In this document: in pieces, positions 1 through 56,301 of the stretch
Layout: each line of letters begins with the position of its first letter
How positions within the stretch are numbered: the stretch's first letter is position 1
Origin: Bacteroidales bacterium
GTDB taxonomy: Bacteria; Bacteroidota; Bacteroidia; Bacteroidales; UBA932
Direction: 5' to 3'
DNA: 56,301 nucleotides
Assembly: GCA_017428035.1 (NCBI GenBank)
Contig: JAFRRR010000070.1
Location: 1-56,301 of the forward strand
Notes under the pieces: model-generated
What the model was told of the DNA's origin: nothing
Databases searched by the model: none
What the model saw: the letters and a program-made list of their open reading frames with translations, nothing else
Made by a program: the position numbers and the translations under genes

Positions 1-366
1 AAAAGGGCCGGGACTCATAAACAGAGAGGAATACATCACATCCTCTGGATATTCGGCCACATATTTCTTGTGCGTCTCTATGAAATCTCCGGTTTCGGGA
101 TCGATGTCATAGCCCACCATAAACAGCAGCTCATATTTTGTGAACCGGGTGCCGGAGATGTGGCGCCATTCGCGGGTGTCGTCTGCCGTATATTGCTCGT
201 CAAATAGTTGAGGTTCCCCGGAGGTCATATTTTCTGTGTCGGACAGGGCGGCTAGATACCACCAGCCGTCCAGAGCGCTGTCGTCATTATGAACCTCCGG
301 CTCCTGGATGTCGGCGCAGGAGAGGGCCATCATAATAATCAAACCGTATGTAAGAAAGCGCTTCAT
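1..366 (-). CDS. Partial hypothetical lipoprotein, lipocalin-like start
   Basis: I translated this directly from the minus strand: 122 codons run open from the ATG at 364-366 to the left edge, so the C-terminus is missing. Residues 1-17 form a lipoprotein signal ending in LSC (Cys17 would be lipidated), so the product should be anchored in the outer or inner membrane. After it, LDGWWYLAAL resembles the first strand of the small lipocalin-like lipoproteins common in Bacteroidetes, but this is only a resemblance. No catalytic motif is visible. It is divergent from the barrel gene at 475. I do not assign a function. Confidence 0.7.
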   Translation of the reverse strand, partial: MKRFLTYGLIIMMALSCADIQEPEVHNDDSALDGWWYLAALSDTENMTSGEPQLFDEQYTADDTREWRHISGTRFTKYELLFMVGYDIDPETGDFIETHKKYVAEYPEDVMYSSLFMSPGPF

Positions 367-436
367 ACAAATACGACATTTATTTGTGTAAAGGTAATAA
401 TTTTTTGGAAATCGCTGTTTTTAACAATTATTTGTT

Positions 437-444
437 TAAGTTTG
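437..444 (+). promoter_or_regulatory. Bacteroidetes-type -7 box for the glycerol operon
   Basis: TAAGTTTG fits TAnnTTTG and lies 30 bp before the ATG at 475. No well-placed upstream TTTG is present, so this is a moderate call. It would serve the barrel-hydrolase-glpK-glpF operon. Confidence 0.4.
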
Positions 445-474
445 TATAATGGAACAATTTTTAACAAAATTATA

Positions 475-1848
475 ATGAAAAGACTATTTATTTTTACATT
501 GTTCATTGCATTGGCTTTCAATGTCTATGCTCAGGAAGAAAAAGAGATGAAGAAAGGCTGGAGCTTTGGTCTGCTCCCCACAGCGACTTATTCTGTGGAT
601 AACGGATTCCAGGCCGGTGCCTTCGGTGATGTTTACAATTATGGAGATGGCTCTACCTATCCCGATCCTCTGCACAAGATCAGTTGGGAGGCTTCTTATT
701 TTACCAAGAGTCATCGCGTTCGTCTTTATTTGGCGTACGATTCCAAGTATCTGATTCCCGGTATGCGTGTGAATGCGTCCGCGACATATATGACGGACCC
801 TCTGTACAGTTTCTGGGGTTTCAACGGCCCTACAGCTGTCCAGGACTACAGCCTCTGGTCCAACAGAACCACTCTGCCCAACATTAACTATTACGGTATG
901 AGCCGTCAGATGCTCCGTATCCTTGCAAACGTACAGGGCCGCATCACTGACAACCTCAACTGGGCCGCCGGTATAAACTACTGGGACTGGAAGCTGGGTG
1001 ATATGAATGACCGTGGCGTAAAGAATAAAGAGACCGGTGAGACTCTTTTCTATGACAAAGACCTCACTCTCTTCAATAAATACCAGCAGCTGGGTGCCAT
1101 CAAAGAAGATGAGGCAGACGGCGGCAAGGCACTCGAGATCAATGCGGGTCTGGTATATGACACCCGCGACATTGAGGCTGCTCCCAACCACGGAATATGG
1201 GCAGAGGCTTATCTGAACGGAAATGTTCTCGAACACAAGTATCTGAAGGCTTGTGCATACTTCCGTCACTATGTGGATATCCCTATCCACATCCCTGCAG
1301 GCGACCCGGTGTTTGCATATCGTCTGGCCTGGCAGCAGACTATTGCCGGTGAGACTCCTTTCTATATGATTCAGAACATCCCTCTGCTGGTGCAGCGCAA
1401 TATGATTTCCGAGGGCTTCGGCAGCAGCGGCACCATCCGCGGTCTTCGCGAGAACCGCATCCTTACAGAAGGTATGGCCTGGGCAAATACAGAGCTCCGC
1501 ATCAAGCTCGTTAAATTCACCCTTGCAAAACAGTATTTCTATATTGCCGTGAATCCGTTCTTCGATGCAGGTATCATCACCAAGCCCTACAGGCCTGACT
1601 TCCTGACCGGCAAGGTATACGACCCCGCATTGGCTGCATTCAAGGCAGTCAACGAGCCTGAACTGGTTGGTTACCAGGGCTTGATTTATGATGACAGCCA
1701 CATCAAGGACCTTATCTACAGTGCCGGTGCAGGCCTCAAGATTGCGATGAACCAGAACTTCATCGTGTCTGCAGACTTTGCAAAGTGCTTCACTCCCGGC
1801 CTGGATGCAGGTCTCTGGATCGGTATCGGTATTAACTATCAGTTCTAA
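475..1848 (+). CDS. Omp85/BamA-type surface antigen barrel protein, outer membrane
   Basis: 457 residues. The reading frame is open back to 289, but the start is placed at the ATG at 475 because it gives a signal peptide (MKRLFIFTLFIALAFNVYAQ) and lies downstream of the -7 box. The remainder alternates short hydrophobic strands and ends in NYQF, a typical C-terminal beta-barrel residue. SSGTIRGLREN near residue 320 resembles the conserved IRG/VRG loop of the bacterial surface antigen (D15/BamA) barrel. There is no room for multiple POTRA domains, so this is a barrel-only member rather than BamA itself. It overlaps the next gene by one base (TAATG) or is 8 bp from it, so it is co-transcribed with the hydrolase, glpK and glpF. 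The role may be export, surface display or permeability; the substrate is unknown. Confidence 0.75.
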   Translation: MKRLFIFTLFIALAFNVYAQEEKEMKKGWSFGLLPTATYSVDNGFQAGAFGDVYNYGDGSTYPDPLHKISWEASYFTKSHRVRLYLAYDSKYLIPGMRVNASATYMTDPLYSFWGFNGPTAVQDYSLWSNRTTLPNINYYGMSRQMLRILANVQGRITDNLNWAAGINYWDWKLGDMNDRGVKNKETGETLFYDKDLTLFNKYQQLGAIKEDEADGGKALEINAGLVYDTRDIEAAPNHGIWAEAYLNGNVLEHKYLKACAYFRHYVDIPIHIPAGDPVFAYRLAWQQTIAGETPFYMIQNIPLLVQRNMISEGFGSSGTIRGLRENRILTEGMAWANTELRIKLVKFTLAKQYFYIAVNPFFDAGIITKPYRPDFLTGKVYDPALAAFKAVNEPELVGYQGLIYDDSHIKDLIYSAGAGLKIAMNQNFIVSADFAKCFTPGLDAGLWIGIGINYQF

Positions 1849-1856
1849 TGGCCGCT

Positions 1857-2825
1857 ATGAAAAAGGTTTTTCGTCTCGTTGCCATTGTACTGGTGACCCT
1901 TTCTCTCCAGAGCTGCCTGGCGGGCAAGTTTATGTGCAACTATGCTCTCAAACCCACTCCCCACGGTGTGGACGACATCGAGCGCACCCGTCATAAAGCC
2001 GATTCACTGTTGCCCGGCAGTACCAAATGGTACGACGACCTCAAGGCTGACGGCCTTCTCAAGGATACAACTATCGTCGGTTTCAACGACAAGAAGATTC
2101 ACGCCTGCTTTGTGCCCGCCGCCAATCCCGCAAAGGCAAAAGGTACCGCCATCGTGGTGCACGGCTATACTGATAACCACTACGTGTTCCTCTACTTGGT
2201 GCGTATGTATCGTGATGACCTGAACTATAACGTGCTCTTCCCGGATCTGCAGTATCACGGTTATTCCGAGGGTGATGCAGTGCAGATGGGCTGGTTGGAC
2301 CGTCTCGATTTAGAGAAATGGATAGATGTGGCCCATAATATCTTCAACGACGACTTTATGGTGCTCCACGGCGTATCGATGGGCGCTGCCACGGTTATGA
2401 TGGCCAGTGGCGACCCGCTGCCGGAGTATGTTCGCTGCTTTGTGGAGGATTGCGGTTACTCGTCCGTATGGGATCAGTTCAAGACCAATCTCCACGACAG
2501 CTTCCACCTCCCTCCGTTCCCTATCCTCAACAGTGCCAGCATTGTTTGCAAGAGCCGCTACGGCTGGGGATTCAAGGAGGCTTCTTCTGTGAAGCAACTG
2601 GCCAAGTGCGATCGCCCTATGTATTTCATCCACGGCGATGCGGACGATTTTGTTCCCTTCGAGCACCTCTGGAAGAATTTCGCTGCCAAAACCCACGGCT
2701 ACAAAGAGTACTGGGCTGTCCCCGGTGCCGTGCACGCAAACTCATATGCAAAATACCCCGAAGAGTATAAGGCCCGCGTAAAGGACTTCCTCAACAGGGT
2801 ACACGGCTTGATGAAAAAGAAATAA
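1857..2825 (+). CDS. Alpha/beta hydrolase, probable lipoprotein
   Basis: 322 residues from the ATG at 1857; an in-frame ATG at 1848 overlaps the upstream stop and adds three residues. The 1857 start gives a clean lipoprotein signal with lipid-accepting Cys20 (LSLQSC). The hydrolase core shows an oxyanion HG at 102-103, nucleophile elbow GVSMG with Ser174, acidic residue in HGDADDFVP (Asp263 or Asp264) and His293. The family covers esterases, lipases and peptidases; sequence alone does not give the substrate. Four bases separate it from glycerol kinase, so release of glycerol from an ester is an attractive reading, but it is inferred from context only. Confidence 0.8.
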
Positions 2826-2829
2826 CATA

Positions 2830-4314
2830 ATGACTAATAAATACATATTGGCTCTGGATCAGGGAACAAGCTCTTCCAGAGCCATTGTTTTCGACCACGA
2901 CGGAAACATCCGCTCTACAGCGCAACAGGAGTTCACCCAGCACTTCCCCAAACCGGGCTGGGTGGAGCACGACCCTATGGAAATCTGGGCCAGCGAGGCT
3001 GCCGTTATTGCAGAGGCTATTTCCAAGATTGGCATCAACGGCCTGGACATCGCTGCCATAGGCATCACCAACCAGCGTGAAACCACCATTGTCTGGGACG
3101 CCGAGACCGGCGCTCCGGTATACAACGCCATCGTATGGCAGGACCGCCGCACCTCGGAGTTTTGCGATTCTCTGAAGGCAAAGGGGCTGGTGGACAAGAT
3201 CCGCGAAAAGACGGGTCTCATAATTGACGCATATTTCTCCGGCACAAAAATCAAGTGGATTCTGGACAATGTCCCCGGTGCCCGCGAGAGGGCAGAGGCT
3301 GGCAAACTGCGCTTTGGCAATGTGGACAGCTGGCTGGTATGGCAGCTGACCCGCGGCGAGGTGCACGTTACCGATGTCTCCAACGCTTCCCGCACGATGT
3401 TGTTCAATATCAACACTCTGGAATGGGACCGTGAATTGATGGAGTTGCTTGGTATCCCGGCTTCTATGATGCCGCGCGTCTGCTCATCTTCTGAGGTATA
3501 TGGCTACACGAAGACCACTATTTTTGCACACGAAGTCCCTATTGCGGGCATAGCCGGCGACCAGCAGGCGGCCCTCTTTGGCCAGATGTGTACTACTCCC
3601 GGTTCGGTTAAGAATACCTACGGCACCGGCTGTTTCTTGCTGATGAATACCGGCGAGAAGCCGATTCTCTCCAAGAACAACCTCCTCACCACCGTGGCGT
3701 GGAAGATTGGCGAAACTGTGAATTATGCGTTGGAAGGCTCCATCTTTGTGGGCGGCAGCGTGGTGCAGTGGCTGCGCGACGGCCTTGGCATCATCCGCTC
3801 GTCTTCTGAGATCGAGGCCCTGGCCACTTCAGTGCCCGACAACGGCGGCGTTTACTTTGTGCCCGCCCTGACCGGGATGGGCGCTCCCTACTGGGACCAG
3901 TATGCCCACGGTGTCATTTGCGGAATCACCCGCGGAACTACCGCAGCGCACATTGCCCGTGCCGCCCTGGAAGGTATAGCGTTCCAGACTATGGACATTG
4001 TCTCTGCAATGGAGCGCGATGCCGGCGTGCCTCTGGCAGAGCTCAAGGTAGACGGCGGAGCCTCCCGCAACAATCTTATGATGCAGTTCCAGTCCGATAT
4101 CCTGGGTGCGAATGTTATCCGTCCCGAGGTCACCGAGACCACCGCTCTGGGCGCCTGCTATCTGGCCGGCCTTGCAGTGGGCTATTGGAGCAGTCTGGAC
4201 GAGATCAAGCAGCAGTGGAAGGCAGAACGTACCTTCTCGCCTTCAGGAGCCGATATGACTGCCAGCAAAGATGGCTGGAAAGATGCAATTTCAAGAACCG
4301 TAACACGCAAGTAA
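2830..4314 (+). CDS. glpK: Glycerol kinase
   Basis: ATP-dependent phosphorylation of glycerol to sn-glycerol-3-phosphate in the cytoplasm. 494 residues, the normal length of the FGGY-family enzyme. The N-terminal phosphate loop reads [11 protein letters not shown] (8-18); NQRETT at about 82, GAPYWD near 352 and VDGGASRNN near 411 are typical glycerol kinase blocks. It follows the hydrolase by 4 bp and is followed by the glycerol facilitator after 1 bp, so uptake and trapping of glycerol are coupled. Downstream oxidation would be done by GlpABC, encoded on the facing operon. I see no truncation or odd residue. Confidence 0.97.
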
Positions 4315-4315
4315 T

Positions 4316-5053
4316 ATGACTCAGTATATTTTCGAATTCATCGGCACTCTGGTGCTGATTCTCTTGGGCGACGGCGTGTGCGCTGCCTGCTCTCTGAATT
4401 ATTCCAAGGCTAAAGGCGCCGGCTGGGTGGTAATAGCCCTCGGATGGGGTCTGGCAGTAATGATGGGTGTGCTCATCGCGGGTCCCGTTTCAGGTGCCCA
4501 CCTGAATCCCGCTGTGACCCTTGGCTTGGCCATCGCCGGCAAGTTCGAGTGGTCGCTGGTGCTGGGATATATCATCGCCCAGATGCTGGGCGGCTTCCTT
4601 GGTGCCGTGCTGGTATGGATATTCTATAAAGATCACTACAAGGCCACTGCAGATGAGCCTGACACTATCTTGGGAACATTCTGCACTATGCCCGCCATCA
4701 AGAACGGCTGGCGCAACTTCCTTTGCGAGGCCATTGCAACCTGCCTGCTGGTGTTTGTGATACTTGCACTGGGTACAAACGGCAACGCCTTCTCTATGGG
4801 CGGTACCGCGCTGGCAACAGGCGCGCTTGGCTCCTGGCCTGTGACCTGCCTGATTATGTCCATAGGTATGTCGCTGGGTGCAACCACCGGTTATGCCATT
4901 AATCCTGCCCGCGACCTCAGTCCCCGTCTGGCTCACGCCATCCTGCCCATCAAGGGCAAGCGCGACAGCGGCTGGTGGTACGCCTGGGTTCCCGTGTGCG
5001 GTCCCATCGTGGGCTGCGCAATGGCCGCCGGACTGTTCCTGCTGGTGTTCTAG
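4316..5053 (+). CDS. glpF: Glycerol facilitator / aquaglyceroporin (MIP family)
   Basis: Facilitated diffusion of glycerol across the inner membrane. 245 residues, six hydrophobic segments and both half-helix signatures: HLNPAVTLG near 61-69 and INPARDLSPRL near 196-206. The Asp after the second NPA-R (NPARD) is the residue usually seen in glycerol channels as opposed to strict water channels. It is last in the rightward operon, one base after glpK, and its stop is followed by the palindromic region at 5088-5209 that separates it from the convergent aldolase gene. Confidence 0.96.
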   Translation: MTQYIFEFIGTLVLILLGDGVCAACSLNYSKAKGAGWVVIALGWGLAVMMGVLIAGPVSGAHLNPAVTLGLAIAGKFEWSLVLGYIIAQMLGGFLGAVLVWIFYKDHYKATADEPDTILGTFCTMPAIKNGWRNFLCEAIATCLLVFVILALGTNGNAFSMGGTALATGALGSWPVTCLIMSIGMSLGATTGYAINPARDLSPRLAHAILPIKGKRDSGWWYAWVPVCGPIVGCAMAAGLFLLVF

Positions 5054-5087
5054 CAAGTTCGGCGTGTGGGGCTGACAAATCCCGATT

Positions 5088-5209
5088 TTGGGGTAAGTCC
5101 CCGCAAATAATGGGGTAGGTGCGACAGAACCTGTCAGACCTACCCCATATTGTTTACCCCTATGCCCATATCCGGTGTAGGTCTCCGTTCATTCGTCGGA
5201 CCTACCCCA
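5088..5209. repeat. Palindromic intergenic array between convergent operons
   Basis: The core is a 39-nt hairpin at 5110-5148: 11-bp arms ATGGGGTAGGT / ACCTACCCCAT, a 2x2 internal loop, a 5-bp inner stem GACAG / CTGTC and a 3-nt loop. A second, weaker inverted pair GTAGGT (5177-5182) / ACCTAC (5200-5205) repeats the same arm sequence, and GGGGTAA at about 5089 can pair with TTACCCC near 5154-5160. No U-run follows on either strand. It could be a bidirectional terminator of unusual form or a REP-like repeat; only a genome-wide copy count would tell. Confidence 0.7.
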
Positions 5210-5214
5210 AAGAG

Positions 5215-6039
5215 CTACAGCGTTGCGCCGGTCACGGCGTATTTTTCTTTGAGCAGTTCTACTACCGGCTCCATCGCCTTTGGAAAGACCTTGCGCAGGT
5301 CTATCTCGTCACTCTCAGACAGGACCTTCTTGAGCGCCCTCATAAAGTTGTCTTTGATTTCTGTGGCGAGGTTCACCTTGACTATGCCGTTTGCGATTGC
5401 TTCACGGACCTGGTCGTGAGGGATTCCTGAAGAGCCGTGAAGAACCAATGCTACAGGCGTGGCAGCGTGTATGGCCTTCAGGCGCGGGATGTCAAGATGG
5501 GGCGGGAGTTTGTAAAAACCGTGTGCAGAGCCTATCGAAACGGCAAGCGCGTCAACACCTGTGCGATTGACAAACTCTACCGCCTGCTCCGGGGTGGTGA
5601 AGCCGCCGCCCTGTTCCTGTCCCAGTTTGGCGACGTAGCCCAGCTCGGCCTCTACATTGGCGCCGTATGGCTTTGCCATCTCCACCGCTTTGGCGGATAT
5701 GCTCACGTTCTCGTCGAAAGGCTTCTCGGAGGCGTCAATCATCACCGAGTCGAAGCCTTCGTCCAGGCATCTTTGCACCAGCTCCAGGCTGGGGCCGTGG
5801 TCCAGATGGATATATCCCTGAAGACCGTAGTCTTCCATAACCTGACGTCCCATCTTGTAGGCAGTGTGAAGCCCCATATAATCTATGGACGACCGGGTCA
5901 GCTGAAGCATCACCGGGGCATTCATCGCCTGGGCCGCGCGGGCCACGCAGGTAAGGGTTTCGTAATTATAAAAGTTTGTTGCCAGCACGGCGGTGCCTTT
6001 TGCCTGGCAGTCGTAAAGGACTTCTCTGATTGTTTTCAT
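5215..6039 (-). CDS. Class II ketose-bisphosphate aldolase, short GatY/KbaY-like type
   Basis: 274 residues. Zinc-dependent aldol cleavage of a ketose-1,6-bisphosphate to dihydroxyacetone phosphate and glyceraldehyde-3-phosphate is the family reaction. Visible motifs are HLDHG at 78-82 (catalytic Asp80, zinc His81), AELGY at 131-135, GSAHG with His173 and LHGSSG with His201, then KVNLATEI. The length fits the short GatY/KbaY/IolJ branch (about 285) better than the 330-360 residue housekeeping fructose-bisphosphate aldolases. It is last in the leftward glycerol operon, 11 bp after the transporter. Fructose- or tagatose-bisphosphate are both possible substrates; with a PfkB kinase and an alpha-galactosidase-like GH97 upstream, tagatose-bisphosphate is worth testing. 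Confidence 0.85.
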   Translation of the reverse strand: MKTIREVLYDCQAKGTAVLATNFYNYETLTCVARAAQAMNAPVMLQLTRSSIDYMGLHTAYKMGRQVMEDYGLQGYIHLDHGPSLELVQRCLDEGFDSVMIDASEKPFDENVSISAKAVEMAKPYGANVEAELGYVAKLGQEQGGGFTTPEQAVEFVNRTGVDALAVSIGSAHGFYKLPPHLDIPRLKAIHAATPVALVLHGSSGIPHDQVREAIANGIVKVNLATEIKDNFMRALKKVLSESDEIDLRKVFPKAMEPVVELLKEKYAVTGATL

Positions 6040-6050
6040 TTCGTTAAGAT

Positions 6051-7430
6051 TTAATTGGCCGGCTTACGCTCTTCTTTGAGGGTGAGGCCCATAAAGAAGA
6101 TGGCCAGCAGGCAGGCGGCTATTAGCAAAACGAATGTCCATCCCCAGCCGGCGTGGTGTGCCACCAGCCCGATGACGGTGTTGGCAAGGATGAATGTCCC
6201 TAGGAAGTATCCGAAGAATCCGGTGAGGCCGGCGGCAGTGCCGGCTGCATTCTTGGGGGCAAGGTCCAGCGCCTGGACGCCTATGAGCATCACGGGGCCA
6301 TAAATGAAGAATCCAATGCCGATAAGGCTTATGATGACCACGGTGAGGTTGTCTATGAACAACCAGTACAGCACCACGAAGACCATAACCAGTGCCATGA
6401 AGATCATTGTGGGCAGGGCACGCTTGCCTTTGAACAGTTTGTCGGAGAGCCAGCCGCATAGCAGTGTGCCCGGAATAGCGGCAAATTCATAGGCGAAATA
6501 GGCCCAGCCGGCGCTCTTGAGGTCGATGCCTTTCTCTGTGAGGATAGTCGGCGCCCAGTCAAGGCAGCCGTAGCGCACCATATACACAAAGGCGTTTGCA
6601 AGGGCAATGAACCAGAGGAACTTGTTGTTAAGTACGTGATTGAAGAGAATCTCCTTGGTGGTGAGGGTGGTCTCGTGCTTCTCTGAATAGTTCTTGGGAT
6701 AGTCATTGCGCCAGGCTTCCACCGACTGAAGGCCGCAGGACTGCGGCGTGTCGCGCAGCAGGATGTAGGCCAGCAGGGCTATGAACAGAGCCACCGCTGC
6801 CGGGAAGGCAAATGTGCCAATCAAGAAGTAAAGCTCGCTGTGGGTGCCGTAGAACCAGCTTCCAAACCAGGCGGCGCCGTAGGTGGCCATTGGGCCGACC
6901 AGCGCTCCGCCCACGTTGTGGGCGCAGTTCCAGATGCTCATCATTGTGCCGCGCTCGCCGGGCGAAAACCAGTGTGTCATCACACGGCCGCAGGGAGGCC
7001 AGCCCATTCCATTGAACCATCCCACTAGGGCGTTGAGCACGCCCATTACCACTATAGCCCACGTTTTGTGCTCGGCTCCTATCCATTGGATGGGGACTAT
7101 CATAAAGCACATTGAAATGGCTGTAAGTATCAGTCCCAGAGGGAGGAAAACACGTGCGTTAGACCGATCGGAAACGCTGCCCATCAAGAACTTTGACAGG
7201 GCGTAGGCTGCCGCGTTAAGACCCAGCACAAAGCCAAGTTCGGTTTTTTCGAAACCGAGCGGTGCCATGGCCGGGATGGCCATTGAGAGGTTCTTTCGCA
7301 CCAGATAGAATCCGGCGTAACCAATGAAAGCGCCCAGGAAAACCTGCAGGCGCAGCCTTTTGTACTTGGCATCTGCAGCGGGTCCGGTTTCGGCCGGTTT
7401 GTAGGCGGGTTGTTTGAGGAATTTAAGCAT
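6051..7430 (-). CDS. glpT: Glycerol-3-phosphate transporter, MFS/OPA family
   Basis: 459 residues with about 12 hydrophobic segments. The N-terminal RLQVFLGAFIGYAGFYLVRKN block is the hallmark of the organophosphate:phosphate antiporter family (GlpT, UhpT, PgtP), which exchanges organophosphates for inorganic phosphate across the inner membrane. GSVSDRSNAR is the MFS loop 2-3 signature, and GWFNGMGWPPCGR is another OPA block. Assignment to glycerol-3-phosphate rather than hexose phosphate rests mainly on its position between glpC (2 bp away) and the aldolase within the glp operon. UhpC-like sensing is unlikely because no two-component partner is nearby. Confidence 0.88.
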   Translation of the reverse strand: MLKFLKQPAYKPAETGPAADAKYKRLRLQVFLGAFIGYAGFYLVRKNLSMAIPAMAPLGFEKTELGFVLGLNAAAYALSKFLMGSVSDRSNARVFLPLGLILTAISMCFMIVPIQWIGAEHKTWAIVVMGVLNALVGWFNGMGWPPCGRVMTHWFSPGERGTMMSIWNCAHNVGGALVGPMATYGAAWFGSWFYGTHSELYFLIGTFAFPAAVALFIALLAYILLRDTPQSCGLQSVEAWRNDYPKNYSEKHETTLTTKEILFNHVLNNKFLWFIALANAFVYMVRYGCLDWAPTILTEKGIDLKSAGWAYFAYEFAAIPGTLLCGWLSDKLFKGKRALPTMIFMALVMVFVVLYWLFIDNLTVVIISLIGIGFFIYGPVMLIGVQALDLAPKNAAGTAAGLTGFFGYFLGTFILANTVIGLVAHHAGWGWTFVLLIAACLLAIFFMGLTLKEERKPAN

Positions 7431-7432
7431 AT

Positions 7433-8656
7433 CTAATCTTTATTTGTTTCTATCGCTTCTGCTAAAATAGATATGGGGTTGGTCACAGGGTAGCCGGTGG
7501 ACATTTCTATCTGCCATTTGCAGGTCTCGCAGTCGCAGGCCACGACGTCGGGATTTACCGTTTTTATCTGGTCGAAGAGCTGTTTGCCTATTGCCTGGGA
7601 GGCCTCGTAGTTTTCGCGCTTGAAGCCGTAGGTGCCGGCGATGCCGCAGCAGGCGGAATCCAGCATAGTGAATTCCACGCCCGGAATCATCCTGAGCATT
7701 TTTTCGGAGAAGACACCCCAGCCCAGTTTCTCCATATGGCAAGGGGTGTGGTATGCCACTTTCTTGTGGAAATCGGGCTTGAAATGCAGCTCTGCGCCCT
7801 TCTCCAGCCGCTCGTAAATGAAGCGGGTGGCCATTATCACAAAGTCGCGTACCGCCGAGTTGTCCACGGCCAGCAGCGAGGGATATTCGTCGCGCAACGT
7901 CAAAGTACAGGTAGAGGAGGTGGTGAGCACCATCAGCCCTTTGTCCACCGCCTTTGAAAGAACCTTCACGTTGTGATTGGCGTTCTTTGTGGCTTCTGTC
8001 TTCATCCCGTTGGTGATCATAGCAATGCCGCAGCATTTCTCCTTTTCCAGCAGCTGCACGCCCACGCCCAGTGCGTTGAGCACTTTGACCAGGTCTTTGC
8101 CCAGGCGGGGATTGTTGTAGTTTACATAGCAGCCGTGGAAATATGCCACCTGCTCCGGGAAGGCTGCCTGTTCTTTTTCGTGGCGTCCCATCCACCCTTC
8201 AAAACTGCGGGCGCTATAGCTGGGGAAGGTGCGCCGCCTGTCAATCTTGAACATTGCATCCATCATCGTCTTGGTCACGCCAAGGCCCGTCACGGCATTT
8301 ACAACGGGAGCGAATGGCCGTGCCAGATGCCCCATAAAGTCGGTGGATGCCAGCATACGGTCGCGCCACTTGACGGGCGAGTTGTCGTATTTGATGCGGG
8401 CGGCCTGAATCAGGTCGGCGACCTTTACGCCAGAGGGACAGGCCACTTCGCAGCGCTTGCAGTTGAGGCAGTATTTCAGGGCATAGTTAAAGAAGAAAGG
8501 GTCCTTTAGGCGAAGGCGTTCGCCGTCGGGGCCGGCCTGCTTGGGCCCGGGATAGAGGGGATTGACCTGCAACACAGGGCAGTATGCGGTGCATACGGTG
8601 CATTTCATGCACTCCTCAAAGTTGTGCGAACTTGAAGTATATTCCTGGAGTTTCAT
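7433..8656 (-). CDS. glpC: Anaerobic glycerol-3-phosphate dehydrogenase subunit C
   Basis: Iron-sulfur membrane-anchor subunit that passes electrons from the GlpAB dimer to the quinone pool. 407 residues. Two 4Fe-4S clusters are seen near the N-terminus, CMKCTVCTAYCP (about 16-27) and CLNCKRCEVACP (about 63-74), followed by two CCG domains with CCGIAM and CCGIAGTYG. Its ATG overlaps the glpB stop, indicating translational coupling. With GlpA and GlpB this completes a fumarate- or menaquinone-linked anaerobic dehydrogenase, as expected for a gut-type anaerobe. Confidence 0.95.
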   Translation of the reverse strand: MKLQEYTSSSHNFEECMKCTVCTAYCPVLQVNPLYPGPKQAGPDGERLRLKDPFFFNYALKYCLNCKRCEVACPSGVKVADLIQAARIKYDNSPVKWRDRMLASTDFMGHLARPFAPVVNAVTGLGVTKTMMDAMFKIDRRRTFPSYSARSFEGWMGRHEKEQAAFPEQVAYFHGCYVNYNNPRLGKDLVKVLNALGVGVQLLEKEKCCGIAMITNGMKTEATKNANHNVKVLSKAVDKGLMVLTTSSTCTLTLRDEYPSLLAVDNSAVRDFVIMATRFIYERLEKGAELHFKPDFHKKVAYHTPCHMEKLGWGVFSEKMLRMIPGVEFTMLDSACCGIAGTYGFKRENYEASQAIGKQLFDQIKTVNPDVVACDCETCKWQIEMSTGYPVTNPISILAEAIETNKD

Positions 8657-9786
8657 TCTGCTGTCTGTTTTAGGATTTGGTCTGCCACTTCCAGGGCGCT
8701 GCGGATGGCAAGTCCGCCGCCGGTGCCCAGTTCGGGGCGGGTTTCGCCCAGAATAGAACCTATCGCAAAGAGGTTCTTGATGGGCTCGCCCCCTTTAATG
8801 GCGTGCAGGCTGGCATCTGTGGTGACGCCGTATTTCATATAGGGCTGCTCGCGCATAAACTCGGGGTTGTACCAGTCGCTGCGGTCATCCGCCTGTTCCA
8901 CGTCCAGCCCGAACACGGGTTCTGAGATTTCAAACGGATTGGAGCGCAGGCCCTTGGAAAAGAATGAACCGGAAGCCAGGATAAAGTTCTCCGCTTCCAT
9001 AAAATGGTTGCCGAGATTGTGGGTCACTATGCTGTGGATGGACCCATCGTGGATGTGGGCGCCGGTGGCCTGGTCTCCCATAAGGTAGGTGCCGCCCAAC
9101 AGCTCGTAGCGGCGCTTGAGCAGCATCTGGGTGCGGATTCCCGGAACTGAGGGCGGGAGGGTGCCGGTGAAGACCACTTGGGCGGGGATACCCTGGCGGA
9201 TACGACTCAGCACCGAGGTGTCTTTAAGGCCGAATACTTGCGGCAAGATCACCGTGTCCTCGTCTCTGAGAAGAATTCGTATCTCTCGCACCACATTCTC
9301 CCAGACCAGGTCCATAGTGCGTGCAATCTGCACAGAGCGCATCTCGCTGGGGCTCTTTTCAAGATGCTCCAGTTCGGGGAGGCTCAGCAGCTGGACACGG
9401 CATTGAACGCCCTGTTTCTCCAGCCCCTCCTGCAGGAATCCGCAGAAGAAGTCGTGATAGCCGCTAAAGCTTACTATCAGGGCTTTATTCCCAATTTTTG
9501 TCTCCGGGAACAGACTGATATCTTCCAGTGAAAGAGTCGATTTCTTGAAAGTACCCATAGGCATAAGCCTGTAGCCGGGGTTGTAGTGCAGGGAGATGCC
9601 GGCCTGGGCAAAGAGGTCCACCACGCGCTGCGGGGCCTCTTCCATACTTTCAAGGCTTCCCGAGAAAAAGTGCAGGGCATTCTGGCCTTCGCTGATTATC
9701 GCGGTGCTTTTGCCGGCCATCTGGAGACTGATGCCCGCTGTAAGGCCGGCCAAGCCTCCACCTATAATGACTGTGTTGAATTTCAT
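8653..9786 (-). CDS. glpB: Anaerobic glycerol-3-phosphate dehydrogenase subunit B
   Basis: 377 residues, flavoprotein partner of GlpA. The N-terminus has the dinucleotide-binding loop IIGGGLAGLTAGISLQMAGK, and the C-terminal LGTGGGLAIRSALEVADQIL block is the second FAD contact typical of GlpB. KNLFAIGSILGETRPE is also a family block. It follows glpA after 4 bp and overlaps glpC, so the three subunits are made from one message. The reaction is oxidation of glycerol-3-phosphate to dihydroxyacetone phosphate. Confidence 0.93.
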   Translation of the reverse strand: MKFNTVIIGGGLAGLTAGISLQMAGKSTAIISEGQNALHFFSGSLESMEEAPQRVVDLFAQAGISLHYNPGYRLMPMGTFKKSTLSLEDISLFPETKIGNKALIVSFSGYHDFFCGFLQEGLEKQGVQCRVQLLSLPELEHLEKSPSEMRSVQIARTMDLVWENVVREIRILLRDEDTVILPQVFGLKDTSVLSRIRQGIPAQVVFTGTLPPSVPGIRTQMLLKRRYELLGGTYLMGDQATGAHIHDGSIHSIVTHNLGNHFMEAENFILASGSFFSKGLRSNPFEISEPVFGLDVEQADDRSDWYNPEFMREQPYMKYGVTTDASLHAIKGGEPIKNLFAIGSILGETRPELGTGGGLAIRSALEVADQILKQTAE

Positions 9787-9790
9787 CCGA

Positions 9791-11386
9791 TTATAAACCT
9801 AATACGTGTTTATAGACCCACTGTGTATACTCCGCCTCTCGCAGGGTGTCACCCCATCCGATGGGGAAGTTGCCCTTCCAGCGCTCCTGCAGGAACTCCT
9901 TGAGGTCGTCGCGTTCTTTATCGATGCATCCGTGTGCTTTGGCCAGCAGGCCTGCGGCACGGCAGGCGCAGAATTCTCCCTGGCAGGTACCCATTCCTAT
10001 TCTGGTGCGGCGGCGAAGGTCGGTGAGGGTAGAGGCGTCCAACCTTTCGATGGCATTTTTGACCTCTCCTACCGAGACCTCTTCGCATTCGCAAATCAGC
10101 GCTTCGTCCAGACGGTCGCGGGTGCGGATGCGGGAAGCGCGGCTGCCCATACGGGCTGCTGCGGCTTTCTGGGCAGTGGAAGGCTTCTCCCAAATCTTTT
10201 GGGCGACTGCTTCGTACGACCCTTCTTCGCTGCCCGGCAGGGGGATGTCTGCCGTTTCGCAAGCCTTCTGTACAGCCAGTTTCCGGCATACCGCATCGGT
10301 GGCGATTTCTGCCATCAGGCGATATGTCATCAGCTTGCCGCCGGTGATGGTTATGAAGCCTTTGAGGCCGTCGCGCTCTTCGTGGTCCAGACAAACGATA
10401 CCGCGGGAAATATTTCGCCCGCTGGGATCGTTGTCGGCGCTGACCAGCGGCCTTACGCCGGCATATGCGCGCAGGATTCGGGTAGAGGAGAGCGAAGGGG
10501 TCATCTTGGCACCTTCGGTGATCAGCAAGGTTACTTCGTCTGGAGTGACACTCACATTGTCACACTCATCAAACGGGATGCGGGTGGATGTCGTGCCAAT
10601 TATGCACACGGTGTCTCCCGGCACCAGAATATCGGCGTTGGAAGGCTTGCGGCAGCGGTTAATCACCATATTGTTCACGCGGTGGGCAAACACCAGCAGT
10701 GCCCCTTTTGCAGGGAACATCCCGATATTTACGCCTGCCAGCGCCGCTATGTCGTGGCCCCAGATGCCGCCGGCATTCACCGTGACGGGAGCATAGAAGT
10801 CGCGCTCTTCGCCGGTGATGAGGTTGCGGGTGTGTACGCCTTTAATAGTGTCTCCCTCGCGGATGAAACCAGTCACTGTGGTGTGCAGGCGCACCTGGCC
10901 GCCGTGTAGCTTGGCATCCAGCATATTGGCGGCGCACAGGCGGAAGGGGTCCACGCTGCCGTCGGGCACCCTCACAGCTCCCGTAAGCTCGGGATTGACA
11001 GATGGTTCAAGCCGTTTTGCCAGTTCCGGGTCTATGATTTCTGCGCTGATACCCGCTTTTCTGCAGGCGTCCACGAATGTCTGTTGATATGCCAGGTCAT
11101 CTTCGGGCAGGGTTATGAACAGGCCGTCGGTCTCGTCCACGCAGTGGGAAGCGATGCGGCGCAAGATCATATTCTCCTTGATGCACTCTTCGGCCGATTC
11201 GGGGTCATTGACGGCATAGCGGGCTCCGGAGTGGAGCAGGCCATGGTTGCGGCCGGTGGCGCCGGTGGCGATGTCGCTGCGCTCTATCAGCAGGGTCCTG
11301 AGGCCCCGCATTGCGCAGTCACGCTGCGTGCCCGCGCCGGTGATGCCGCCGCCAATGATTATTACATCAAATTCATTGTTGTTCAT
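9791..11386 (-). CDS. glpA: Anaerobic glycerol-3-phosphate dehydrogenase subunit A
   Basis: 531 residues; catalytic FAD subunit. The DAO-type FAD domain opens with DVIIIGGGITGAGTQRDCAMRG and continues with ATGRNHGLLHSGARY. The C-terminus carries a BFD-like 2Fe-2S domain: CECEEVSVGEVKNAI near 445-460 and GMGTCQGEFC about 30 residues later, as in classical GlpA (about 540 residues). It lies 12 bp behind the GH97 gene, so the dehydrogenase is probably transcribed together with an alpha-glycosidase and a sugar kinase from the promoter at 14288. Confidence 0.96.
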   Translation of the reverse strand: MNNNEFDVIIIGGGITGAGTQRDCAMRGLRTLLIERSDIATGATGRNHGLLHSGARYAVNDPESAEECIKENMILRRIASHCVDETDGLFITLPEDDLAYQQTFVDACRKAGISAEIIDPELAKRLEPSVNPELTGAVRVPDGSVDPFRLCAANMLDAKLHGGQVRLHTTVTGFIREGDTIKGVHTRNLITGEERDFYAPVTVNAGGIWGHDIAALAGVNIGMFPAKGALLVFAHRVNNMVINRCRKPSNADILVPGDTVCIIGTTSTRIPFDECDNVSVTPDEVTLLITEGAKMTPSLSSTRILRAYAGVRPLVSADNDPSGRNISRGIVCLDHEERDGLKGFITITGGKLMTYRLMAEIATDAVCRKLAVQKACETADIPLPGSEEGSYEAVAQKIWEKPSTAQKAAAARMGSRASRIRTRDRLDEALICECEEVSVGEVKNAIERLDASTLTDLRRRTRIGMGTCQGEFCACRAAGLLAKAHGCIDKERDDLKEFLQERWKGNFPIGWGDTLREAEYTQWVYKHVLGL

Positions 11387-11398
11387 TGGTCTTATCTG

Positions 11399-13360
11399 TC
11401 AGAATACCAGTACACATCCGCCTCCGGGAGCCAGATGCACCGTGACTTTTCCATCCTTTACTTTGATCTCTTCTTTGCGGTAGTCCTGGCCGTTGCGGTG
11501 GGCGTTGACGCCGTCGCGCCAGAGTGTGGCAGAAGTGCCGTCCGCAGCCTCGAAAGGCAGCTCAAAGGTGATGTCGCGCTCGTTCCAGTCGGTCATAGCG
11601 GCCAGATACCATTTGCTGCCGCTGCGGCGGGCAATGGATATATACTGTGAGATGCGGCCGTCCAGGGCTATGGTTTCGTCCCATACGGTGGGGATGGAGG
11701 CGATAAAGCGGGTGCACTCTTCCTCTGCCTCATAGTTGGTGGGGGAGTCGCACAGCATTGTGAAGGGTGCGTCAAACACCACATACTCTGCCAGCTGGCG
11801 GCAGCGGGTGCCCTGGCTCATAGGCTCGTTGTCGCAAGGGAAGTAATTCGCCTTTATGGCGTTGCGCATAGCGCCCTGGGTATAGTCGCAGGGACCGGCC
11901 ACCAGCCTGGTGAAGGGGATGGTGACGTCGTAGGTAACCTGGTCATATTCGGGACCCATCCATTTGAGCTGCTCCAGCCCGTTCACACCTTCGAAATTGA
12001 GGACGTTGGGCCAGGTGCGGGTCAGTCCGGCGGGTTTGAAGGCGCCGTGGAAATCCACAAACTGGTGATATTTGGCGGCGGTGCGGGCAGCCTTTTCGTA
12101 GAAGGCGACCATAGGCTGGTCGTCGCGGTTCATAAAGTCTATTTTCCAGCCGGCGATGCCCATCTCGCTGTAATGCTTGCAGACACCTTCCATATCGCGG
12201 TTGAAGGCCCAGTAGCCGGCCCAGAGGACCAGTCTTACGCCCTTGCTAATGGCGTAAGAACTAAGCATAGGCAGGTCTATCTCGGGCACCACCTGCATCA
12301 GGTCCGCCTGGAGATTTACGGCCCATCCTTCGTCCAGGATGACATATTCAATGCCGTGGGCCGCCGCGAAATCTATGTAATACTTGTATGTGTCATTGTT
12401 GATTCCCGATTTGAAATCGACTCCCTTGAGGTTCCAGTCGTTCCACCAGTCCCACGCAACTTTGCCGGGCTTTACCCAGGAGAAATCGCCCTCGGCCGGT
12501 TTGGCCAGACGCCAAACAAGGTCATTGTCGGCCAGCGAGGCATCGTCGTCGGTGATTACCGCCACCCTCCAGGGAAGTTCTTCGCCTTTCTCGCCCTTGT
12601 AAATATAAGGCTCGCGCGAGGTGACGATTCCTTGCAGCATATTGTGGCCGCCCTGGACAATGTCCTTGGGATAGCCGGCAAACATTGCCTTAAGGCAGGT
12701 GCCGCCGTCCAGGTTGGAGAGATACATTCCGGGATAATTCAGCAGGTCGGCTTCGGTGATGGCCACGCGCGGACCGGCAGTGGTCTCTATGGTGATGGGG
12801 AGAAAGGCGATGCGGGCAGCGTCCCACTGCGAGAGGTGGATATTGGCATAGAGATGCTCAAACGAGTTGAAGAACTGCTGCTCTATGGTGCCGCCGTCCC
12901 TGACATAGGGAATCCACGCCATAGGGTCGTCCGGGAAGTTGAATTCGGCAGTTTCGGAAGCGATTTCAACGCCCGTTTTGGTTACAAACCTATAGGCTAC
13001 GCCGTCGTTTGACACGCGGAATACCAGATCGAACGGCTTTGCAACCAGAGTTATCTGGTTGTATTCATTCCTAAGTTCGCTCCGCTTGAAGTTCTGGGGA
13101 AACAGAGTTTCGGAAACACAGAGACCCTTTGCCTTGCGGAATTTTGCATTTTTGCCGTATACTGTGCCGTCGGTGAGCGTAAGAGCGATTTTAGAAGGGG
13201 CAATAAGCTGTTTGCCGTCTTTGGCTACGCTCCATAAAATGCTTTCGCCGCAGCTGATTGTTACATTGATTTTGCCGTCGGGAGACGATATGTTATAGTC
13301 CCTGGCATAAATGGTGACTGCGGTCAGGATTGCCGCCAGACAAATTAGAAATCTCTTCAT
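11399..13360 (-). CDS. Glycoside hydrolase family 97, predicted retaining alpha-galactosidase type
   Basis: 653 residues with an N-terminal signal peptide (residues 1-19), so periplasmic. The GH97 layout is clear: N-terminal beta-sandwich (about 20-290), a TIM barrel beginning at WAWDWWND-like sequence (VAWDWWNDWN, 301-310), and a C-terminal beta domain ending in APGGGCVLVF. GH97 contains inverting alpha-glucosidases such as SusB and retaining alpha-galactosidases. Here the barrel has GWKIDFMNRDDQ with Asp408, VDFHGAFKPAG (435-445) and NFEGVNGLE (455-463), which I recall as the retaining branch, with Asp408 as nucleophile. The inverting branch has a Glu in the HE-RPTG block, absent here. It sits 13 bp after the PfkB kinase gene and 12 bp before glpA. 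Confidence 0.9.
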   Translation of the reverse strand: MKRFLICLAAILTAVTIYARDYNISSPDGKINVTISCGESILWSVAKDGKQLIAPSKIALTLTDGTVYGKNAKFRKAKGLCVSETLFPQNFKRSELRNEYNQITLVAKPFDLVFRVSNDGVAYRFVTKTGVEIASETAEFNFPDDPMAWIPYVRDGGTIEQQFFNSFEHLYANIHLSQWDAARIAFLPITIETTAGPRVAITEADLLNYPGMYLSNLDGGTCLKAMFAGYPKDIVQGGHNMLQGIVTSREPYIYKGEKGEELPWRVAVITDDDASLADNDLVWRLAKPAEGDFSWVKPGKVAWDWWNDWNLKGVDFKSGINNDTYKYYIDFAAAHGIEYVILDEGWAVNLQADLMQVVPEIDLPMLSSYAISKGVRLVLWAGYWAFNRDMEGVCKHYSEMGIAGWKIDFMNRDDQPMVAFYEKAARTAAKYHQFVDFHGAFKPAGLTRTWPNVLNFEGVNGLEQLKWMGPEYDQVTYDVTIPFTRLVAGPCDYTQGAMRNAIKANYFPCDNEPMSQGTRCRQLAEYVVFDAPFTMLCDSPTNYEAEEECTRFIASIPTVWDETIALDGRISQYISIARRSGSKWYLAAMTDWNERDITFELPFEAADGTSATLWRDGVNAHRNGQDYRKEEIKVKDGKVTVHLAPGGGCVLVF

Positions 13361-13373
13361 ATCGTTTTAATGG

Positions 13374-14267
13374 TTATTCGGCTTTGAAGTCAGCGTCCAC
13401 GTAGTTGAACATACTTGCCACAACATTTGCAGAGAAACTGTGGGCTATGGGCACGATGGTGTCCCAGTCCAGTTTCCTGTATTTGGTGAGGGCATACACG
13501 GTGCCTGCGTTGAAGTTGTCGCCAGCGCCAATCGTGCTCACTACAGGCGTCTCCTGCGGAACGGGATAGCTGTTTCTGAAGCCGGGAGAGAATACTTCTG
13601 TCTCCCTGGCGCCCTTGGTGCAGATGAAATTCCTGCACAGCGGTGCGATGTGCTTTTCGTATACTTCTGCGGCGTTGTCGCTGCCGTAAAGGGCCTCTAT
13701 ATCTTCTGAAGATCCGCGCACAATGTCGCTAAGGGCAATATTCTCTTCTATCAGCGGCAGGGAGGTTTTGGCGTCGTGGCTCTTGCGGAAGTTGATGTCG
13801 TAATATACAGTGGCGCCGGCGGCCTTTGCCTTGCGGATAATGGCGCGGGTCTGCTCTCTGGTCTCGGGATTGATGGCGAAGAAAGAACCGAACAGCACAA
13901 TGTCGCCCGGGCCAAAATCCAGCTCCGGAGCTTCAAAAGCAGGCAGGTTTAGGTCGCGGAAGAACTCATACTTGGCGTTGCGGTTCTCGTCCAGCATAGC
14001 CATTGATACTGTGCTCTGCCCCTTGGACCTTACCATTGCATCGGTGCTGACCCTGTTCTCTTTCATAAATGCAAACACTATATCTCCCACGGGGTCGTCG
14101 CCAATCTGTGACACCATTCTGAGCTTGACCTCAGGCAGGTCACGGCCAATTGTGCGGCCAAGAGATATCATTGCATTGAATGTTGATCCGCCGGGCACCG
14201 AGGCCTGCGGCTGCATATTCTGGAAAATAATGTCCAGAACGGTTTCGCCTATTCCAGTGATTGTCAT
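13374..14267 (-). CDS. PfkB-family carbohydrate kinase
   Basis: 297 residues, soluble ATP-dependent sugar kinase. Features are GETVLDIIF near the N-terminus, PGGSTFNAMISLGR at about 25-38 (first PfkB signature) and STIGAGDNFNAGTVYAL near 244-260, the anion hole with catalytic Asp in GAGD. The family includes fructokinases, ribokinases, 1-phosphofructokinases and tagatose-6-phosphate kinases; the sequence does not decide. It is the first gene of the leftward operon, just behind a good promoter and an operator-like palindrome. Company with a GH97, GlpABC and a short class II aldolase makes a hexose or hexose-phosphate substrate plausible. Confidence 0.88.
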   Translation of the reverse strand: MTITGIGETVLDIIFQNMQPQASVPGGSTFNAMISLGRTIGRDLPEVKLRMVSQIGDDPVGDIVFAFMKENRVSTDAMVRSKGQSTVSMAMLDENRNAKYEFFRDLNLPAFEAPELDFGPGDIVLFGSFFAINPETREQTRAIIRKAKAAGATVYYDINFRKSHDAKTSLPLIEENIALSDIVRGSSEDIEALYGSDNAAEVYEKHIAPLCRNFICTKGARETEVFSPGFRNSYPVPQETPVVSTIGAGDNFNAGTVYALTKYRKLDWDTIVPIAHSFSANVVASMFNYVDADFKAE

Positions 14268-14270
14268 AAT

Positions 14271-14289
14271 TGTAGGATTAATTCCTACA
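14271..14289. promoter_or_regulatory. Operator-like palindrome at the start of the kinase-GH97-glp operon
   Basis: TGTAGGATTAATTCCTACA has perfect 7-bp arms around a 5-nt centre. It lies between the -7 box (14288-14295) and the ATG of the kinase gene at 14267, covering the predicted transcription start near 14284. That is where a repressor would act. No regulator gene is adjacent except the AraC gene at 15959, whose family normally uses direct rather than inverted sites. Confidence 0.5.
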
Positions 14290-14318
14290 AATCTACCTTT
14301 TTTTTACTATTTGTGCAA
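14288..14318 (-). promoter_or_regulatory. Promoter of the kinase-GH97-glpABC-glpT-aldolase operon
   Basis: On the minus strand a -7 box TAGATTTG (14288-14295) is preceded by TTG at 14316-14318 with 20-bp spacing, matching the Bacteroides consensus. The predicted start is near 14284, giving a leader of roughly 17 nt before the kinase ATG. Confidence 0.65.
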
Positions 14319-15245
14319 GAAGAAAAGGGCTACGCCCAACATCGTGACCGCGATTCCCGCCAATTCCCTGAGAGTGGGCTTTTTCTTGTTGATTAGCACG
14401 TCTGGAACCACTATCATCACCGGGGTCAGTGCCATAAGGGTAGAGGCGATTCCGGCATCGGCATAACGCACTGCAAGTAATGAGAGTGATACTCCGAAGG
14501 CCGGCCCGAACAGGGTCAGAAGGACTGAATATTTCATTCCTGCCTTGTCCCGGATGCCCCGTTTGAGATTGCCCAGCCCTTTTTGAATGGAAATCAAGAT
14601 AAAGAATCCGGCAAATCCCACTATGGCGCGGATCATTGTAGAGGCAAATGGAAGCATCGCCTGCATAGCGGCGGGGGCGTCGGCTGGCAGCGCCGCGGAA
14701 TAGTGCTCCATACCAATCTTGCTGAGCACCAGGCCCACGCCCTGTCCCACACCTGCTCCAATCCCAAGCAGGATTCCTTTGAGCGGAAGGGAAAGCTTGA
14801 TGTGATGATCCTCTCCGCGGCTCAGGATGGAGATGGCAATACCGCTCAGGGTCACGGCCATTGCCAGCACAGAACGCCAGCTGAGTGACTCTCCCAGAAG
14901 GAAATACCCCGCCACGGCAGCGGCCGGCGGAGCCAGAGTCATAAGCAGCTGGCCGAAACGCGGCCCTATGGAGAGGTAGCAGTTGAACAGGCAAAAGTCT
15001 CCGAATACATATCCCACCAGAGCGGACAGCGCCAGCCACTGCCAGGCTTTTGCATTGGCAAATGCGGGATATGGATACCCGGTGGTGATCCACAGCAGCA
15101 GGCCCAGCAGGATTGCCGCAAGTGCCAGGCGTATCACATTGGTGACCATAGCGCCAATCCTGTGGCTGGCCTTGTCTGCAAACCAGGCAGAGAAGGTCCA
15201 GGAAACGGCCACCGCCAGTGCTATCAATTCTCCCAAGTGATTCAT
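14307..15245 (-). CDS. EamA/DMT-family membrane transporter
   Basis: 312 residues with about ten hydrophobic segments in two repeated halves, the usual EamA duplication. The first half begins MNHLGELIALAVAVSWTFSAWFADKAS; the second half begins near LKGILLGIGAGVGQGVGLVLSKIG. The C-terminus has few charged residues (LLGVALFFLHK). The family exports or imports small metabolites such as amino acids or nucleotides; no substrate can be inferred here. Its ATG overlaps the pgeF stop (ATGA), so both are translated from one transcript. Confidence 0.85.
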   Translation of the reverse strand: MNHLGELIALAVAVSWTFSAWFADKASHRIGAMVTNVIRLALAAILLGLLLWITTGYPYPAFANAKAWQWLALSALVGYVFGDFCLFNCYLSIGPRFGQLLMTLAPPAAAVAGYFLLGESLSWRSVLAMAVTLSGIAISILSRGEDHHIKLSLPLKGILLGIGAGVGQGVGLVLSKIGMEHYSAALPADAPAAMQAMLPFASTMIRAIVGFAGFFILISIQKGLGNLKRGIRDKAGMKYSVLLTLFGPAFGVSLSLLAVRYADAGIASTLMALTPVMIVVPDVLINKKKPTLRELAGIAVTMLGVALFFLHK

Positions 15246-15919
15246 AACAGTTTGATGGCGTTTATGTTACGGCCGCAGGCGGCACCTTCGCGGCGAGCAG
15301 AATAGAATGCCGTAGCTGTATATGTATCGATGCCCGCAATCTGAATGTTGGCGGGAGATAATCCGGCCTTTTCAAGCAAGATCCGGTTGGCCTTGAAGAG
15401 ATCTATGTGGTGGCCGCCGGACATTGGCGAGCCGTCGCCCGGGCCCATCTGCTGCCATATTCCGTCCATATCGAAACCGGCTGCGCGGAACTGTTCCACC
15501 ACCTCTTCCCCGACCTGGAAACTGTCGGGACCAATGGCGGGGCCTATCACGGCCAGAAGATCTTTGGGATTTGTGCCGAAAGAGTCTTGCATTACGCCTA
15601 TAGCTTCCTGAACAATGTTCATCACTGTTCCTTTCCACCCGGCGTGAACGGCGGCGATGGTTTTTGTGGCCGGGTCGTAGAGCAGTACAGGTACGCAGTC
15701 GGCTGTGCGAACTCCTATAGCTACCTCTTTCAGATTGGTTATGAACGCGTCATAACCCTCCAGATCTTCGCGGGTGAGGCCGGGCCTGTCGATTATCGCC
15801 ACCTTCTTGCCGTGCACCTGATGTCCCTGGATAACCGGGCAGGGGAGTGCGGTATCGCGGCCGGCGGTGAATGCCTCTACTTCCGGCGCAAGATTGTATG
15901 TCAGCAATGCTTTTTTCAC
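15242..15919 (-). CDS. pgeF: PgeF/YfiH-type laccase-domain protein (peptidoglycan editing factor)
   Basis: 225 residues from a GTG at 15917-15919. The conserved metal/catalytic set is present: HQVHG (about 34-38), TADCVPVLLYD with Cys, VHAGWKGT with His. The family hydrolyses mis-incorporated L-Ser-containing UDP-MurNAc precursors; some members show purine nucleosidase or laccase-like activity. It is shorter than the usual 240-270 residues: the normal N-terminal segment carrying a TTR-GGVS-like motif and an NR-L helix is absent before HQVHG, and only AFTAGRDTALPCPVIQG is seen there. The -7 box ends only 7 nt before the GTG, so the message is leaderless or nearly so. Confidence 0.85.
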   Translation of the reverse strand: MKKALLTYNLAPEVEAFTAGRDTALPCPVIQGHQVHGKKVAIIDRPGLTREDLEGYDAFITNLKEVAIGVRTADCVPVLLYDPATKTIAAVHAGWKGTVMNIVQEAIGVMQDSFGTNPKDLLAVIGPAIGPDSFQVGEEVVEQFRAAGFDMDGIWQQMGPGDGSPMSGGHHIDLFKANRILLEKAGLSPANIQIAGIDTYTATAFYSARREGAACGRNINAIKLL

Positions 15920-15926
15920 GGCGCTG

Positions 15927-15934
15927 CAAATCTA
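15927..15934 (-). promoter_or_regulatory. -7 box for pgeF, start codon adjacent
   Basis: TAGATTTG on the minus strand ends 7 nt before the GTG start codon at 15919. With the normal distance from box to start point, transcription begins at about 15920-15923. Confidence 0.5.
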
Positions 15935-15946
15935 CAAATATTGTCA

Positions 15947-15954
15947 TATATTTG
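15947..15954 (+). promoter_or_regulatory. -7 box for the AraC-family gene, start codon adjacent
   Basis: TATATTTG is followed by only 4 nt and then GTG at 15959. The two divergent boxes for pgeF and this gene are 12 bp apart, so the two promoters probably compete for polymerase. Confidence 0.5.
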
Positions 15955-15958
15955 CGTC

Positions 15959-16741
15959 GTGAGCGATATATCAAATATCGGTAATTTTTTCATCCGGAGG
16001 ATGAATACCAAGGGGCGGGTCAACGTTCCCGAAGTGCCGTCTTTGTCGCTTCCAATGACTGGTTTCCTCTACTTGATGCAGGGAGAAGTGTTGGCTGAGG
16101 TAGAAGGCAATCAATATATTTGCTATCCGGGTCATCTGCTGCTGATACCAGAAGGGAAGCCTTATTCTATCCGTTATTATGAAGATGTAGTAGGGTATAC
16201 GGGCGGCTTCAAGGCAGATTTTATCTCAAGGCCCGAGTCGATTCTAAAGTGGGTGGCGCCAGTGCAGAAGGCTTTCTGGTTTGACGAAGCGGCTTTTGTG
16301 GGAGAACTGTTCAATATGATGGCCAATTGCTCTGAGAAGGGCGATACAGACTTTATTGTCAGGGGCCTTGACCTTTTGTTGTCCCGCATAAAGGTGCAGC
16401 CAACAGCCAAAATGCCCGCCGTTGTGTCAAACTTCCTTGAGAGCGTGTTTTCCGCTTCTACACCTCCGCGCCATCTTGAGGATTATGCCTCCGAGGCGTT
16501 TGTGACGGCCGGCCACCTAAACCGGATGGTAAAGCAGGCAACCGGCAAGAGCGTCGGCTCCTGGATAGGCATAGCCCGTATGGTTATGGCAAAGCGCCTG
16601 CTCAGTGAAACGGAACTCCCCGTGGCTCAGATAGCAACCAAGGTTGGCCTTGACGATTCGTCCTATTTTTCCAGGTTCTTCAAGCATCAGGTGGGTATGA
16701 CGCCACTGGCTTTCAGAAAGAGAATGCACGAATTGTCCTGA
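15959..16741 (+). CDS. AraC-family transcriptional regulator
   Basis: 260 residues from GTG 15959, or 246 from the ATG at 16001. An N-terminal cupin-like effector domain (TGFLYLMQGEVLAEVEGNQYICYPGHLLLIPEGKPYSIRYY is one continuous block around 20-60) is followed by a C-terminal double helix-turn-helix: LEDYASEAFVTAGHLNRMVKQATGKS and VAQIATKVGLDDSSYFSRFFKHQVGMTPLAFRK. I prefer the GTG because NFFIRRMNTKGRVNVPEVPSL looks like the conserved start of Bacteroidales relatives; the ATG has GGAGG touching it with no spacer. The ligand is unknown. Its divergence from pgeF-eamA suggests control of those genes, and it is the only regulator near the glycerol locus. Confidence 0.85.
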   Translation: MSDISNIGNFFIRRMNTKGRVNVPEVPSLSLPMTGFLYLMQGEVLAEVEGNQYICYPGHLLLIPEGKPYSIRYYEDVVGYTGGFKADFISRPESILKWVAPVQKAFWFDEAAFVGELFNMMANCSEKGDTDFIVRGLDLLLSRIKVQPTAKMPAVVSNFLESVFSASTPPRHLEDYASEAFVTAGHLNRMVKQATGKSVGSWIGIARMVMAKRLLSETELPVAQIATKVGLDDSSYFSRFFKHQVGMTPLAFRKRMHELS

Positions 16742-16782
16742 TTTCTGCGTATTACTTCCTAATCACTTTAATCGCGTTGCCT

Positions 16783-16807
16783 TACATTTGCTGCCAGTAA
16801 AAGGCAG
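16783..16807 (+). promoter_or_regulatory. -7 box and short leader hairpin for the DUF4491 gene
   Basis: TACATTTG at 16783-16790 fits TAnnTTTG. The predicted start is near 16794; a small hairpin CTGCC (16791-16795) / GGCAG (16803-16807) with a 7-nt loop ends 3 bases before the ATG at 16811. Confidence 0.5.
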
Positions 16808-16810
16808 AAT

Positions 16811-17128
16811 ATGAATTATAACGGCATTATTATAGGCGCGGCGGTTTTTACGTGCATCGGCATCTTTCATCCACTTGTAATAAAGTGTGAATATCGCTTT
16901 GGGAGGAAAATCTGGTGGGTGTTTCTGGCGCTTGGAGTACTTTGCACCTTGGCTTCGCTTTTTATACCTTCTTTCATTGGTTCTACAATCGCCGGGGCAG
17001 TGGCGTTTTCAAGTTTCTGGAGCATCCACGAGGTTTTCAAGCAGGAGAAGCGCGTGCTCAAGGGGTGGTTCCCAGAGAATCCTGCCCGTCACGACTATTA
17101 TGAATCCAAACGAAAAGCTTGCTTATGA
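16811..17128 (+). CDS. DUF4491 family membrane protein
   Basis: 105 residues with three hydrophobic segments (about 5-20, 36-54, 57-72). The pattern IGIFHPLVIKCEYRFG, then IWWVFLALG, then SFWSIHEVFKQEKRVLKGWFPENP matches the DUF4491 family of Bacteroidetes and Firmicutes. The function of the family is unknown. The stop overlaps the next gene's ATG (ATGA at 17125-17128), so the two are translationally coupled. Confidence 0.88.
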   Translation: MNYNGIIIGAAVFTCIGIFHPLVIKCEYRFGRKIWWVFLALGVLCTLASLFIPSFIGSTIAGAVAFSSFWSIHEVFKQEKRVLKGWFPENPARHDYYESKRKACL

Positions 17129-17715
17129 AACAATTTATATGCTTGTTGACTGCACTGTTGCTGAGCACTCAAATCTTTGCTCAGGATAAAAAACTGATCC
17201 GGGGCTTTGACGGCGGAATGATGATCCACAGCGGATTCCTCCGCGGGACAATCGACCCCATTGGCCTTGAGGCTTCAGGCGCCCCCTTTGGCGTGGGTGG
17301 CGTGGCCCGTCTGCATCTGGGTGATTTCTTTCGCATTGGCGGAGAAGGGTATATCTCAACCTTGAACCAGAACGGAAACGGAAGTTATGTAAAATACGGC
17401 TGGGGTGGCCTTGAGGGGGATATTTATTTCACCGCCGGACGATGGATGCCGTTTTTGGGAATGACTGTAGGCGGTGGCAGGGCCACAACATTGCTGATGA
17501 GCGAGACACCGGCAGAAGCCTGGAGAGCCATAGATGACACAATTTACAATAGCGAAGGATTTATGGCTTTTGACCCCTTCGTGGGTTGCGATTTCATAGT
17601 GTCACAGGCGATGCACCTGACACTCAAGGTGGATTATATGCATTCCCTGATGAGAGGCCACCAGACGCTACCCATCGGTCCCCGTGTCTATTTCGGTTTT
17701 CTGTTCTATCACTAG
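17125..17715 (+). CDS. Hypothetical outer-membrane beta-barrel protein
   Basis: 196 residues. The ATG at 17125 overlaps the DUF4491 stop and gives a signal peptide MKQFICLLTALLLSTQIFAQ. The mature part has alternating glycine-rich strands (GVGGVARLHLGDFFRIGGEGYIS; GRWMPFLGMTVGGGRATTLL) and ends in GPRVYFGFLFYH, consistent with an eight-stranded porin-like barrel. I do not recognise a family. It converges on the ZIP transporter gene with 20 bp between stops. Confidence 0.75.
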   Translation: MKQFICLLTALLLSTQIFAQDKKLIRGFDGGMMIHSGFLRGTIDPIGLEASGAPFGVGGVARLHLGDFFRIGGEGYISTLNQNGNGSYVKYGWGGLEGDIYFTAGRWMPFLGMTVGGGRATTLLMSETPAEAWRAIDDTIYNSEGFMAFDPFVGCDFIVSQAMHLTLKVDYMHSLMRGHQTLPIGPRVYFGFLFYH

Positions 17716-17735
17716 CCAGGCGGAGTGCGGAATAC

Positions 17736-18494
17736 TTACCCCATAACCACGTCCAGCACCATCATCAGCGCGAACCCTATCGCAAAGCCTATAGTCGCAA
17801 CATTGGAGTGCGCGCCCTGCGAGGCTTCGGGTACCAGCTCTTCTACCACTACATATAGCATTGCGCCGGCTGCGAAGGCCAGCATATAAGGCATTATTGG
17901 GGTCACGGCCGATGCCAGCAGCAATACCAGTGCCCCGCCTATCGGCTCCACAATGCCGCTCAGCGCCCCGACCCAGAAGGATTTCAGCCGGCTGTTCCCG
18001 GCCGCCCGCAGAGGCATTGATATGATGGCTCCTTCCGGAATATTCTGTATGGCAATACCCAGAGACAGCGCCAGCGCACCGGCGGCTGTCATACCTGCTC
18101 CACCGCTCAGGGCTCCAGCAATTGCGACACCCACCGCCATTCCTTCGGGGAAATTGTGGATTGTGACGGCCAGCGCCAGCATTGTGGTTTTGGAAAGCTT
18201 GCTCCTGGGACCCTCCGGCCCGCCCACGGGATGCAGGTGCGGGGTAATCTGATCTATCATCAGCAGAAAGGCAAAGCCGCCCAGCAGCCCTATGGTGGCT
18301 GGCCACACTCCGCCCAGTTCCATCCCCGGAATCAGCAGCGACCACACGGAGGCGGCGACCATAACGCCCGATGCAAAGCCCAGCAGTATCTTCTGCAGAA
18401 GGTCAGGTATCTCCTTCTTCATAAAGAAGACAAACGATGCACCCAATGCGGTGCCCAGGAAAGGAATCAGAAGTGCAGTGAGAGTAGGAGTCAT
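17736..18494 (-). CDS. ZIP-family divalent metal transporter
   Basis: 252 residues, eight predicted transmembrane segments. TM4 carries HNFPEGMAVGVAIAG and TM5 carries IAIQNIPEGAIISMPL, the paired metal-binding motifs of ZIP proteins of the bacterial ZupT/GufA type. The loop between TM3 and TM4 has HLHPVGGPEGPR, a possible metal-binding loop. Zinc, iron or manganese uptake is the family role. Its ATG overlaps the GH97 stop by one base (TAATG), making it third in the rhodanese-GH97-ZIP operon; the functional link to GH97 is not evident. Confidence 0.9.
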   Translation of the reverse strand: MTPTLTALLIPFLGTALGASFVFFMKKEIPDLLQKILLGFASGVMVAASVWSLLIPGMELGGVWPATIGLLGGFAFLLMIDQITPHLHPVGGPEGPRSKLSKTTMLALAVTIHNFPEGMAVGVAIAGALSGGAGMTAAGALALSLGIAIQNIPEGAIISMPLRAAGNSRLKSFWVGALSGIVEPIGGALVLLLASAVTPIMPYMLAFAAGAMLYVVVEELVPEASQGAHSNVATIGFAIGFALMMVLDVVMG

Positions 18495-20446
18495 TATTCG
18501 TTGCGTATAATCATTGCAAAACCGCCTCCGGGGGCCATATGGACTTTGATGCTGGATGATGAGTCTGCGACCTGATCTTCAATCACATAGTCGGTGGCCA
18601 CTTTGTCGGCGTTGATGCCGTCGCGGAAAACCGTGCAGGTCCACTTGCCGGTTGGCAGGAAAGAGAAATCCACTTCCACGTCGCGGTCCTGCCAGGAGGT
18701 CATACCGCCAACATAGTAAACGCCGTCCTTTTCGCGCATAGTGACTATCCATTCGCCCACTTTGCCCGACAGTATTTTTGTGGAGTCAAACACAGTGGGC
18801 ATAGAGGTTATGAAGCGCACCGTCTCCTCTTCTTGCAGATAGTCAGAAGGGGAGTCGCAAAGCATAGCCAGAGGCTCGTCATAGACTACATAGCAGGCGA
18901 CCTGATGGCCGCGGGTGCCCTGGCTCATAGGCCGTTCGTTGATCTTGCGGAAATCGTTGCGGTTGGCGTTGCGCAACGCTCCGGGGGTGTAGTCCATCTG
19001 CCCGGCGGCCATACGGATGTAGGGGATCATCACATCGTTGCGCGGCAAATCCAGCTGGTCTGCGGTGTAGCCTTTGGCATTTTCAAGTCCCACGACGCCT
19101 TCGTAGTTAAGGACATTCGGCCAGGTGCGGCTAAGTCCCACGGGCTTGTAGATGCCGTGGTAGTCCAGCACCAGGTGGAGCTTTGCGGCCTTTTGTGCAT
19201 ACATCTCTATGCGGTTTACCATAGCGGCTTCCTGGTTGTCAAAAAAGTCAATCTTGAAGCCGGCCACGCCCATAGAAGCGTATTGCTCAAATACTTGGTC
19301 TGGATTCAGGCCAAGTACACTAGTGTTGCTCCAAAGCAGCAGGCCCACGCCCTTTTCGGCTGCATAACTGCACAGGCGGGGGATATCCATTTCAGGTATA
19401 GGGTGCAGAATATCTCCGTTTTTATACCAGCCTTCGTCTATCAAGACATATTTAACGCCGTGAGACGCTGCGAAATCGATATGATACAGATAGGCGTCGG
19501 TGTTGATTCCGGACTTGAAGTCCACGCCGTGCAGTTTGAAGTTGCTCCACCAGTCCCAGGTAGAGAAGCCGGGCTTGATCCAGGATACGTCTTCTATGCG
19601 GGAAGGGCTGGAAAGCTGATATACCATATTGTTCACCGGCAGGTCGCAGTCGCTGGCGCCGTAGGCCACGATGCGCCAGGGATAGGTGCGGGTGGCATCT
19701 GTGTCGCAGAGGTAATCCAGATATTTGCCGTTGGCGACCGATGTGTTTTCGGGGTACGGAGGGAATTCCGCTTCGAAGCCTTTTTCAGTGGTTTTCAGAA
19801 ACATTCCGGGATAGTTCCTGATGTCCGATTCCATAAGCAGCAGACGGCCCTTGATGCCAAGGTCTATGTAGATTGGCATAAATGCCAGCCTTCCACGGGC
19901 CGTTTCGGTGTCGCCGCTTGTCACTGCTTCGTACGGGCTTTCAAATGAATTGCGGTAGCGGTCTCTTTCGCGGGTGGGGGAGTATGGTACCAGCATATTC
20001 ACTGGGCGGGCAAACGAGAACTCGGCTGTTTCGCCGTTTATCCTTTTCTGCCCTTTGAGGTCGGTGATAAAGCGGTAGGCAACGCCGTCGTCATAGGCGC
20101 GCACCTCAATGGACCAACCGCCTTTCATCTTGACAACCATACGGTTGCAGTTGGCCTCAAAAGATGCCTGGCGGTAGAGCGGGGCCTCGATGTGCTCATT
20201 CAGCTTGCCTTTTGATACCTTGATTACCCGGGCGTCCGGGCCGATTTCTTTCCCGTCAATTGTGAGGCTCATACGGTTGGAGTCCATCACGGTTTCACCG
20301 TCCACGGCCAGGGTCCAGGTCGTGGCCCCTTTCCCTGCAGAAATGCTCATCTGCAGGCGTCCAGAAGGGCTGCTGACAGAATACACCTTGGCACTCAGCG
20401 AGGTGACCAGCAGTATGGCTAAAAGAGATACAACAATTCTTTTCAT
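18494..20446 (-). CDS. Glycoside hydrolase family 97, second copy
   Basis: 650 residues with a signal peptide (1-19) and the same three-domain GH97 layout as the gene at 11399. The barrel starts near FSTWDWWSNFKLHGVDFKSGI; FKIDFFDNQEAAM holds Asp400, followed by LDYHGIYKPVGL (427-438) and NYEGVVGLENAKG (447-459). As in the first copy the HE-RPTG block of inverting members is replaced by DYHG, so I predict a retaining enzyme. The motif after the nucleophile differs (DNQEAAM against NRDDQPM), suggesting another substrate or linkage. It is 7 bp behind the rhodanese-lactamase fusion and overlaps the ZIP gene. Confidence 0.9.
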   Translation of the reverse strand: MKRIVVSLLAILLVTSLSAKVYSVSSPSGRLQMSISAGKGATTWTLAVDGETVMDSNRMSLTIDGKEIGPDARVIKVSKGKLNEHIEAPLYRQASFEANCNRMVVKMKGGWSIEVRAYDDGVAYRFITDLKGQKRINGETAEFSFARPVNMLVPYSPTRERDRYRNSFESPYEAVTSGDTETARGRLAFMPIYIDLGIKGRLLLMESDIRNYPGMFLKTTEKGFEAEFPPYPENTSVANGKYLDYLCDTDATRTYPWRIVAYGASDCDLPVNNMVYQLSSPSRIEDVSWIKPGFSTWDWWSNFKLHGVDFKSGINTDAYLYHIDFAASHGVKYVLIDEGWYKNGDILHPIPEMDIPRLCSYAAEKGVGLLLWSNTSVLGLNPDQVFEQYASMGVAGFKIDFFDNQEAAMVNRIEMYAQKAAKLHLVLDYHGIYKPVGLSRTWPNVLNYEGVVGLENAKGYTADQLDLPRNDVMIPYIRMAAGQMDYTPGALRNANRNDFRKINERPMSQGTRGHQVACYVVYDEPLAMLCDSPSDYLQEEETVRFITSMPTVFDSTKILSGKVGEWIVTMREKDGVYYVGGMTSWQDRDVEVDFSFLPTGKWTCTVFRDGINADKVATDYVIEDQVADSSSSIKVHMAPGGGFAMIIRNE

Positions 20447-20453
20447 ATTCTGA

Positions 20454-21497
20454 TTACATCATTTGTCGTATAATAACTTTAATTCTCGGCAGCCGTTCAG
20501 GCAGGCCTGAAAGGTCTGTGTCGGAGAAGTGATAGGGGATTAGCACTTTTGTCGCAATCATATTGGCTGCATTTACACATTGATCCACAGTCATTGTATA
20601 TGGCTGGTTCACCGGCAAGAAGGCGATGTCTATATCCTTGATGTCAGCCATCTCGGGAATATCTTCTGTGTCGCCTGCAATATATATTCGCAAGCCGTCC
20701 ATCGTGAGCACAAAACCGTTGTCACGTCCCTTGGGATGGAACTGGGTGCGTCCTTCTGTATAATTGTAGGCCGGAACGGCTTCCAACTCAATTTCGCCAA
20801 ATAATGTTTTTGAATTTCCATTGGACAGTGCAGTGCCGCGCCCCAGTGCTTCGGCGCAATTGGCATTGGTCACTATTTCGGTTTTGCTATCTTCTTCCAG
20901 CGCATCAATTGCCTCTTTGTCAAAATGGTCGCCGTGCTCGTGAGTGATCAATATCGCGTCGGCTTTTGCAAACTCTGTGGCATAGTCAGTAGGCTTTCCA
21001 TAGCCGCCTACCGGGTCCACGTGAATGGTTTTGCCATTGTAAGAAATGGCCAGCGTGCCGTGCTTTATAAGGGTAATTACTACGGGGATACCGCTGTCGG
21101 TGGTGAAGGTTTCTACATCATATTGTGTTGTCGGCTTGGAACAAGCGGTCCAGTCCAGGTATCCGCCCTTCATATTATATACGGTATAGCCGGCCTTGAC
21201 CAGGACCTTTGCGGCGGCAGCGCTGCGCTTTCCGCTGCGGCAGTAGATGGCCAGAGGGGTGGTCTTGGGAAAGGCGGCTTCCATCTGTGATAGGAAGTCA
21301 TCGGAGCGCCAGTCATAGTTGCAGGCTAGTCTCAAATGGCCGTCTGCGTATTCCTCGGGTGTACGCACGTCCACAATAGCAATCTTGCTGTCGGTTATGA
21401 TTTCTTCAAATTTATCAACGCCAACGCTTTTGTAATTGGCTTTGCAGGAGGTAAGTGTCAGTAATAGGGCGATAAGGGACATAAAAAGATTTTTCAT
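20454..21497 (-). CDS. Lipoprotein fusing a rhodanese domain to a metallo-beta-lactamase fold
   Basis: 347 residues. Cys18 of LLLTLTSC is a lipobox cysteine, so the protein is membrane-anchored in the cell envelope. Residues about 27-118 form a rhodanese domain with active-site Cys86 in YCRSGKRS. Residues about 130-347 are a metallo-beta-lactamase-fold hydrolase with THEHGDHFD (metal ligands His186, His188, Asp190, His191), IAGDTED near 276 and IPYHFSD near the C-terminus, most like the UlaG/UPF0173 branch. Cytoplasmic proteins pairing these folds act in persulfide metabolism, but there the lactamase part is of the ETHE1/glyoxalase II type; here it is not. Substrate unknown. The -7 box lies 4 nt before the ATG. 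Confidence 0.87.
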   Translation of the reverse strand: MKNLFMSLIALLLTLTSCKANYKSVGVDKFEEIITDSKIAIVDVRTPEEYADGHLRLACNYDWRSDDFLSQMEAAFPKTTPLAIYCRSGKRSAAAAKVLVKAGYTVYNMKGGYLDWTACSKPTTQYDVETFTTDSGIPVVITLIKHGTLAISYNGKTIHVDPVGGYGKPTDYATEFAKADAILITHEHGDHFDKEAIDALEEDSKTEIVTNANCAEALGRGTALSNGNSKTLFGEIELEAVPAYNYTEGRTQFHPKGRDNGFVLTMDGLRIYIAGDTEDIPEMADIKDIDIAFLPVNQPYTMTVDQCVNAANMIATKVLIPYHFSDTDLSGLPERLPRIKVIIRQMM

Positions 21498-21501
21498 ACT
21501 T

Positions 21502-21509
21502 CAAAGTTA
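21502..21509 (-). promoter_or_regulatory. -7 box adjacent to the rhodanese-lactamase ATG
   Basis: TAACTTTG on the minus strand ends 4 nt before the ATG at 21497, so the message would begin at or within a base or two of the start codon. Confidence 0.5.
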
Positions 21510-21520
21510 CAAAATCGTAC

Positions 21521-21528
21521 TAAATTTG
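21521..21528 (+). promoter_or_regulatory. -7 box for the nitroreductase gene
   Basis: TAAATTTG fits TAnnTTTG; predicted start near 21532, giving an 18-nt leader to the ATG at 21550. It is 11 bp from the divergent box at 21502-21509. Confidence 0.55.
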
Positions 21529-21549
21529 TTGTAGATAATATATGAAGAA

Positions 21550-22224
21550 ATGACTATTCAAGAAGCCATAAGGGCCAGGCACTCGGTCAGGAAGTATACC
21601 GGTCAGCCAATAGAGGCGGCCAAGGTTGAGGTGCTCCGCTCGGAGCTGGATAGGGCAAACGCAGAGAGCGGGCTCAACATCCAGCTGGTGCTCGAAGAGC
21701 CAAAGTCCTTCTCGAGCGGCATCTGGAAGTACGGGCAGTTCTCCGGCGTGAAGAACTATTTCGTGATGGCTGGGCCCAAAGGAAAGGATGCCGAAGTGAA
21801 GATTGGCTATTACGGCGAGAAGATGGTCATTTTGGCTCAGATGCTTGGCCTGAACACTTGCTGGGTCGGGCTCACGTACAAGAAGATTCCGGGGACATAT
21901 GAGCTGCGGGGCGCTGATGTGGTGCATTGCGTGATTGCCCTCGGGTACGGCGTGAATGAAGGGGTGCAGCATCCTCTGAAGGATGCCGGGCGGTTTTATG
22001 AGTCTGACGGCCCTGCTCCGGAGTGGTTCCTGAAAGGGCTGGAGATGGCATTGCTGGCACCGACTGCTGTCAATCAGCAGAAATTCAAGTTTATCCTGCA
22101 CAATGGCTGCAAGGTAGAGGCCTGGCCGTTGCCGTCAATCTACGGATACACAATGATCGATCTGGGCATCGTTAAGTATCACTTCGAGGTGGGGGCGGGA
22201 AAAGAGAATTTTGAATGGATGTAG
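21550..22224 (+). CDS. Nitroreductase-family flavoprotein
   Basis: 224 residues. The N-terminus IQEAIRARHSVRKYTGQPIE is the classical FMN-phosphate contact (RHSVRKY) of the nitroreductase fold, and YYGEKMVILAQMLGLNTCWVGLTY and LAPTAVNQQKFKF near the C-terminus are the other two conserved blocks. It belongs to the branch often labelled putative TM nitroreductase, despite being soluble. The reaction is NAD(P)H-dependent reduction of an unknown acceptor. It converges on the small membrane protein gene with one base between stops. Confidence 0.88.
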   Translation: MTIQEAIRARHSVRKYTGQPIEAAKVEVLRSELDRANAESGLNIQLVLEEPKSFSSGIWKYGQFSGVKNYFVMAGPKGKDAEVKIGYYGEKMVILAQMLGLNTCWVGLTYKKIPGTYELRGADVVHCVIALGYGVNEGVQHPLKDAGRFYESDGPAPEWFLKGLEMALLAPTAVNQQKFKFILHNGCKVEAWPLPSIYGYTMIDLGIVKYHFEVGAGKENFEWM

Positions 22225-22225
22225 T

Positions 22226-22408
22226 CTATTGGGAGTTCTTCTGCTTCTCCTCTGCCCGGTAGGATAAGTACATCGCTAGAATACCCAATGCATTGGAGAG
22301 AATCCCCAGGATTTTACCTGCTTCCCAGCCGGGAGAAATAAGCCAGAATATCAGCAGAACTGCGAAAAGCACTCCGAGAACGAGTTGCATTTTTTGTCTT
22401 TTGTTCAT
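22226..22408 (-). CDS. Small two-helix membrane protein
   Basis: 60 residues from the ATG at 22408. Longer in-frame starts exist at 22420 and 22432, but the -7 box TATATTTG at 22430-22437 puts the transcription start near 22426, excluding the longest. Two hydrophobic helices are separated by a short polar turn: VLGVLFAVLLIFWLI and ILGILSNALGILAMYL, with a basic N-terminus and a charged tail RAEEKQKNSQ. I do not recognise a family. Size and shape fit the small unannotated inner-membrane proteins common in Bacteroidetes. Confidence 0.65.
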   Translation of the reverse strand: MNKRQKMQLVLGVLFAVLLIFWLISPGWEAGKILGILSNALGILAMYLSYRAEEKQKNSQ

Positions 22409-22429
22409 ATTCAATATCATTAATCGGTA

Positions 22430-22437
22430 CAAATATA
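22430..22437 (-). promoter_or_regulatory. -7 box for the small membrane protein
   Basis: TATATTTG on the minus strand, perfect TAnnTTTG; predicted start near 22426, 18 nt before the ATG at 22408. Confidence 0.5.
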
Positions 22438-22518
22438 AACAAAAGAGTTAATGCGCATTCCCGGCGGGATTGAGTACGCCCTGGTGGGCTGAGCGTTTGT
22501 TTGCCCATCGATTATTTG

Positions 22519-22526
22519 TATTTTTG
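22519..22526 (+). promoter_or_regulatory. -7 box for the ORF6N gene
   Basis: TATTTTTG fits TAnnTTTG. The predicted start is near 22530, so the palindrome at 22543-22559 would lie at about +14 to +30, an operator-like position. Confidence 0.5.
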
Positions 22527-22544
22527 TGGAACGATAATTTGCTG

Positions 22545-22564
22545 TCGCAAAATGCGACATCAAG
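22545..22564 (+). repeat. 20-bp direct repeat, copy 1 (leader of the ORF6N gene)
   Basis: TCGCAAAATGCGACATCAAG occurs here and, identically, at 22821-22840. In this copy the repeat is part of a 17-bp perfect palindrome TGTCGCAAAATGCGACA (22543-22559; 7-bp arms, 3-nt centre) located just after the predicted transcription start. Confidence 0.85.
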
Positions 22565-22592
22565 AGAAAATGACCCGATCATTGAACTGATT

Positions 22593-23480
22593 ATGAGCGA
22601 AGAATTGAAGGTGCTGACTCCTGGTACGGTCCTCATTGATCAACACGTAGAGAAAATGATATATACTATTCGTGGAGTCCAGGTCATTCTTGACCAGGAT
22701 CTTGCGAAACTATATGGTGTGGAAACCAGAAGGCTCAACGAACAGGTTAAGCGCAATATCAGCCGTTTTCCGGAAGACTTCATGTTCCAGCTCACATCAA
22801 TAGAGTTCACAAACTTGAAATCGCAAAATGCGACATCAAGTTGGGGCGGACGTAGAAAGCTGCCCAATGCTTTTACTGAACTCGGAGTATCAATGCTCAG
22901 CAGTGTTCTTTCTTCCGAGACTGCCATCCAGGCCAATGTCCAAATCATGCGGGCATTCGCTGCTATGCGCCGCTTCCTTGTATCCAACGCCAATGTTTTC
23001 CAACGTCTTGAGAACCTGGAATACAAACAGATTGCCACGGACCAGAAAGTGGAGAAACTATATGAGAAGTTGGAAGAAGGAAAATTGGAACCTAAACAGG
23101 GCATCTTCTTCGAGGGCCAGATATTCGATGCATATAGTTTCGTCTGCAACCTGATAAAACAAGCAACCCGGGAAGTCATCCTCTTCGACAACTATGTTGA
23201 TGAAACCGTCTTGGCCCTTCTGGACAAGCGCTCTTCCGGAGTGAAGGCGACCATCTTCACAAAACAAATCTCTCAACAACTCCAACTCGACCTGACCCGA
23301 CACAACGCCCAATATGCTCCCGTTGATATAAAATCATTCAGCAAGGCGCACGACAGATTCCTTATTATTGATGACAAAGTCTATCACATCGGCGCATCGC
23401 TCAAAGACCTTGGCAAGAAATGGTTCGCGTTCTCGCTGATGAATGACATAGCGCCTGCAGACCTGATTGAAAAGGTGTAG
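22593..23480 (+). CDS. ORF6N-domain protein with a C-terminal PLD-like domain
   Basis: 295 residues from the ATG at 22593. The frame is open back to 22470, but the promoter at 22519 excludes most of that extension. Residues about 15-100 match the ORF6N domain: YTIRGVQVILDQDLAKLYGV, then RLNEQVKRNISRFPEDFMFQLT and the conserved SSWGGRRKLPNAFTELGVSMLSSVL. This fold is found in phage antirepressor-like DNA-binding proteins. After a helical linker, the C-terminal part has HDRFLIIDDKVYHIGASLKDLGKKWF, an HxK-like phospholipase-D half-site, though the usual HxKxxxxD is changed to HDRFLIID. Proteins of this architecture are common orphan genes in Bacteroidetes; role unproven, possibly phage-related regulation. 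Confidence 0.85.
   Translation: MSEELKVLTPGTVLIDQHVEKMIYTIRGVQVILDQDLAKLYGVETRRLNEQVKRNISRFPEDFMFQLTSIEFTNLKSQNATSSWGGRRKLPNAFTELGVSMLSSVLSSETAIQANVQIMRAFAAMRRFLVSNANVFQRLENLEYKQIATDQKVEKLYEKLEEGKLEPKQGIFFEGQIFDAYSFVCNLIKQATREVILFDNYVDETVLALLDKRSSGVKATIFTKQISQQLQLDLTRHNAQYAPVDIKSFSKAHDRFLIIDDKVYHIGASLKDLGKKWFAFSLMNDIAPADLIEKV
22821..22840 (+). repeat. 20-bp direct repeat, copy 2 (inside the ORF6N domain)
   Basis: Identical to 22545-22564, 276 bp downstream, thus in the same reading frame. Here it encodes SQNATS just before the conserved SWGGRRK. The flanks differ, so the palindromic arms are only 5 bp (TCGCA / TGCGA). Confidence 0.85.
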
Positions 23481-23500
23481 GAACAATTGATGATGTGAAG

Positions 23501-23508
23501 TATGTTTG
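23501..23508 (+). promoter_or_regulatory. -7 box for the Big2 lipoprotein gene
   Basis: TATGTTTG fits TAnnTTTG; predicted start near 23512, 30 nt before the ATG at 23542. No good upstream element is seen. Confidence 0.4.
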
Positions 23509-23541
23509 TGTGTTTTGAAATATGAGTAAAGCAACAGTGAT

Positions 23542-25488
23542 ATGAAAAGGCTGGCAATACTCCTTCTTCTCATTTTTCCCTTCCTGTTAGCGTGTTCAAG
23601 AAAGGAGAATCTGGACCCGTCGGGAGAGCCGCAGGTGCGGGTGCAATCGGTATCTGTCATTCCGACATCGAAGGATCTGGCCATTGGCGAGACTGTACAG
23701 CTCGGCGCGACAGTCTCTCCTTCCAACGCCACAAAGAAAGATATCACTTGGTCAAGCTCCAAGTCTTCCGTGGCAACTGTGAGTTCATCCGGTCTGGTCA
23801 CGGCGGTCAGTGAGGGAACAACGACGATTACTGCAGCAGCTGATGGAAAAAAGGGCACGTGCTCAATATCTGTTAGCAAAGCTTATGTCGCGGTGGTGGA
23901 AGTTATGCTCGAGAAGGCGGAATTGTCTCTGTATGAAGGCGATGAGGTAACGCTGGCCGCTACTGCCCTGCCGGAGGAAGCAAGCGACAAGACGATTAGC
24001 TGGAGTTCATCAGACAATTCAGTCGCGACAGTTGAGTCCGGAAAAGTAAAGGCTCTAAGCGAAGGAACGGCTACGATTACCGCCTCTGCCGGTGCCGTCA
24101 AGGCGGAGTGCAAGGTGACTGTTTCAATGAAAAATGAGGCCGTCGCCATCACCGACCTTAAGCCGGTGGACATCCTGCCGATTGTCGGACAGATTGAGGT
24201 GGGAGACAAGAACGCCTATGACCATATCGAACATCTCAGGCTCGCGGAAGCCACGAGAATCCGGGATATGATGTGGGAATATGGCGCAGGAAGTCATTCG
24301 ATAGAAGAGTACCGGCAACTTATGGGGCGGTTGATTGTGGGTATGAGAGGTGAGGTCCCTTTGGCATATGACAATTATGAGATAATCGGCAATGCTGTTT
24401 TTCATGATAACGGAAGTGATCATGCTCATACAGAGTGGAATACCCTGACAGTTTTATTGAAGCATTCAGATTTGAAGATTGTAGGTGAAACTATGGCGAC
24501 AAGCTGGCAATCTAATCTGATTGAATACTGTAAGGCATTCCCGAATACGATCGATATTATTGGGTGCTCCTCATATTCAGATGCTTCTAATAAATCCAAC
24601 TACGAGAAATATTTGTTGAAGGATGATATTCTTGATCTTTCTAAGATGAAGAACTTTATCATTTTTGCAGCGGGTACCAATATCGAGCATCCTTCTGGCA
24701 TTACTAAGAATAAGATCTATAACGGAGACTATGATGCGGATGAACAGGGCAAGTATTCTCTTTGCTCAATGGCGAATTCAGACAAGAATACACAACCCGG
24801 TTCCCATCTCTTTGTTACGGTGGCAACCGATTCGGATGGAGATATTGACCAGACTAACGAGATATACGAATCCAGCAAATTCCCTATTGGCTTTGCAAAT
24901 GATGTATTATTCTCGGGGCGCGCATTCCCCCGTCACTCTACGATGGGAGGAGGGAGAATTGAGGCAGAATCTGGCAAGTACGCAACTTCGCATACCAACT
25001 ACGTGAACGTAGCTATGATGGGCATCTGCTTCCAGCTCTATGCAGAGGTGAAGGATGCGGACGAACTGCTGGAAATGGTCCGCTCTACCTGCCTGACAGA
25101 TCACATCCGCTTCGAAGGGCAGGATCAGCCGTTGCAACTCATCAACCACGCCGGCTTCATCAAAAAATATCTCACCCCTCAGAACCTGCCTGCAGCCATC
25201 TCCGACGGAGAAACAATCTCTCTTGACAAGGGCTACTACAAGGGAGTCCTCTTCAGCATCCCCGGCGCCGAGGTCAAGATAGGCGGTGAGTGGGTCGCCT
25301 TCGACAACAAAAACAGGGACGTCATCTTGTCCCAGAATCCTATGACCCAGGAATGGCGTCTCAACGGCGACCTTCTCAAGAGATACGGCTACACCTCCGG
25401 TCAGACTGTAGAGGGTCAGGTTATCATCGTTGACGACAACTGGGGCGGCCTGCGGCTGGAGGTGCCTCTGGCAGTTCAGCTTAAGTAG
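23542..25488 (+). CDS. Lipoprotein with two Big2 domains and a degenerate subtilase-like region
   Basis: 648 residues. Cys18 (FPFLLAC) is the lipid-accepting residue, so the protein is probably exposed on the cell surface. Two bacterial Ig-like group 2 domains follow at about 33-111 and 115-194, each ending in the WSSS--SVATV / SEGTATITA pattern. From about 205 to 520 the sequence resembles a subtilisin fold: VFHDNGSDHAHTEW (286-299) where HGTHV is expected, FIIFAAGTN (372-380) like the FVVAAGN strand, and YATSHTNYVNVAMMG (480-494) where GTSMAAPHVAG is expected, with Ser483. No clear catalytic Asp is found, so activity is doubtful. The part after 520 is unassigned. Base composition of 24400-24900 looks AT-richer than its neighbours, suggesting recent acquisition. 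Confidence 0.75.
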   Translation: MKRLAILLLLIFPFLLACSRKENLDPSGEPQVRVQSVSVIPTSKDLAIGETVQLGATVSPSNATKKDITWSSSKSSVATVSSSGLVTAVSEGTTTITAAADGKKGTCSISVSKAYVAVVEVMLEKAELSLYEGDEVTLAATALPEEASDKTISWSSSDNSVATVESGKVKALSEGTATITASAGAVKAECKVTVSMKNEAVAITDLKPVDILPIVGQIEVGDKNAYDHIEHLRLAEATRIRDMMWEYGAGSHSIEEYRQLMGRLIVGMRGEVPLAYDNYEIIGNAVFHDNGSDHAHTEWNTLTVLLKHSDLKIVGETMATSWQSNLIEYCKAFPNTIDIIGCSSYSDASNKSNYEKYLLKDDILDLSKMKNFIIFAAGTNIEHPSGITKNKIYNGDYDADEQGKYSLCSMANSDKNTQPGSHLFVTVATDSDGDIDQTNEIYESSKFPIGFANDVLFSGRAFPRHSTMGGGRIEAESGKYATSHTNYVNVAMMGICFQLYAEVKDADELLEMVRSTCLTDHIRFEGQDQPLQLINHAGFIKKYLTPQNLPAAISDGETISLDKGYYKGVLFSIPGAEVKIGGEWVAFDNKNRDVILSQNPMTQEWRLNGDLLKRYGYTSGQTVEGQVIIVDDNWGGLRLEVPLAVQLK

Positions 25489-25501
25489 GGGAGTGGCTTC
25501 C

Positions 25502-25538
25502 CGGGCAAGGTCGTCTCAAAAGGAGAGGATCTTGCCCG
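25502..25538 (+). terminator. Long hairpin after the Big2 lipoprotein gene
   Basis: 8-bp arms CGGGCAAG / CTTGCCCG extended by further pairing (TC and TCTC with GA and GAGA) around an AAAAG-like loop, 13 bp past the stop. No U-run follows, so it may be an RNA-end stabilising hairpin rather than a full terminator. Confidence 0.5.
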
Positions 25539-25613
25539 ATTGGCGGGATTGTGCTCGGCCGCTGGCGCGTCCTGCGCATTCCCTCGGTCACCGAGAGCAA
25601 AGCAAATAGGGGC

Positions 25614-25631
25614 GAGGCTGCGCCTCTTTTT
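25614..25631 (+). terminator. Rightward intrinsic terminator
   Basis: GAGGC-TGC-GCCTC (25614-25626) followed by five T residues. It would stop transcripts from the Big2 lipoprotein gene before they run into the tRNA genes. Confidence 0.65.
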
Positions 25632-25685
25632 CCGTGTAGCCAGCGGGCAGGCCGAAAGCGAGCTTTCGGCTGCCGCCGGCTACAC

Positions 25686-25711
25686 AAAAAACGCCGCACT
25701 TTCGTGCGGCG
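25686..25711 (-). terminator. Leftward intrinsic terminator of the tRNA operon
   Basis: On the minus strand CGCCGCAC-GAAA-GTGCGGCG is followed by six T residues. The GAAA tetraloop and 8-bp GC-rich stem make this a strong terminator, 22 bp past the last tRNA. Confidence 0.8.
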
Positions 25712-25732
25712 CCCTATTTGCTTTGCATAGCG

Positions 25733-25817
25733 CGGTGAGTGAGGGATTCGAACCCCCGGTACGTTGCCGTACACCTGTTTTCGAGGCAGGCTCCTTCAAC
25801 CACTCGGACAACTCACC
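25733..25817 (-). tRNA. tRNA-Ser (anticodon CGA)
   Basis: Minus strand, 85 nt with a long variable arm. Acceptor stem GGTGAGT / ACTCACC, discriminator G, T-loop TTCGAAT, anticodon loop CTCGAAA giving CGA. The variable stem is GTACG / CGTAC with loop GCAA between. The last pair of the anticodon stem is a C-A mismatch (CCTGC / ACAGG). CCA is not encoded. Reads UCG. Confidence 0.9.
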
Positions 25818-25825
25818 TTAATATA

Positions 25826-25857
25826 AAGGGTATGGTTGCTAACGCTTCCATACCCTT
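25826..25857 (-). other. Spacer hairpin between tRNA-Pro and tRNA-Ser
   Basis: 10-bp perfect arms AAGGGTATGG / CCATACCCTT with a 12-nt loop, directly after the tRNA-Pro 3' end in the transcript. It has no U-run; a processing or insulating hairpin is likely. Confidence 0.6.
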
Positions 25858-25859
25858 AG

Positions 25860-25932
25860 TCTGGATGACTGGACTTGAACCAGCGACCTCCTGGTCCCTA
25901 ACCAGGTGCGCTACCAACTGCGCCACATCCAG
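25860..25932 (-). tRNA. tRNA-Pro with unusual anticodon AGG
   Basis: Minus strand, 73 nt; every arm folds: acceptor CTGGATG / CATCCAG, D stem GCGC / GCGC, anticodon stem CCTGG / CCAGG, T stem GCTGG / CCAGT. The C1-G72 pair with A73 and G37 in loop TTAGGGA are hallmarks of bacterial tRNA-Pro (compare loop TTCGGGA of the CGG isoacceptor). The loop gives AGG: A at position 34 where G, U or C is usual. CCA is not encoded. Confidence 0.88.
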
Positions 25933-25939
25933 GGATTCG

Positions 25940-26027
25940 CGGAGAGAGCGAGATTCGAACTCGCGATACCCTTTGGGGGTACACACGCTTTCCAGGCGTG
26001 CCTCTTCAGCCACTCGAGCATCTCTCC
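25940..26027 (-). tRNA. tRNA-Ser (anticodon GGA)
   Basis: Minus strand, 88 nt with a long variable arm (GTACCCCCAAAGGGTATC region). Acceptor GGAGAGA / TCTCTCC, discriminator G, anticodon stem CACGC / GCGTG with loop CTGGAAA giving GGA, T-loop TTCGAAT. First gene of the three-tRNA transcript. Reads UCC and UCU. Confidence 0.93.
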
Positions 26028-26041
26028 CCCGAAAAGGACTG

Positions 26042-26049
26042 CAAATATA
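26042..26049 (-). promoter_or_regulatory. -7 box for the tRNA operon
   Basis: TATATTTG on the minus strand; predicted start near 26038, about 11 nt before the first tRNA. Confidence 0.5.
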
Positions 26050-26076
26050 GACAAATTATTTAAAAAGTGAACTTTT

Positions 26077-27501
26077 TTATGCTAAATGTTGCAAAACGTC
26101 TATAAGTAAGTCCCAAAATTTGTCCACAGTGGACAGTTCCAGCCTCTCGTCAGGTGAGTGGACGCCCAGAATCGTGGGCCCGAAGGAGATCATATCCAGG
26201 TCGGGATATTTGCCCTGGAACAGGCCGCACTCAAGTCCGGCGTGGATGGCACGCACAATGGGTTCTTCTTTGAACAGCCGCTTGTAGCTCTCCACGGTGG
26301 TTTTGAGAATGGGCGACTTGGTGTCGGGCTTCCATCCCGGATATTCGCCTTCGTGAGTCACTTCTGCGCCGGCCAGCGCAAAGCAGGCCTCGAAACGCTG
26401 TGATGCATATTTGCGTGAGGAGTTGATGGCACTCCTCTGGCTGCTGCCCACGCGGATGATGTTGTCGGGCAGCATCTTCACAGAAGCAAGGTTGGAGGAT
26501 GTCTCCACCAGTCCCTTGACTTCGCTGCTCATAGCCAGCACGCCGTGGGGCGCTGCATTAAGGGCGGCAATCAGGCAATATGCGGTGTTGGTATCAATAA
26601 TGTCACCCTTCCAGGTGAGAGGTTCTGCAGAAAAAACAAGGCCGGGGTCGGTGGCCGCATATTCGTCGGCCATTTCGCGTGCAAGGCGGTTGAAAGTAGA
26701 AACGATGGCGTCTTCATTTTCTTCTGTGAAGGCGATGGTGGCGTGTGCCTCGCGGGCAATGGCGTTGCGTTTGTTGCCGCCGTCAATCTCGCAAAGCTCT
26801 ATGTCATAGTCCAAAGCCTCGTAGAGGAAGCGTGCCATACAACGCACTGCATTTGCCCTTTTCTTGTCGATGTCGTCGCCGCTGTGGCCGCCGATACCGC
26901 CGGTAACGGAAAACTTGGTGGCCAGCATACCCTCGGGCAGAGGGCAAGGGACATATTTGAAATTGGCGGTGGTGTCAATGCCGCCGGCGCAGCCTATGAA
27001 CAGCTGCCCCCAGTCTTCGGAATCCAGGTTGATGAGGATCTTGCCGGTGAAAAATCCTTTTTCAAGGGCAAATGCGCCGTCCAGCCCGGTCTCTTCAGAA
27101 ACGGTGAAGAGGCACTCTATCTTGCCAAGTTTCAGGCTCTTGTCGTCAAGAATCGCCAGCTCGCTGGCTATGCCTATGCCGTCGTCGGCACCCAGTGTGG
27201 TGCCCTGGGCCTTCATCCAGCCGTCCTCAATCACGGTTTTGATTTCATCCTTGGCAAAGTCGTGCTCCACGCCGCCGTTCTTTTCGCAAACCATATCCTG
27301 ATGGCTCTGCAGAACAACCGTGGGCCAGCTCTCGCACCCTTCGGATGCGGGCCTGGTGATGAGCACGTTGCCCACCTTGTCGCGCTTGGTTTCCAGACCG
27401 CGGCTGCGGCCGAATTCCATCAAATATTCAATAATCTGCTCTTCGTGACCCGATTCGCGCGGAATGCGCAGGATGTCACGGAAAAAAGGTAATACTTTCA
27501 T
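26077..27501 (-). CDS. pepD: Aminoacyl-histidine dipeptidase (M20C)
   Basis: 474 residues from the ATG at 27501; an upstream in-frame ATG at 27516 would overlap dnaA and gives an unlikely N-terminus. Zinc-dependent cleavage of Xaa-His dipeptides such as carnosine in the cytoplasm. Metal motifs are VLQSHQDMV (about 70-78), TTLGADDGIG (about 107-116), SEETGLDGA with the general-base Glu, and LDSEDWG. GGIGGHSGDDIDKKRANA marks the lid/dimerisation domain, typical of PepD. Length agrees with the family (about 485). It is 5 bp behind dnaA and in the same direction, an order I have no functional explanation for. Confidence 0.94.
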   Translation of the reverse strand: MKVLPFFRDILRIPRESGHEEQIIEYLMEFGRSRGLETKRDKVGNVLITRPASEGCESWPTVVLQSHQDMVCEKNGGVEHDFAKDEIKTVIEDGWMKAQGTTLGADDGIGIASELAILDDKSLKLGKIECLFTVSEETGLDGAFALEKGFFTGKILINLDSEDWGQLFIGCAGGIDTTANFKYVPCPLPEGMLATKFSVTGGIGGHSGDDIDKKRANAVRCMARFLYEALDYDIELCEIDGGNKRNAIAREAHATIAFTEENEDAIVSTFNRLAREMADEYAATDPGLVFSAEPLTWKGDIIDTNTAYCLIAALNAAPHGVLAMSSEVKGLVETSSNLASVKMLPDNIIRVGSSQRSAINSSRKYASQRFEACFALAGAEVTHEGEYPGWKPDTKSPILKTTVESYKRLFKEEPIVRAIHAGLECGLFQGKYPDLDMISFGPTILGVHSPDERLELSTVDKFWDLLIDVLQHLA

Positions 27502-27506
27502 ATGAT

Positions 27507-28919
27507 TTATTGGCAAAGGATGCGTTTCAGGTCGCTGATGTACTTCTTGAAAGTACGGTCGGTGTCCAGCAGGTCGTTGACTGTGTTATACGAGTGCAGC
27601 ACCGTGGCGTGGTCGCGGCCGCCAATCTGGCTTCCGATGTACGAGAGGGAAGTGTTGGTGAGGGTGCGGCTCAGGTACATCGCAATCTGGCGTGCCTGGG
27701 CAACCTCTCTCTTGCGGCTCTTGCTGGCCATCTGCTCGGGAGAAATCTTGAAGTAATCGCAAACCACGCTGGAAATCTTGGAAACGGTGATTTCGTTTTG
27801 CGGGGTCTGGACAATTTTCTCTATGAGGTCGTGTGCCAGCTCCATAGTCATCTCCTTCTTGGTGAAGGTGGCCTGGGCAATCAGGGTCACGATGGTGCCC
27901 TCCAGCTCGCGGATGTTACCCTTTACATTCTGGGCGATGTATTCCAGAATCTCGTCGGGAATCTCCACGCCGCCCCTGAGGCACTTGGACTTGAGAATGG
28001 CAAGCTTGGTGGCATAGTCGGGCATTGATAGCTCAACCGAAAGACCCCATTTGAAGCGGGAGAGGAGCCTCTGCTCCAGGCCTGCCAGCTCTACCGGCGG
28101 CTTGTCGGAGGTCAGGATCAGCTGCTTCTGCGACTGGTGCAGATAGTTGAAAATCTGGAACAGCGCCTTTTGTGAACCCGATTTCTCTGCAAACTCGTGG
28201 ACGTCGTCTATGATCAGGACGTCGATGGCCTGGTAGACCCGGAGAAAGTCCGTGATCTGGCGGTTGATGCCCACGGTGTCCATATACTGCGCCACGAAGG
28301 TGTTGGCGTTGATGTAGCGGACAATCTTGTCGGGGAATTTGTCTTTGGTGGCAATGCCTATGGCCTGGGCAAGGTGGGTTTTTCCCAAACCGGGACCTCC
28401 ATATATAAATAGAGGGTTGAAAGGATTTTTGCCGGGGTCGCTGGCAATGGAGAGGCCGGCGGAATATCCAAGGCGGTTGCAGTCGCCCACCACGAAATTG
28501 TCAAAGTCGTAGTTAGGATTCAGATGCGGGTCAATTTTGACCTTCTGTATGCCGGGAATGGCGTATGCGCTGCCGTTGTAACGCTGCGCTTCGCCCGAGA
28601 GGACCACGGCCCGGTTTTCGGGGGTTTCGCGACCGTTTTCCAAAGAACGGACATAACTGTCGCCCACAACCCGGACACTGTAGATAAGACGGAACCCGTT
28701 GCCTATGACAAGCGTGAGAACTTTGAGCAGAAGATCGCTGTAGTGAGTGTCAATGTGCTCGCGGACATAGTGTGAAGGAACCTCCAGGGTAAGGGTCTTC
28801 CCGACCAGGCTCTTTGCCCTTATGGGGGCGAACCAGGTCTTGAATCCTTCCTCTGAGGTGTTGTCTTTAATAATGGACAAACACCGGTCCCAAACCGCTA
28901 TGTGATCTTGCTTTGTCAT
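27507..28919 (-). CDS. dnaA: Chromosomal replication initiator DnaA
   Basis: 470 residues from the ATG at 28919; the 18-residue in-frame extension upstream (MIFYLSFFQPALCW...) is not DnaA-like. Domain I is at 1-85 (VWDRCLSIIKDNTSEEGFKTWFAPI), a linker at 90-125, then the AAA+ domain with Walker A GGPGLGKT (174-181) and Walker B VLIIDDVHE (234-242). The C-terminal DNA-binding domain ends with IGGRDHATVLHSYNTV, the DnaA signature. It binds DnaA boxes and melts oriC in its ATP form. The neighbouring intergenic region holds no recognisable DnaA boxes, so the origin is probably elsewhere. Confidence 0.97.
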   Translation of the reverse strand: MTKQDHIAVWDRCLSIIKDNTSEEGFKTWFAPIRAKSLVGKTLTLEVPSHYVREHIDTHYSDLLLKVLTLVIGNGFRLIYSVRVVGDSYVRSLENGRETPENRAVVLSGEAQRYNGSAYAIPGIQKVKIDPHLNPNYDFDNFVVGDCNRLGYSAGLSIASDPGKNPFNPLFIYGGPGLGKTHLAQAIGIATKDKFPDKIVRYINANTFVAQYMDTVGINRQITDFLRVYQAIDVLIIDDVHEFAEKSGSQKALFQIFNYLHQSQKQLILTSDKPPVELAGLEQRLLSRFKWGLSVELSMPDYATKLAILKSKCLRGGVEIPDEILEYIAQNVKGNIRELEGTIVTLIAQATFTKKEMTMELAHDLIEKIVQTPQNEITVSKISSVVCDYFKISPEQMASKSRKREVAQARQIAMYLSRTLTNTSLSYIGSQIGGRDHATVLHSYNTVNDLLDTDRTFKKYISDLKRILCQ

Positions 28920-29125
28920 TGGTGTTATTTGCCAACACAAAGCTGGTTGAAAAAAAGATAAATAAAAAATCAAAAAACGCTTGCAAAATTCAGAAAAACT
29001 ATAACTGCCTGATTAACAATTTGAAATTTTTGTGCGCTTGTAATTGGCTGTGCATCAGCGTTTTATTAATTACTCATTTATATATCCCCTTGATATCACG
29101 AGGGTTAACTTCAATTAAAGAAATT
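28920..29125. other. AT-rich intergenic region between the amidase stop and dnaA
   Basis: 206 bp, clearly AT-rich. It should hold the dnaA promoter, but no perfect TAnnTTTG is found on the minus strand, nor any TTATCCACA-type DnaA box on either strand. I see no tRNA, terminator hairpin or small gene. Confidence 0.6.
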
Positions 29126-30265
29126 TTATTTTTTTTTGATTTCAAAATTCTCTATTTTAACCACGAAACACCCCGGAAATTTCTCATTTAATCTGGATGC
29201 CGCGTCAGAGGCTTCCCGGTCGGTTTTGTAGATTCCGACGGTGTATTTATACACGTTGCCGACCTTGAAACTGTGGATGTTTTTCTCTCCTTTGAACTGG
29301 GGCGCTCCGGACTCCAGTTCCTTGGAAACAGCAAAGATTTGCACAGCGTAGAAATTGCCGTCTGCAGGGTTCTCCACTTCTGCCTTTTCCACCACTTTGG
29401 GTTCGCTTTCCTGAACGGGCGGCGCCGGCTCTGCCTTTTCTGGCTTTTTCTCGGTGGTGTTCTGGCTGCCGGTGCTGCCTTCGTACTGCTTCTTGAATTG
29501 CTTGAAGGCGTTGAAAAGGCATCCGGCAATCTCGTCACGCTTGGTCTTTGAGGCCAGGGTGGCGCGGTCGCTGGCATTGCTTATAAAGCCGAGCTCTACC
29601 AGCACCGACGGCATAGTGGTGCGCCACAGCACCACGAAACCGCCCTGCTTGATGCCCCGGTTGGTTGAGATGGGGCCCTTGTGCAATTCTTTCTGGCACA
29701 ATTCGGCAAATATCAGGCTTTGCTCTATATATGCGTTCTGCATAAGATTGAAGAGGATGTAGCTCTCGGTGTCATTGGGGTCGAAACCCTGGTACCGGGT
29801 GTTGTGGTCATCCTCCAGCAGAATCACGGAATTCTCCCGCTTGCACACCTCCATATTGGCGGCGTTCTGGTTCATACCCATTATCCAGGTTTCACTGCCG
29901 GTAGGGGCCTTGGAGGTCTTGGGCACCGAGTTGCAGTGGACGGAGATGAACAGGTCTGCGTGGTTTTTATTAGCAATGTCGGCGCGTTGGTACAGCGGGA
30001 TGAAGACATCCTTGTCGCGGGTGTAAATCACTTTTACGCCGGGATATTCTTTCTTGATGCGTTCGCCAAGCTTGAGAGCGACGTCCAGTGCCACGTTCTT
30101 TTCCAACAATTTTCCGTCGGTAGAGATGGCTCCGGCGTCGTGTCCGCCGTGTCCGGCGTCTATCACCACCTTTTTCAGCCGAACGCCGTCCGCCGCCGCC
30201 GAAAGGGTGGTGAAAAGCGCAATCAGCAGTGTTGCAATTATCTTTCTGGACAACAAAAACGGCAT
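29126..30265 (-). CDS. N-acetylmuramoyl-L-alanine amidase with C-terminal SPOR domain
   Basis: 379 residues with a signal peptide (about 1-25), periplasmic. The Amidase_3 domain spans 30-255 with zinc ligands His39 (DAGHGG), Glu55 (LLEKN) and His110 (SVHCNS) and catalytic Glu224 (VELGF). It cleaves the bond between MurNAc and L-Ala of peptidoglycan, usually in daughter-cell separation. A Pro/Glu-rich linker (about 262-300) leads to a SPOR domain (about 303-375), which binds denuded glycan at the division site. No EnvC or NlpD activator gene is near. Its promoter is back-to-back with that of the lptD gene. Confidence 0.93.
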   Translation of the reverse strand: MPFLLSRKIIATLLIALFTTLSAAADGVRLKKVVIDAGHGGHDAGAISTDGKLLEKNVALDVALKLGERIKKEYPGVKVIYTRDKDVFIPLYQRADIANKNHADLFISVHCNSVPKTSKAPTGSETWIMGMNQNAANMEVCKRENSVILLEDDHNTRYQGFDPNDTESYILFNLMQNAYIEQSLIFAELCQKELHKGPISTNRGIKQGGFVVLWRTTMPSVLVELGFISNASDRATLASKTKRDEIAGCLFNAFKQFKKQYEGSTGSQNTTEKKPEKAEPAPPVQESEPKVVEKAEVENPADGNFYAVQIFAVSKELESGAPQFKGEKNIHSFKVGNVYKYTVGIYKTDREASDAASRLNEKFPGCFVVKIENFEIKKK

Positions 30266-30270
30266 ATTAG

Positions 30271-30300
30271 TTGTAAAAAGATTATAAATCCGTATTTTTG
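30271..30300 (+). promoter_or_regulatory. Promoter of the lptD-rpe operon
   Basis: TTG at 30271-30273, 19-bp spacer, TATTTTTG at 30293-30300. The predicted start is near 30304, 32 nt before the GTG start. Confidence 0.65.
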
Positions 30301-30308
30301 CAAAGATA
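30301..30308 (-). promoter_or_regulatory. -7 box of the amidase gene, abutting the lptD -7 box
   Basis: TATCTTTG on the minus strand occupies the eight bases immediately after the lptD box, forming TTTG/CAAA at the junction. The predicted start is near 30297, inside the opposing box. Confidence 0.55.
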
Positions 30309-30335
30309 TATTATTTCGATCAGAAAGCCGTAAGA

Positions 30336-33053
30336 GTGCGACACTCTAAATACATATTTGTGCTGTTGATAATATTGTGCCAGGTTTTTGTGGCGAAGGC
30401 GCAGGTTGTCGATACTCTTGCTGCACCCATACCTCCCGAGTCCCGTCTGGACACGATTCTTCCCCCGCCCGACTCCCTGATGGCGCTTAACGATTCGCTG
30501 ATGGCGCCGCCCGACTCCCTGATGGCCGCCAATGACTCCACCGGTCGCCCCAAAAGGCCCAAGAGCGCGCTGGAACGTCCGGCATTCTCTGCGGCAAAAG
30601 ACTCTGTCATAGAAGATTTCTCCAACGGCCGCCGTGTGATCTATTATTATGGCGACGTCTCTGTAAAGTACGGCAAGACAGAGATTACCGCCGATTATAT
30701 GGCCTACGACCTGGACCACAATATTGTGTACGCCCGCGGTACCAAAGACTACCAGAATCAGTGGAAGGGAATGCCTGTGATGAAAGACGGCAAGTCGGAG
30801 TATAAGATGGAGGAAATCTACTACAGCTTTGACACCCGCAAGGCTCGCATCAAGAATATGGTCACCAACCAGAAAGAGGGCGAATTGCGCGGAGACAAGC
30901 TCAAGATGCTGGACGATCAGTCGGTGAACATCTCAGGTGGTAAGTATACGGTCTGCAATGCAGAGCATCCGCACTATTATCTGCAGATGACAGCAGCAAA
31001 AATCATTACTCAGCCCACCCAGCACACCGTTTTCGGCCCCGCATATCTGGTGGTGGAGGATGTGCCGCTGCCGCTTGCGCTGCCCTTCGGTTTCGTGCCC
31101 GATATGCCAGACCGCGCCAGCGGTATTATGATGCCGACCTATGGCGAAGAGAAAACCAGGGGTCTGTATCTTCGTGACCTTGGCTATTATGTGGTGATCA
31201 ACGACCACATTGACGTCTCCCTGACGGGCGACATCTACAGCTACGGCTCGTGGGCGCTGGAGTTCACATCCCGCTATAAGAAGAGATACGCCTATTCCGG
31301 CGATATGAATATCACCTATTCGGTGGATAAGACAGGCGAGAAAGGCACCGACAGTTATAACGAATCCAAAAACTTCGGTGTGAAATGGTCTCATGCGCAG
31401 GATGCCAAGGCCCGCCCTGGTACCACCTTCCGCGCTTCTGTAAACTTCTCCAGCCCTTCCAACAGCCGGTACAATTCCACCAGCGTGTCGGAGGCGGTAC
31501 AGAGCCAGACATCATCGTCAATATCCTACTCCAAGAACCTCGGCTTCGGAAGCATATCCATCAATATGCTGCACAGCCAGAATACCAAGGACTCTTCCTA
31601 TGTATTCACGCTGCCTAATATGACTTTCAACGTGAACCGTTTCTTCCCGTTCAAGCGCAAGGTAAGGGTGGGCAAAGAGCGTTTCTACGAGCAGATATCC
31701 CTCAGCTACAGCACCTCGTTCCAGAACAAGATCAACTTCAAGGCCAGCGAGTTTATGAAAGAAGGTTTTGTGGACAAGTTCAACAACGGTATGAGCCACA
31801 AGATCACTATCGGACTGCCGTCGTTCACGCTGCTCAAGTATCTCAACTTCTCGCCGGGTGTGAACTACGGTGCCAATATGTTCTTCCGCAAGACCACCCA
31901 GTTCTACAATCCCGAAACAGACAAGGTTGAGTCGTCGATGTCCAAGCAGTTCTCTACCTTGGGCATAACTCAGACATATTCGGCATCCATCTCTATGAGT
32001 ACCCGAATCTACGGTTTGTTCCAGTTCAATCCGAAAGGAAATCTGATTGCCATCAGGCATATGATTACCCCCTCGTTCAGCCTCTCTTTCCAGCCTGAGC
32101 TGGGTACGGCAGCCAACGGATGGCGCACGCTGTCTTATCTGAACAGCAAGGGCGAGGAGGTCACCAAAGATTATAATATTTATGCCGGTCAGCTGAACTC
32201 GCCTCCCGGCAAAGGCAAGAGCGGCTCTATGAGCTTCTCCTTTGGCAATAACCTCGAGGCCAAGGTGAGGGATACAAAAGACACCACAGGCGTCGGCACC
32301 AAAAAGATCAAGCTGATAGACCAGCTGAATATCGGCGGTTCATATAACTTCCTTGCCGATTCGCTAAGGCTGTCCACCATCTCCATTTCCGGTAGCACAA
32401 CTGTGTTCGGCAAGGTCGGCATCAACGGAAACCTGACTCTGGATCCCTACGACGTGAACGACCGCGGTGCTCGCTGCAACAAGTTCCTGATATTGACCAA
32501 GCACAAGCTTGCCCGTATCACCAACGCATCTGCTTCGCTGTCTTATTCACTCAACGGCAAAGGCCATATAAACGGTAATGATGGCCGCAAAGATGCTTCC
32601 AGCTCGGGTTCCAAAGAGCAGGAATACTACCGCGTTTATTATCACCCGCTCACGGGCGAATATATCCCCGGCGGATGGCTGTACTATCTGAATCCCGATA
32701 TTCCCTGGAGCCTGAGCTTCAGTGTAAATATGTCTTACAGCGGTTCTTATAGTTATACCAACAATCAGCTGCAGAAGGTGAACAGATGGACCCGGACCGC
32801 CACTATGAGCGGTCAGCTGCGTCTTACTAAAGCATTGAATTTCTCCCTGAATACCGGTTTTGACCTGAGTACATTCACAATGACTACCTCCCAGCTGAGC
32901 GCTACCTATGACCTGCACTGTTTCAATATCAGTGTCAACTGGGTGCCTACCGGCAAATGGCAGAGCTGGGGATTCCGCATAGCTGCCAATTCATCTACCC
33001 TCAGCAGCCTGCTCAAATACGATAAATCCTCCAGTTTCTGGGACAACAGATAA
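30336..33053 (+). CDS. lptD: LptD-family outer-membrane LPS assembly protein
   Basis: 905 residues from a GTG codon; the frame gives a signal peptide MRHSKYIFVLLIILCQVFVAKAQ. An acidic/proline-rich stretch with three DSLMA-like units follows (about 45-70), then an OstA/LptA-like domain (about 95-260: GDVSVKYGKTEITADYMAYDLDHNIVYARG) and a large C-terminal barrel with the LptD block DVPLPLALPFGFVPD. It inserts lipopolysaccharide into the outer leaflet. Bacteroidetes homologues lack the disulfide cysteines of E. coli LptD; only two or three Cys are seen here. rpe follows after 10 bp. Confidence 0.88.
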   Translation: MRHSKYIFVLLIILCQVFVAKAQVVDTLAAPIPPESRLDTILPPPDSLMALNDSLMAPPDSLMAANDSTGRPKRPKSALERPAFSAAKDSVIEDFSNGRRVIYYYGDVSVKYGKTEITADYMAYDLDHNIVYARGTKDYQNQWKGMPVMKDGKSEYKMEEIYYSFDTRKARIKNMVTNQKEGELRGDKLKMLDDQSVNISGGKYTVCNAEHPHYYLQMTAAKIITQPTQHTVFGPAYLVVEDVPLPLALPFGFVPDMPDRASGIMMPTYGEEKTRGLYLRDLGYYVVINDHIDVSLTGDIYSYGSWALEFTSRYKKRYAYSGDMNITYSVDKTGEKGTDSYNESKNFGVKWSHAQDAKARPGTTFRASVNFSSPSNSRYNSTSVSEAVQSQTSSSISYSKNLGFGSISINMLHSQNTKDSSYVFTLPNMTFNVNRFFPFKRKVRVGKERFYEQISLSYSTSFQNKINFKASEFMKEGFVDKFNNGMSHKITIGLPSFTLLKYLNFSPGVNYGANMFFRKTTQFYNPETDKVESSMSKQFSTLGITQTYSASISMSTRIYGLFQFNPKGNLIAIRHMITPSFSLSFQPELGTAANGWRTLSYLNSKGEEVTKDYNIYAGQLNSPPGKGKSGSMSFSFGNNLEAKVRDTKDTTGVGTKKIKLIDQLNIGGSYNFLADSLRLSTISISGSTTVFGKVGINGNLTLDPYDVNDRGARCNKFLILTKHKLARITNASASLSYSLNGKGHINGNDGRKDASSSGSKEQEYYRVYYHPLTGEYIPGGWLYYLNPDIPWSLSFSVNMSYSGSYSYTNNQLQKVNRWTRTATMSGQLRLTKALNFSLNTGFDLSTFTMTTSQLSATYDLHCFNISVNWVPTGKWQSWGFRIAANSSTLSSLLKYDKSSSFWDNR

Positions 33054-33063
33054 TAATGTCAAT

Positions 33064-33714
33064 ATGAAAAATATAATTGCCCCCTCTGTCCTTTCTGCCG
33101 ACTTCGGTAATCTCGAAAGGGATATCAAGATGCTTAACGGTTCCGATTGCACCTGGCTGCACCTGGATATAATGGACGGCGTTTTCGTGCCCAATATGTC
33201 CTTTGGCTTCCCTGTGATAGAAAGTATAGCCAAAGTAGCAAAAAAGCCTATGGACGCCCATCTTATGATTGTTGATCCCGACCGTTACATAGAGCGTTTT
33301 GCCAAACTCGGCGTAGAGTATATCACCGTCCATCTGGAGGCCTGCACTCACCTGAACCGTACCGTGGCCGCAATTCGAGACTGCGGCGTGAAGGCCGGCG
33401 TTGCCATTAACCCGCATACCAACGTGGCGCTGCTGGAAGACGTGCTCCCTTATATCGATATGGCCCTGATTATGTCGGTGAACCCCGGATTCGGCGGGCA
33501 GAAGTTCATCCCGCAGTCGGTGGAGAAGGTGCGCAAATTGCGCAAGATGATAGATGCCTCTGGCAGCAAGTGCCTGATTGAGATAGACGGCGGAGTGGGA
33601 GAGGACAACGTAGCTATGCTTGCCCAGGCAGGTGTGGAAGCTTTTGTGGCCGGCAGTTCTGTGTTCGGCTCCAAGGATCCTCTGGCCACCATCACCTTTA
33701 TGGCGAATGCCTAA
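33064..33714 (+). CDS. rpe: Ribulose-phosphate 3-epimerase
   Basis: 216 residues; interconverts D-ribulose-5-phosphate and D-xylulose-5-phosphate in the pentose phosphate pathway. Metal and active-site blocks are clear: APSVLSADFGNLERDI, LHLDIMDGVFVPNMSFG, DAHLMIVDPDRYIE, ITVHLEA, MSVNPGFGGQKFIP and EIDGGVGEDN. Full length (family about 220). It shares the lptD transcript, and its stop overlaps the stop of the convergent birA by 4 bp. Confidence 0.97.
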   Translation: MKNIIAPSVLSADFGNLERDIKMLNGSDCTWLHLDIMDGVFVPNMSFGFPVIESIAKVAKKPMDAHLMIVDPDRYIERFAKLGVEYITVHLEACTHLNRTVAAIRDCGVKAGVAINPHTNVALLEDVLPYIDMALIMSVNPGFGGQKFIPQSVEKVRKLRKMIDASGSKCLIEIDGGVGEDNVAMLAQAGVEAFVAGSSVFGSKDPLATITFMANA

Positions 33715-34421
33715 TAGGCCACTTCTTTAAAAGCGAAATACCTGAAATAGCCGTCGGCCGTCTTGATCTCAAGGCGGCCGTCTTGCAATACGCCTGTGAT
33801 GACTCCCTTGAACTGTGTTCCGGCGGCTGTGTCGGTGAAGATATGGGGGGTGTCTTTAAGGTAAAGCCTATCCAGATAACGGCCAGCTGTCCGTTCGCAA
33901 ATATTGTCATATTCGGCGAATACCGACTCTGCCAGAAGCGGCAGTTCGTCCTCTATAACATAATTGTTTCCCGTTATGATTTTCAGTGACGTGGGATTCG
34001 GTATCCAATCTGGAAATACAGATTGGTTGAGGTTGATTCCTATGCCGGCAACGGTGTCTTTGAGTTTGCTGGCGCTCACAGTGTGGGATATCAGAATTCC
34101 GCAGATTTTCCTGTCCGAGACATATATGTCGTTGGGCCATTTGATGGCGGCGTGAACCCCTTTGCTCTCCAGGTAATCGCACACGCCCAGCGAAACGGCA
34201 CGGCAGATCATAAACTGGTCACGCGCCTCCAGATCCGTATGGGAAAGGTATATCGAAAAGGTCAGGTTGGCCCCTTGGTCGCTGCACCAGACATTTCCTT
34301 TCTGCCCCTTTCCGGCTGTCTGCAGACGAGCTGCCCAGACCTCTTTGTGCACCAGCGAATCCCTCTCTTTTTCCATTGCCGAATTTGTGGATTCGATTGT
34401 GTTATACCATATTATTTTCAT
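33711..34421 (-). CDS. birA: Biotin--[acetyl-CoA-carboxylase] ligase
   Basis: 236 residues, the catalytic domain only, without the N-terminal repressor helix-turn-helix of E. coli BirA. It forms biotinyl-AMP and transfers biotin to a lysine of carboxylase carrier domains. The ligase loop is QTAGKGQKGNVW (about 54-65), a variant of GRGRRG; KWPNDIYVSDRKICGILI is the second conserved block and VAGIGINLN the third. Its first base is adjacent to the promoter for the rsfS operon. Confidence 0.93.
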   Translation of the reverse strand: MKIIWYNTIESTNSAMEKERDSLVHKEVWAARLQTAGKGQKGNVWCSDQGANLTFSIYLSHTDLEARDQFMICRAVSLGVCDYLESKGVHAAIKWPNDIYVSDRKICGILISHTVSASKLKDTVAGIGINLNQSVFPDWIPNPTSLKIITGNNYVIEDELPLLAESVFAEYDNICERTAGRYLDRLYLKDTPHIFTDTAAGTQFKGVITGVLQDGRLEIKTADGYFRYFAFKEVAY

Positions 34422-34428
34422 ATATTTG
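34397..34428 (+). promoter_or_regulatory. Promoter of the rsfS-ftsH-cdsA operon
   Basis: TATATTTG at 34421-34428 with TTG at 34397-34399 and 21-bp spacing. The predicted start is near 34432, 35 nt before the rsfS ATG. The -7 box overlaps the first base of birA. Confidence 0.55.
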
Positions 34429-34466
34429 TAGGTTTTACAATCGTATGCGAAAATAGCAGTTTATTT

Positions 34467-34835
34467 ATGAATAACGAAACTGAGAATAAAGAAATAACAG
34501 TTATTGCGGAGGCTATGCTTGAGAAGAAGGCGAAGGATGTGGTTGCAATGGACCTCACCGGCATAGGCACCGCCATCACCGACAATTTTGTGATTTGCAA
34601 TGCCGACAGCACCACTCAGGTCGTGGCCATCAGCGACAATATCGTAGAGAAGATGTGGACGGAGTGCCACCGCGACCCCATCCGCAGCCAGGGGCGCGAA
34701 AATGCCTTCTGGATTATACTTGACTATGGCGACACTGTGGTGCACGTTTTCAAAACCGAATACCGCGAATTCTACCGGCTCGAAGATCTTTGGGCAGATG
34801 CGGAAAAAACCATTTTTACAGACGATGAGCAGTAA
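34467..34835 (+). CDS. rsfS: Ribosome silencing factor RsfS
   Basis: 122 residues. The start is the ATG at 34467, downstream of the promoter; the open frame further upstream is antisense to birA. RsfS binds uL14 on the large subunit and blocks subunit joining in stationary phase. Conserved blocks are KAKDVVAMDLTGIGTAITDNFVICNADST, RDPIRSQGRENAFWIILDYGDTVVHVF and YREFYRLEDLWADA. Its stop lies 11 bp inside ftsH. It opens a seven-gene operon. Confidence 0.95.
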   Translation: MNNETENKEITVIAEAMLEKKAKDVVAMDLTGIGTAITDNFVICNADSTTQVVAISDNIVEKMWTECHRDPIRSQGRENAFWIILDYGDTVVHVFKTEYREFYRLEDLWADAEKTIFTDDEQ

Positions 34836-36912
34836 CGATACCAACAAGCCGACTCAGGGAAACCAGCCCGGCGGCAAATGGCCCAAGATAGGCCTTCCCG
34901 GCGGCGGCAAGGTTAAGCGCCCCCGCTGGATTCTGTGGATTTACCTGGCGCTCATTGGCGGTCTCGCCGTTCTCTGGGCCACCAGCGGCGGCACCAATCC
35001 GGTAAAAAAAGAGTGGTTTGAGGTCCGCGACGAGATTCTCCCTACCGGCAGCGTGCAAAAGGTGGTTTATGTGCGCAACAGCCATCGCGGTGAGGTATAC
35101 ATCAAAAACACCGCGACCGAGCGCTACAAAAACTATTTCCCCGAAGGCACACAGCCCAAGAAAGGGCCGTATTTCTATTTCCTGGTTTCCGACACATTCA
35201 ATGCAGAAACCGAGTTTGACGCAGTGCTGCAGCAGATGCCCGAGCTGGACCGCTTTGAAGTCGTTATAGAAGAGCGCACCAGCGGCTGGGCCAACATTAT
35301 GGACTGGATATGGATACTGCTGATGCTGGTCTTCTTCATAATGCTGTTCGTGATGCCAATGCGCAATATGGGCGGCGGTGCCGGTGGCGGAATATTCAAT
35401 GTGGGCAAGTCGCAGGCCAAGATATTCGACGGCGACAACCAGAACAAGGTCACATTCAAGGATGTGGCCGGTCTGGAAGAGGCCAAGGTGGAGGTTATGG
35501 AGATTGTGGATTTCCTGAAGAATCCCAAGAAATACACCGCCCTTGGCGGCAAGATTCCCAAAGGCGCACTGCTGGTGGGCCCTCCCGGTACAGGCAAGAC
35601 CTTGCTGGCCAAGACCGTGGCAGGCGAGGCCAATGTTCCGTTCTTCTCCATCTCGGGTTCTGACTTTGTGGAGATGTTTGTGGGTGTGGGTGCATCCCGC
35701 GTCCGCGACCTGTTCCGCCAGGCTAAAGAGAAGGCTCCGTGCATCGTGTTCATAGACGAAATTGACGCTGTGGGCCGTTCCAGAAGCAAGAATATCGGCT
35801 TTTCTTCCAATGACGAAAGGGAGAATACCCTGAACCAGCTGCTCACCGAAATGGATGGTTTCGGCAGCAATTCGGGCGTTATAGTGCTCGCCGCCACCAA
35901 CCGTGCCGACGTGCTGGACAGCGCGCTTATGCGTGCCGGCCGTTTTGACCGCCAGATCCACGTGGATCTGCCCGAACTCAAGGAGCGCCTTGAAATCTTC
36001 AAGGTCCACCTTCGCAAAATCAAACTGGAGCCCGGCTTTGATATGGAGTTCTTGGCAAAGCAGACTCCCGGCTTCTCCGGCGCCGATATAGCCAATGTAT
36101 GCAACGAGGCGGCCTTGATTGCAGCCCGTCACAATAAGGAGTTTGTAGAAAAACAGGACTTCCTGGATGCTATAGACCGCATTGTGGGAGGTCTGGAGCG
36201 TAAGAGCAAGATTATCTCTGCAGAAGAGAAGAGGACCATTGCCCATCACGAGGCCGGCCACGCCACCGTCAGCTGGATATTGCCCCACGCAAATCCTCTG
36301 CTCAAGGTCACCATTATCCCGCGCGGCCAGGCGCTGGGCGCCGCCTGGTATCTGCCAGAAGAGCGTCAGCTCACCACCCGCGAGCAGCTTATGGACGAGA
36401 TGGCGGCCACAATCGGCGGCCGCGTGGCAGAGCAGCTTGTGAACGGAGATGTCTCTACAGGCGCCCTCAATGACCTTGAAAAGCTTACCCGGCAGGCCCA
36501 GGCTATGGTAGCCTACTTCGGTATGAGCGAGAAGATAGGCAACGTATCGTACTATGATTCCACCGGCCGCAGCGAGATGGGATTCACCAAACCTTATAGC
36601 GAGAAGACTGCAGAGGAGATAGACAAGGAGGTCAAGAAACTCATAGACCAGGCTCACGCCACCGCCACCAAGGTGCTCAAGACGCACCGCAAGGGCTTCG
36701 AAGAGCTGGCTCAGCTGCTGCTGGAGCGGGAGGTGATATTCTCTGAAGATGTAGAGCGCATACTTGGTCCCCGCCCCGGAGGTGTCAATCCCAACGAGGT
36801 TATAGGCGGTGAACCCGAGCAGCCCGTCCAGCCGGAAACACCCTCTGAACCCGAACCCGAAGAGCCTCAGGCTCCGGAACCTGCACCCGTTGAATCTCCT
36901 ACACTTTTCTAG
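34825..36912 (+). CDS. ftsH: ATP-dependent zinc metalloprotease FtsH
   Basis: 695 residues from the ATG at 34825; ATG 34798 would add nine residues. Membrane-anchored hexameric protease that degrades misfolded membrane proteins and regulatory proteins. TM1 is at about 35-52 and TM2 at about 161-178, with a periplasmic domain between. The AAA+ domain has Walker A GPPGTGKT (252-259), Walker B IVFIDEID (307-314) and the second region of homology (about 357-375). The protease site HHEAGH holds His475/His479 in HEAGH (475-479). The C-terminal tail from about 650 is Pro/Glu-rich. It overlaps rsfS by 11 bp and is followed by cdsA after 2 bp. Confidence 0.97.
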   Translation: MSSNDTNKPTQGNQPGGKWPKIGLPGGGKVKRPRWILWIYLALIGGLAVLWATSGGTNPVKKEWFEVRDEILPTGSVQKVVYVRNSHRGEVYIKNTATERYKNYFPEGTQPKKGPYFYFLVSDTFNAETEFDAVLQQMPELDRFEVVIEERTSGWANIMDWIWILLMLVFFIMLFVMPMRNMGGGAGGGIFNVGKSQAKIFDGDNQNKVTFKDVAGLEEAKVEVMEIVDFLKNPKKYTALGGKIPKGALLVGPPGTGKTLLAKTVAGEANVPFFSISGSDFVEMFVGVGASRVRDLFRQAKEKAPCIVFIDEIDAVGRSRSKNIGFSSNDERENTLNQLLTEMDGFGSNSGVIVLAATNRADVLDSALMRAGRFDRQIHVDLPELKERLEIFKVHLRKIKLEPGFDMEFLAKQTPGFSGADIANVCNEAALIAARHNKEFVEKQDFLDAIDRIVGGLERKSKIISAEEKRTIAHHEAGHATVSWILPHANPLLKVTIIPRGQALGAAWYLPEERQLTTREQLMDEMAATIGGRVAEQLVNGDVSTGALNDLEKLTRQAQAMVAYFGMSEKIGNVSYYDSTGRSEMGFTKPYSEKTAEEIDKEVKKLIDQAHATATKVLKTHRKGFEELAQLLLEREVIFSEDVERILGPRPGGVNPNEVIGGEPEQPVQPETPSEPEPEEPQAPEPAPVESPTLF

Positions 36913-36914
36913 AT

Positions 36915-37754
36915 ATGACGCCATTGCTCAAAAGGACCATTAGTGCGGTGCTGCTGGTAGCAGTGCTGATAGGTTGCCTTTTGCTGCATCCTTTGTGCTG
37001 TGCGGCGCTGTTTGCCGCCGCCCTGGCTGTGATGGCAGGAGAGTTTTACAGGATGGCGATGGGACGCGGCACCCATAAGGTGCCCCGCGCTTTGGCGTTG
37101 TGCCTCATTGCTGGCGTTTGCCTTGCGAGCTTCCTGATAAAATATTACAGACTTGGACTGCACTGGCTTCTGCTCGCTTTCCCGCTGTTGCTGGTCGTGC
37201 TTGCCGCAGTGCTTCTGGACAGGGAAAAAAGGATAGAAGTTCTCACCGCGCAGGACATTTGTTTCCCCGTTGCCTATATGCTTCCGTCGTTTATGATATC
37301 GCAGATGCTGTTGTTTGACCGCGCGGGCAATTACTCGCCCTACCTTTTCATTGCAGTAATGGTGCTGGTGTGGATAAACGATGTGAGCGCCTACGCCGCC
37401 GGAATGGCGTTTGGTCAGCGGCAGAACAGCCGCAAACTGGCACCGCATATTTCGCCTAATAAATCCTGGGCCGGGGCCATCGGCAGCGTTGTGTTTACCC
37501 TGGCTGCCGGAGCGTGCCTGTATCTTTTGGGCTTTTTCCCCATCAAGTTATGGCAGTGGCTGATTGCCGCATTTATAGTTGTGGTCTTCGGTGTTTTCGG
37601 CGACCTGTTTGAATCGCTTGTAAAGCGCCACTACGGCGTCAAAGACTCAGGCAATATCATTGCCGGTCACGGCGGCCTGTGGGACCGTTTTGATGGGGCG
37701 CTTTTTGCAATACCGGCGGTAACTGTTTTCTTTATTCTAACCAGTATTATCTGA
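36915..37754 (+). CDS. cdsA: Phosphatidate cytidylyltransferase
   Basis: 279 residues, integral membrane enzyme making CDP-diacylglycerol from phosphatidate and CTP, the branch point of phospholipid synthesis. About eight hydrophobic segments. The C-terminal signature is present: VFGVFGDLFESLVKRHYGVKDSGNIIAGHGGLWDRFDGALFAIP. WINDVSAYAAGMAFGQ and ISPNKSWAGAIGSV are also typical. It is followed by psd after 7 bp, so two steps of phosphatidylethanolamine synthesis are adjacent; pssA is not in the window. Confidence 0.95.
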   Translation: MTPLLKRTISAVLLVAVLIGCLLLHPLCCAALFAAALAVMAGEFYRMAMGRGTHKVPRALALCLIAGVCLASFLIKYYRLGLHWLLLAFPLLLVVLAAVLLDREKRIEVLTAQDICFPVAYMLPSFMISQMLLFDRAGNYSPYLFIAVMVLVWINDVSAYAAGMAFGQRQNSRKLAPHISPNKSWAGAIGSVVFTLAAGACLYLLGFFPIKLWQWLIAAFIVVVFGVFGDLFESLVKRHYGVKDSGNIIAGHGGLWDRFDGALFAIPAVTVFFILTSII

Positions 37755-37761
37755 TTTTCTT

Positions 37762-38415
37762 ATGAGACTCCATCCGGAAGGCATATACTTTGCGCTGATA
37801 ACCACAATTATTTGCATCGCAGGAGCAGTGCTGGCAATTTATTATTGCAAGCATCCGGCTCTTAAATGGTCGCTTGTCACACTCTGTGTGGTGGTGACGG
37901 CAATGATGTTTATGTTCTTCCGCAAACCAGACCGTGAGATCACAGTTGATCCGGAGGTTGTGGTGGCGCCTTCTGACGGCAAAGTGGTGCAGGTCCGCAA
38001 GGTGTTCGTCCCGGAATATTTCAACGGCGAGTGCACGGAAATCTCTATTTTCCTTTCGCTGTTCGATGTCCATATCAACTGGTTCCCCGTAGGGGGCGAG
38101 GTGGTCTATAGCAAATACTATCCCGGTGCCCATACTTTCGCTTTTGTGCCCAAGGCTTCTGAAAAGAACGAGCACACTTCTGTGGTGGTGCGCAATCAGA
38201 AAGGCCGGGAGGTGATGTTTCGCCAGATAGCCGGCATAGTGGCCCGCAGGGTGGTAAGTTATGCCCGGGAAGGCCAGAACTATGCCCAGTCTTCCGAGTC
38301 GGGATTCATCAAGTTCGGATCCCGCCTTACCATATTCGTTCCCGGCGACGTGGAACCTCTGGTAAAGGTCGGGGATAAAGTAAAAGGCAGTGTAACACCC
38401 ATCGCCAGACTATGA
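37762..38415 (+). CDS. psd: Phosphatidylserine decarboxylase proenzyme, short form
   Basis: 217 residues, the short membrane-associated type found in Bacteroidetes and archaea. It decarboxylates phosphatidylserine to phosphatidylethanolamine using a pyruvoyl group formed by self-cleavage. The cleavage site is Gly-Ser in FIKFGSRLTIFVP near residue 185, where E. coli has LGST. N-terminal hydrophobic segments are followed by FRKPDREITVDPEVVVAPSDGKVVQV, the conserved start of the decarboxylase domain. FLSLFDVHINWFPVGG is the other signature. Its stop overlaps the next ATG (ATGA). Confidence 0.94.
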   Translation: MRLHPEGIYFALITTIICIAGAVLAIYYCKHPALKWSLVTLCVVVTAMMFMFFRKPDREITVDPEVVVAPSDGKVVQVRKVFVPEYFNGECTEISIFLSLFDVHINWFPVGGEVVYSKYYPGAHTFAFVPKASEKNEHTSVVVRNQKGREVMFRQIAGIVARRVVSYAREGQNYAQSSESGFIKFGSRLTIFVPGDVEPLVKVGDKVKGSVTPIARL

Positions 38416-39776
38416 TTCCCGTTGAACTAGGCACCGAGAAGATTGGCAAGCTGCTGAAGCAGTATGCCACGCCAGCCATCATAGCGATGCTGGCAACGTC
38501 GCTGTACAATATGGTGGACAGCATCTTCATCGGGCAGGGCGTGGGTCCGCTGGCCATTTCCGGTCTGGCGGTTACTTTCCCGCTGATGAATATCGCCATC
38601 GCCTTCGGTACCCTCGTGGGAGTGGGTGCAGCCACGCTGATATCCATCCTCCTTGGCCAGAAAGACTATAAGATGGCCAACCGCGTGCTGGGCAATGTGG
38701 TGATACTCAACGTGGCCATAAGCTTTGTGGTGACGGCCCTCTCGCTGATTTTTATGGATCCGATACTCTATTTCTTCGGAGCCAGCGACAACACCATCTC
38801 GTATGCCCGCGAGTATATGGTGGTGATTATGTGGGGCAATGTCATCTCGCACCTCTATCACGGTCTCAACGGCGTGGTGCGCTCTTCTGGCCGGCCGCGG
38901 CTGGCAATGGCGGCCACCATACTGGCCGTCATCCTGAATACCGTCCTGGACCCTATCTTTATTTTTGTGTTCAAGATGGGCATCCGCGGTGCAGCCATCG
39001 CCACAGTCCTGGCGCAGGTCATAGCCCTGGTATGGATCACCAAGACCCTGTGCAACAAAGAGCACGTGCTCCACTTCTCACGCGAAGTGTTCGAGTTCGA
39101 TTTCAAGATAGCCTGGCGCTCCCTCTCTATAGGTATGTCGCCGTTTCTGATGAATATCGCCTCTTGTTTCGTGGTGATACTTATCAACAATCAGCTTAAG
39201 TATCACGGCGGCGATTTGGCCATAGGCGCCTACGGCATCGCCAACCGCCTCTGCTTCCTTTTCTTCACCATAACTATGGGCCTCACCCAGGGTATGCAGC
39301 CCATTGCCGGCTACAACTACGGGGCCCGCAACTGGAAAAGGGTCAAAGATGTCGTGCGGCTCACCATACTTTGCTCTGTGATAGCCCTTTCCATCGGATT
39401 TTTGGTAGGTATGCTGATGCCCGACCTGGCGGTGTCGCTCTTTACCCACGACGCCGAGCTCAGGGCCATTTCTGCCCGTGCATTCCGCATTTCGGTGCTG
39501 ATGTTTCCAGTGGTCGGCTTCCAGGCGGTGGTTACAAACTTCTTCCAGTGCATCGGCCGGGTGGGCAAGGCCATATTCCTGTCCCTGTCGCGCCAGCTGC
39601 TGTTCCTGATACCTTTCCTGCTGATATTCCCGCCGCTTTGGGGTACGGATGGCGTATGGTTCAGTATGCCGGCATCGGACCTGGTTTCGGCCATCGTGGC
39701 ACTGGCACTGTTCATTCCGCTGATGCGTGAATTTGACAGGATGGAGAAAGAATCTTCTTTGCAAACAAATCAATAA
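38412..39776 (+). CDS. MATE-family efflux transporter
   Basis: 454 residues, twelve predicted transmembrane segments in two homologous halves. The N-terminus (LLKQYATPAIIAMLATSLYNMVDSIFIGQGVGPLAISGLAVTFPL) and GAATLISILLGQKDYKMANRVLGN are MATE hallmarks of the DinF/NorM-related bacterial group. The family exports cationic drugs or metabolites against Na+ or H+. Translational coupling to psd suggests a housekeeping rather than drug-specific role, but the substrate is unknown. Confidence 0.92.
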   Translation: MIPVELGTEKIGKLLKQYATPAIIAMLATSLYNMVDSIFIGQGVGPLAISGLAVTFPLMNIAIAFGTLVGVGAATLISILLGQKDYKMANRVLGNVVILNVAISFVVTALSLIFMDPILYFFGASDNTISYAREYMVVIMWGNVISHLYHGLNGVVRSSGRPRLAMAATILAVILNTVLDPIFIFVFKMGIRGAAIATVLAQVIALVWITKTLCNKEHVLHFSREVFEFDFKIAWRSLSIGMSPFLMNIASCFVVILINNQLKYHGGDLAIGAYGIANRLCFLFFTITMGLTQGMQPIAGYNYGARNWKRVKDVVRLTILCSVIALSIGFLVGMLMPDLAVSLFTHDAELRAISARAFRISVLMFPVVGFQAVVTNFFQCIGRVGKAIFLSLSRQLLFLIPFLLIFPPLWGTDGVWFSMPASDLVSAIVALALFIPLMREFDRMEKESSLQTNQ

Positions 39777-39779
39777 GAT

Positions 39780-40412
39780 ATGGAAAACAAGATAATAATC
39801 ACCGTAGGACGGCAGATTGGCAGCGGCGGGTTGCGCATTGCGCGAATGGTCGCAGAAAAACTTGGCATTGAGGTCTATGACCGCAATTTGCTTATGCTGG
39901 CTGCAAAGGAGAGCGGTATCTCCCAGGAGATTCTTGCCGGCAGCGATGAAAAACCTGCCAGAATGGGCCGCTTTGCAAAATTCCTGGGCATTCGCAGCTC
40001 GATTTACACCGACGCACAGATGTATTCCGACTCCAATATGCTATCTGAAGATGAAGTTTTTGCTCTCCAGAGCAAGGTTATCAAGGGCATCGCATCAAAG
40101 GGTTCAGGGGTGTTTGTGGGCCGCTGCGCAGACTATGTGCTCCGCGACTGTCCAGAACTTTTCTCGGTGTTCATCACGGCCGATATGAACGATCGTATAG
40201 CCCGTGTTTCGGAGCGGGAGAATCTGACTCCGGAAGAGGCCAAAAAGTATATCGAGACGGGCCAGAAGCGCCGCACGGAGTATTACAATTACTACACATT
40301 CAAGAAGTGGGGAGACAGCGCAAGCTATGACATCTGCCTGAATTCCAGCCGCTTCGGCCTTGAAAAAACAGCCGACCTGATTATAGAAATGCACAAGAAC
40401 AGAAATATCTAA
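39780..40412 (+). CDS. Cytidylate kinase-like family protein
   Basis: 210 residues. The N-terminus IIITVGRQIGSGGLRIARMVAEKLGIEVYDRNLL is a P-loop with the GRQIGSGG form of the cytidylate kinase-like family (AAK-type P-loop kinase fold), and FVGRCADYVLRD plus RIARVSERENLTPEEAKKYIE are the following blocks. It is not the housekeeping Cmk, which has a different P-loop context. The substrate is unproven; a nucleotide or other small metabolite is likely. It is 3 bp behind the MATE gene. Confidence 0.88.
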   Translation: MENKIIITVGRQIGSGGLRIARMVAEKLGIEVYDRNLLMLAAKESGISQEILAGSDEKPARMGRFAKFLGIRSSIYTDAQMYSDSNMLSEDEVFALQSKVIKGIASKGSGVFVGRCADYVLRDCPELFSVFITADMNDRIARVSERENLTPEEAKKYIETGQKRRTEYYNYYTFKKWGDSASYDICLNSSRFGLEKTADLIIEMHKNRNI

Positions 40413-40433
40413 CCCACTCAAACATCTCTCACT

Positions 40434-40772
40434 ATGAAAAAAATCATCTCCCTTTTGGTTATTGCACTTTGCCTTGTAGCGTGCAATTCCGTAGACCAGA
40501 AACTTGACAAGCTTGAGAAAGCTTGCGAAGACAAGAACATTGAGAAGGCAGAGAAAATCTGCGCTTCTATCGACGCTGACAAACTGGATGCAGAGCAGTC
40601 TGCACGCCTCACAGCCGCTACTGTAAAAATGGCCGCCATCAAGGCAGAGCAGTTCATTAAGGATGCCGGCGAGGCAGTTAAGGACGCCGTTGAAGAGGCC
40701 GGCCGCGAGGCTCAGGAAGCCATCGAGCAGGTAAGCGACGAAACCAAACAGGCCATAGAACAGGCTAAATAG
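40434..40772 (+). CDS. Small helical lipoprotein
   Basis: 112 residues. Lipoprotein signal MKKIISLLVIALCLVAC with Cys17. The mature part is almost wholly alpha-helical and charged (LDKLEKACEDKNIEKAEKICASIDADKLDAEQSARL, then a heptad-like stretch of Ala, Glu and Lys to the end), suggesting a short coiled coil. Only two further Cys are present. No known domain. It ends the long operon and is followed by a strong bidirectional terminator. Confidence 0.82.
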   Translation: MKKIISLLVIALCLVACNSVDQKLDKLEKACEDKNIEKAEKICASIDADKLDAEQSARLTAATVKMAAIKAEQFIKDAGEAVKDAVEEAGREAQEAIEQVSDETKQAIEQAK

Positions 40773-40790
40773 CCGTTTCTATGTCATTCG

Positions 40791-40825
40791 AAATAAACGA
40801 GGCTCCGGAGGGGCCTCGTTTATTT
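40791..40825. terminator. Bidirectional terminator between convergent operons
   Basis: 13-bp arms AAATAAACGAGGC (40791-40803) / GCCTCGTTTATTT (40813-40825), 9-nt loop. A T-rich tail follows on both strands. It also overlaps the stop codon of the thioredoxin-like gene at 40820. Confidence 0.88.
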
Positions 40826-42304
40826 TTCAATAAGTTTCCTGAGTGTTTCGGGGGTGATGTCCTTGGCCAGGATGGTGCCGTTTTTGTCCAGCAGATAGAT
40901 TTTGGGGGCGGTGGCGACGTCGTATTTCTGGTAGAGGTTGCTGTCGGGCCAGCTGGTGCGAAGGTCTTTCCAATAGCAGGCGCATCCTTTGAGGCTGGAT
41001 TTCCACTCGTCGGGGTCGGGACCGACATAAACCGAAACGACGCGCGCCCCTTTGCGGCGCAGCAGGCTGCGCATTTCGCGAAGCTGCTGCTTCCAGGCGG
41101 TGCAGTCGCTGCAGGAAACCAAATTGAAGAAAAGGACGGTGTAATTTTTGCCGCCGCAATCCAGCATCGACTTTTCGCGGCCGTGGCGGTCGAGCAGCAC
41201 AGCGTCGGATGCAACGGAGCCGACGGGATTCAGGCGGAAACGGCGCAAAGCCTCGTCCGTCTGCGCCAATACCTCCGGTGACCAGAGATCAGGCCTGCCA
41301 ACAATGTATTTCTCCGCTACAAGCGCGGCGCTTTCCAGAGCCTCATATTCGCCCTGTCCGCGCAGGTAGTTGTAAATGCCCAGATAGGTGTCGCGGTACA
41401 GGCCGGGATCGTTGCCTATGCGAGAAGCGAACGCCTCGCATACATCGGCCACGGCAAGAGTATCCAGTCCGATATTGTCCCGCACGCCGTCTAAAAGGGA
41501 ATACAGTGATGCCGTGAAGGATTCTTTCTGACCCAGCAATTCTGCCAGGGCGGCGGCGTCCAGACGACGTCCAATGATTCTGTTGTCGGCATCCAGAAGC
41601 AGCAGGGAAGGGGTGCTTAGCACCGAATATTTCTTGTGGAATTCCGACACGCCTTCCGGGTCCCAAAGGTTATATACCCGCACCTGCGGATTCTCAATGC
41701 CGCCGAAATGCGAGATTGCATACTTAGCCCAGGCGGCCTTGTCGCTCTGGGTATAAACTGCATAGAAAGATACGGGAGCCGTGCCTGAATACTCTTTCAG
41801 AATAGACACCAGCAGCGGCGTCTGCCGGGTGCAGGTGCTGCAGGCATCCTCGTAAAAGTACAGGATCTTGTAGCCGCCGGTGGCCTCGCGCACATCCACC
41901 GGTCCGCCATCCAGACTCTCCAGGGTCAGTTCCGGGGCCGGCATCCCAAGCAGCGACTGCCGGTTGAATTCGGCAAAGGCATAAAGCATAGGGAAGGTCT
42001 CTTTCGAAGGCCAGCGCAGCTTCTTGTTCAAAAAGTAATTGTCTGCAATATAAACCGATACGCCTTCGGCGCCCATAACCGGGCAGTCGGAATAGTAGTC
42101 AAAGGCACGGCCGGCAATCCCGGCGCGGACATCGTCGTCTGCGGCCGAATTGATCAGCACGTCCAGCCGGCTGCAGATGGAGTCCACCGGCATTGTGCTG
42201 ATGGCCTCGAAATAGCTCTTTAGGGAGTCGTATACGTTGGTCTGTTGCGCCGCAGCAACGCCACAGCACAGCATCAGGGATGCTATGATGGCCAGCCGCC
42301 GCAC
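40820..42304 (-). CDS. Secreted protein with two thioredoxin-like domains
   Basis: 494 residues from a GTG that overlaps the coaD stop by one base (TAGTG). Signal peptide at about 1-20, so periplasmic. The first TlpA/AhpC-like domain (about 118-255) has CSTC at 155-158 preceded by LYFYEDA. A helical region (about 265-355) links to a second thioredoxin-like domain (about 365-494) with CSDC at 398-401 and a cis-Pro-like TAPKIYLLD. The N-terminal 30-115 region matches the helical DUF-type segment of Bacteroidetes TlpA-like proteins. Role: envelope disulfide reduction or redox relay; partners unknown. Confidence 0.85.
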   Translation of the reverse strand: MRRLAIIASLMLCCGVAAAQQTNVYDSLKSYFEAISTMPVDSICSRLDVLINSAADDDVRAGIAGRAFDYYSDCPVMGAEGVSVYIADNYFLNKKLRWPSKETFPMLYAFAEFNRQSLLGMPAPELTLESLDGGPVDVREATGGYKILYFYEDACSTCTRQTPLLVSILKEYSGTAPVSFYAVYTQSDKAAWAKYAISHFGGIENPQVRVYNLWDPEGVSEFHKKYSVLSTPSLLLLDADNRIIGRRLDAAALAELLGQKESFTASLYSLLDGVRDNIGLDTLAVADVCEAFASRIGNDPGLYRDTYLGIYNYLRGQGEYEALESAALVAEKYIVGRPDLWSPEVLAQTDEALRRFRLNPVGSVASDAVLLDRHGREKSMLDCGGKNYTVLFFNLVSCSDCTAWKQQLREMRSLLRRKGARVVSVYVGPDPDEWKSSLKGCACYWKDLRTSWPDSNLYQKYDVATAPKIYLLDKNGTILAKDITPETLRKLIEK

Positions 42305-42786
42305 TACTGTATCATTTTAAGATACTTGGCGATATCTACGTTCTTGGGGATGAAATCGGTGGCTTTGCCGCCGTTTACCAGCACGTCGCGGACTACAGTA
42401 GAGGAGATGAACGAATATTCGTGGCTGGAAGGGATGAAGACTGTGAGGATGGAGGGTCTCATCCGCTTGTTGGCCTGCGATATGGCGCGCTCCAGCTCAA
42501 AGTCGGTGGTGGTGCGCATACCGCGGATTATGAATTTTGCTCCCTTCTTCACGCAGAAATCAACGGTAAGGCCGCTGAAAGAGCAGACCTCCACATTTTC
42601 CAGGTCGGCCACGGCGTCTTTGGCAATCTGAACCTTGACGTCGGTGGGGAAGAACCCGCCTCCCTTAGAGGAATTCTTGCCGACGGCAACAATTACCTTG
42701 TCAAAAATCCTGAGTGCAGATTTTAGCACTTCCAGGTGCCCGAGGGTAAATGGATCGAACGATCCGGGAAAAACAGCAACTTTCAT
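42304..42786 (-). CDS. coaD: Phosphopantetheine adenylyltransferase
   Basis: 160 residues; transfers AMP from ATP to 4'-phosphopantetheine, the penultimate step of coenzyme A synthesis. The nucleotidyltransferase motif is FPGSFDPFTLGHLEVL (5-20, with the GHxE form of HxGH), and the second signature ISSTVVRDVLVNGG lies near 127-140. FIRGMRTTTDFELE is the substrate loop. It follows ung by 6 bp and overlaps the downstream thioredoxin gene. Confidence 0.96.
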   Translation of the reverse strand: MKVAVFPGSFDPFTLGHLEVLKSALRIFDKVIVAVGKNSSKGGGFFPTDVKVQIAKDAVADLENVEVCSFSGLTVDFCVKKGAKFIIRGMRTTTDFELERAISQANKRMRPSILTVFIPSSHEYSFISSTVVRDVLVNGGKATDFIPKNVDIAKYLKMIQ

Positions 42787-42792
42787 AATTGA

Positions 42793-43464
42793 TTACTTAC
42801 TCCAGTCTATCGGCTCGTGGCCGTTATTTGTTAATAGTTGATTTGTCTTTGAAAAGTGACGGCAGCCGAAAAATGCTCCGCCGGCCAGCGGAGACGGGTG
42901 TGCAGCCTCCCGTACATAGTGGCGGGAGGTGTCTCTCAGCGCTTTTTTACTGCGGGCAAAGTTGCCCCAGAGCAGAAAGACCACGCCGTCCAGACGGTCG
43001 CTTATGGTCTGGATCACCGCGTCGGTAAAGGTCTGCCAGCCCAGGCGACTGTGAGACGCGGCTGCACCGGCGCGTACTGTGAGGATGGCGTTCAGAAGGA
43101 ATACGCCTTGCTCTGCCCAGCCGCGCAGCGAACCGTTCTTGCCGCGCAGGTCCAGCCCCAGGTCGTCTTCTATCTCTTTGTAGATGTTCTTAAGCGACGG
43201 CGGCAGCGGCACGCCAGGCGGCACGGAAAACGACAGGCCTTCTGCCTGGCCGGGATTGTGGTAGGGATCCTGCCCGAGGATGACGACCCGCACCTGATTG
43301 AAGGGCGTCAGGGCAAATGCATTGAATATCAGACTGCCCGGAGGGTAGATGGTGACTCCGGAAGCCTTCTCCCTATGCAGCGCAGCAGCGAGTTCGGCAA
43401 AGTAAGGTTTGTCAAACTCGCTGCTTAGCGCTTCCTTCCAGGAAGGTTCAATGATGACGTTCAT
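42793..43464 (-). CDS. ung: Uracil-DNA glycosylase
   Basis: 223 residues; removes uracil from DNA in base-excision repair. Catalytic water-activating motif GQDPYHNPGQAEGLSFSVP (about 64-82), uracil-binding LLNAILTVR and the DNA-intercalating loop AHPSPLAGG near 187-195. Family 1 UDG of normal length. It lies 17 bp behind lon in the lon-ung-coaD-thioredoxin operon. Confidence 0.97.
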   Translation of the reverse strand: MNVIIEPSWKEALSSEFDKPYFAELAAALHREKASGVTIYPPGSLIFNAFALTPFNQVRVVILGQDPYHNPGQAEGLSFSVPPGVPLPPSLKNIYKEIEDDLGLDLRGKNGSLRGWAEQGVFLLNAILTVRAGAAASHSRLGWQTFTDAVIQTISDRLDGVVFLLWGNFARSKKALRDTSRHYVREAAHPSPLAGGAFFGCRHFSKTNQLLTNNGHEPIDWSK

Positions 43465-43481
43465 CTACTGCTGATAAGGTT

Positions 43482-45884
43482 CTATTCAAATACAAATTTA
43501 AGAACTTCATCGACAGTATCAACATAATGGAACGTAAGACCTTTGATATAGATATCTTTTATATCCTCTATATCGCGGCGGTTTTCGCTGGAAATCACAA
43601 TGGTATGGATGCCGGCGCGCTTGGCTGCCAGAATCTTCTCTTTGATGCCGCCCACTGGCAGGACCTTGCCGCGCAGGGTGGTCTCGCCGGTCATTGCCAC
43701 GCCCTTCTTTATGCTCTGGTTCTTGAGCGCAGAGGCGATGGCGGTGACCATAGTGATGCCGGCAGAAGGGCCGTCCTTAGGAATGGCGCCTTCCGGAACG
43801 TGGATGTGGAAGTCCTTCTCCTTGAATACCTTGGGTTCCACGCCAATCTTTTCTGGATTGGCCTTGAGCCACTGGTAGGCAATGGTGGCCGACTCTTTCA
43901 TCACGTCGCCCAGGTTGCCGGTGGTGGAGAGGTGGCCCTGACCTTCGCTGGTGCTGCATTCTATAAAGAGTATCTCGCCGCCCATCTCGGTCCAGGCAAG
44001 GCCGGTGACCACGCCGGGCATTTCGTTGCCCTTCTGCATATCGTGATGGTTGGTGGGAAGACCCAGATATTCGCGTACCTGGGCCGGTTTGAGGGTGGTT
44101 TCGTGCGCTTCGTCCAGAGCTATCTTCTTGGCGGTGATACGGCAAATCTTGGCAATCTGCTTGTCAAGGCCGCGCACGCCCGACTCGCGGGTGTAGTTAT
44201 TGATAATCTCTTCTATCGCCGCTTTGGTGAGCTTCAGGTCTTTGGGCTGAAGGCCGTGCAGGCCTAGCTGCTTGGGAAGCAGGTAGTCCTTGGCAATGGA
44301 GATTTTCTCTTCTGCCAGATACCCGGAGACATTTATCATTTCCATACGGTCGCGCAGGGCGGGGTGGATGGTCTCGATGTTGTTGGCCGTAGTTATGAAC
44401 AGCACCTTGCTGAGGTCATAGTCCAGGTCAAGGTAGTTGTCGTGGAATGCGGTGTTCTGCTCGGGGTCAAGCACCTCCAGCAGGGCGCTGGCGGGATCGC
44501 CGTGGAAATCGTTGAACACTTTGTCCACCTCGTCCAATACAATCACGGGGTTGACCTTTCCGGTCTTTTTGATGGTCTGGATAATGCGGCCGGCCATTGC
44601 TCCGATGTAGGTGCGGCGGTGTCCGCGGATTTCGGACTCGTCGTGCAGACCGCCCAGCGAAATACGCCCGTACTCGCGTCCCAGCGCCTTGGCTATGGAT
44701 TTGCCAAGGGAGGTCTTGCCCACACCCGGAGGGCCGTAGAGGCAGAGGATAGGCGATTTCATATCGCCCTTGAGTTTGAGCACCGCAAGGTACTCTATGA
44801 TTCTTTCCTTGACTTTTTCAAGGCCGTAGTGGTCGGCGTCCAGTACCTCCTGGGCGTGCTTGAGGTCCAGATTGTCTTCTGTGGCCTCGCTCCATGGGAG
44901 ATCCACTATAAACTGCAGGTACGAATAAATGACATTGTAGTCGGGCGAACTGGGGTTGGTTTTCTCCATCTTGTGGAGTTCCTTTTCAAATACTTCGCCC
45001 ACATATTCGGGCCAGTTTTTGCCTTCGGCAGCCTTGCGCAGGGCGTCGACGTCTTCGCCGGCACCTGTCATACCCAGCTCTTCCTGGATGGTCTTCAGCT
45101 GATTGTTAAGGTAGTACTCGCGCTGCTGCTGGTCCATCTCCACCTTCACCTTCTTCTGGATGTCCTCGCGGATTTTCAGAATCTCTATCTGCTTGTCCAG
45201 CAGGGCAAGCAGCAGGGTGGCGCGGCGCTTTATGCTGGCCTCTTCCAAAAGCGGAATCTTCTCCAGAGGGTTCTCGACTTCTATGGTGGTGGCCACAAAG
45301 TTCACCAGAAATGCATTGTCCTCTATGTCGCGGATGGCATAGCCGGCCTCCTGGGAAACGCTGTGTGTCAGCTTTATGATGCGCATTGCAGCGCTCTTGA
45401 TGCCGTCCACGATAGTGTTCATATCGGGGTCGGAGGCGCTGGAATGGTCTTCGGGAAGGTAATCCACTGTGGCCATCAGATAAGGGGACACAATGTCCAC
45501 CGACTTGATGTTGAAGCGGCGAACGCCCTGGATAATGGCAGTGACAGGAACATTTGGCAGGTCAATGATTTTGACAATCCTGCCCAGGGTTCCTGTGGCA
45601 AACAGGTCTTCCCTGACAGGGTCTTCTGTCTTGGGATCGCGCTGGGCCACTGCCCCTATCAGTTTGTTGGACTTGTAGGCTTCGTTTAAAAGCTGTATGG
45701 ATTTCTCCCTGCGCACCGGGATTGGAATCACGGTGTCAGGAAATAGCACGGCATTGCGTAACGGCAAGATAGGCAGCACGTTGGGCAGCTGGTCATCTTG
45801 CAGTTTATTCCCTGTGTCAATATTCATCACGGGTATGAAATTCATACCCATATCTTCTCCTGCAAAGTAAAAAGGGTCTTTCAT
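43482..45884 (-). CDS. lon: ATP-dependent serine protease Lon
   Basis: 800 residues from the ATG at 45884; downstream ATGs at residues 12 and 14 are possible alternatives. The N-terminal substrate-recognition domain is at about 35-240, a coiled-coil segment at 240-310, the AAA+ domain with Walker A GPPGVGKT (384-391) and Walker B VIVLDEVDKV, and the protease domain with catalytic Ser707 (PKDGPSAG) and Lys750 (GIKEK). It degrades damaged and regulatory proteins in the cytoplasm. The promoter is probably the -7 box at 45965-45972. Confidence 0.97.
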   Translation of the reverse strand: MKDPFYFAGEDMGMNFIPVMNIDTGNKLQDDQLPNVLPILPLRNAVLFPDTVIPIPVRREKSIQLLNEAYKSNKLIGAVAQRDPKTEDPVREDLFATGTLGRIVKIIDLPNVPVTAIIQGVRRFNIKSVDIVSPYLMATVDYLPEDHSSASDPDMNTIVDGIKSAAMRIIKLTHSVSQEAGYAIRDIEDNAFLVNFVATTIEVENPLEKIPLLEEASIKRRATLLLALLDKQIEILKIREDIQKKVKVEMDQQQREYYLNNQLKTIQEELGMTGAGEDVDALRKAAEGKNWPEYVGEVFEKELHKMEKTNPSSPDYNVIYSYLQFIVDLPWSEATEDNLDLKHAQEVLDADHYGLEKVKERIIEYLAVLKLKGDMKSPILCLYGPPGVGKTSLGKSIAKALGREYGRISLGGLHDESEIRGHRRTYIGAMAGRIIQTIKKTGKVNPVIVLDEVDKVFNDFHGDPASALLEVLDPEQNTAFHDNYLDLDYDLSKVLFITTANNIETIHPALRDRMEMINVSGYLAEEKISIAKDYLLPKQLGLHGLQPKDLKLTKAAIEEIINNYTRESGVRGLDKQIAKICRITAKKIALDEAHETTLKPAQVREYLGLPTNHHDMQKGNEMPGVVTGLAWTEMGGEILFIECSTSEGQGHLSTTGNLGDVMKESATIAYQWLKANPEKIGVEPKVFKEKDFHIHVPEGAIPKDGPSAGITMVTAIASALKNQSIKKGVAMTGETTLRGKVLPVGGIKEKILAAKRAGIHTIVISSENRRDIEDIKDIYIKGLTFHYVDTVDEVLKFVFE

Positions 45885-45964
45885 CTATCGTGTATATCTA
45901 TCTGTTCTAGTATGTCAAATTGGCAGAAAAACAACCAGCCGGATATATTGGTCAATCATTGTGC

Positions 45965-45972
45965 CAAAGTTA
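45965..45972 (-). promoter_or_regulatory. -7 box upstream of lon
   Basis: TAACTTTG on the minus strand, predicted leader about 77 nt. No upstream TTTG is found at the usual distance, so the call is weak. Confidence 0.35.
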
Positions 45973-45998
45973 AAATTTTAAAAAAAGTGCGATATCTA

Positions 45999-46029
45999 TT
46001 TGATAAATAAAAAAATAAGTCTATTTTTG
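45999..46029 (+). promoter_or_regulatory. Strong promoter of the HU gene
   Basis: TTTG at 45999-46002, 19-bp spacer, TATTTTTG at 46022-46029: both elements of the Bacteroides consensus. The predicted start is near 46033, giving a 42-nt AT-rich leader. Confidence 0.75.
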
Positions 46030-46074
46030 CAATCCCCAAAAAACTGATACCTAAAAATATAAAGATATATCACT

Positions 46075-46356
46075 ATGACTAAAGCAGACATTGTTAGCGA
46101 AATCGCTAAATCAACAGGATTTGAAAAGGTTGTTGTCCTGGAAGTTGTTGAATCTTTTATGGAAAACGTGAAGGAGTCCCTGAGCAAGGGTAACAATGTT
46201 TATCTTCGCGGTTTTGGCAGTTTTGTTGTTAAGCAGCGTGCAGAGAAGGCAGCCCGCAACATCTCCAAGAATGTTACCATCACCATTCCGGCACACAAGA
46301 TCCCCTCTTTCAAACCCGCCAAGACCTTTGTCGAGCAAGTCAAGAATCTGAAATAA
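46075..46356 (+). CDS. HU-family histone-like DNA-binding protein
   Basis: 93 residues, the normal HU/IHF length. N-terminal helices TKADIVSEIAKSTGFEKVVVLEVVESFMENVKESLSKG, then the conserved VYLRGFGSFVVKQRAEKAARNISKN, and the DNA-binding arm with ITIPAHKIPSFKPAKTF. It bends and compacts DNA in the nucleoid. A single gene, without a nearby partner subunit. It has a strong promoter, consistent with high expression, and is followed after 21 bp by the 29-residue basic gene. Confidence 0.96.
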   Translation: MTKADIVSEIAKSTGFEKVVVLEVVESFMENVKESLSKGNNVYLRGFGSFVVKQRAEKAARNISKNVTITIPAHKIPSFKPAKTFVEQVKNLK

Positions 46357-46377
46357 TCACTTTTAATACTTATTATT

Positions 46378-46467
46378 ATGCCTAGCGGTAAAAAGAGAAA
46401 GAGACATAAAATGTCTACGCACAAACGTAAAAAACGTTTGCGCAAGAACAGACATAAGAAGAAATAA
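46378..46467 (+). CDS. 29-residue basic protein, AURKAIP1/COX24-domain type
   Basis: Thirty codons from ATG 46378 to TAA 46465-46467, too short for usual ORF lists. The product starts MPSGKKRKRHKMSTHKRKKRL and ends RKNRHKKK; about two thirds of the residues are Lys, Arg or His. It matches the tiny Bacteroidetes proteins annotated as AURKAIP1/COX24-domain, which resemble the mitochondrial small-subunit protein mS38 and bS22 of actinobacteria, so a ribosome-bound role is likely. It lies 21 bp after HU and ahead of the terminator before rng. Confidence 0.85.
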   Translation: MPSGKKRKRHKMSTHKRKKRLRKNRHKKK

Positions 46468-46484
46468 GATTTCTTGAAGTATAA

Positions 46485-46508
46485 GGCTGACCCGCGGTCA
46501 GCCTTTTT
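46485..46508 (+). terminator. Strong terminator directly before the rng start codon
   Basis: GGCTGACC-CGC-GGTCAGCC (46485-46503) followed by TTTTT (46504-46508). The rng ATG begins 3 bases later, at 46512. Confidence 0.9.
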
Positions 46509-46511
46509 GCA

Positions 46512-48077
46512 ATGGATAAGGACCTAATCATAAATGTCACGGGCGGAACTGCCGAACTGGCTTTGACAGAAGGCGGCCGCCTGATAGAATATGACAAGGA
46601 AAGCGACAGCAAGGCGCAGTTCTCTTTAGGGGACGTGTTCCTGGGCAAAGTCAAGAAACTCCTCCCGTCCCTTAACGCAGCCTTTGTGGATATCGGGGAC
46701 GAGAAGGAGGCCTTTATCCATTATCTGGACCTTGGAATCAATTTCAAGTCGTTTGACTTTTTTGTCAAGCAAATCGACATCTCAAAGAACTACACCACCT
46801 TCTTTGAGAAAGTCGCCATTTCCGATCCCCTGGAAAAGGAGGGCCATATTTCCGACCATCTCCATCCCGGGCAGCCGGTTATGGTGCAGATTGTAAAGGA
46901 GCCCATCTCCACCAAGGGCTCGCGCCTCACCGGAGAGATTTCAATAGCTGGCCGCAATATTGTGTTGCTGCCCTTCTCCGACAAGGTGAGCATCTCCCAG
47001 AAAATATCTTCCAAAGAAGAGAAAGCCCGCCTCAGCCGCCTGATATACAGCATCTTGCCTAAGAACTACGGCGCCATTATCCGCACCGCGGCAGAGGGCA
47101 AGCGGGCTGCCATTCTGGATGCTGAGCTCAAGGGGCTTATCCGCAAGTGGGAGAGCAGCTGGAAGAAGCTTGCCAAGAGCAAGGATGTCCAGCTCCTGTT
47201 CCGCGAGAACAGCCGTGTGACCACCCTTATCCGCGACCTGCTGGCCGACGACTTCACCAATATCTATGTCAACGACAAGGCCACTTTCAACGAAGTGTGC
47301 CAGTATGTGGCAATGATCTCTCCCGGACAGGAGAAGATTGTACACTATTACGACAAGCAGCAGAATATCTTTGATGCGTTTGACATAACCCGTCAGGTCA
47401 AGGGGTCTTTCGGCAGGGTAGTGTCCCTTAAAAAAGGTGCTTATCTGGTGATTGAACATACCGAGGCGATGCACGTGATAGACGTGAACAGCGGCACCCG
47501 CATCAAGACCGGAGAGCAGGAAGAGAATGCCCTGGAGGTGAATATGTCGGCAGCGGAAGAGATTGCCCGTCAGCTGCGACTGCGCGATATGGGCGGCATC
47601 GTGATAGTCGATTTCATAGATATGGAAGATGTGGAGCACCGCAACCAGTTGTACAAGCATATGTCTTCCCTTATGGAGAACGACCGTGCCCGCCACACCA
47701 TATTGCCACTGACTAAGTTCGGCCTGATGCAGATTACCCGCCAGAGGGTGCGTCCCGCAACTGAGATAGAGACCGGCGAGGTCTGCCCTATGTGCAAGGG
47801 AACGGGCAAGATTGGCCCGACACTGCTGTTGGACGAGGCGCTGGAGCGCCATCTGAGTGCCATCGCAGAGAAAAAGCCGGGACGCAGCATCCGCCTGGTG
47901 GTGAATCCCGTGACCTACGCCTATATTACAAAAGGATGGTGGAACAGTTTTGTGTCTCAGTGGAAACGCAAGTACAAATGCCCTCTCAAAGTGCTCAAGG
48001 ACGACAATTTCGCCATAAATCAGTCGTTGTGGGAGGATGTCAAGACCAGTCGGCCGCTCGGCTCATTTTTCGACTGA
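46512..48077 (+). CDS. rng: Ribonuclease G / RNase E family
   Basis: 521 residues; endoribonuclease acting on AU-rich single-stranded RNA in rRNA maturation and mRNA decay. An S1 domain at about 35-125 (GDVFLGKVKKLLPSLNAAFVDIGDEKEAFIHYLDL), RNase H-like and DNase I-like domains, catalytic acid in GGIVIVDFIDME near 357-367, and the zinc-link CPMCKGTGKIGP near 423. Length fits RNase G rather than the longer E-type. No promoter lies between the terminator and the ATG, so expression must depend on read-through, RNA processing or an upstream promoter. It overlaps the convergent argH by 38 bp. Confidence 0.95.
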   Translation: MDKDLIINVTGGTAELALTEGGRLIEYDKESDSKAQFSLGDVFLGKVKKLLPSLNAAFVDIGDEKEAFIHYLDLGINFKSFDFFVKQIDISKNYTTFFEKVAISDPLEKEGHISDHLHPGQPVMVQIVKEPISTKGSRLTGEISIAGRNIVLLPFSDKVSISQKISSKEEKARLSRLIYSILPKNYGAIIRTAAEGKRAAILDAELKGLIRKWESSWKKLAKSKDVQLLFRENSRVTTLIRDLLADDFTNIYVNDKATFNEVCQYVAMISPGQEKIVHYYDKQQNIFDAFDITRQVKGSFGRVVSLKKGAYLVIEHTEAMHVIDVNSGTRIKTGEQEENALEVNMSAAEEIARQLRLRDMGGIVIVDFIDMEDVEHRNQLYKHMSSLMENDRARHTILPLTKFGLMQITRQRVRPATEIETGEVCPMCKGTGKIGPTLLLDEALERHLSAIAEKKPGRSIRLVVNPVTYAYITKGWWNSFVSQWKRKYKCPLKVLKDDNFAINQSLWEDVKTSRPLGSFFD

Positions 48078-49350
48078 TCTCTTCTGTACACAGATTGCCT
48101 ATACTGCCCTGATGGGTGTGTTTAAGGCCGGAAACGGTCTTGGCCCCGTCGTAGTGGTAGCGTCCCTCTTTGACGGCCACGCCTACCTCTCTGTAGGCAT
48201 CCCTGAACGGTACGCCCTCCACAACCATCTTGTTGACTTCTTCTACGGTGAACATATCGTCGTATAGTTTGCTGCCGTCCAGAATATGGCTGTTGACGCC
48301 TATGTTGTCCAGCATATAGCTGCACATTGCCAGGCATTCTTTGGTGGAGTCTATGGCTGGGAAGAGAGTGTCTTTAAGCAACTGGAAATCCCTGTGATAA
48401 CCGTGAGGCAGATTGGCAGTCATCTGGGAGATGACGGCCTCTGTGCCCTGGATGCGGTTGGTCTTGGCCCGCATCACCTCCCATACGTCGGGATTCTTTT
48501 TGTGCGGCATAATGCTGCTGCCGGTGGTCAGTGAGTCGGGGAAGGATATGAACTTGAAGTTGCTCCCCATATACATACAGCAGTCTGCGGCGAATTTGTT
48601 AAGAGTGGAAGCCAGGCATCCCAGAGCAGCAGCCATTGCCCGCTCGCTCTTGCCGCGGCCCATCTGGGCGGCGACGCTGTTGTAGGACATATCTTCGAAT
48701 CCCAGAGCTTCGGTGGTCTGGGCGCGGTCCAGAGGGAAGGAGCTGCCATAGCCGGCAGCGCTGCCCAGAGGATTCTGGTTTGCAATGCGGTGCGCAGCGC
48801 CCAGCATATACATATCGTCGCAAAGGGCTTCTGCATAAGCTCCGAACCACATCCCGAAAGAAGAAGGCATCGCAATCTGCCCGTGGGTGTAGCCCGGCAG
48901 TATCACATTTTTGTGCTGCTCGCTAAGACTCTGGAACTGGGTAAACAACTCCAGAACCTGAGAGCGGATTGCCTCAAGTTCGGCGCGCATATAGAGTTTG
49001 AGATCCACCAGCACCTGGTCGTTGCGGCTGCGGCCGGAGTGTATTTTCTTGCCCAGATCGCCCAGCTTGCGGGTCAGGCAAATCTCTACCTGGGAATGGA
49101 TATCCTCTGCAATGTCTTCAAGCACGAACTCGCCATTCTCTATCCGTTGCAGGATTATGTCCAGCTCTTTTTGCAGCCGGGCCTCCTCTTCCTTGGACAG
49201 AAGGCCTACTTTGGACAGCATTGCAATGTGCGCCTTGCTGCCTTGTACGTCATATTTTGCCAGCCGCAAATCCAGCTCGCGGTCGTTGCCGACGGTGAAA
49301 TCTTCTACCGCCTGGGCCGCCTCCACGCCTTTGTTCCACAGAGTCTGCAT
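48040..49350 (-). CDS. argH: Argininosuccinate lyase
   Basis: 436 residues; splits argininosuccinate into arginine and fumarate, the last step. The fumarase/aspartase signature GSSIMPHKKNPD near 275-286 is intact, as are SGRSRNDQV and the TKECLAMCSYML block. The protein is slightly shorter than the usual 455-460, ending ISRKMSRAADWS soon after GSIGNL. It is the last gene of the arginine operon, and its 3' end runs 38 bp into the end of rng on the other strand. Confidence 0.95.
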   Translation of the reverse strand: MQTLWNKGVEAAQAVEDFTVGNDRELDLRLAKYDVQGSKAHIAMLSKVGLLSKEEEARLQKELDIILQRIENGEFVLEDIAEDIHSQVEICLTRKLGDLGKKIHSGRSRNDQVLVDLKLYMRAELEAIRSQVLELFTQFQSLSEQHKNVILPGYTHGQIAMPSSFGMWFGAYAEALCDDMYMLGAAHRIANQNPLGSAAGYGSSFPLDRAQTTEALGFEDMSYNSVAAQMGRGKSERAMAAALGCLASTLNKFAADCCMYMGSNFKFISFPDSLTTGSSIMPHKKNPDVWEVMRAKTNRIQGTEAVISQMTANLPHGYHRDFQLLKDTLFPAIDSTKECLAMCSYMLDNIGVNSHILDGSKLYDDMFTVEEVNKMVVEGVPFRDAYREVGVAVKEGRYHYDGAKTVSGLKHTHQGSIGNLCTEEISRKMSRAADWS

Positions 49351-49354
49351 ATAT

Positions 49355-50416
49355 TTAAAATTGAAGATTATCTATAAAGGTAATATATTTTTCAACTCCC
49401 TCGCGGATCTCGCTCTTGAGTATGTATTCGTCTGCCTTGTGGGACCGGTTGGAGTCGCCCGGGCCAATCTTTATGGCATCGATTGGCAGCCGCATCCAGT
49501 CGGAGGATGTGGGAGATGTGGTCATCTCCATTCCTAACTTTGCAGCAGTCCGGTACAGCGGTGAATCCTGGGGTGTGGCGCTGGAGCGGTTGGCAAGGTT
49601 GCGGGCGGAGAGCCTGCTGCCAACCTTCGCTTGGAGCATATCCAATATCTCTTTGTTGGTGTAGCACTCGTTGGGACGGATGTCCACCACAAACGAGCAG
49701 CTGTCGGGTATTACGTTGTGGGCGGTGCCGGCGTTGATCTGCGTTACAGATAGTTTGACCTCTCCCAGTGCAGGGGATATCCTGTCAAACTTCTGGCTTC
49801 GGATTATCTCGATGTCGCTGATGGCCTTGTAGAGGGCATTTTCGCCTTCGGCAGCCCTGGCGGCGTGTGCACTGCGGCCGGTTGCGCAGCCGTCAATCAC
49901 CAGCAGTCCGCTCTCTGCAATAGTGGCGCGCATCCGGGTGGGTTCGCCCACTATCGCAAAATCGGCGTTCTCTTTTATGAATTTTCCCAGCGAGCGGGTC
50001 CCGCCTTCGCCGGAGCGCTCTTCTTCGCAGCTTAAAAGCAGCAGCAGATTCACGGGGCAGCTGCCCATCTCCTTGAAATAGAGGAAGGTGGCAATCATAC
50101 TTACCACGCTGCCGCCGTCGTCGTTGCTGCCAAGACCCAGAATACGGTCTTCCGCTTCCGGCGGGTTTAAGGCGTCAAAGGTATAGGATTCCGCCGCCTG
50201 CACCGTGTCTATATGCGCGCAGAGCATCAGGGTAGGGGCTTCTTTGCTGAAGGTTGCCTTTGCCCAGATATTATTGCCGATGCGGAAGGCCTCTACACCC
50301 TCCCCGGCAAGCCAGTCCATAAGAAAATCGGCCCGGGCCTTCTCTTCAAAAGAGTAGGCGCGGATGGGGATAAGTGCCTTGAGCAGTTCAATTGCAAGTT
50401 CTGCGTAGAATTCCAT
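49355..50416 (-). CDS. M20-family N-acylornithine/citrulline deacylase, ArgE-like
   Basis: 353 residues, zinc peptidase fold. Metal blocks are LMLCAHIDTVQA, LGSNDDGGSV, SCEEERSGEGG (general base Glu) and VGEPT; the dimerisation domain holds GRSAHAARAAEGENA. In pathways running through N-acylcitrulline it would remove the acyl group from N-acetyl- or N-succinylcitrulline, which fits its place in an operon with an ArgF'-type carbamoyltransferase. The deacylated product, citrulline, is used by ArgG. It could be called argE in a broad sense. Confidence 0.88.
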   Translation of the reverse strand: MEFYAELAIELLKALIPIRAYSFEEKARADFLMDWLAGEGVEAFRIGNNIWAKATFSKEAPTLMLCAHIDTVQAAESYTFDALNPPEAEDRILGLGSNDDGGSVVSMIATFLYFKEMGSCPVNLLLLLSCEEERSGEGGTRSLGKFIKENADFAIVGEPTRMRATIAESGLLVIDGCATGRSAHAARAAEGENALYKAISDIEIIRSQKFDRISPALGEVKLSVTQINAGTAHNVIPDSCSFVVDIRPNECYTNKEILDMLQAKVGSRLSARNLANRSSATPQDSPLYRTAAKLGMEMTTSPTSSDWMRLPIDAIKIGPGDSNRSHKADEYILKSEIREGVEKYITFIDNLQF

Positions 50417-50419
50417 ATG

Positions 50420-51187
50420 CTAAATAATTACGCTGCCGCTGTCGTCGGACAGTCTGGCAGAGTTCTTTATTACGACTTTCTTCACGCCGGCGTCAATGGC
50501 ATCAAAGGCGTTTTTGAGTTTAGGCAGCATACCGGCATTGACCTTTCCCTCTGCCTTGAGTTTTTCAAAGAGAGGCTTGTCAATCCGCTCTATCACGCTG
50601 CTGTTGTCGTCTTTGTCCATAAGCACGCCGTCTTTCTCAAAGCACATAATCAGTTCTGTGGGGTAGGTGCCGCTCATTGCGGTGGCTATTCCGCTGGCAA
50701 TTGTGTCGGCATTTGTGTTCAGCAGGGTGCCGCAGCCGTCGTGGTTTATGGCGCAGACAACCGGGGTCATTCCGGCTTCCAGAAGGACTTCAAAGGTTTT
50801 GGCGTTGACCTTTTCGATATCGCCCACAAAGCCGTAGTTCACCGGAGCGGCGGGACGCTTGCGTGAGGTGATGGCATTGCCGTCGGCCCCCGACAAGCCT
50901 ATGGCGTTGCAGCCGTTTTTCTGCAGCGTGGCCACGATGGATTTGTTGATGAGGCCGGCATACACAGCCGTAACTACCTGCAGCGTTTCGGCATCTGTAA
51001 CGCGCCGCCCCTCAATCATTTTGGGCTCGATGCCCATCCTGAGGAGCGTCCGGCTGGCTATTGCACCGCCGCCGTGCACCAGTATCTTGGCGCCGGGCAT
51101 CGCTGCAAATATACCCAGAAACGCCTCCAGCGCTTCCGGATTGTCTATCACGTTGCCTCCTATCTTTATGACTTTGAGCGTTTCCAT
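50420..51187 (-). CDS. argB: Acetylglutamate (or succinylglutamate) kinase
   Basis: 255 residues, amino-acid kinase fold. It phosphorylates the gamma-carboxyl of N-acylglutamate. VIKIGGNVID near the N-terminus, LVHGGGAIASRTL (about 35-48) and TNADTIASGIATAM are conserved ArgB blocks. Arginine-feedback ArgB forms carry an N-terminal helix before the first Lys-Gly-Gly; it is missing here, so allosteric inhibition by arginine is less likely. Its stop overlaps the next upstream gene by one base. Confidence 0.94.
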   Translation of the reverse strand: METLKVIKIGGNVIDNPEALEAFLGIFAAMPGAKILVHGGGAIASRTLLRMGIEPKMIEGRRVTDAETLQVVTAVYAGLINKSIVATLQKNGCNAIGLSGADGNAITSRKRPAAPVNYGFVGDIEKVNAKTFEVLLEAGMTPVVCAINHDGCGTLLNTNADTIASGIATAMSGTYPTELIMCFEKDGVLMDKDDNSSVIERIDKPLFEKLKAEGKVNAGMLPKLKNAFDAIDAGVKKVVIKNSARLSDDSGSVII

Positions 51188-52140
51188 CAGAGAGAGAGGA
51201 GTATTTCTTTCAGGACTGTCTGAGCCGAAACCACGCGGTTGGCAGCTTCGGGGATAACCAGCGACTGCGGCGACTCGATAACGTCGTCGCTCACAATCAT
51301 ATTGCGGCGCACCGGAAGGCAGTGCATAAAGAATGCATTGTTGGTCAGGGCCATCTTTTCTGTGGTTACGGTCCAGCTGCGGTCGGTGTTTATAACCTTG
51401 CCGTAGTTGGGATCGGTGTAGGCCGCCCAGTTCTTGGCGTATACAAAGTCGGCGCCTTCCAGGGCCTTGTCCTGGTCGTATTCCACGCGGGCGCCTCCCA
51501 CGAAACCGGGGTCAAGTTCATAGCCTTTTGGATGGGTTATCACAAACTCACAGTCAGCGGCATTCATCCACTCTGCAAACGAGTTGGGGACGGCCTGTGG
51601 CAGAGCCCTGGGGTGGGGCGCCCAGGTCATAACCACCTTGGGACGGGCACTCTTCTTGTGCTCTTCTATGGTGATGAGGTCGGCAAAAGACTGCAACGGA
51701 TGGCGGGTGGCCGCTTCCATACTGAACACAGGCCGTCCGGAATACTGTATGAACTGGTTGAGTATCACTTCGTTATAGTCGTCCTGCTTGTTTTCGAACC
51801 GGGCGAAACTGCGCACTCCTATCACATCGCAGTAGCTGCCCATCACCGGAATTGCCTCCAGGATATGCTCGCTTTTGTCTCCGTCCATAATCACGCCGCG
51901 CTCCGTTTCCAGTTTCCAGGCTCCCTGGTTGATGTCCAGGACAATGACGTTCATTCCTAGGTTGAGGCCCGCTTTCTGGGTGCTCAGGCGGGTGCGGAGA
52001 CTGCTGTTGAAAAACACCATCAGCAGCGTTTTGTTTTTGCCCAGCGCCTGGTCGGCAAACGGGTTTTCCTTGACGTATCTGGCTTTGGCCAGCGCCTGGT
52101 CCAGGGGACCTATATCGTTGACGTTGGTGAAGTTTCTCAT
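51187..52140 (-). CDS. N-succinylornithine-type carbamoyltransferase (ArgF')
   Basis: 317 residues. Carbamoyl-phosphate binding FFNSSLRTRLST (43-54), where the common STRTR is replaced, and MHCLPVRR near 279. The protein is of the Bacteroidetes ArgF' kind that uses N-acylated ornithine. The substrate-selecting position, Pro90 in Bacteroides fragilis succinylornithine carbamoyltransferase and Glu92 in Xanthomonas acetylornithine carbamoyltransferase, is Ser90 here (DGDKSEH). From what I recall of the mutant data, Ser at that site confers succinyl preference, so I predict N-succinylornithine. Confidence 0.93.
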   Translation of the reverse strand: MRNFTNVNDIGPLDQALAKARYVKENPFADQALGKNKTLLMVFFNSSLRTRLSTQKAGLNLGMNVIVLDINQGAWKLETERGVIMDGDKSEHILEAIPVMGSYCDVIGVRSFARFENKQDDYNEVILNQFIQYSGRPVFSMEAATRHPLQSFADLITIEEHKKSARPKVVMTWAPHPRALPQAVPNSFAEWMNAADCEFVITHPKGYELDPGFVGGARVEYDQDKALEGADFVYAKNWAAYTDPNYGKVINTDRSWTVTTEKMALTNNAFFMHCLPVRRNMIVSDDVIESPQSLVIPEAANRVVSAQTVLKEILLSL

Positions 52141-52146
52141 ATCGGA

Positions 52147-53271
52147 TTATGTCGTTAATTCGTTGAAAGATTCTATGAATTTTGCCGCCTGTTCTTCGCT
52201 GAGGCAGAGAGGGGGCAGAAGCCTGATGACATTGGCACCTGCTCCGCCGGTGAAGATGTGCTTCTCGAAAAGCAGCCTGTCACGCAGCGTTTCATAGCCG
52301 GGATTAAGCTCTATGCCAATCATAAGACCGCGGCCGCGAAGCTGCTTTATGGCCTTGTTGCCCTGCAAGTTATGCATCAGATAATCGCCTACTTTGGCGG
52401 CATTGTCCATCAATGATTCATCTTTCATAATGTCCAGCACTGCAATTGCTGCCGCGCAGGCCAGGTGATTGCCGCCAAAGGTGGTGCCAAGCATTCCGTA
52501 TTCCGCCTTGATGGCCGGGTTTATGATGATGGCGCCTATAGGAAAGCCGCCTGCCAGGCCCTTGGCCATAGAGACTATGTCGGCCTTGACGCCGCTTTTG
52601 CTATGTGCAAAGAATTGCCCGGTGCGGCCCATACCGCTCTGGACTTCGTCCATAATAAGCAATGTGCCATAGTTGTCGCAGGCTTTGCGGGCGGTTTTCA
52701 GGAATTCGGCCGAAGGCTCCCATATGCCTGCCACGCCCTGAATGCCCTCTATGATTACCGCAGCGAATTCTTTGGTGGCCAGTTTTGCTTCCAGCGCATC
52801 GCTGTCGTTAAGGGCTATGAATTCCACGTTGCCGGTCTTGTTGAAGGGCGACTGTATTTTAGGGTTGTCGGTGACCGCCACGGCGCCGCTGGTGCGTCCG
52901 TGGAAGGCTTTGGTGCAGGCAAGGACCTTGCTGCGGCCGGTTGTGAAAGAGGCCAGTTTCATAGCGTTTTCGTTGGCCTCGGCGCCGCTGTTGCACAGGA
53001 AAAGGTTGTAGTCGGGGTATCCGCAAATCGCGCCCAGCTTGTCGGCCAGAGTCTTCTGCAGGGAATTCTCTACGGCATTGGAGTAGAAGCCTATTTTAGC
53101 CGCCTGATCCTGCAGTGCTTTCAGGTACTTGGGGTGACAGTGGCCCACCGAAATCACGGCGTGACCGCCGTAGAGGTCCAGATACTCGGTTCCGTTCCTG
53201 TCCCAGACCTTGCATCCGAGACCCTTCACCGGCTCTATCGGCCACAGTTTATATGTCTTGAAAAGATCCAT
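52147..53271 (-). CDS. argD: Acetylornithine/succinylornithine aminotransferase
   Basis: 374 residues, class III PLP aminotransferase that converts N-acylglutamate semialdehyde to N-acylornithine. The PLP lysine lies in SMAKGLAGGFPIGA near 235-248, preceded by LLIMDEVQSGMGRTG with the conserved Asp. NSGAEANENAMKLA and AFHGRTSGAVAVT are further blocks. Full length is near 375-400. It is 6 bp before the carbamoyltransferase gene. Confidence 0.94.
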   Translation of the reverse strand: MDLFKTYKLWPIEPVKGLGCKVWDRNGTEYLDLYGGHAVISVGHCHPKYLKALQDQAAKIGFYSNAVENSLQKTLADKLGAICGYPDYNLFLCNSGAEANENAMKLASFTTGRSKVLACTKAFHGRTSGAVAVTDNPKIQSPFNKTGNVEFIALNDSDALEAKLATKEFAAVIIEGIQGVAGIWEPSAEFLKTARKACDNYGTLLIMDEVQSGMGRTGQFFAHSKSGVKADIVSMAKGLAGGFPIGAIIINPAIKAEYGMLGTTFGGNHLACAAAIAVLDIMKDESLMDNAAKVGDYLMHNLQGNKAIKQLRGRGLMIGIELNPGYETLRDRLLFEKHIFTGGAGANVIRLLPPLCLSEEQAAKFIESFNELTT

Positions 53272-53273
53272 TT

Positions 53274-54251
53274 TTAAAATGCGTTTGCCTTGAGGTGCAG
53301 CGCGGTGGTTCTCTCCAGGCCGAACATCAGGTTCATATTCTCCACGGCTTGGCCGCTGGCGCCCTTAAGCAGGTTATCAATTATTGATGTGATGTGTATG
53401 TAGCCGTTGTGGCTCTCTATGTGCAACAGGCACTTGTTGGTGTTTACAACCTCCTTGAGGCTGATTGGGGCATCGCTCACAAACACGAACGGCGATGATT
53501 TGTAATACTCTTTATAAATTGAGGTTACTTCTTCTGCCGGAGCTGTGCAGCGGGTATAGATGCTGGCAAAAATGCCGCGGGTAAAGTCGCCGCGCATAGG
53601 TACAAAGTTTACCGTCTGAGGCTGGCCGCTAAGCACCTTAAGAGTGTTTCCAATCTCTTCCAGATGCTGGTGGGAGAAGGATTTGTACACCGAAATGTTA
53701 TCGTTGCGGTAAGGGAAGTGGCTGGTTTCGGAGAGTTTGCGGCCGGCGCCGGTGGCTCCGGTGATGGCGGTGACGTGTATCTCGTCCTGAATCATTTTCA
53801 TTGCGGCTAGCGGAGCCAGGCCCAGCTGGATGCAGGTTGCAAAGCAACCGGGGTTGGCCAGGTAGTCGCAGCCATCGATTTCGTCTTTGAAAACGTCGGT
53901 GAGACCGTACACAAAGTGCTTGCCTTCGAAGTCCGGGGTGTTGCGGAAGTCCTGACCCAAATCTACGACCTTGCAATGAGCAGGCAGGGTGTGGGTTGTT
54001 AGGAATTCCCGCGACAGGCCGTGCCCCAGGCACAGGAACACCACGTCGGGCTCGCCGGGGTTGTCGGTGAATTTGAGGTCGGTCTCGCCCAGCAGGTCGC
54101 GGTGAAAGTCGGTTATGGGCCTGCCGGCGCTGGTGGTGCTCATCACCGAGCATATTTCCACCTGCGGATGGTTTATCAGCAGCCGGAGCAGTTCACCGGC
54201 GGTATAACCGGTTCCGCCCGCAATCGCAACTTTTATCTTTTCGGTAGTCAT
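53274..54251 (-). CDS. argC: N-acetyl-gamma-glutamyl-phosphate reductase
   Basis: 325 residues, NADPH-dependent reduction of the acyl phosphate to the semialdehyde. N-terminal Rossmann loop VAIAGGTGYTAGELLRLLINHP, catalytic Cys in LANPGCFATCIQLGLAPL (about 141-158) and HxxE-like FPYRNDNISVYKSFSHQHLEEI. It lies between argG and argD with gaps of 2-3 bp. Nothing looks broken. Confidence 0.95.
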   Translation of the reverse strand: MTTEKIKVAIAGGTGYTAGELLRLLINHPQVEICSVMSTTSAGRPITDFHRDLLGETDLKFTDNPGEPDVVFLCLGHGLSREFLTTHTLPAHCKVVDLGQDFRNTPDFEGKHFVYGLTDVFKDEIDGCDYLANPGCFATCIQLGLAPLAAMKMIQDEIHVTAITGATGAGRKLSETSHFPYRNDNISVYKSFSHQHLEEIGNTLKVLSGQPQTVNFVPMRGDFTRGIFASIYTRCTAPAEEVTSIYKEYYKSSPFVFVSDAPISLKEVVNTNKCLLHIESHNGYIHITSIIDNLLKGASGQAVENMNLMFGLERTTALHLKANAF

Positions 54252-54254
54252 CGC

Positions 54255-55469
54255 TTAGATAAGTTCGTCTTTATGGTTGCCGTAATAGACTCTCAGGGGA
54301 GTGGAAGTAACTTTGATGAAGCCCTTGGCGTCTTCTGCGGTCCAGCCTTTCTGGGTTTCGCCGTATTCGCCAAGTTTGGACTTGAGCAGGTCGTTTTCTG
54401 AATCGACACCCACAGTCTCAAAGCCGTAGGGATGCAGGTTCAAGGTCACTGTTCCGGTCACATTGCGCTGGCTGCTTTGCAGCATAGCCTCTATGTCGCG
54501 CATTACCGGCTCCAGGTACTGGCTCTCGTGCAGGAACATCCCGTACCAGTTTGCCACCTGGTCTTTCCAGTACTGCTGCCACTTGCTCAATGTGAATTTC
54601 TCCAGGAACTTGTGCGCTCCTATAATAAGCATAGGCGCTGCAGCTTCGAAGCCCACGCGGCCCTTGATGCCAATGATGGTGTCTCCCACGTGCATATCGC
54701 GGCCGATGCCGTAGGCGCAGCCAATCTCTTCGATGGCCTGTATGGCGGCTATTTTGTCGCTGTATTTTTTGCCGTTTATCGCGGTGATTTCACCCTCTGT
54801 GAATTCAATGGCCAGAGTTTCGCTGCCGGTCTTGGTCACCTGTTTCAGATAGGCGCTCTCTGGCAGGCCCTGTTTGGAGTCCAGAATCTCGCCGCCGCAG
54901 ATGGAGGTGCCCCAGATGCCGACGTTGTAGGAATATTTCAATTTGGTGAAATCTGCGCTGAAGCCGTTGGCGTTGAGGTAATCAACCTCTTCTTTTCGGG
55001 TCAGGTTGCCGTCGCGGGTCAGGGTGATGATCTCCATATCGGGGCACATCACCAGAAATGTCATATCAAACCGGACCTGGTCGTTGCCGGCGCCGGTAGA
55101 GCCGTGCGCAATGGCGTCGGCCCCAATCTCACGGGCATACTTGGCAATGGCCATCCCCTGGAAAATGCGCTCGGAAGAGACGCTGATAGGGTAGGTGCCG
55201 TTACGCAGCACGTTGCCCCAAATCATATACTTCAGGCTCTTCTCATAATATTCCTGAGTAACGTCCAGGGTGACATATTTGGTTGCGCCCAGCTTGTAGG
55301 CGTTCTCTTCGTTGGTCTTGAGCTGCTCCGGGCTGAATCCGCCGGTATTTGCGCACGCTGCGTGCACTTCATAGCCCTTTTCCTTTGCCAGATACATCAC
55401 GGTGTAGGATGTGTCCAGTCCGCCGCTGAAAGCGACCACTACTTTTTTCTTGCCCATATTTTTATTCAA
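54255..55469 (-). CDS. argG: Argininosuccinate synthase
   Basis: 404 residues; condenses citrulline and aspartate with ATP. The PP-loop motif KKVVVAFSGGLDTSYTVMYLAKEKGYEV and DAIAHGSTGAGNDQVRFD are the family signatures, with a C-terminal ELI end. This is the normal size for the bacterial type I enzyme. It overlaps the upstream GNAT by 8 bp. Confidence 0.96.
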   Translation of the reverse strand: MNKNMGKKKVVVAFSGGLDTSYTVMYLAKEKGYEVHAACANTGGFSPEQLKTNEENAYKLGATKYVTLDVTQEYYEKSLKYMIWGNVLRNGTYPISVSSERIFQGMAIAKYAREIGADAIAHGSTGAGNDQVRFDMTFLVMCPDMEIITLTRDGNLTRKEEVDYLNANGFSADFTKLKYSYNVGIWGTSICGGEILDSKQGLPESAYLKQVTKTGSETLAIEFTEGEITAINGKKYSDKIAAIQAIEEIGCAYGIGRDMHVGDTIIGIKGRVGFEAAAPMLIIGAHKFLEKFTLSKWQQYWKDQVANWYGMFLHESQYLEPVMRDIEAMLQSSQRNVTGTVTLNLHPYGFETVGVDSENDLLKSKLGEYGETQKGWTAEDAKGFIKVTSTPLRVYYGNHKDELI

Positions 55470-56016
55470 TATTAATCTTTATGTGTTCCTTGGGGTCGAA
55501 CAGCAACCCGGTGCAGATGCACCTTTCATAATTGTTTTCTTCCAGGATGTGGAAGTTCTTGCAGCCTTCGCATCCTTTCCAGAATTCGGCATCGTGGGTC
55601 AGATCCTGAAAAGCTACGGGCCGGAAGCCGAGCTCGTAGTTCATTTTCAGAACAGCCGGGCCAGTGGTGATGCTGAATATCTTGGCCCCGGGGAACAGTT
55701 CCCTGGAAAGGCGGAATATGCGCTGCTTTATGCTTTTTGCCAGTCCGATGCCGCGGAATTCGTGGGCTACAATAAGTCCGGAATTTGCCACGAACTGCTT
55801 GCCCTCCCAACTTTCTATATAGGAGAATCCAGCAAAGCGGCCGTCGTCGGTTATGGCAATCACGGCCTTGCCGGCTTTCATTTTTTCTGAAACATACTCA
55901 GGCGTACGCTTGGCGATGCCGGTGCCGCGTTCTTTGGCCGACAGGGCTATTTCGTCGCAAATTGCCTGCGCGAATTTTGTGTGGCTTTCATCGGCCACCA
56001 AAACAGAAATATTCAT
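55462..56016 (-). CDS. GNAT acyltransferase with a four-cysteine tail, candidate N-acylglutamate synthase
   Basis: 184 residues. The acyl-CoA pyrophosphate loop is HEFRGIGLAKSI (85-96; R-G-x-G), and VANSGLIV precedes it as strand 4, placing the protein firmly in the GNAT superfamily. After FRPVAFQDL the C-terminus carries Cys149, Cys152, Cys166 and Cys168 (CEGC and CIC), spaced like a small zinc site. It leads the arginine operon and overlaps argG, and the cluster otherwise lacks argA, argJ or another first enzyme. Acylation of glutamate with acetyl- or succinyl-CoA is therefore a reasonable proposal, not shown by the sequence. Confidence 0.85.
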   Translation of the reverse strand: MNISVLVADESHTKFAQAICDEIALSAKERGTGIAKRTPEYVSEKMKAGKAVIAITDDGRFAGFSYIESWEGKQFVANSGLIVAHEFRGIGLAKSIKQRIFRLSRELFPGAKIFSITTGPAVLKMNYELGFRPVAFQDLTHDAEFWKGCEGCKNFHILEENNYERCICTGLLFDPKEHIKINIE

Positions 56017-56052
56017 CGCTTGAATGAATGTTAAATTGTTTGTTGGAAATAT

Positions 56053-56180
56053 GTAATGGGATTCTGCTGTCCCGTGGAAATGAGATGGATAAGCCTGCGT
56101 GAAAGGCGAGCTGAAATCGCCCCACCGGCTTAACGTCGGACACGAAATCGAAAGGAATTATGTGTGTTGCTTACCATTAC
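56053..56180 (-). promoter_or_regulatory. Structured leader of the arginine operon, candidate cis-regulatory RNA
   Basis: 128 nt transcribed before the GNAT ATG at 56016. A closing stem GTAATGG / CCATTAC (56174-56180 with 56053-56059) encloses a second stem TAAGCC / GGCTTA (56127-56132 with 56090-56095), itself enclosing a hairpin GGCGA / TCGCC (56117-56121 with 56105-56109). A rival hairpin GGGA / TCCC at 56058-56073 uses the CC bases of the closing stem, so two folds compete. No terminator U-run is seen. It does not match the riboswitch classes I know. Confidence 0.55.
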
Positions 56181-56185
56181 TGGGG

Positions 56186-56193
56186 CAAATGTA
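56186..56193 (-). promoter_or_regulatory. -7 box of the arginine operon
   Basis: TACATTTG on the minus strand; predicted start near 56182, which places the closing stem of the leader at the very 5' end of the transcript. Confidence 0.6.
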
Positions 56194-56246
56194 CACTCCT
56201 TTTTTTATATTAATGCAACAAACAAAAAAATATTTTTAAAAAGATT

Positions 56247-56277
56247 TGGAGGAAAGGAAAAGATGTGTATCTTTGCA
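56247..56277 (+). promoter_or_regulatory. Promoter firing out of the right edge
   Basis: TTTG at 56247-56250, 19-bp spacer, TATCTTTG at 56270-56277: the full Bacteroides consensus. The predicted start is near 56281; the gene served lies outside the window. Confidence 0.7.
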
Positions 56278-56301
56278 GTCCCTTTCGAAAGAGGGGGCAA
56301 G

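Follow-up and report, generated by a model that had tools for sequence, protein, structure and literature searches.

How might an arginine operon be controlled in a genome in which the arginine repressor is not found? The question arises near one end of the window analysed here, a stretch of 56,301 nt that forms an entire contig (G000:C47:1-56301). An operon on its minus strand runs down to 48040 in the order GNAT-argG-argC-argD-carbamoyltransferase-argB-argE/dapE-like-argH, the gene names being those of the best matches, several of them under curated cut-offs. The GNAT gene comes first (55462-56016) and is followed by the argG ORF (54255-55469). The initial annotation had seen no ArgR gene near the operon, and this extends to the whole genome, in which PF01316 was not found at 96.5% completeness. 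No NCBIfam model matched the GNAT protein above its cut-off (best PRK07757, 19 bits vs 154); heading an arginine operon, the protein may replace an acetylglutamate synthase.

Ahead of this operon the initial annotation had placed a structured leader with the layout of a riboswitch or protein-binding RNA, guessing at a ligand from the arginine pathway, and had reported that no attenuator peptide was visible. The idea of a structured, arginine-linked leader is supported by our analysis, which found both an ORF and hairpins. The statement about the peptide has to be withdrawn, because an Arg-rich ORF fills 56177-56130.

The leader ORF and its conservation

The leader ORF (56177-56130, minus strand) encodes MVSNTHNSFRFRVRR in 15 codons and reads ATG GTA AGC AAC ACA CAT AAT TCC TTT CGA TTT CGT GTC CGA CGT TAA. 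Its ATG lies 8 nt after the sequence TACATTTG (56193-56186), which we take to be a -7 promoter box of the Bacteroidota type. The ORF ends with CGT GTC CGA CGT before the TAA stop, and we call these four codons the sensor codons (Arg-Val-Arg-Arg, 56144-56133). In the 34 long ORFs of the window no Arg codon is rarer than CGA, which accounts for 2.3% of their Arg codons.

Of the 26 genomes of the same genus, 19, counting that of the window, yielded the leader in a DNA search of 60 relatives, each time directly before GNAT; the other seven gave no significant leader match. The GNAT draw covered only one of these seven, G016, and no GNAT was found there either. All 19 genus leaders, identified by DNA similarity alone and thus independently of the CGA-based rule described below, end with CGT-G[TC]C-CGA-CG[TC]-TAA, GCC replacing GTC in two of them and CGC replacing the last CGT in one, and their N-termini are variable. 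The same leader core was present in 18 Bacteroidales records, all of them MAGs and for the most part of rumen, reticulum or omasum origin; one is titled Candidatus Equibacterium intestinale.

Beyond the genus, leaders were collected by a rule comprising a TAnnTTT box, an ATG or GTG close behind it, 9-50 codons, and an in-frame GTC, ATC or GCC followed by CGA. Of the 93 family loci examined, 60 have a leader passing the rule ahead of this GNAT gene, yielding 54 distinct peptides of 13-30 codons, in 49 of which the start codon lies 7-9 nt past the box. Arg accounts for 199 of 1015 leader codons, compared with 318 of 4240 in 213 control ORFs that lie behind a TAnnTTT box and lack the codon-pair motif, and CGA makes up 97 of the 199 Arg codons in the leaders vs 34 of the 318 in the controls. 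All 19 ORFs from the control source that did carry the motif turned out to be Arg leaders or their pieces or extensions. A first version of the rule (at least two Arg in the last nine codons) had proven unspecific, since 19 of 56 control ORFs passed it, and was therefore replaced by the codon-pair rule together with a frame-blind check.

This check was made because the codon-pair rule contains CGA, so that the CGA share is partly built in. In the 55 loci (51 distinct) having box, ATG and TCCGA, TCCGA was in frame with the leader ATG in 55 of 55, with no intervening stop, at nine different distances of 28 to 82 nt. The fixed codon pair encodes Val or Ile followed by Arg across genera and is mostly GTC CGA; the peptides are otherwise highly diverse, ranging from RVR-stop to VRRCALAAYSQIR-stop. 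The leader looks real and regulatory, and from the conservation of its frame we infer that the ORF is translated. A further motif, CATA, occurs in the body of 36 of 56 Arg leaders, where shuffling predicts 13.8 (highest count 24 in 200 shuffles), at about +15 to +20 from the ATG (56162-56159 in the window). Given that it is found in all three reading frames, CATA is probably an element at the nucleotide level.

The distribution of the leader was then set against that of ArgR. PF01316 was detected in 8 of 119 family genomes, and in seven of the eight (the exception is G128) ArgR sits on the GNAT contig, just upstream of GNAT. Among the 81 family genomes with a readable GNAT upstream region (G032 and G118, with partial GNAT matches, were left out), a leader was present in 50 of 73 without detected ArgR vs none of 8 with ArgR (P 2.5e-4, uncorrected for kinship); the first leader rule had given 44 of 73 vs 0 of 8. 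The rule found nothing in the remaining 23 ArgR-less genomes, of which many belong to genera g9 and g43. One of the 23 has MYNEATLANHSRIRR before a stop (G079), another a motif-free Arg-rich ORF (G101), and a third is truncated by a contig end (G116). In g9 and g43 (e.g. loci L105 and L083), GNAT is present with neither ArgR nor a rule-passing leader. Across the wider order, GNAT was detected in 76 and ArgR in 89 of 237 genomes. The leader occurred in one of 13 ArgR-less genomes of other families (G362, peptide MNEFYTHIIFVSASGLVRRCR), a sample drawn from 15 GNAT-bearing genomes by leaving out G358 and the weak match G279, and 0 of 10 loci from ArgR-carrying genomes elsewhere passed the rule. 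By eye, other short ORFs containing Arg were seen in G198 and G233.

Hairpins behind the leader ORF

The initial annotation had drawn a 128-nt leader (56180-56053) closed by a perfect 7-bp stem, with a hairpin nested inside and a competing hairpin that could break the stem. All three elements are present as described: the complement GTAATGG/CCATTAC joins 56180-56174 with 56059-56053, the nested hairpin is there, and 56073-56070 can pair with 56061-56058 at the expense of the stem. The region has a minimum free energy of -31.6 kcal/mol (z -1.82), a value that 8 of 200 shuffles also reached and that is only modestly beyond chance. As a conserved feature, the closing stem did not survive comparison within the genus, being perfect in three of 19 leaders, while 10 of the 19 retain at most three of its seven pairs. 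The leader start codon lies within its 5' strand. The covariation that had been proposed as a check was found in two other elements, the hairpins termed P2 and P3.

The 5' arm of P2 (56131-56091) opens with the final two bases of the stop codon; the hairpin covaries in its inner helices and has a folding z of -2.05. A spacer devoid of G follows, unstructured in the fold (56090-56074), and leads to P3, the competing hairpin GGGA-CAGCAGAA-TCCC (56073-56058, arms 56073-56070:56061-56058; covariation, z -2.51). From the end of P3 it is 41 nt to the GNAT ATG, mostly unpaired in the fold except for a small hairpin at the ATG.

Covariation was assessed in an alignment of 16 of the 19 genus leaders, the near-identical L016, L018 and L019 being left out, with pairing in 94.7% of the cells. 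For six pairs both partners change, a count reached by one of 500 shuffles and compared with 0-2 in slid versions. Three of the four P3 pairs are changed on both sides somewhere, and in L023 the helix reads AAGA:UCUU instead of GGGA:UCCC. The count of further pair types was not above shuffles (428/500), the outer helix of P2 did not vary among the 16 leaders, and single-sequence folds of two relatives were not unusual (z -0.70 and -0.93). A fifth pair added to P3 fails in 14 of 16 leaders and was dropped. A UGUCC:GGACA stem between the Arg codons and P3, which would be a mutually exclusive pairing of the classical switch type, showed no covariation and was set aside. Invariant in the alignment are GATTTCAGCTC around the P2 loop (56117-56108, minus strand) and the eight letters of the P3 loop given above (56069-56062, minus strand). 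Neither simple hairpins nor the leader-peptide model given below explain these letters, which may reflect protein binding or mutual pairing.

Outside the genus, the RNA behind the leader ORF is different. A search of 84,980 genomes for the exact P2 core pattern returned this genus only, plus a single match in an unrelated context in Verrucomicrobiales (L167), which we regard as chance. The 56 nt around the stop codon nevertheless fold more stably than shuffles overall (median z -1.44; 35 of 56 below -1, 10 of 56 not below 0), and the first pair lies near the stop codon in 56 of 56, a count without a control.

Probable pausing at arginine codons and possible output steps

The features read directly from the sequence are the ORF, the conservation of its frame, its Arg and CGA bias, the hairpins, and the searches for ArgR and for a U-tract terminator, which came up empty. 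They make it very probable, in our estimate, that the operon is under arginine-sensing leader-peptide control through pausing at Arg codons, an estimate that excludes the Rho step discussed below. In the scheme that we infer for transcription start, translation, pausing, direction of control and output, transcription would start a few nucleotides upstream of the leader AUG, and ribosomes would translate the short ORF ending in Arg codons, including the rare CGA. Under a shortage of charged tRNA-Arg, the ribosome would pause on the CGA and CGT adjoining the stop codon, covering the P2 5' arm rooted in that codon, and the operon would be expressed. When arginine is plentiful, the ribosome would finish and leave, P2 and P3 would fold, and expression would be cut short. 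By the ribosome dimensions that we assume, a ribosome with CGA (56138-56136) in its A site would cover the P2 5' arm.

That this class of mechanism is in use here is indicated by a His leader in the same genome and by Trp leaders in relatives. The His leader, MVFSFVHTHHHHLFFQEV up to its stop, precedes hisG together with a U-tract terminator (L206, G000:C96, minus strand, ~2330-2100). In total, 26 His leaders were obtained from 30 hisG loci, the other four having no usable His-run ORF. Trp leaders with WWW, a hairpin and a U-tract lie upstream of trpE in ten relatives (10/10 by eye; L216, L217, L219-L224, L226 and L227), including four from the genus of the window; a search of the window's genome for trpE itself found none. 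Under one terminator rule, 25 of 26 His leaders vs 11 of 60 Arg leaders had a U-tract terminator, the stretch searched being longer for His than for Arg and all but one His terminator lying 66-90 nt into it. An earlier rule limited to even lengths (11 of 26 His, 4 of 60 Arg) missed known His terminators and was replaced. The rule found no U-tract terminator between the window's Arg leader and the first gene.

For the output step, our first choice, made tentatively, is termination by Rho within the RNA downstream of P2, which is poor in G. Rho is encoded in the window's genome, and the median C-G skew behind the leader is +0.23 in 30 Arg loci vs -0.15 in 24 His loci. Both observations are compatible with Rho-dependent termination, although a low G content ahead of a start codon may also arise for other reasons.

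Classical transcription attenuation, in which P2 acts as a weak intrinsic terminator that the paused ribosome prevents, is a possible output that we hold to be rather unlikely. Seven of the 11 Arg leaders passing the terminator rule belong to the same genus and carry a U-tract after P2 (L014, L015, L017-L020 and L023), which speaks for it; in the window, however, P2 is followed by ATCCATCTC, and 49 of 60 Arg leaders fail the rule that nearly all His leaders pass. Doubtful, in our view, is an output that leaves transcription aside, the paused ribosome acting on how well the operon mRNA is translated or how stable it is. A precedent exists in the speF leader, whose orf34 with its Arg codons works via Rho, ribosome-binding-site access and RNase G (PMC6386406). 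Against such an output in the window stand the distance of 41 nt from P3 to the GNAT ATG and the largely unpaired RNA in between.

Two further readings replace the sensing step itself. The nascent peptide (..VRR) might bind free arginine and stall the ribosome, much like TnaC with tryptophan, so that charged tRNA would not be what is sensed. The Val/Ile-Arg pair kept across genera would suit such an arrest, but the diversity of the remaining peptide would not, and the CGA bias points to codons rather than residues; we consider this reading improbable. The ligand riboswitch guessed at initially is probably wrong, since across genera a translated ORF ending in rare Arg codons is kept while the RNA behind it varies. 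A metabolite-binding RNA with an accidental leader ORF would account for the unvarying letters that the genus has in both hairpin loops, yet it is highly improbable given the conserved frame, the rare-codon bias, and a P2 core confined to one genus (bar the one unrelated match) beside a family-wide ORF type. Our reason for setting it aside is that conservation across genera lies in the ORF rather than in the fold. The initial remark that the leader fits none of the riboswitch classes compared there (TPP, FMN, cobalamin, SAM, glycine, lysine, THF, preQ1, fluoride, ZTP and guanidine) agrees with an Rfam scan, which gave no match; a T-box was likewise rejected, with no minus-strand Rfam match up to E 10.

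Returning to leader-peptide control by pausing, we tentatively propose, at somewhat less than even confidence, a family-wide Arg leader-peptide system where ArgR is missing. It would combine near-leaderless transcripts, the rarest Arg codon as sensor, no intrinsic terminator, and a ribosome that keeps the stop-codon hairpin P2 open and protects the transcript against Rho, with the sensor codons fixed and the RNA behind them rebuilt by genus.

Known systems and the DNA upstream of the leader

Leader-peptide attenuation is textbook knowledge for amino acids such as Trp and His. The His and Trp attenuators resemble the Arg leader in having a short ORF of cognate codons before a biosynthetic operon and hairpins behind it, and differ in having U-tract terminators, which most Arg leaders lack, and in the amino acid, here arginine. 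The fungal arginine attenuator peptide is likewise an arginine-sensing uORF peptide, but it is eukaryotic and stalls with high arginine. A work by Lopatovskaya from 2010 reportedly deals with attenuation. The Bacteroid-trp RNA (RF01692), which we take to be associated with tryptophan, differs from the Arg leader in being named for that amino acid, the Arg leader having no Rfam match.

Published systems provide the remaining comparisons, speF and rbfL coming nearest to the Arg leader. Bacteroid-trp is listed as a cis-regulatory candidate of Bacteroidetes (PMC2864571). In the speF leader of Salmonella, Arg codons of orf34 sense arginine and control ornithine decarboxylase; this leader is like the Arg leader in its Arg codons and lack of an intrinsic terminator, with Rho involved in speF, and unlike it in its target, which is not arginine synthesis, its length of 516 nt and its unrelated sequence (PMC6386406). 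In rbfL of Staphylococcus aureus, arginine shortage is likewise sensed by rare Arg codons in a leader ORF, but the codons are AGA/AGG, and the pause lowers expression of a biofilm regulator gene by blocking its initiation (PMC13009471). The uORF candidates named in the text of PMC8632094 are for cysteine and phenylalanine rather than for arginine. In Flavobacterium psychrophilum, amino-acid operons have been suspected of being under leader-peptide attenuation, the amino acids being unnamed in the text consulted (PMC9723704), and short ORFs reminiscent of leader peptides have been noted in B. thetaiotaomicron (PMC7366714).

The literature searches brought up no leader peptide for arginine biosynthesis. 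The kind of control is already known; the present case is set apart by arginine biosynthesis as its target, the rare-codon sensor and the missing terminator. If Arg leader-peptide control is real, repressor-based control yields to ribosome-based control within one bacterial order, the His and Arg leaders of one genome allow a terminator-bearing leader to be compared with a terminator-free one in a natural setting, and arginine control in many uncultured gut Bacteroidales would be readable from sequence.

Upstream of the leader, the fetched genus loci share a further peculiarity, in that their contigs break off within ~60 to 830 nt of the leader match on its upstream side. An Rfam search of the stretches around the leader in nine loci found no ribosomal or other known RNA accounting for these breaks. 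In the window, the 79 bases at 56223-56301 are repeated near the ends of three other contigs (C93, 100%; C122 and C62, 85%) and contain a plus-strand TATCTTTG box at 56268-56275. The stretch is likely part of a multi-copy gene whose reading direction is away from the operon.
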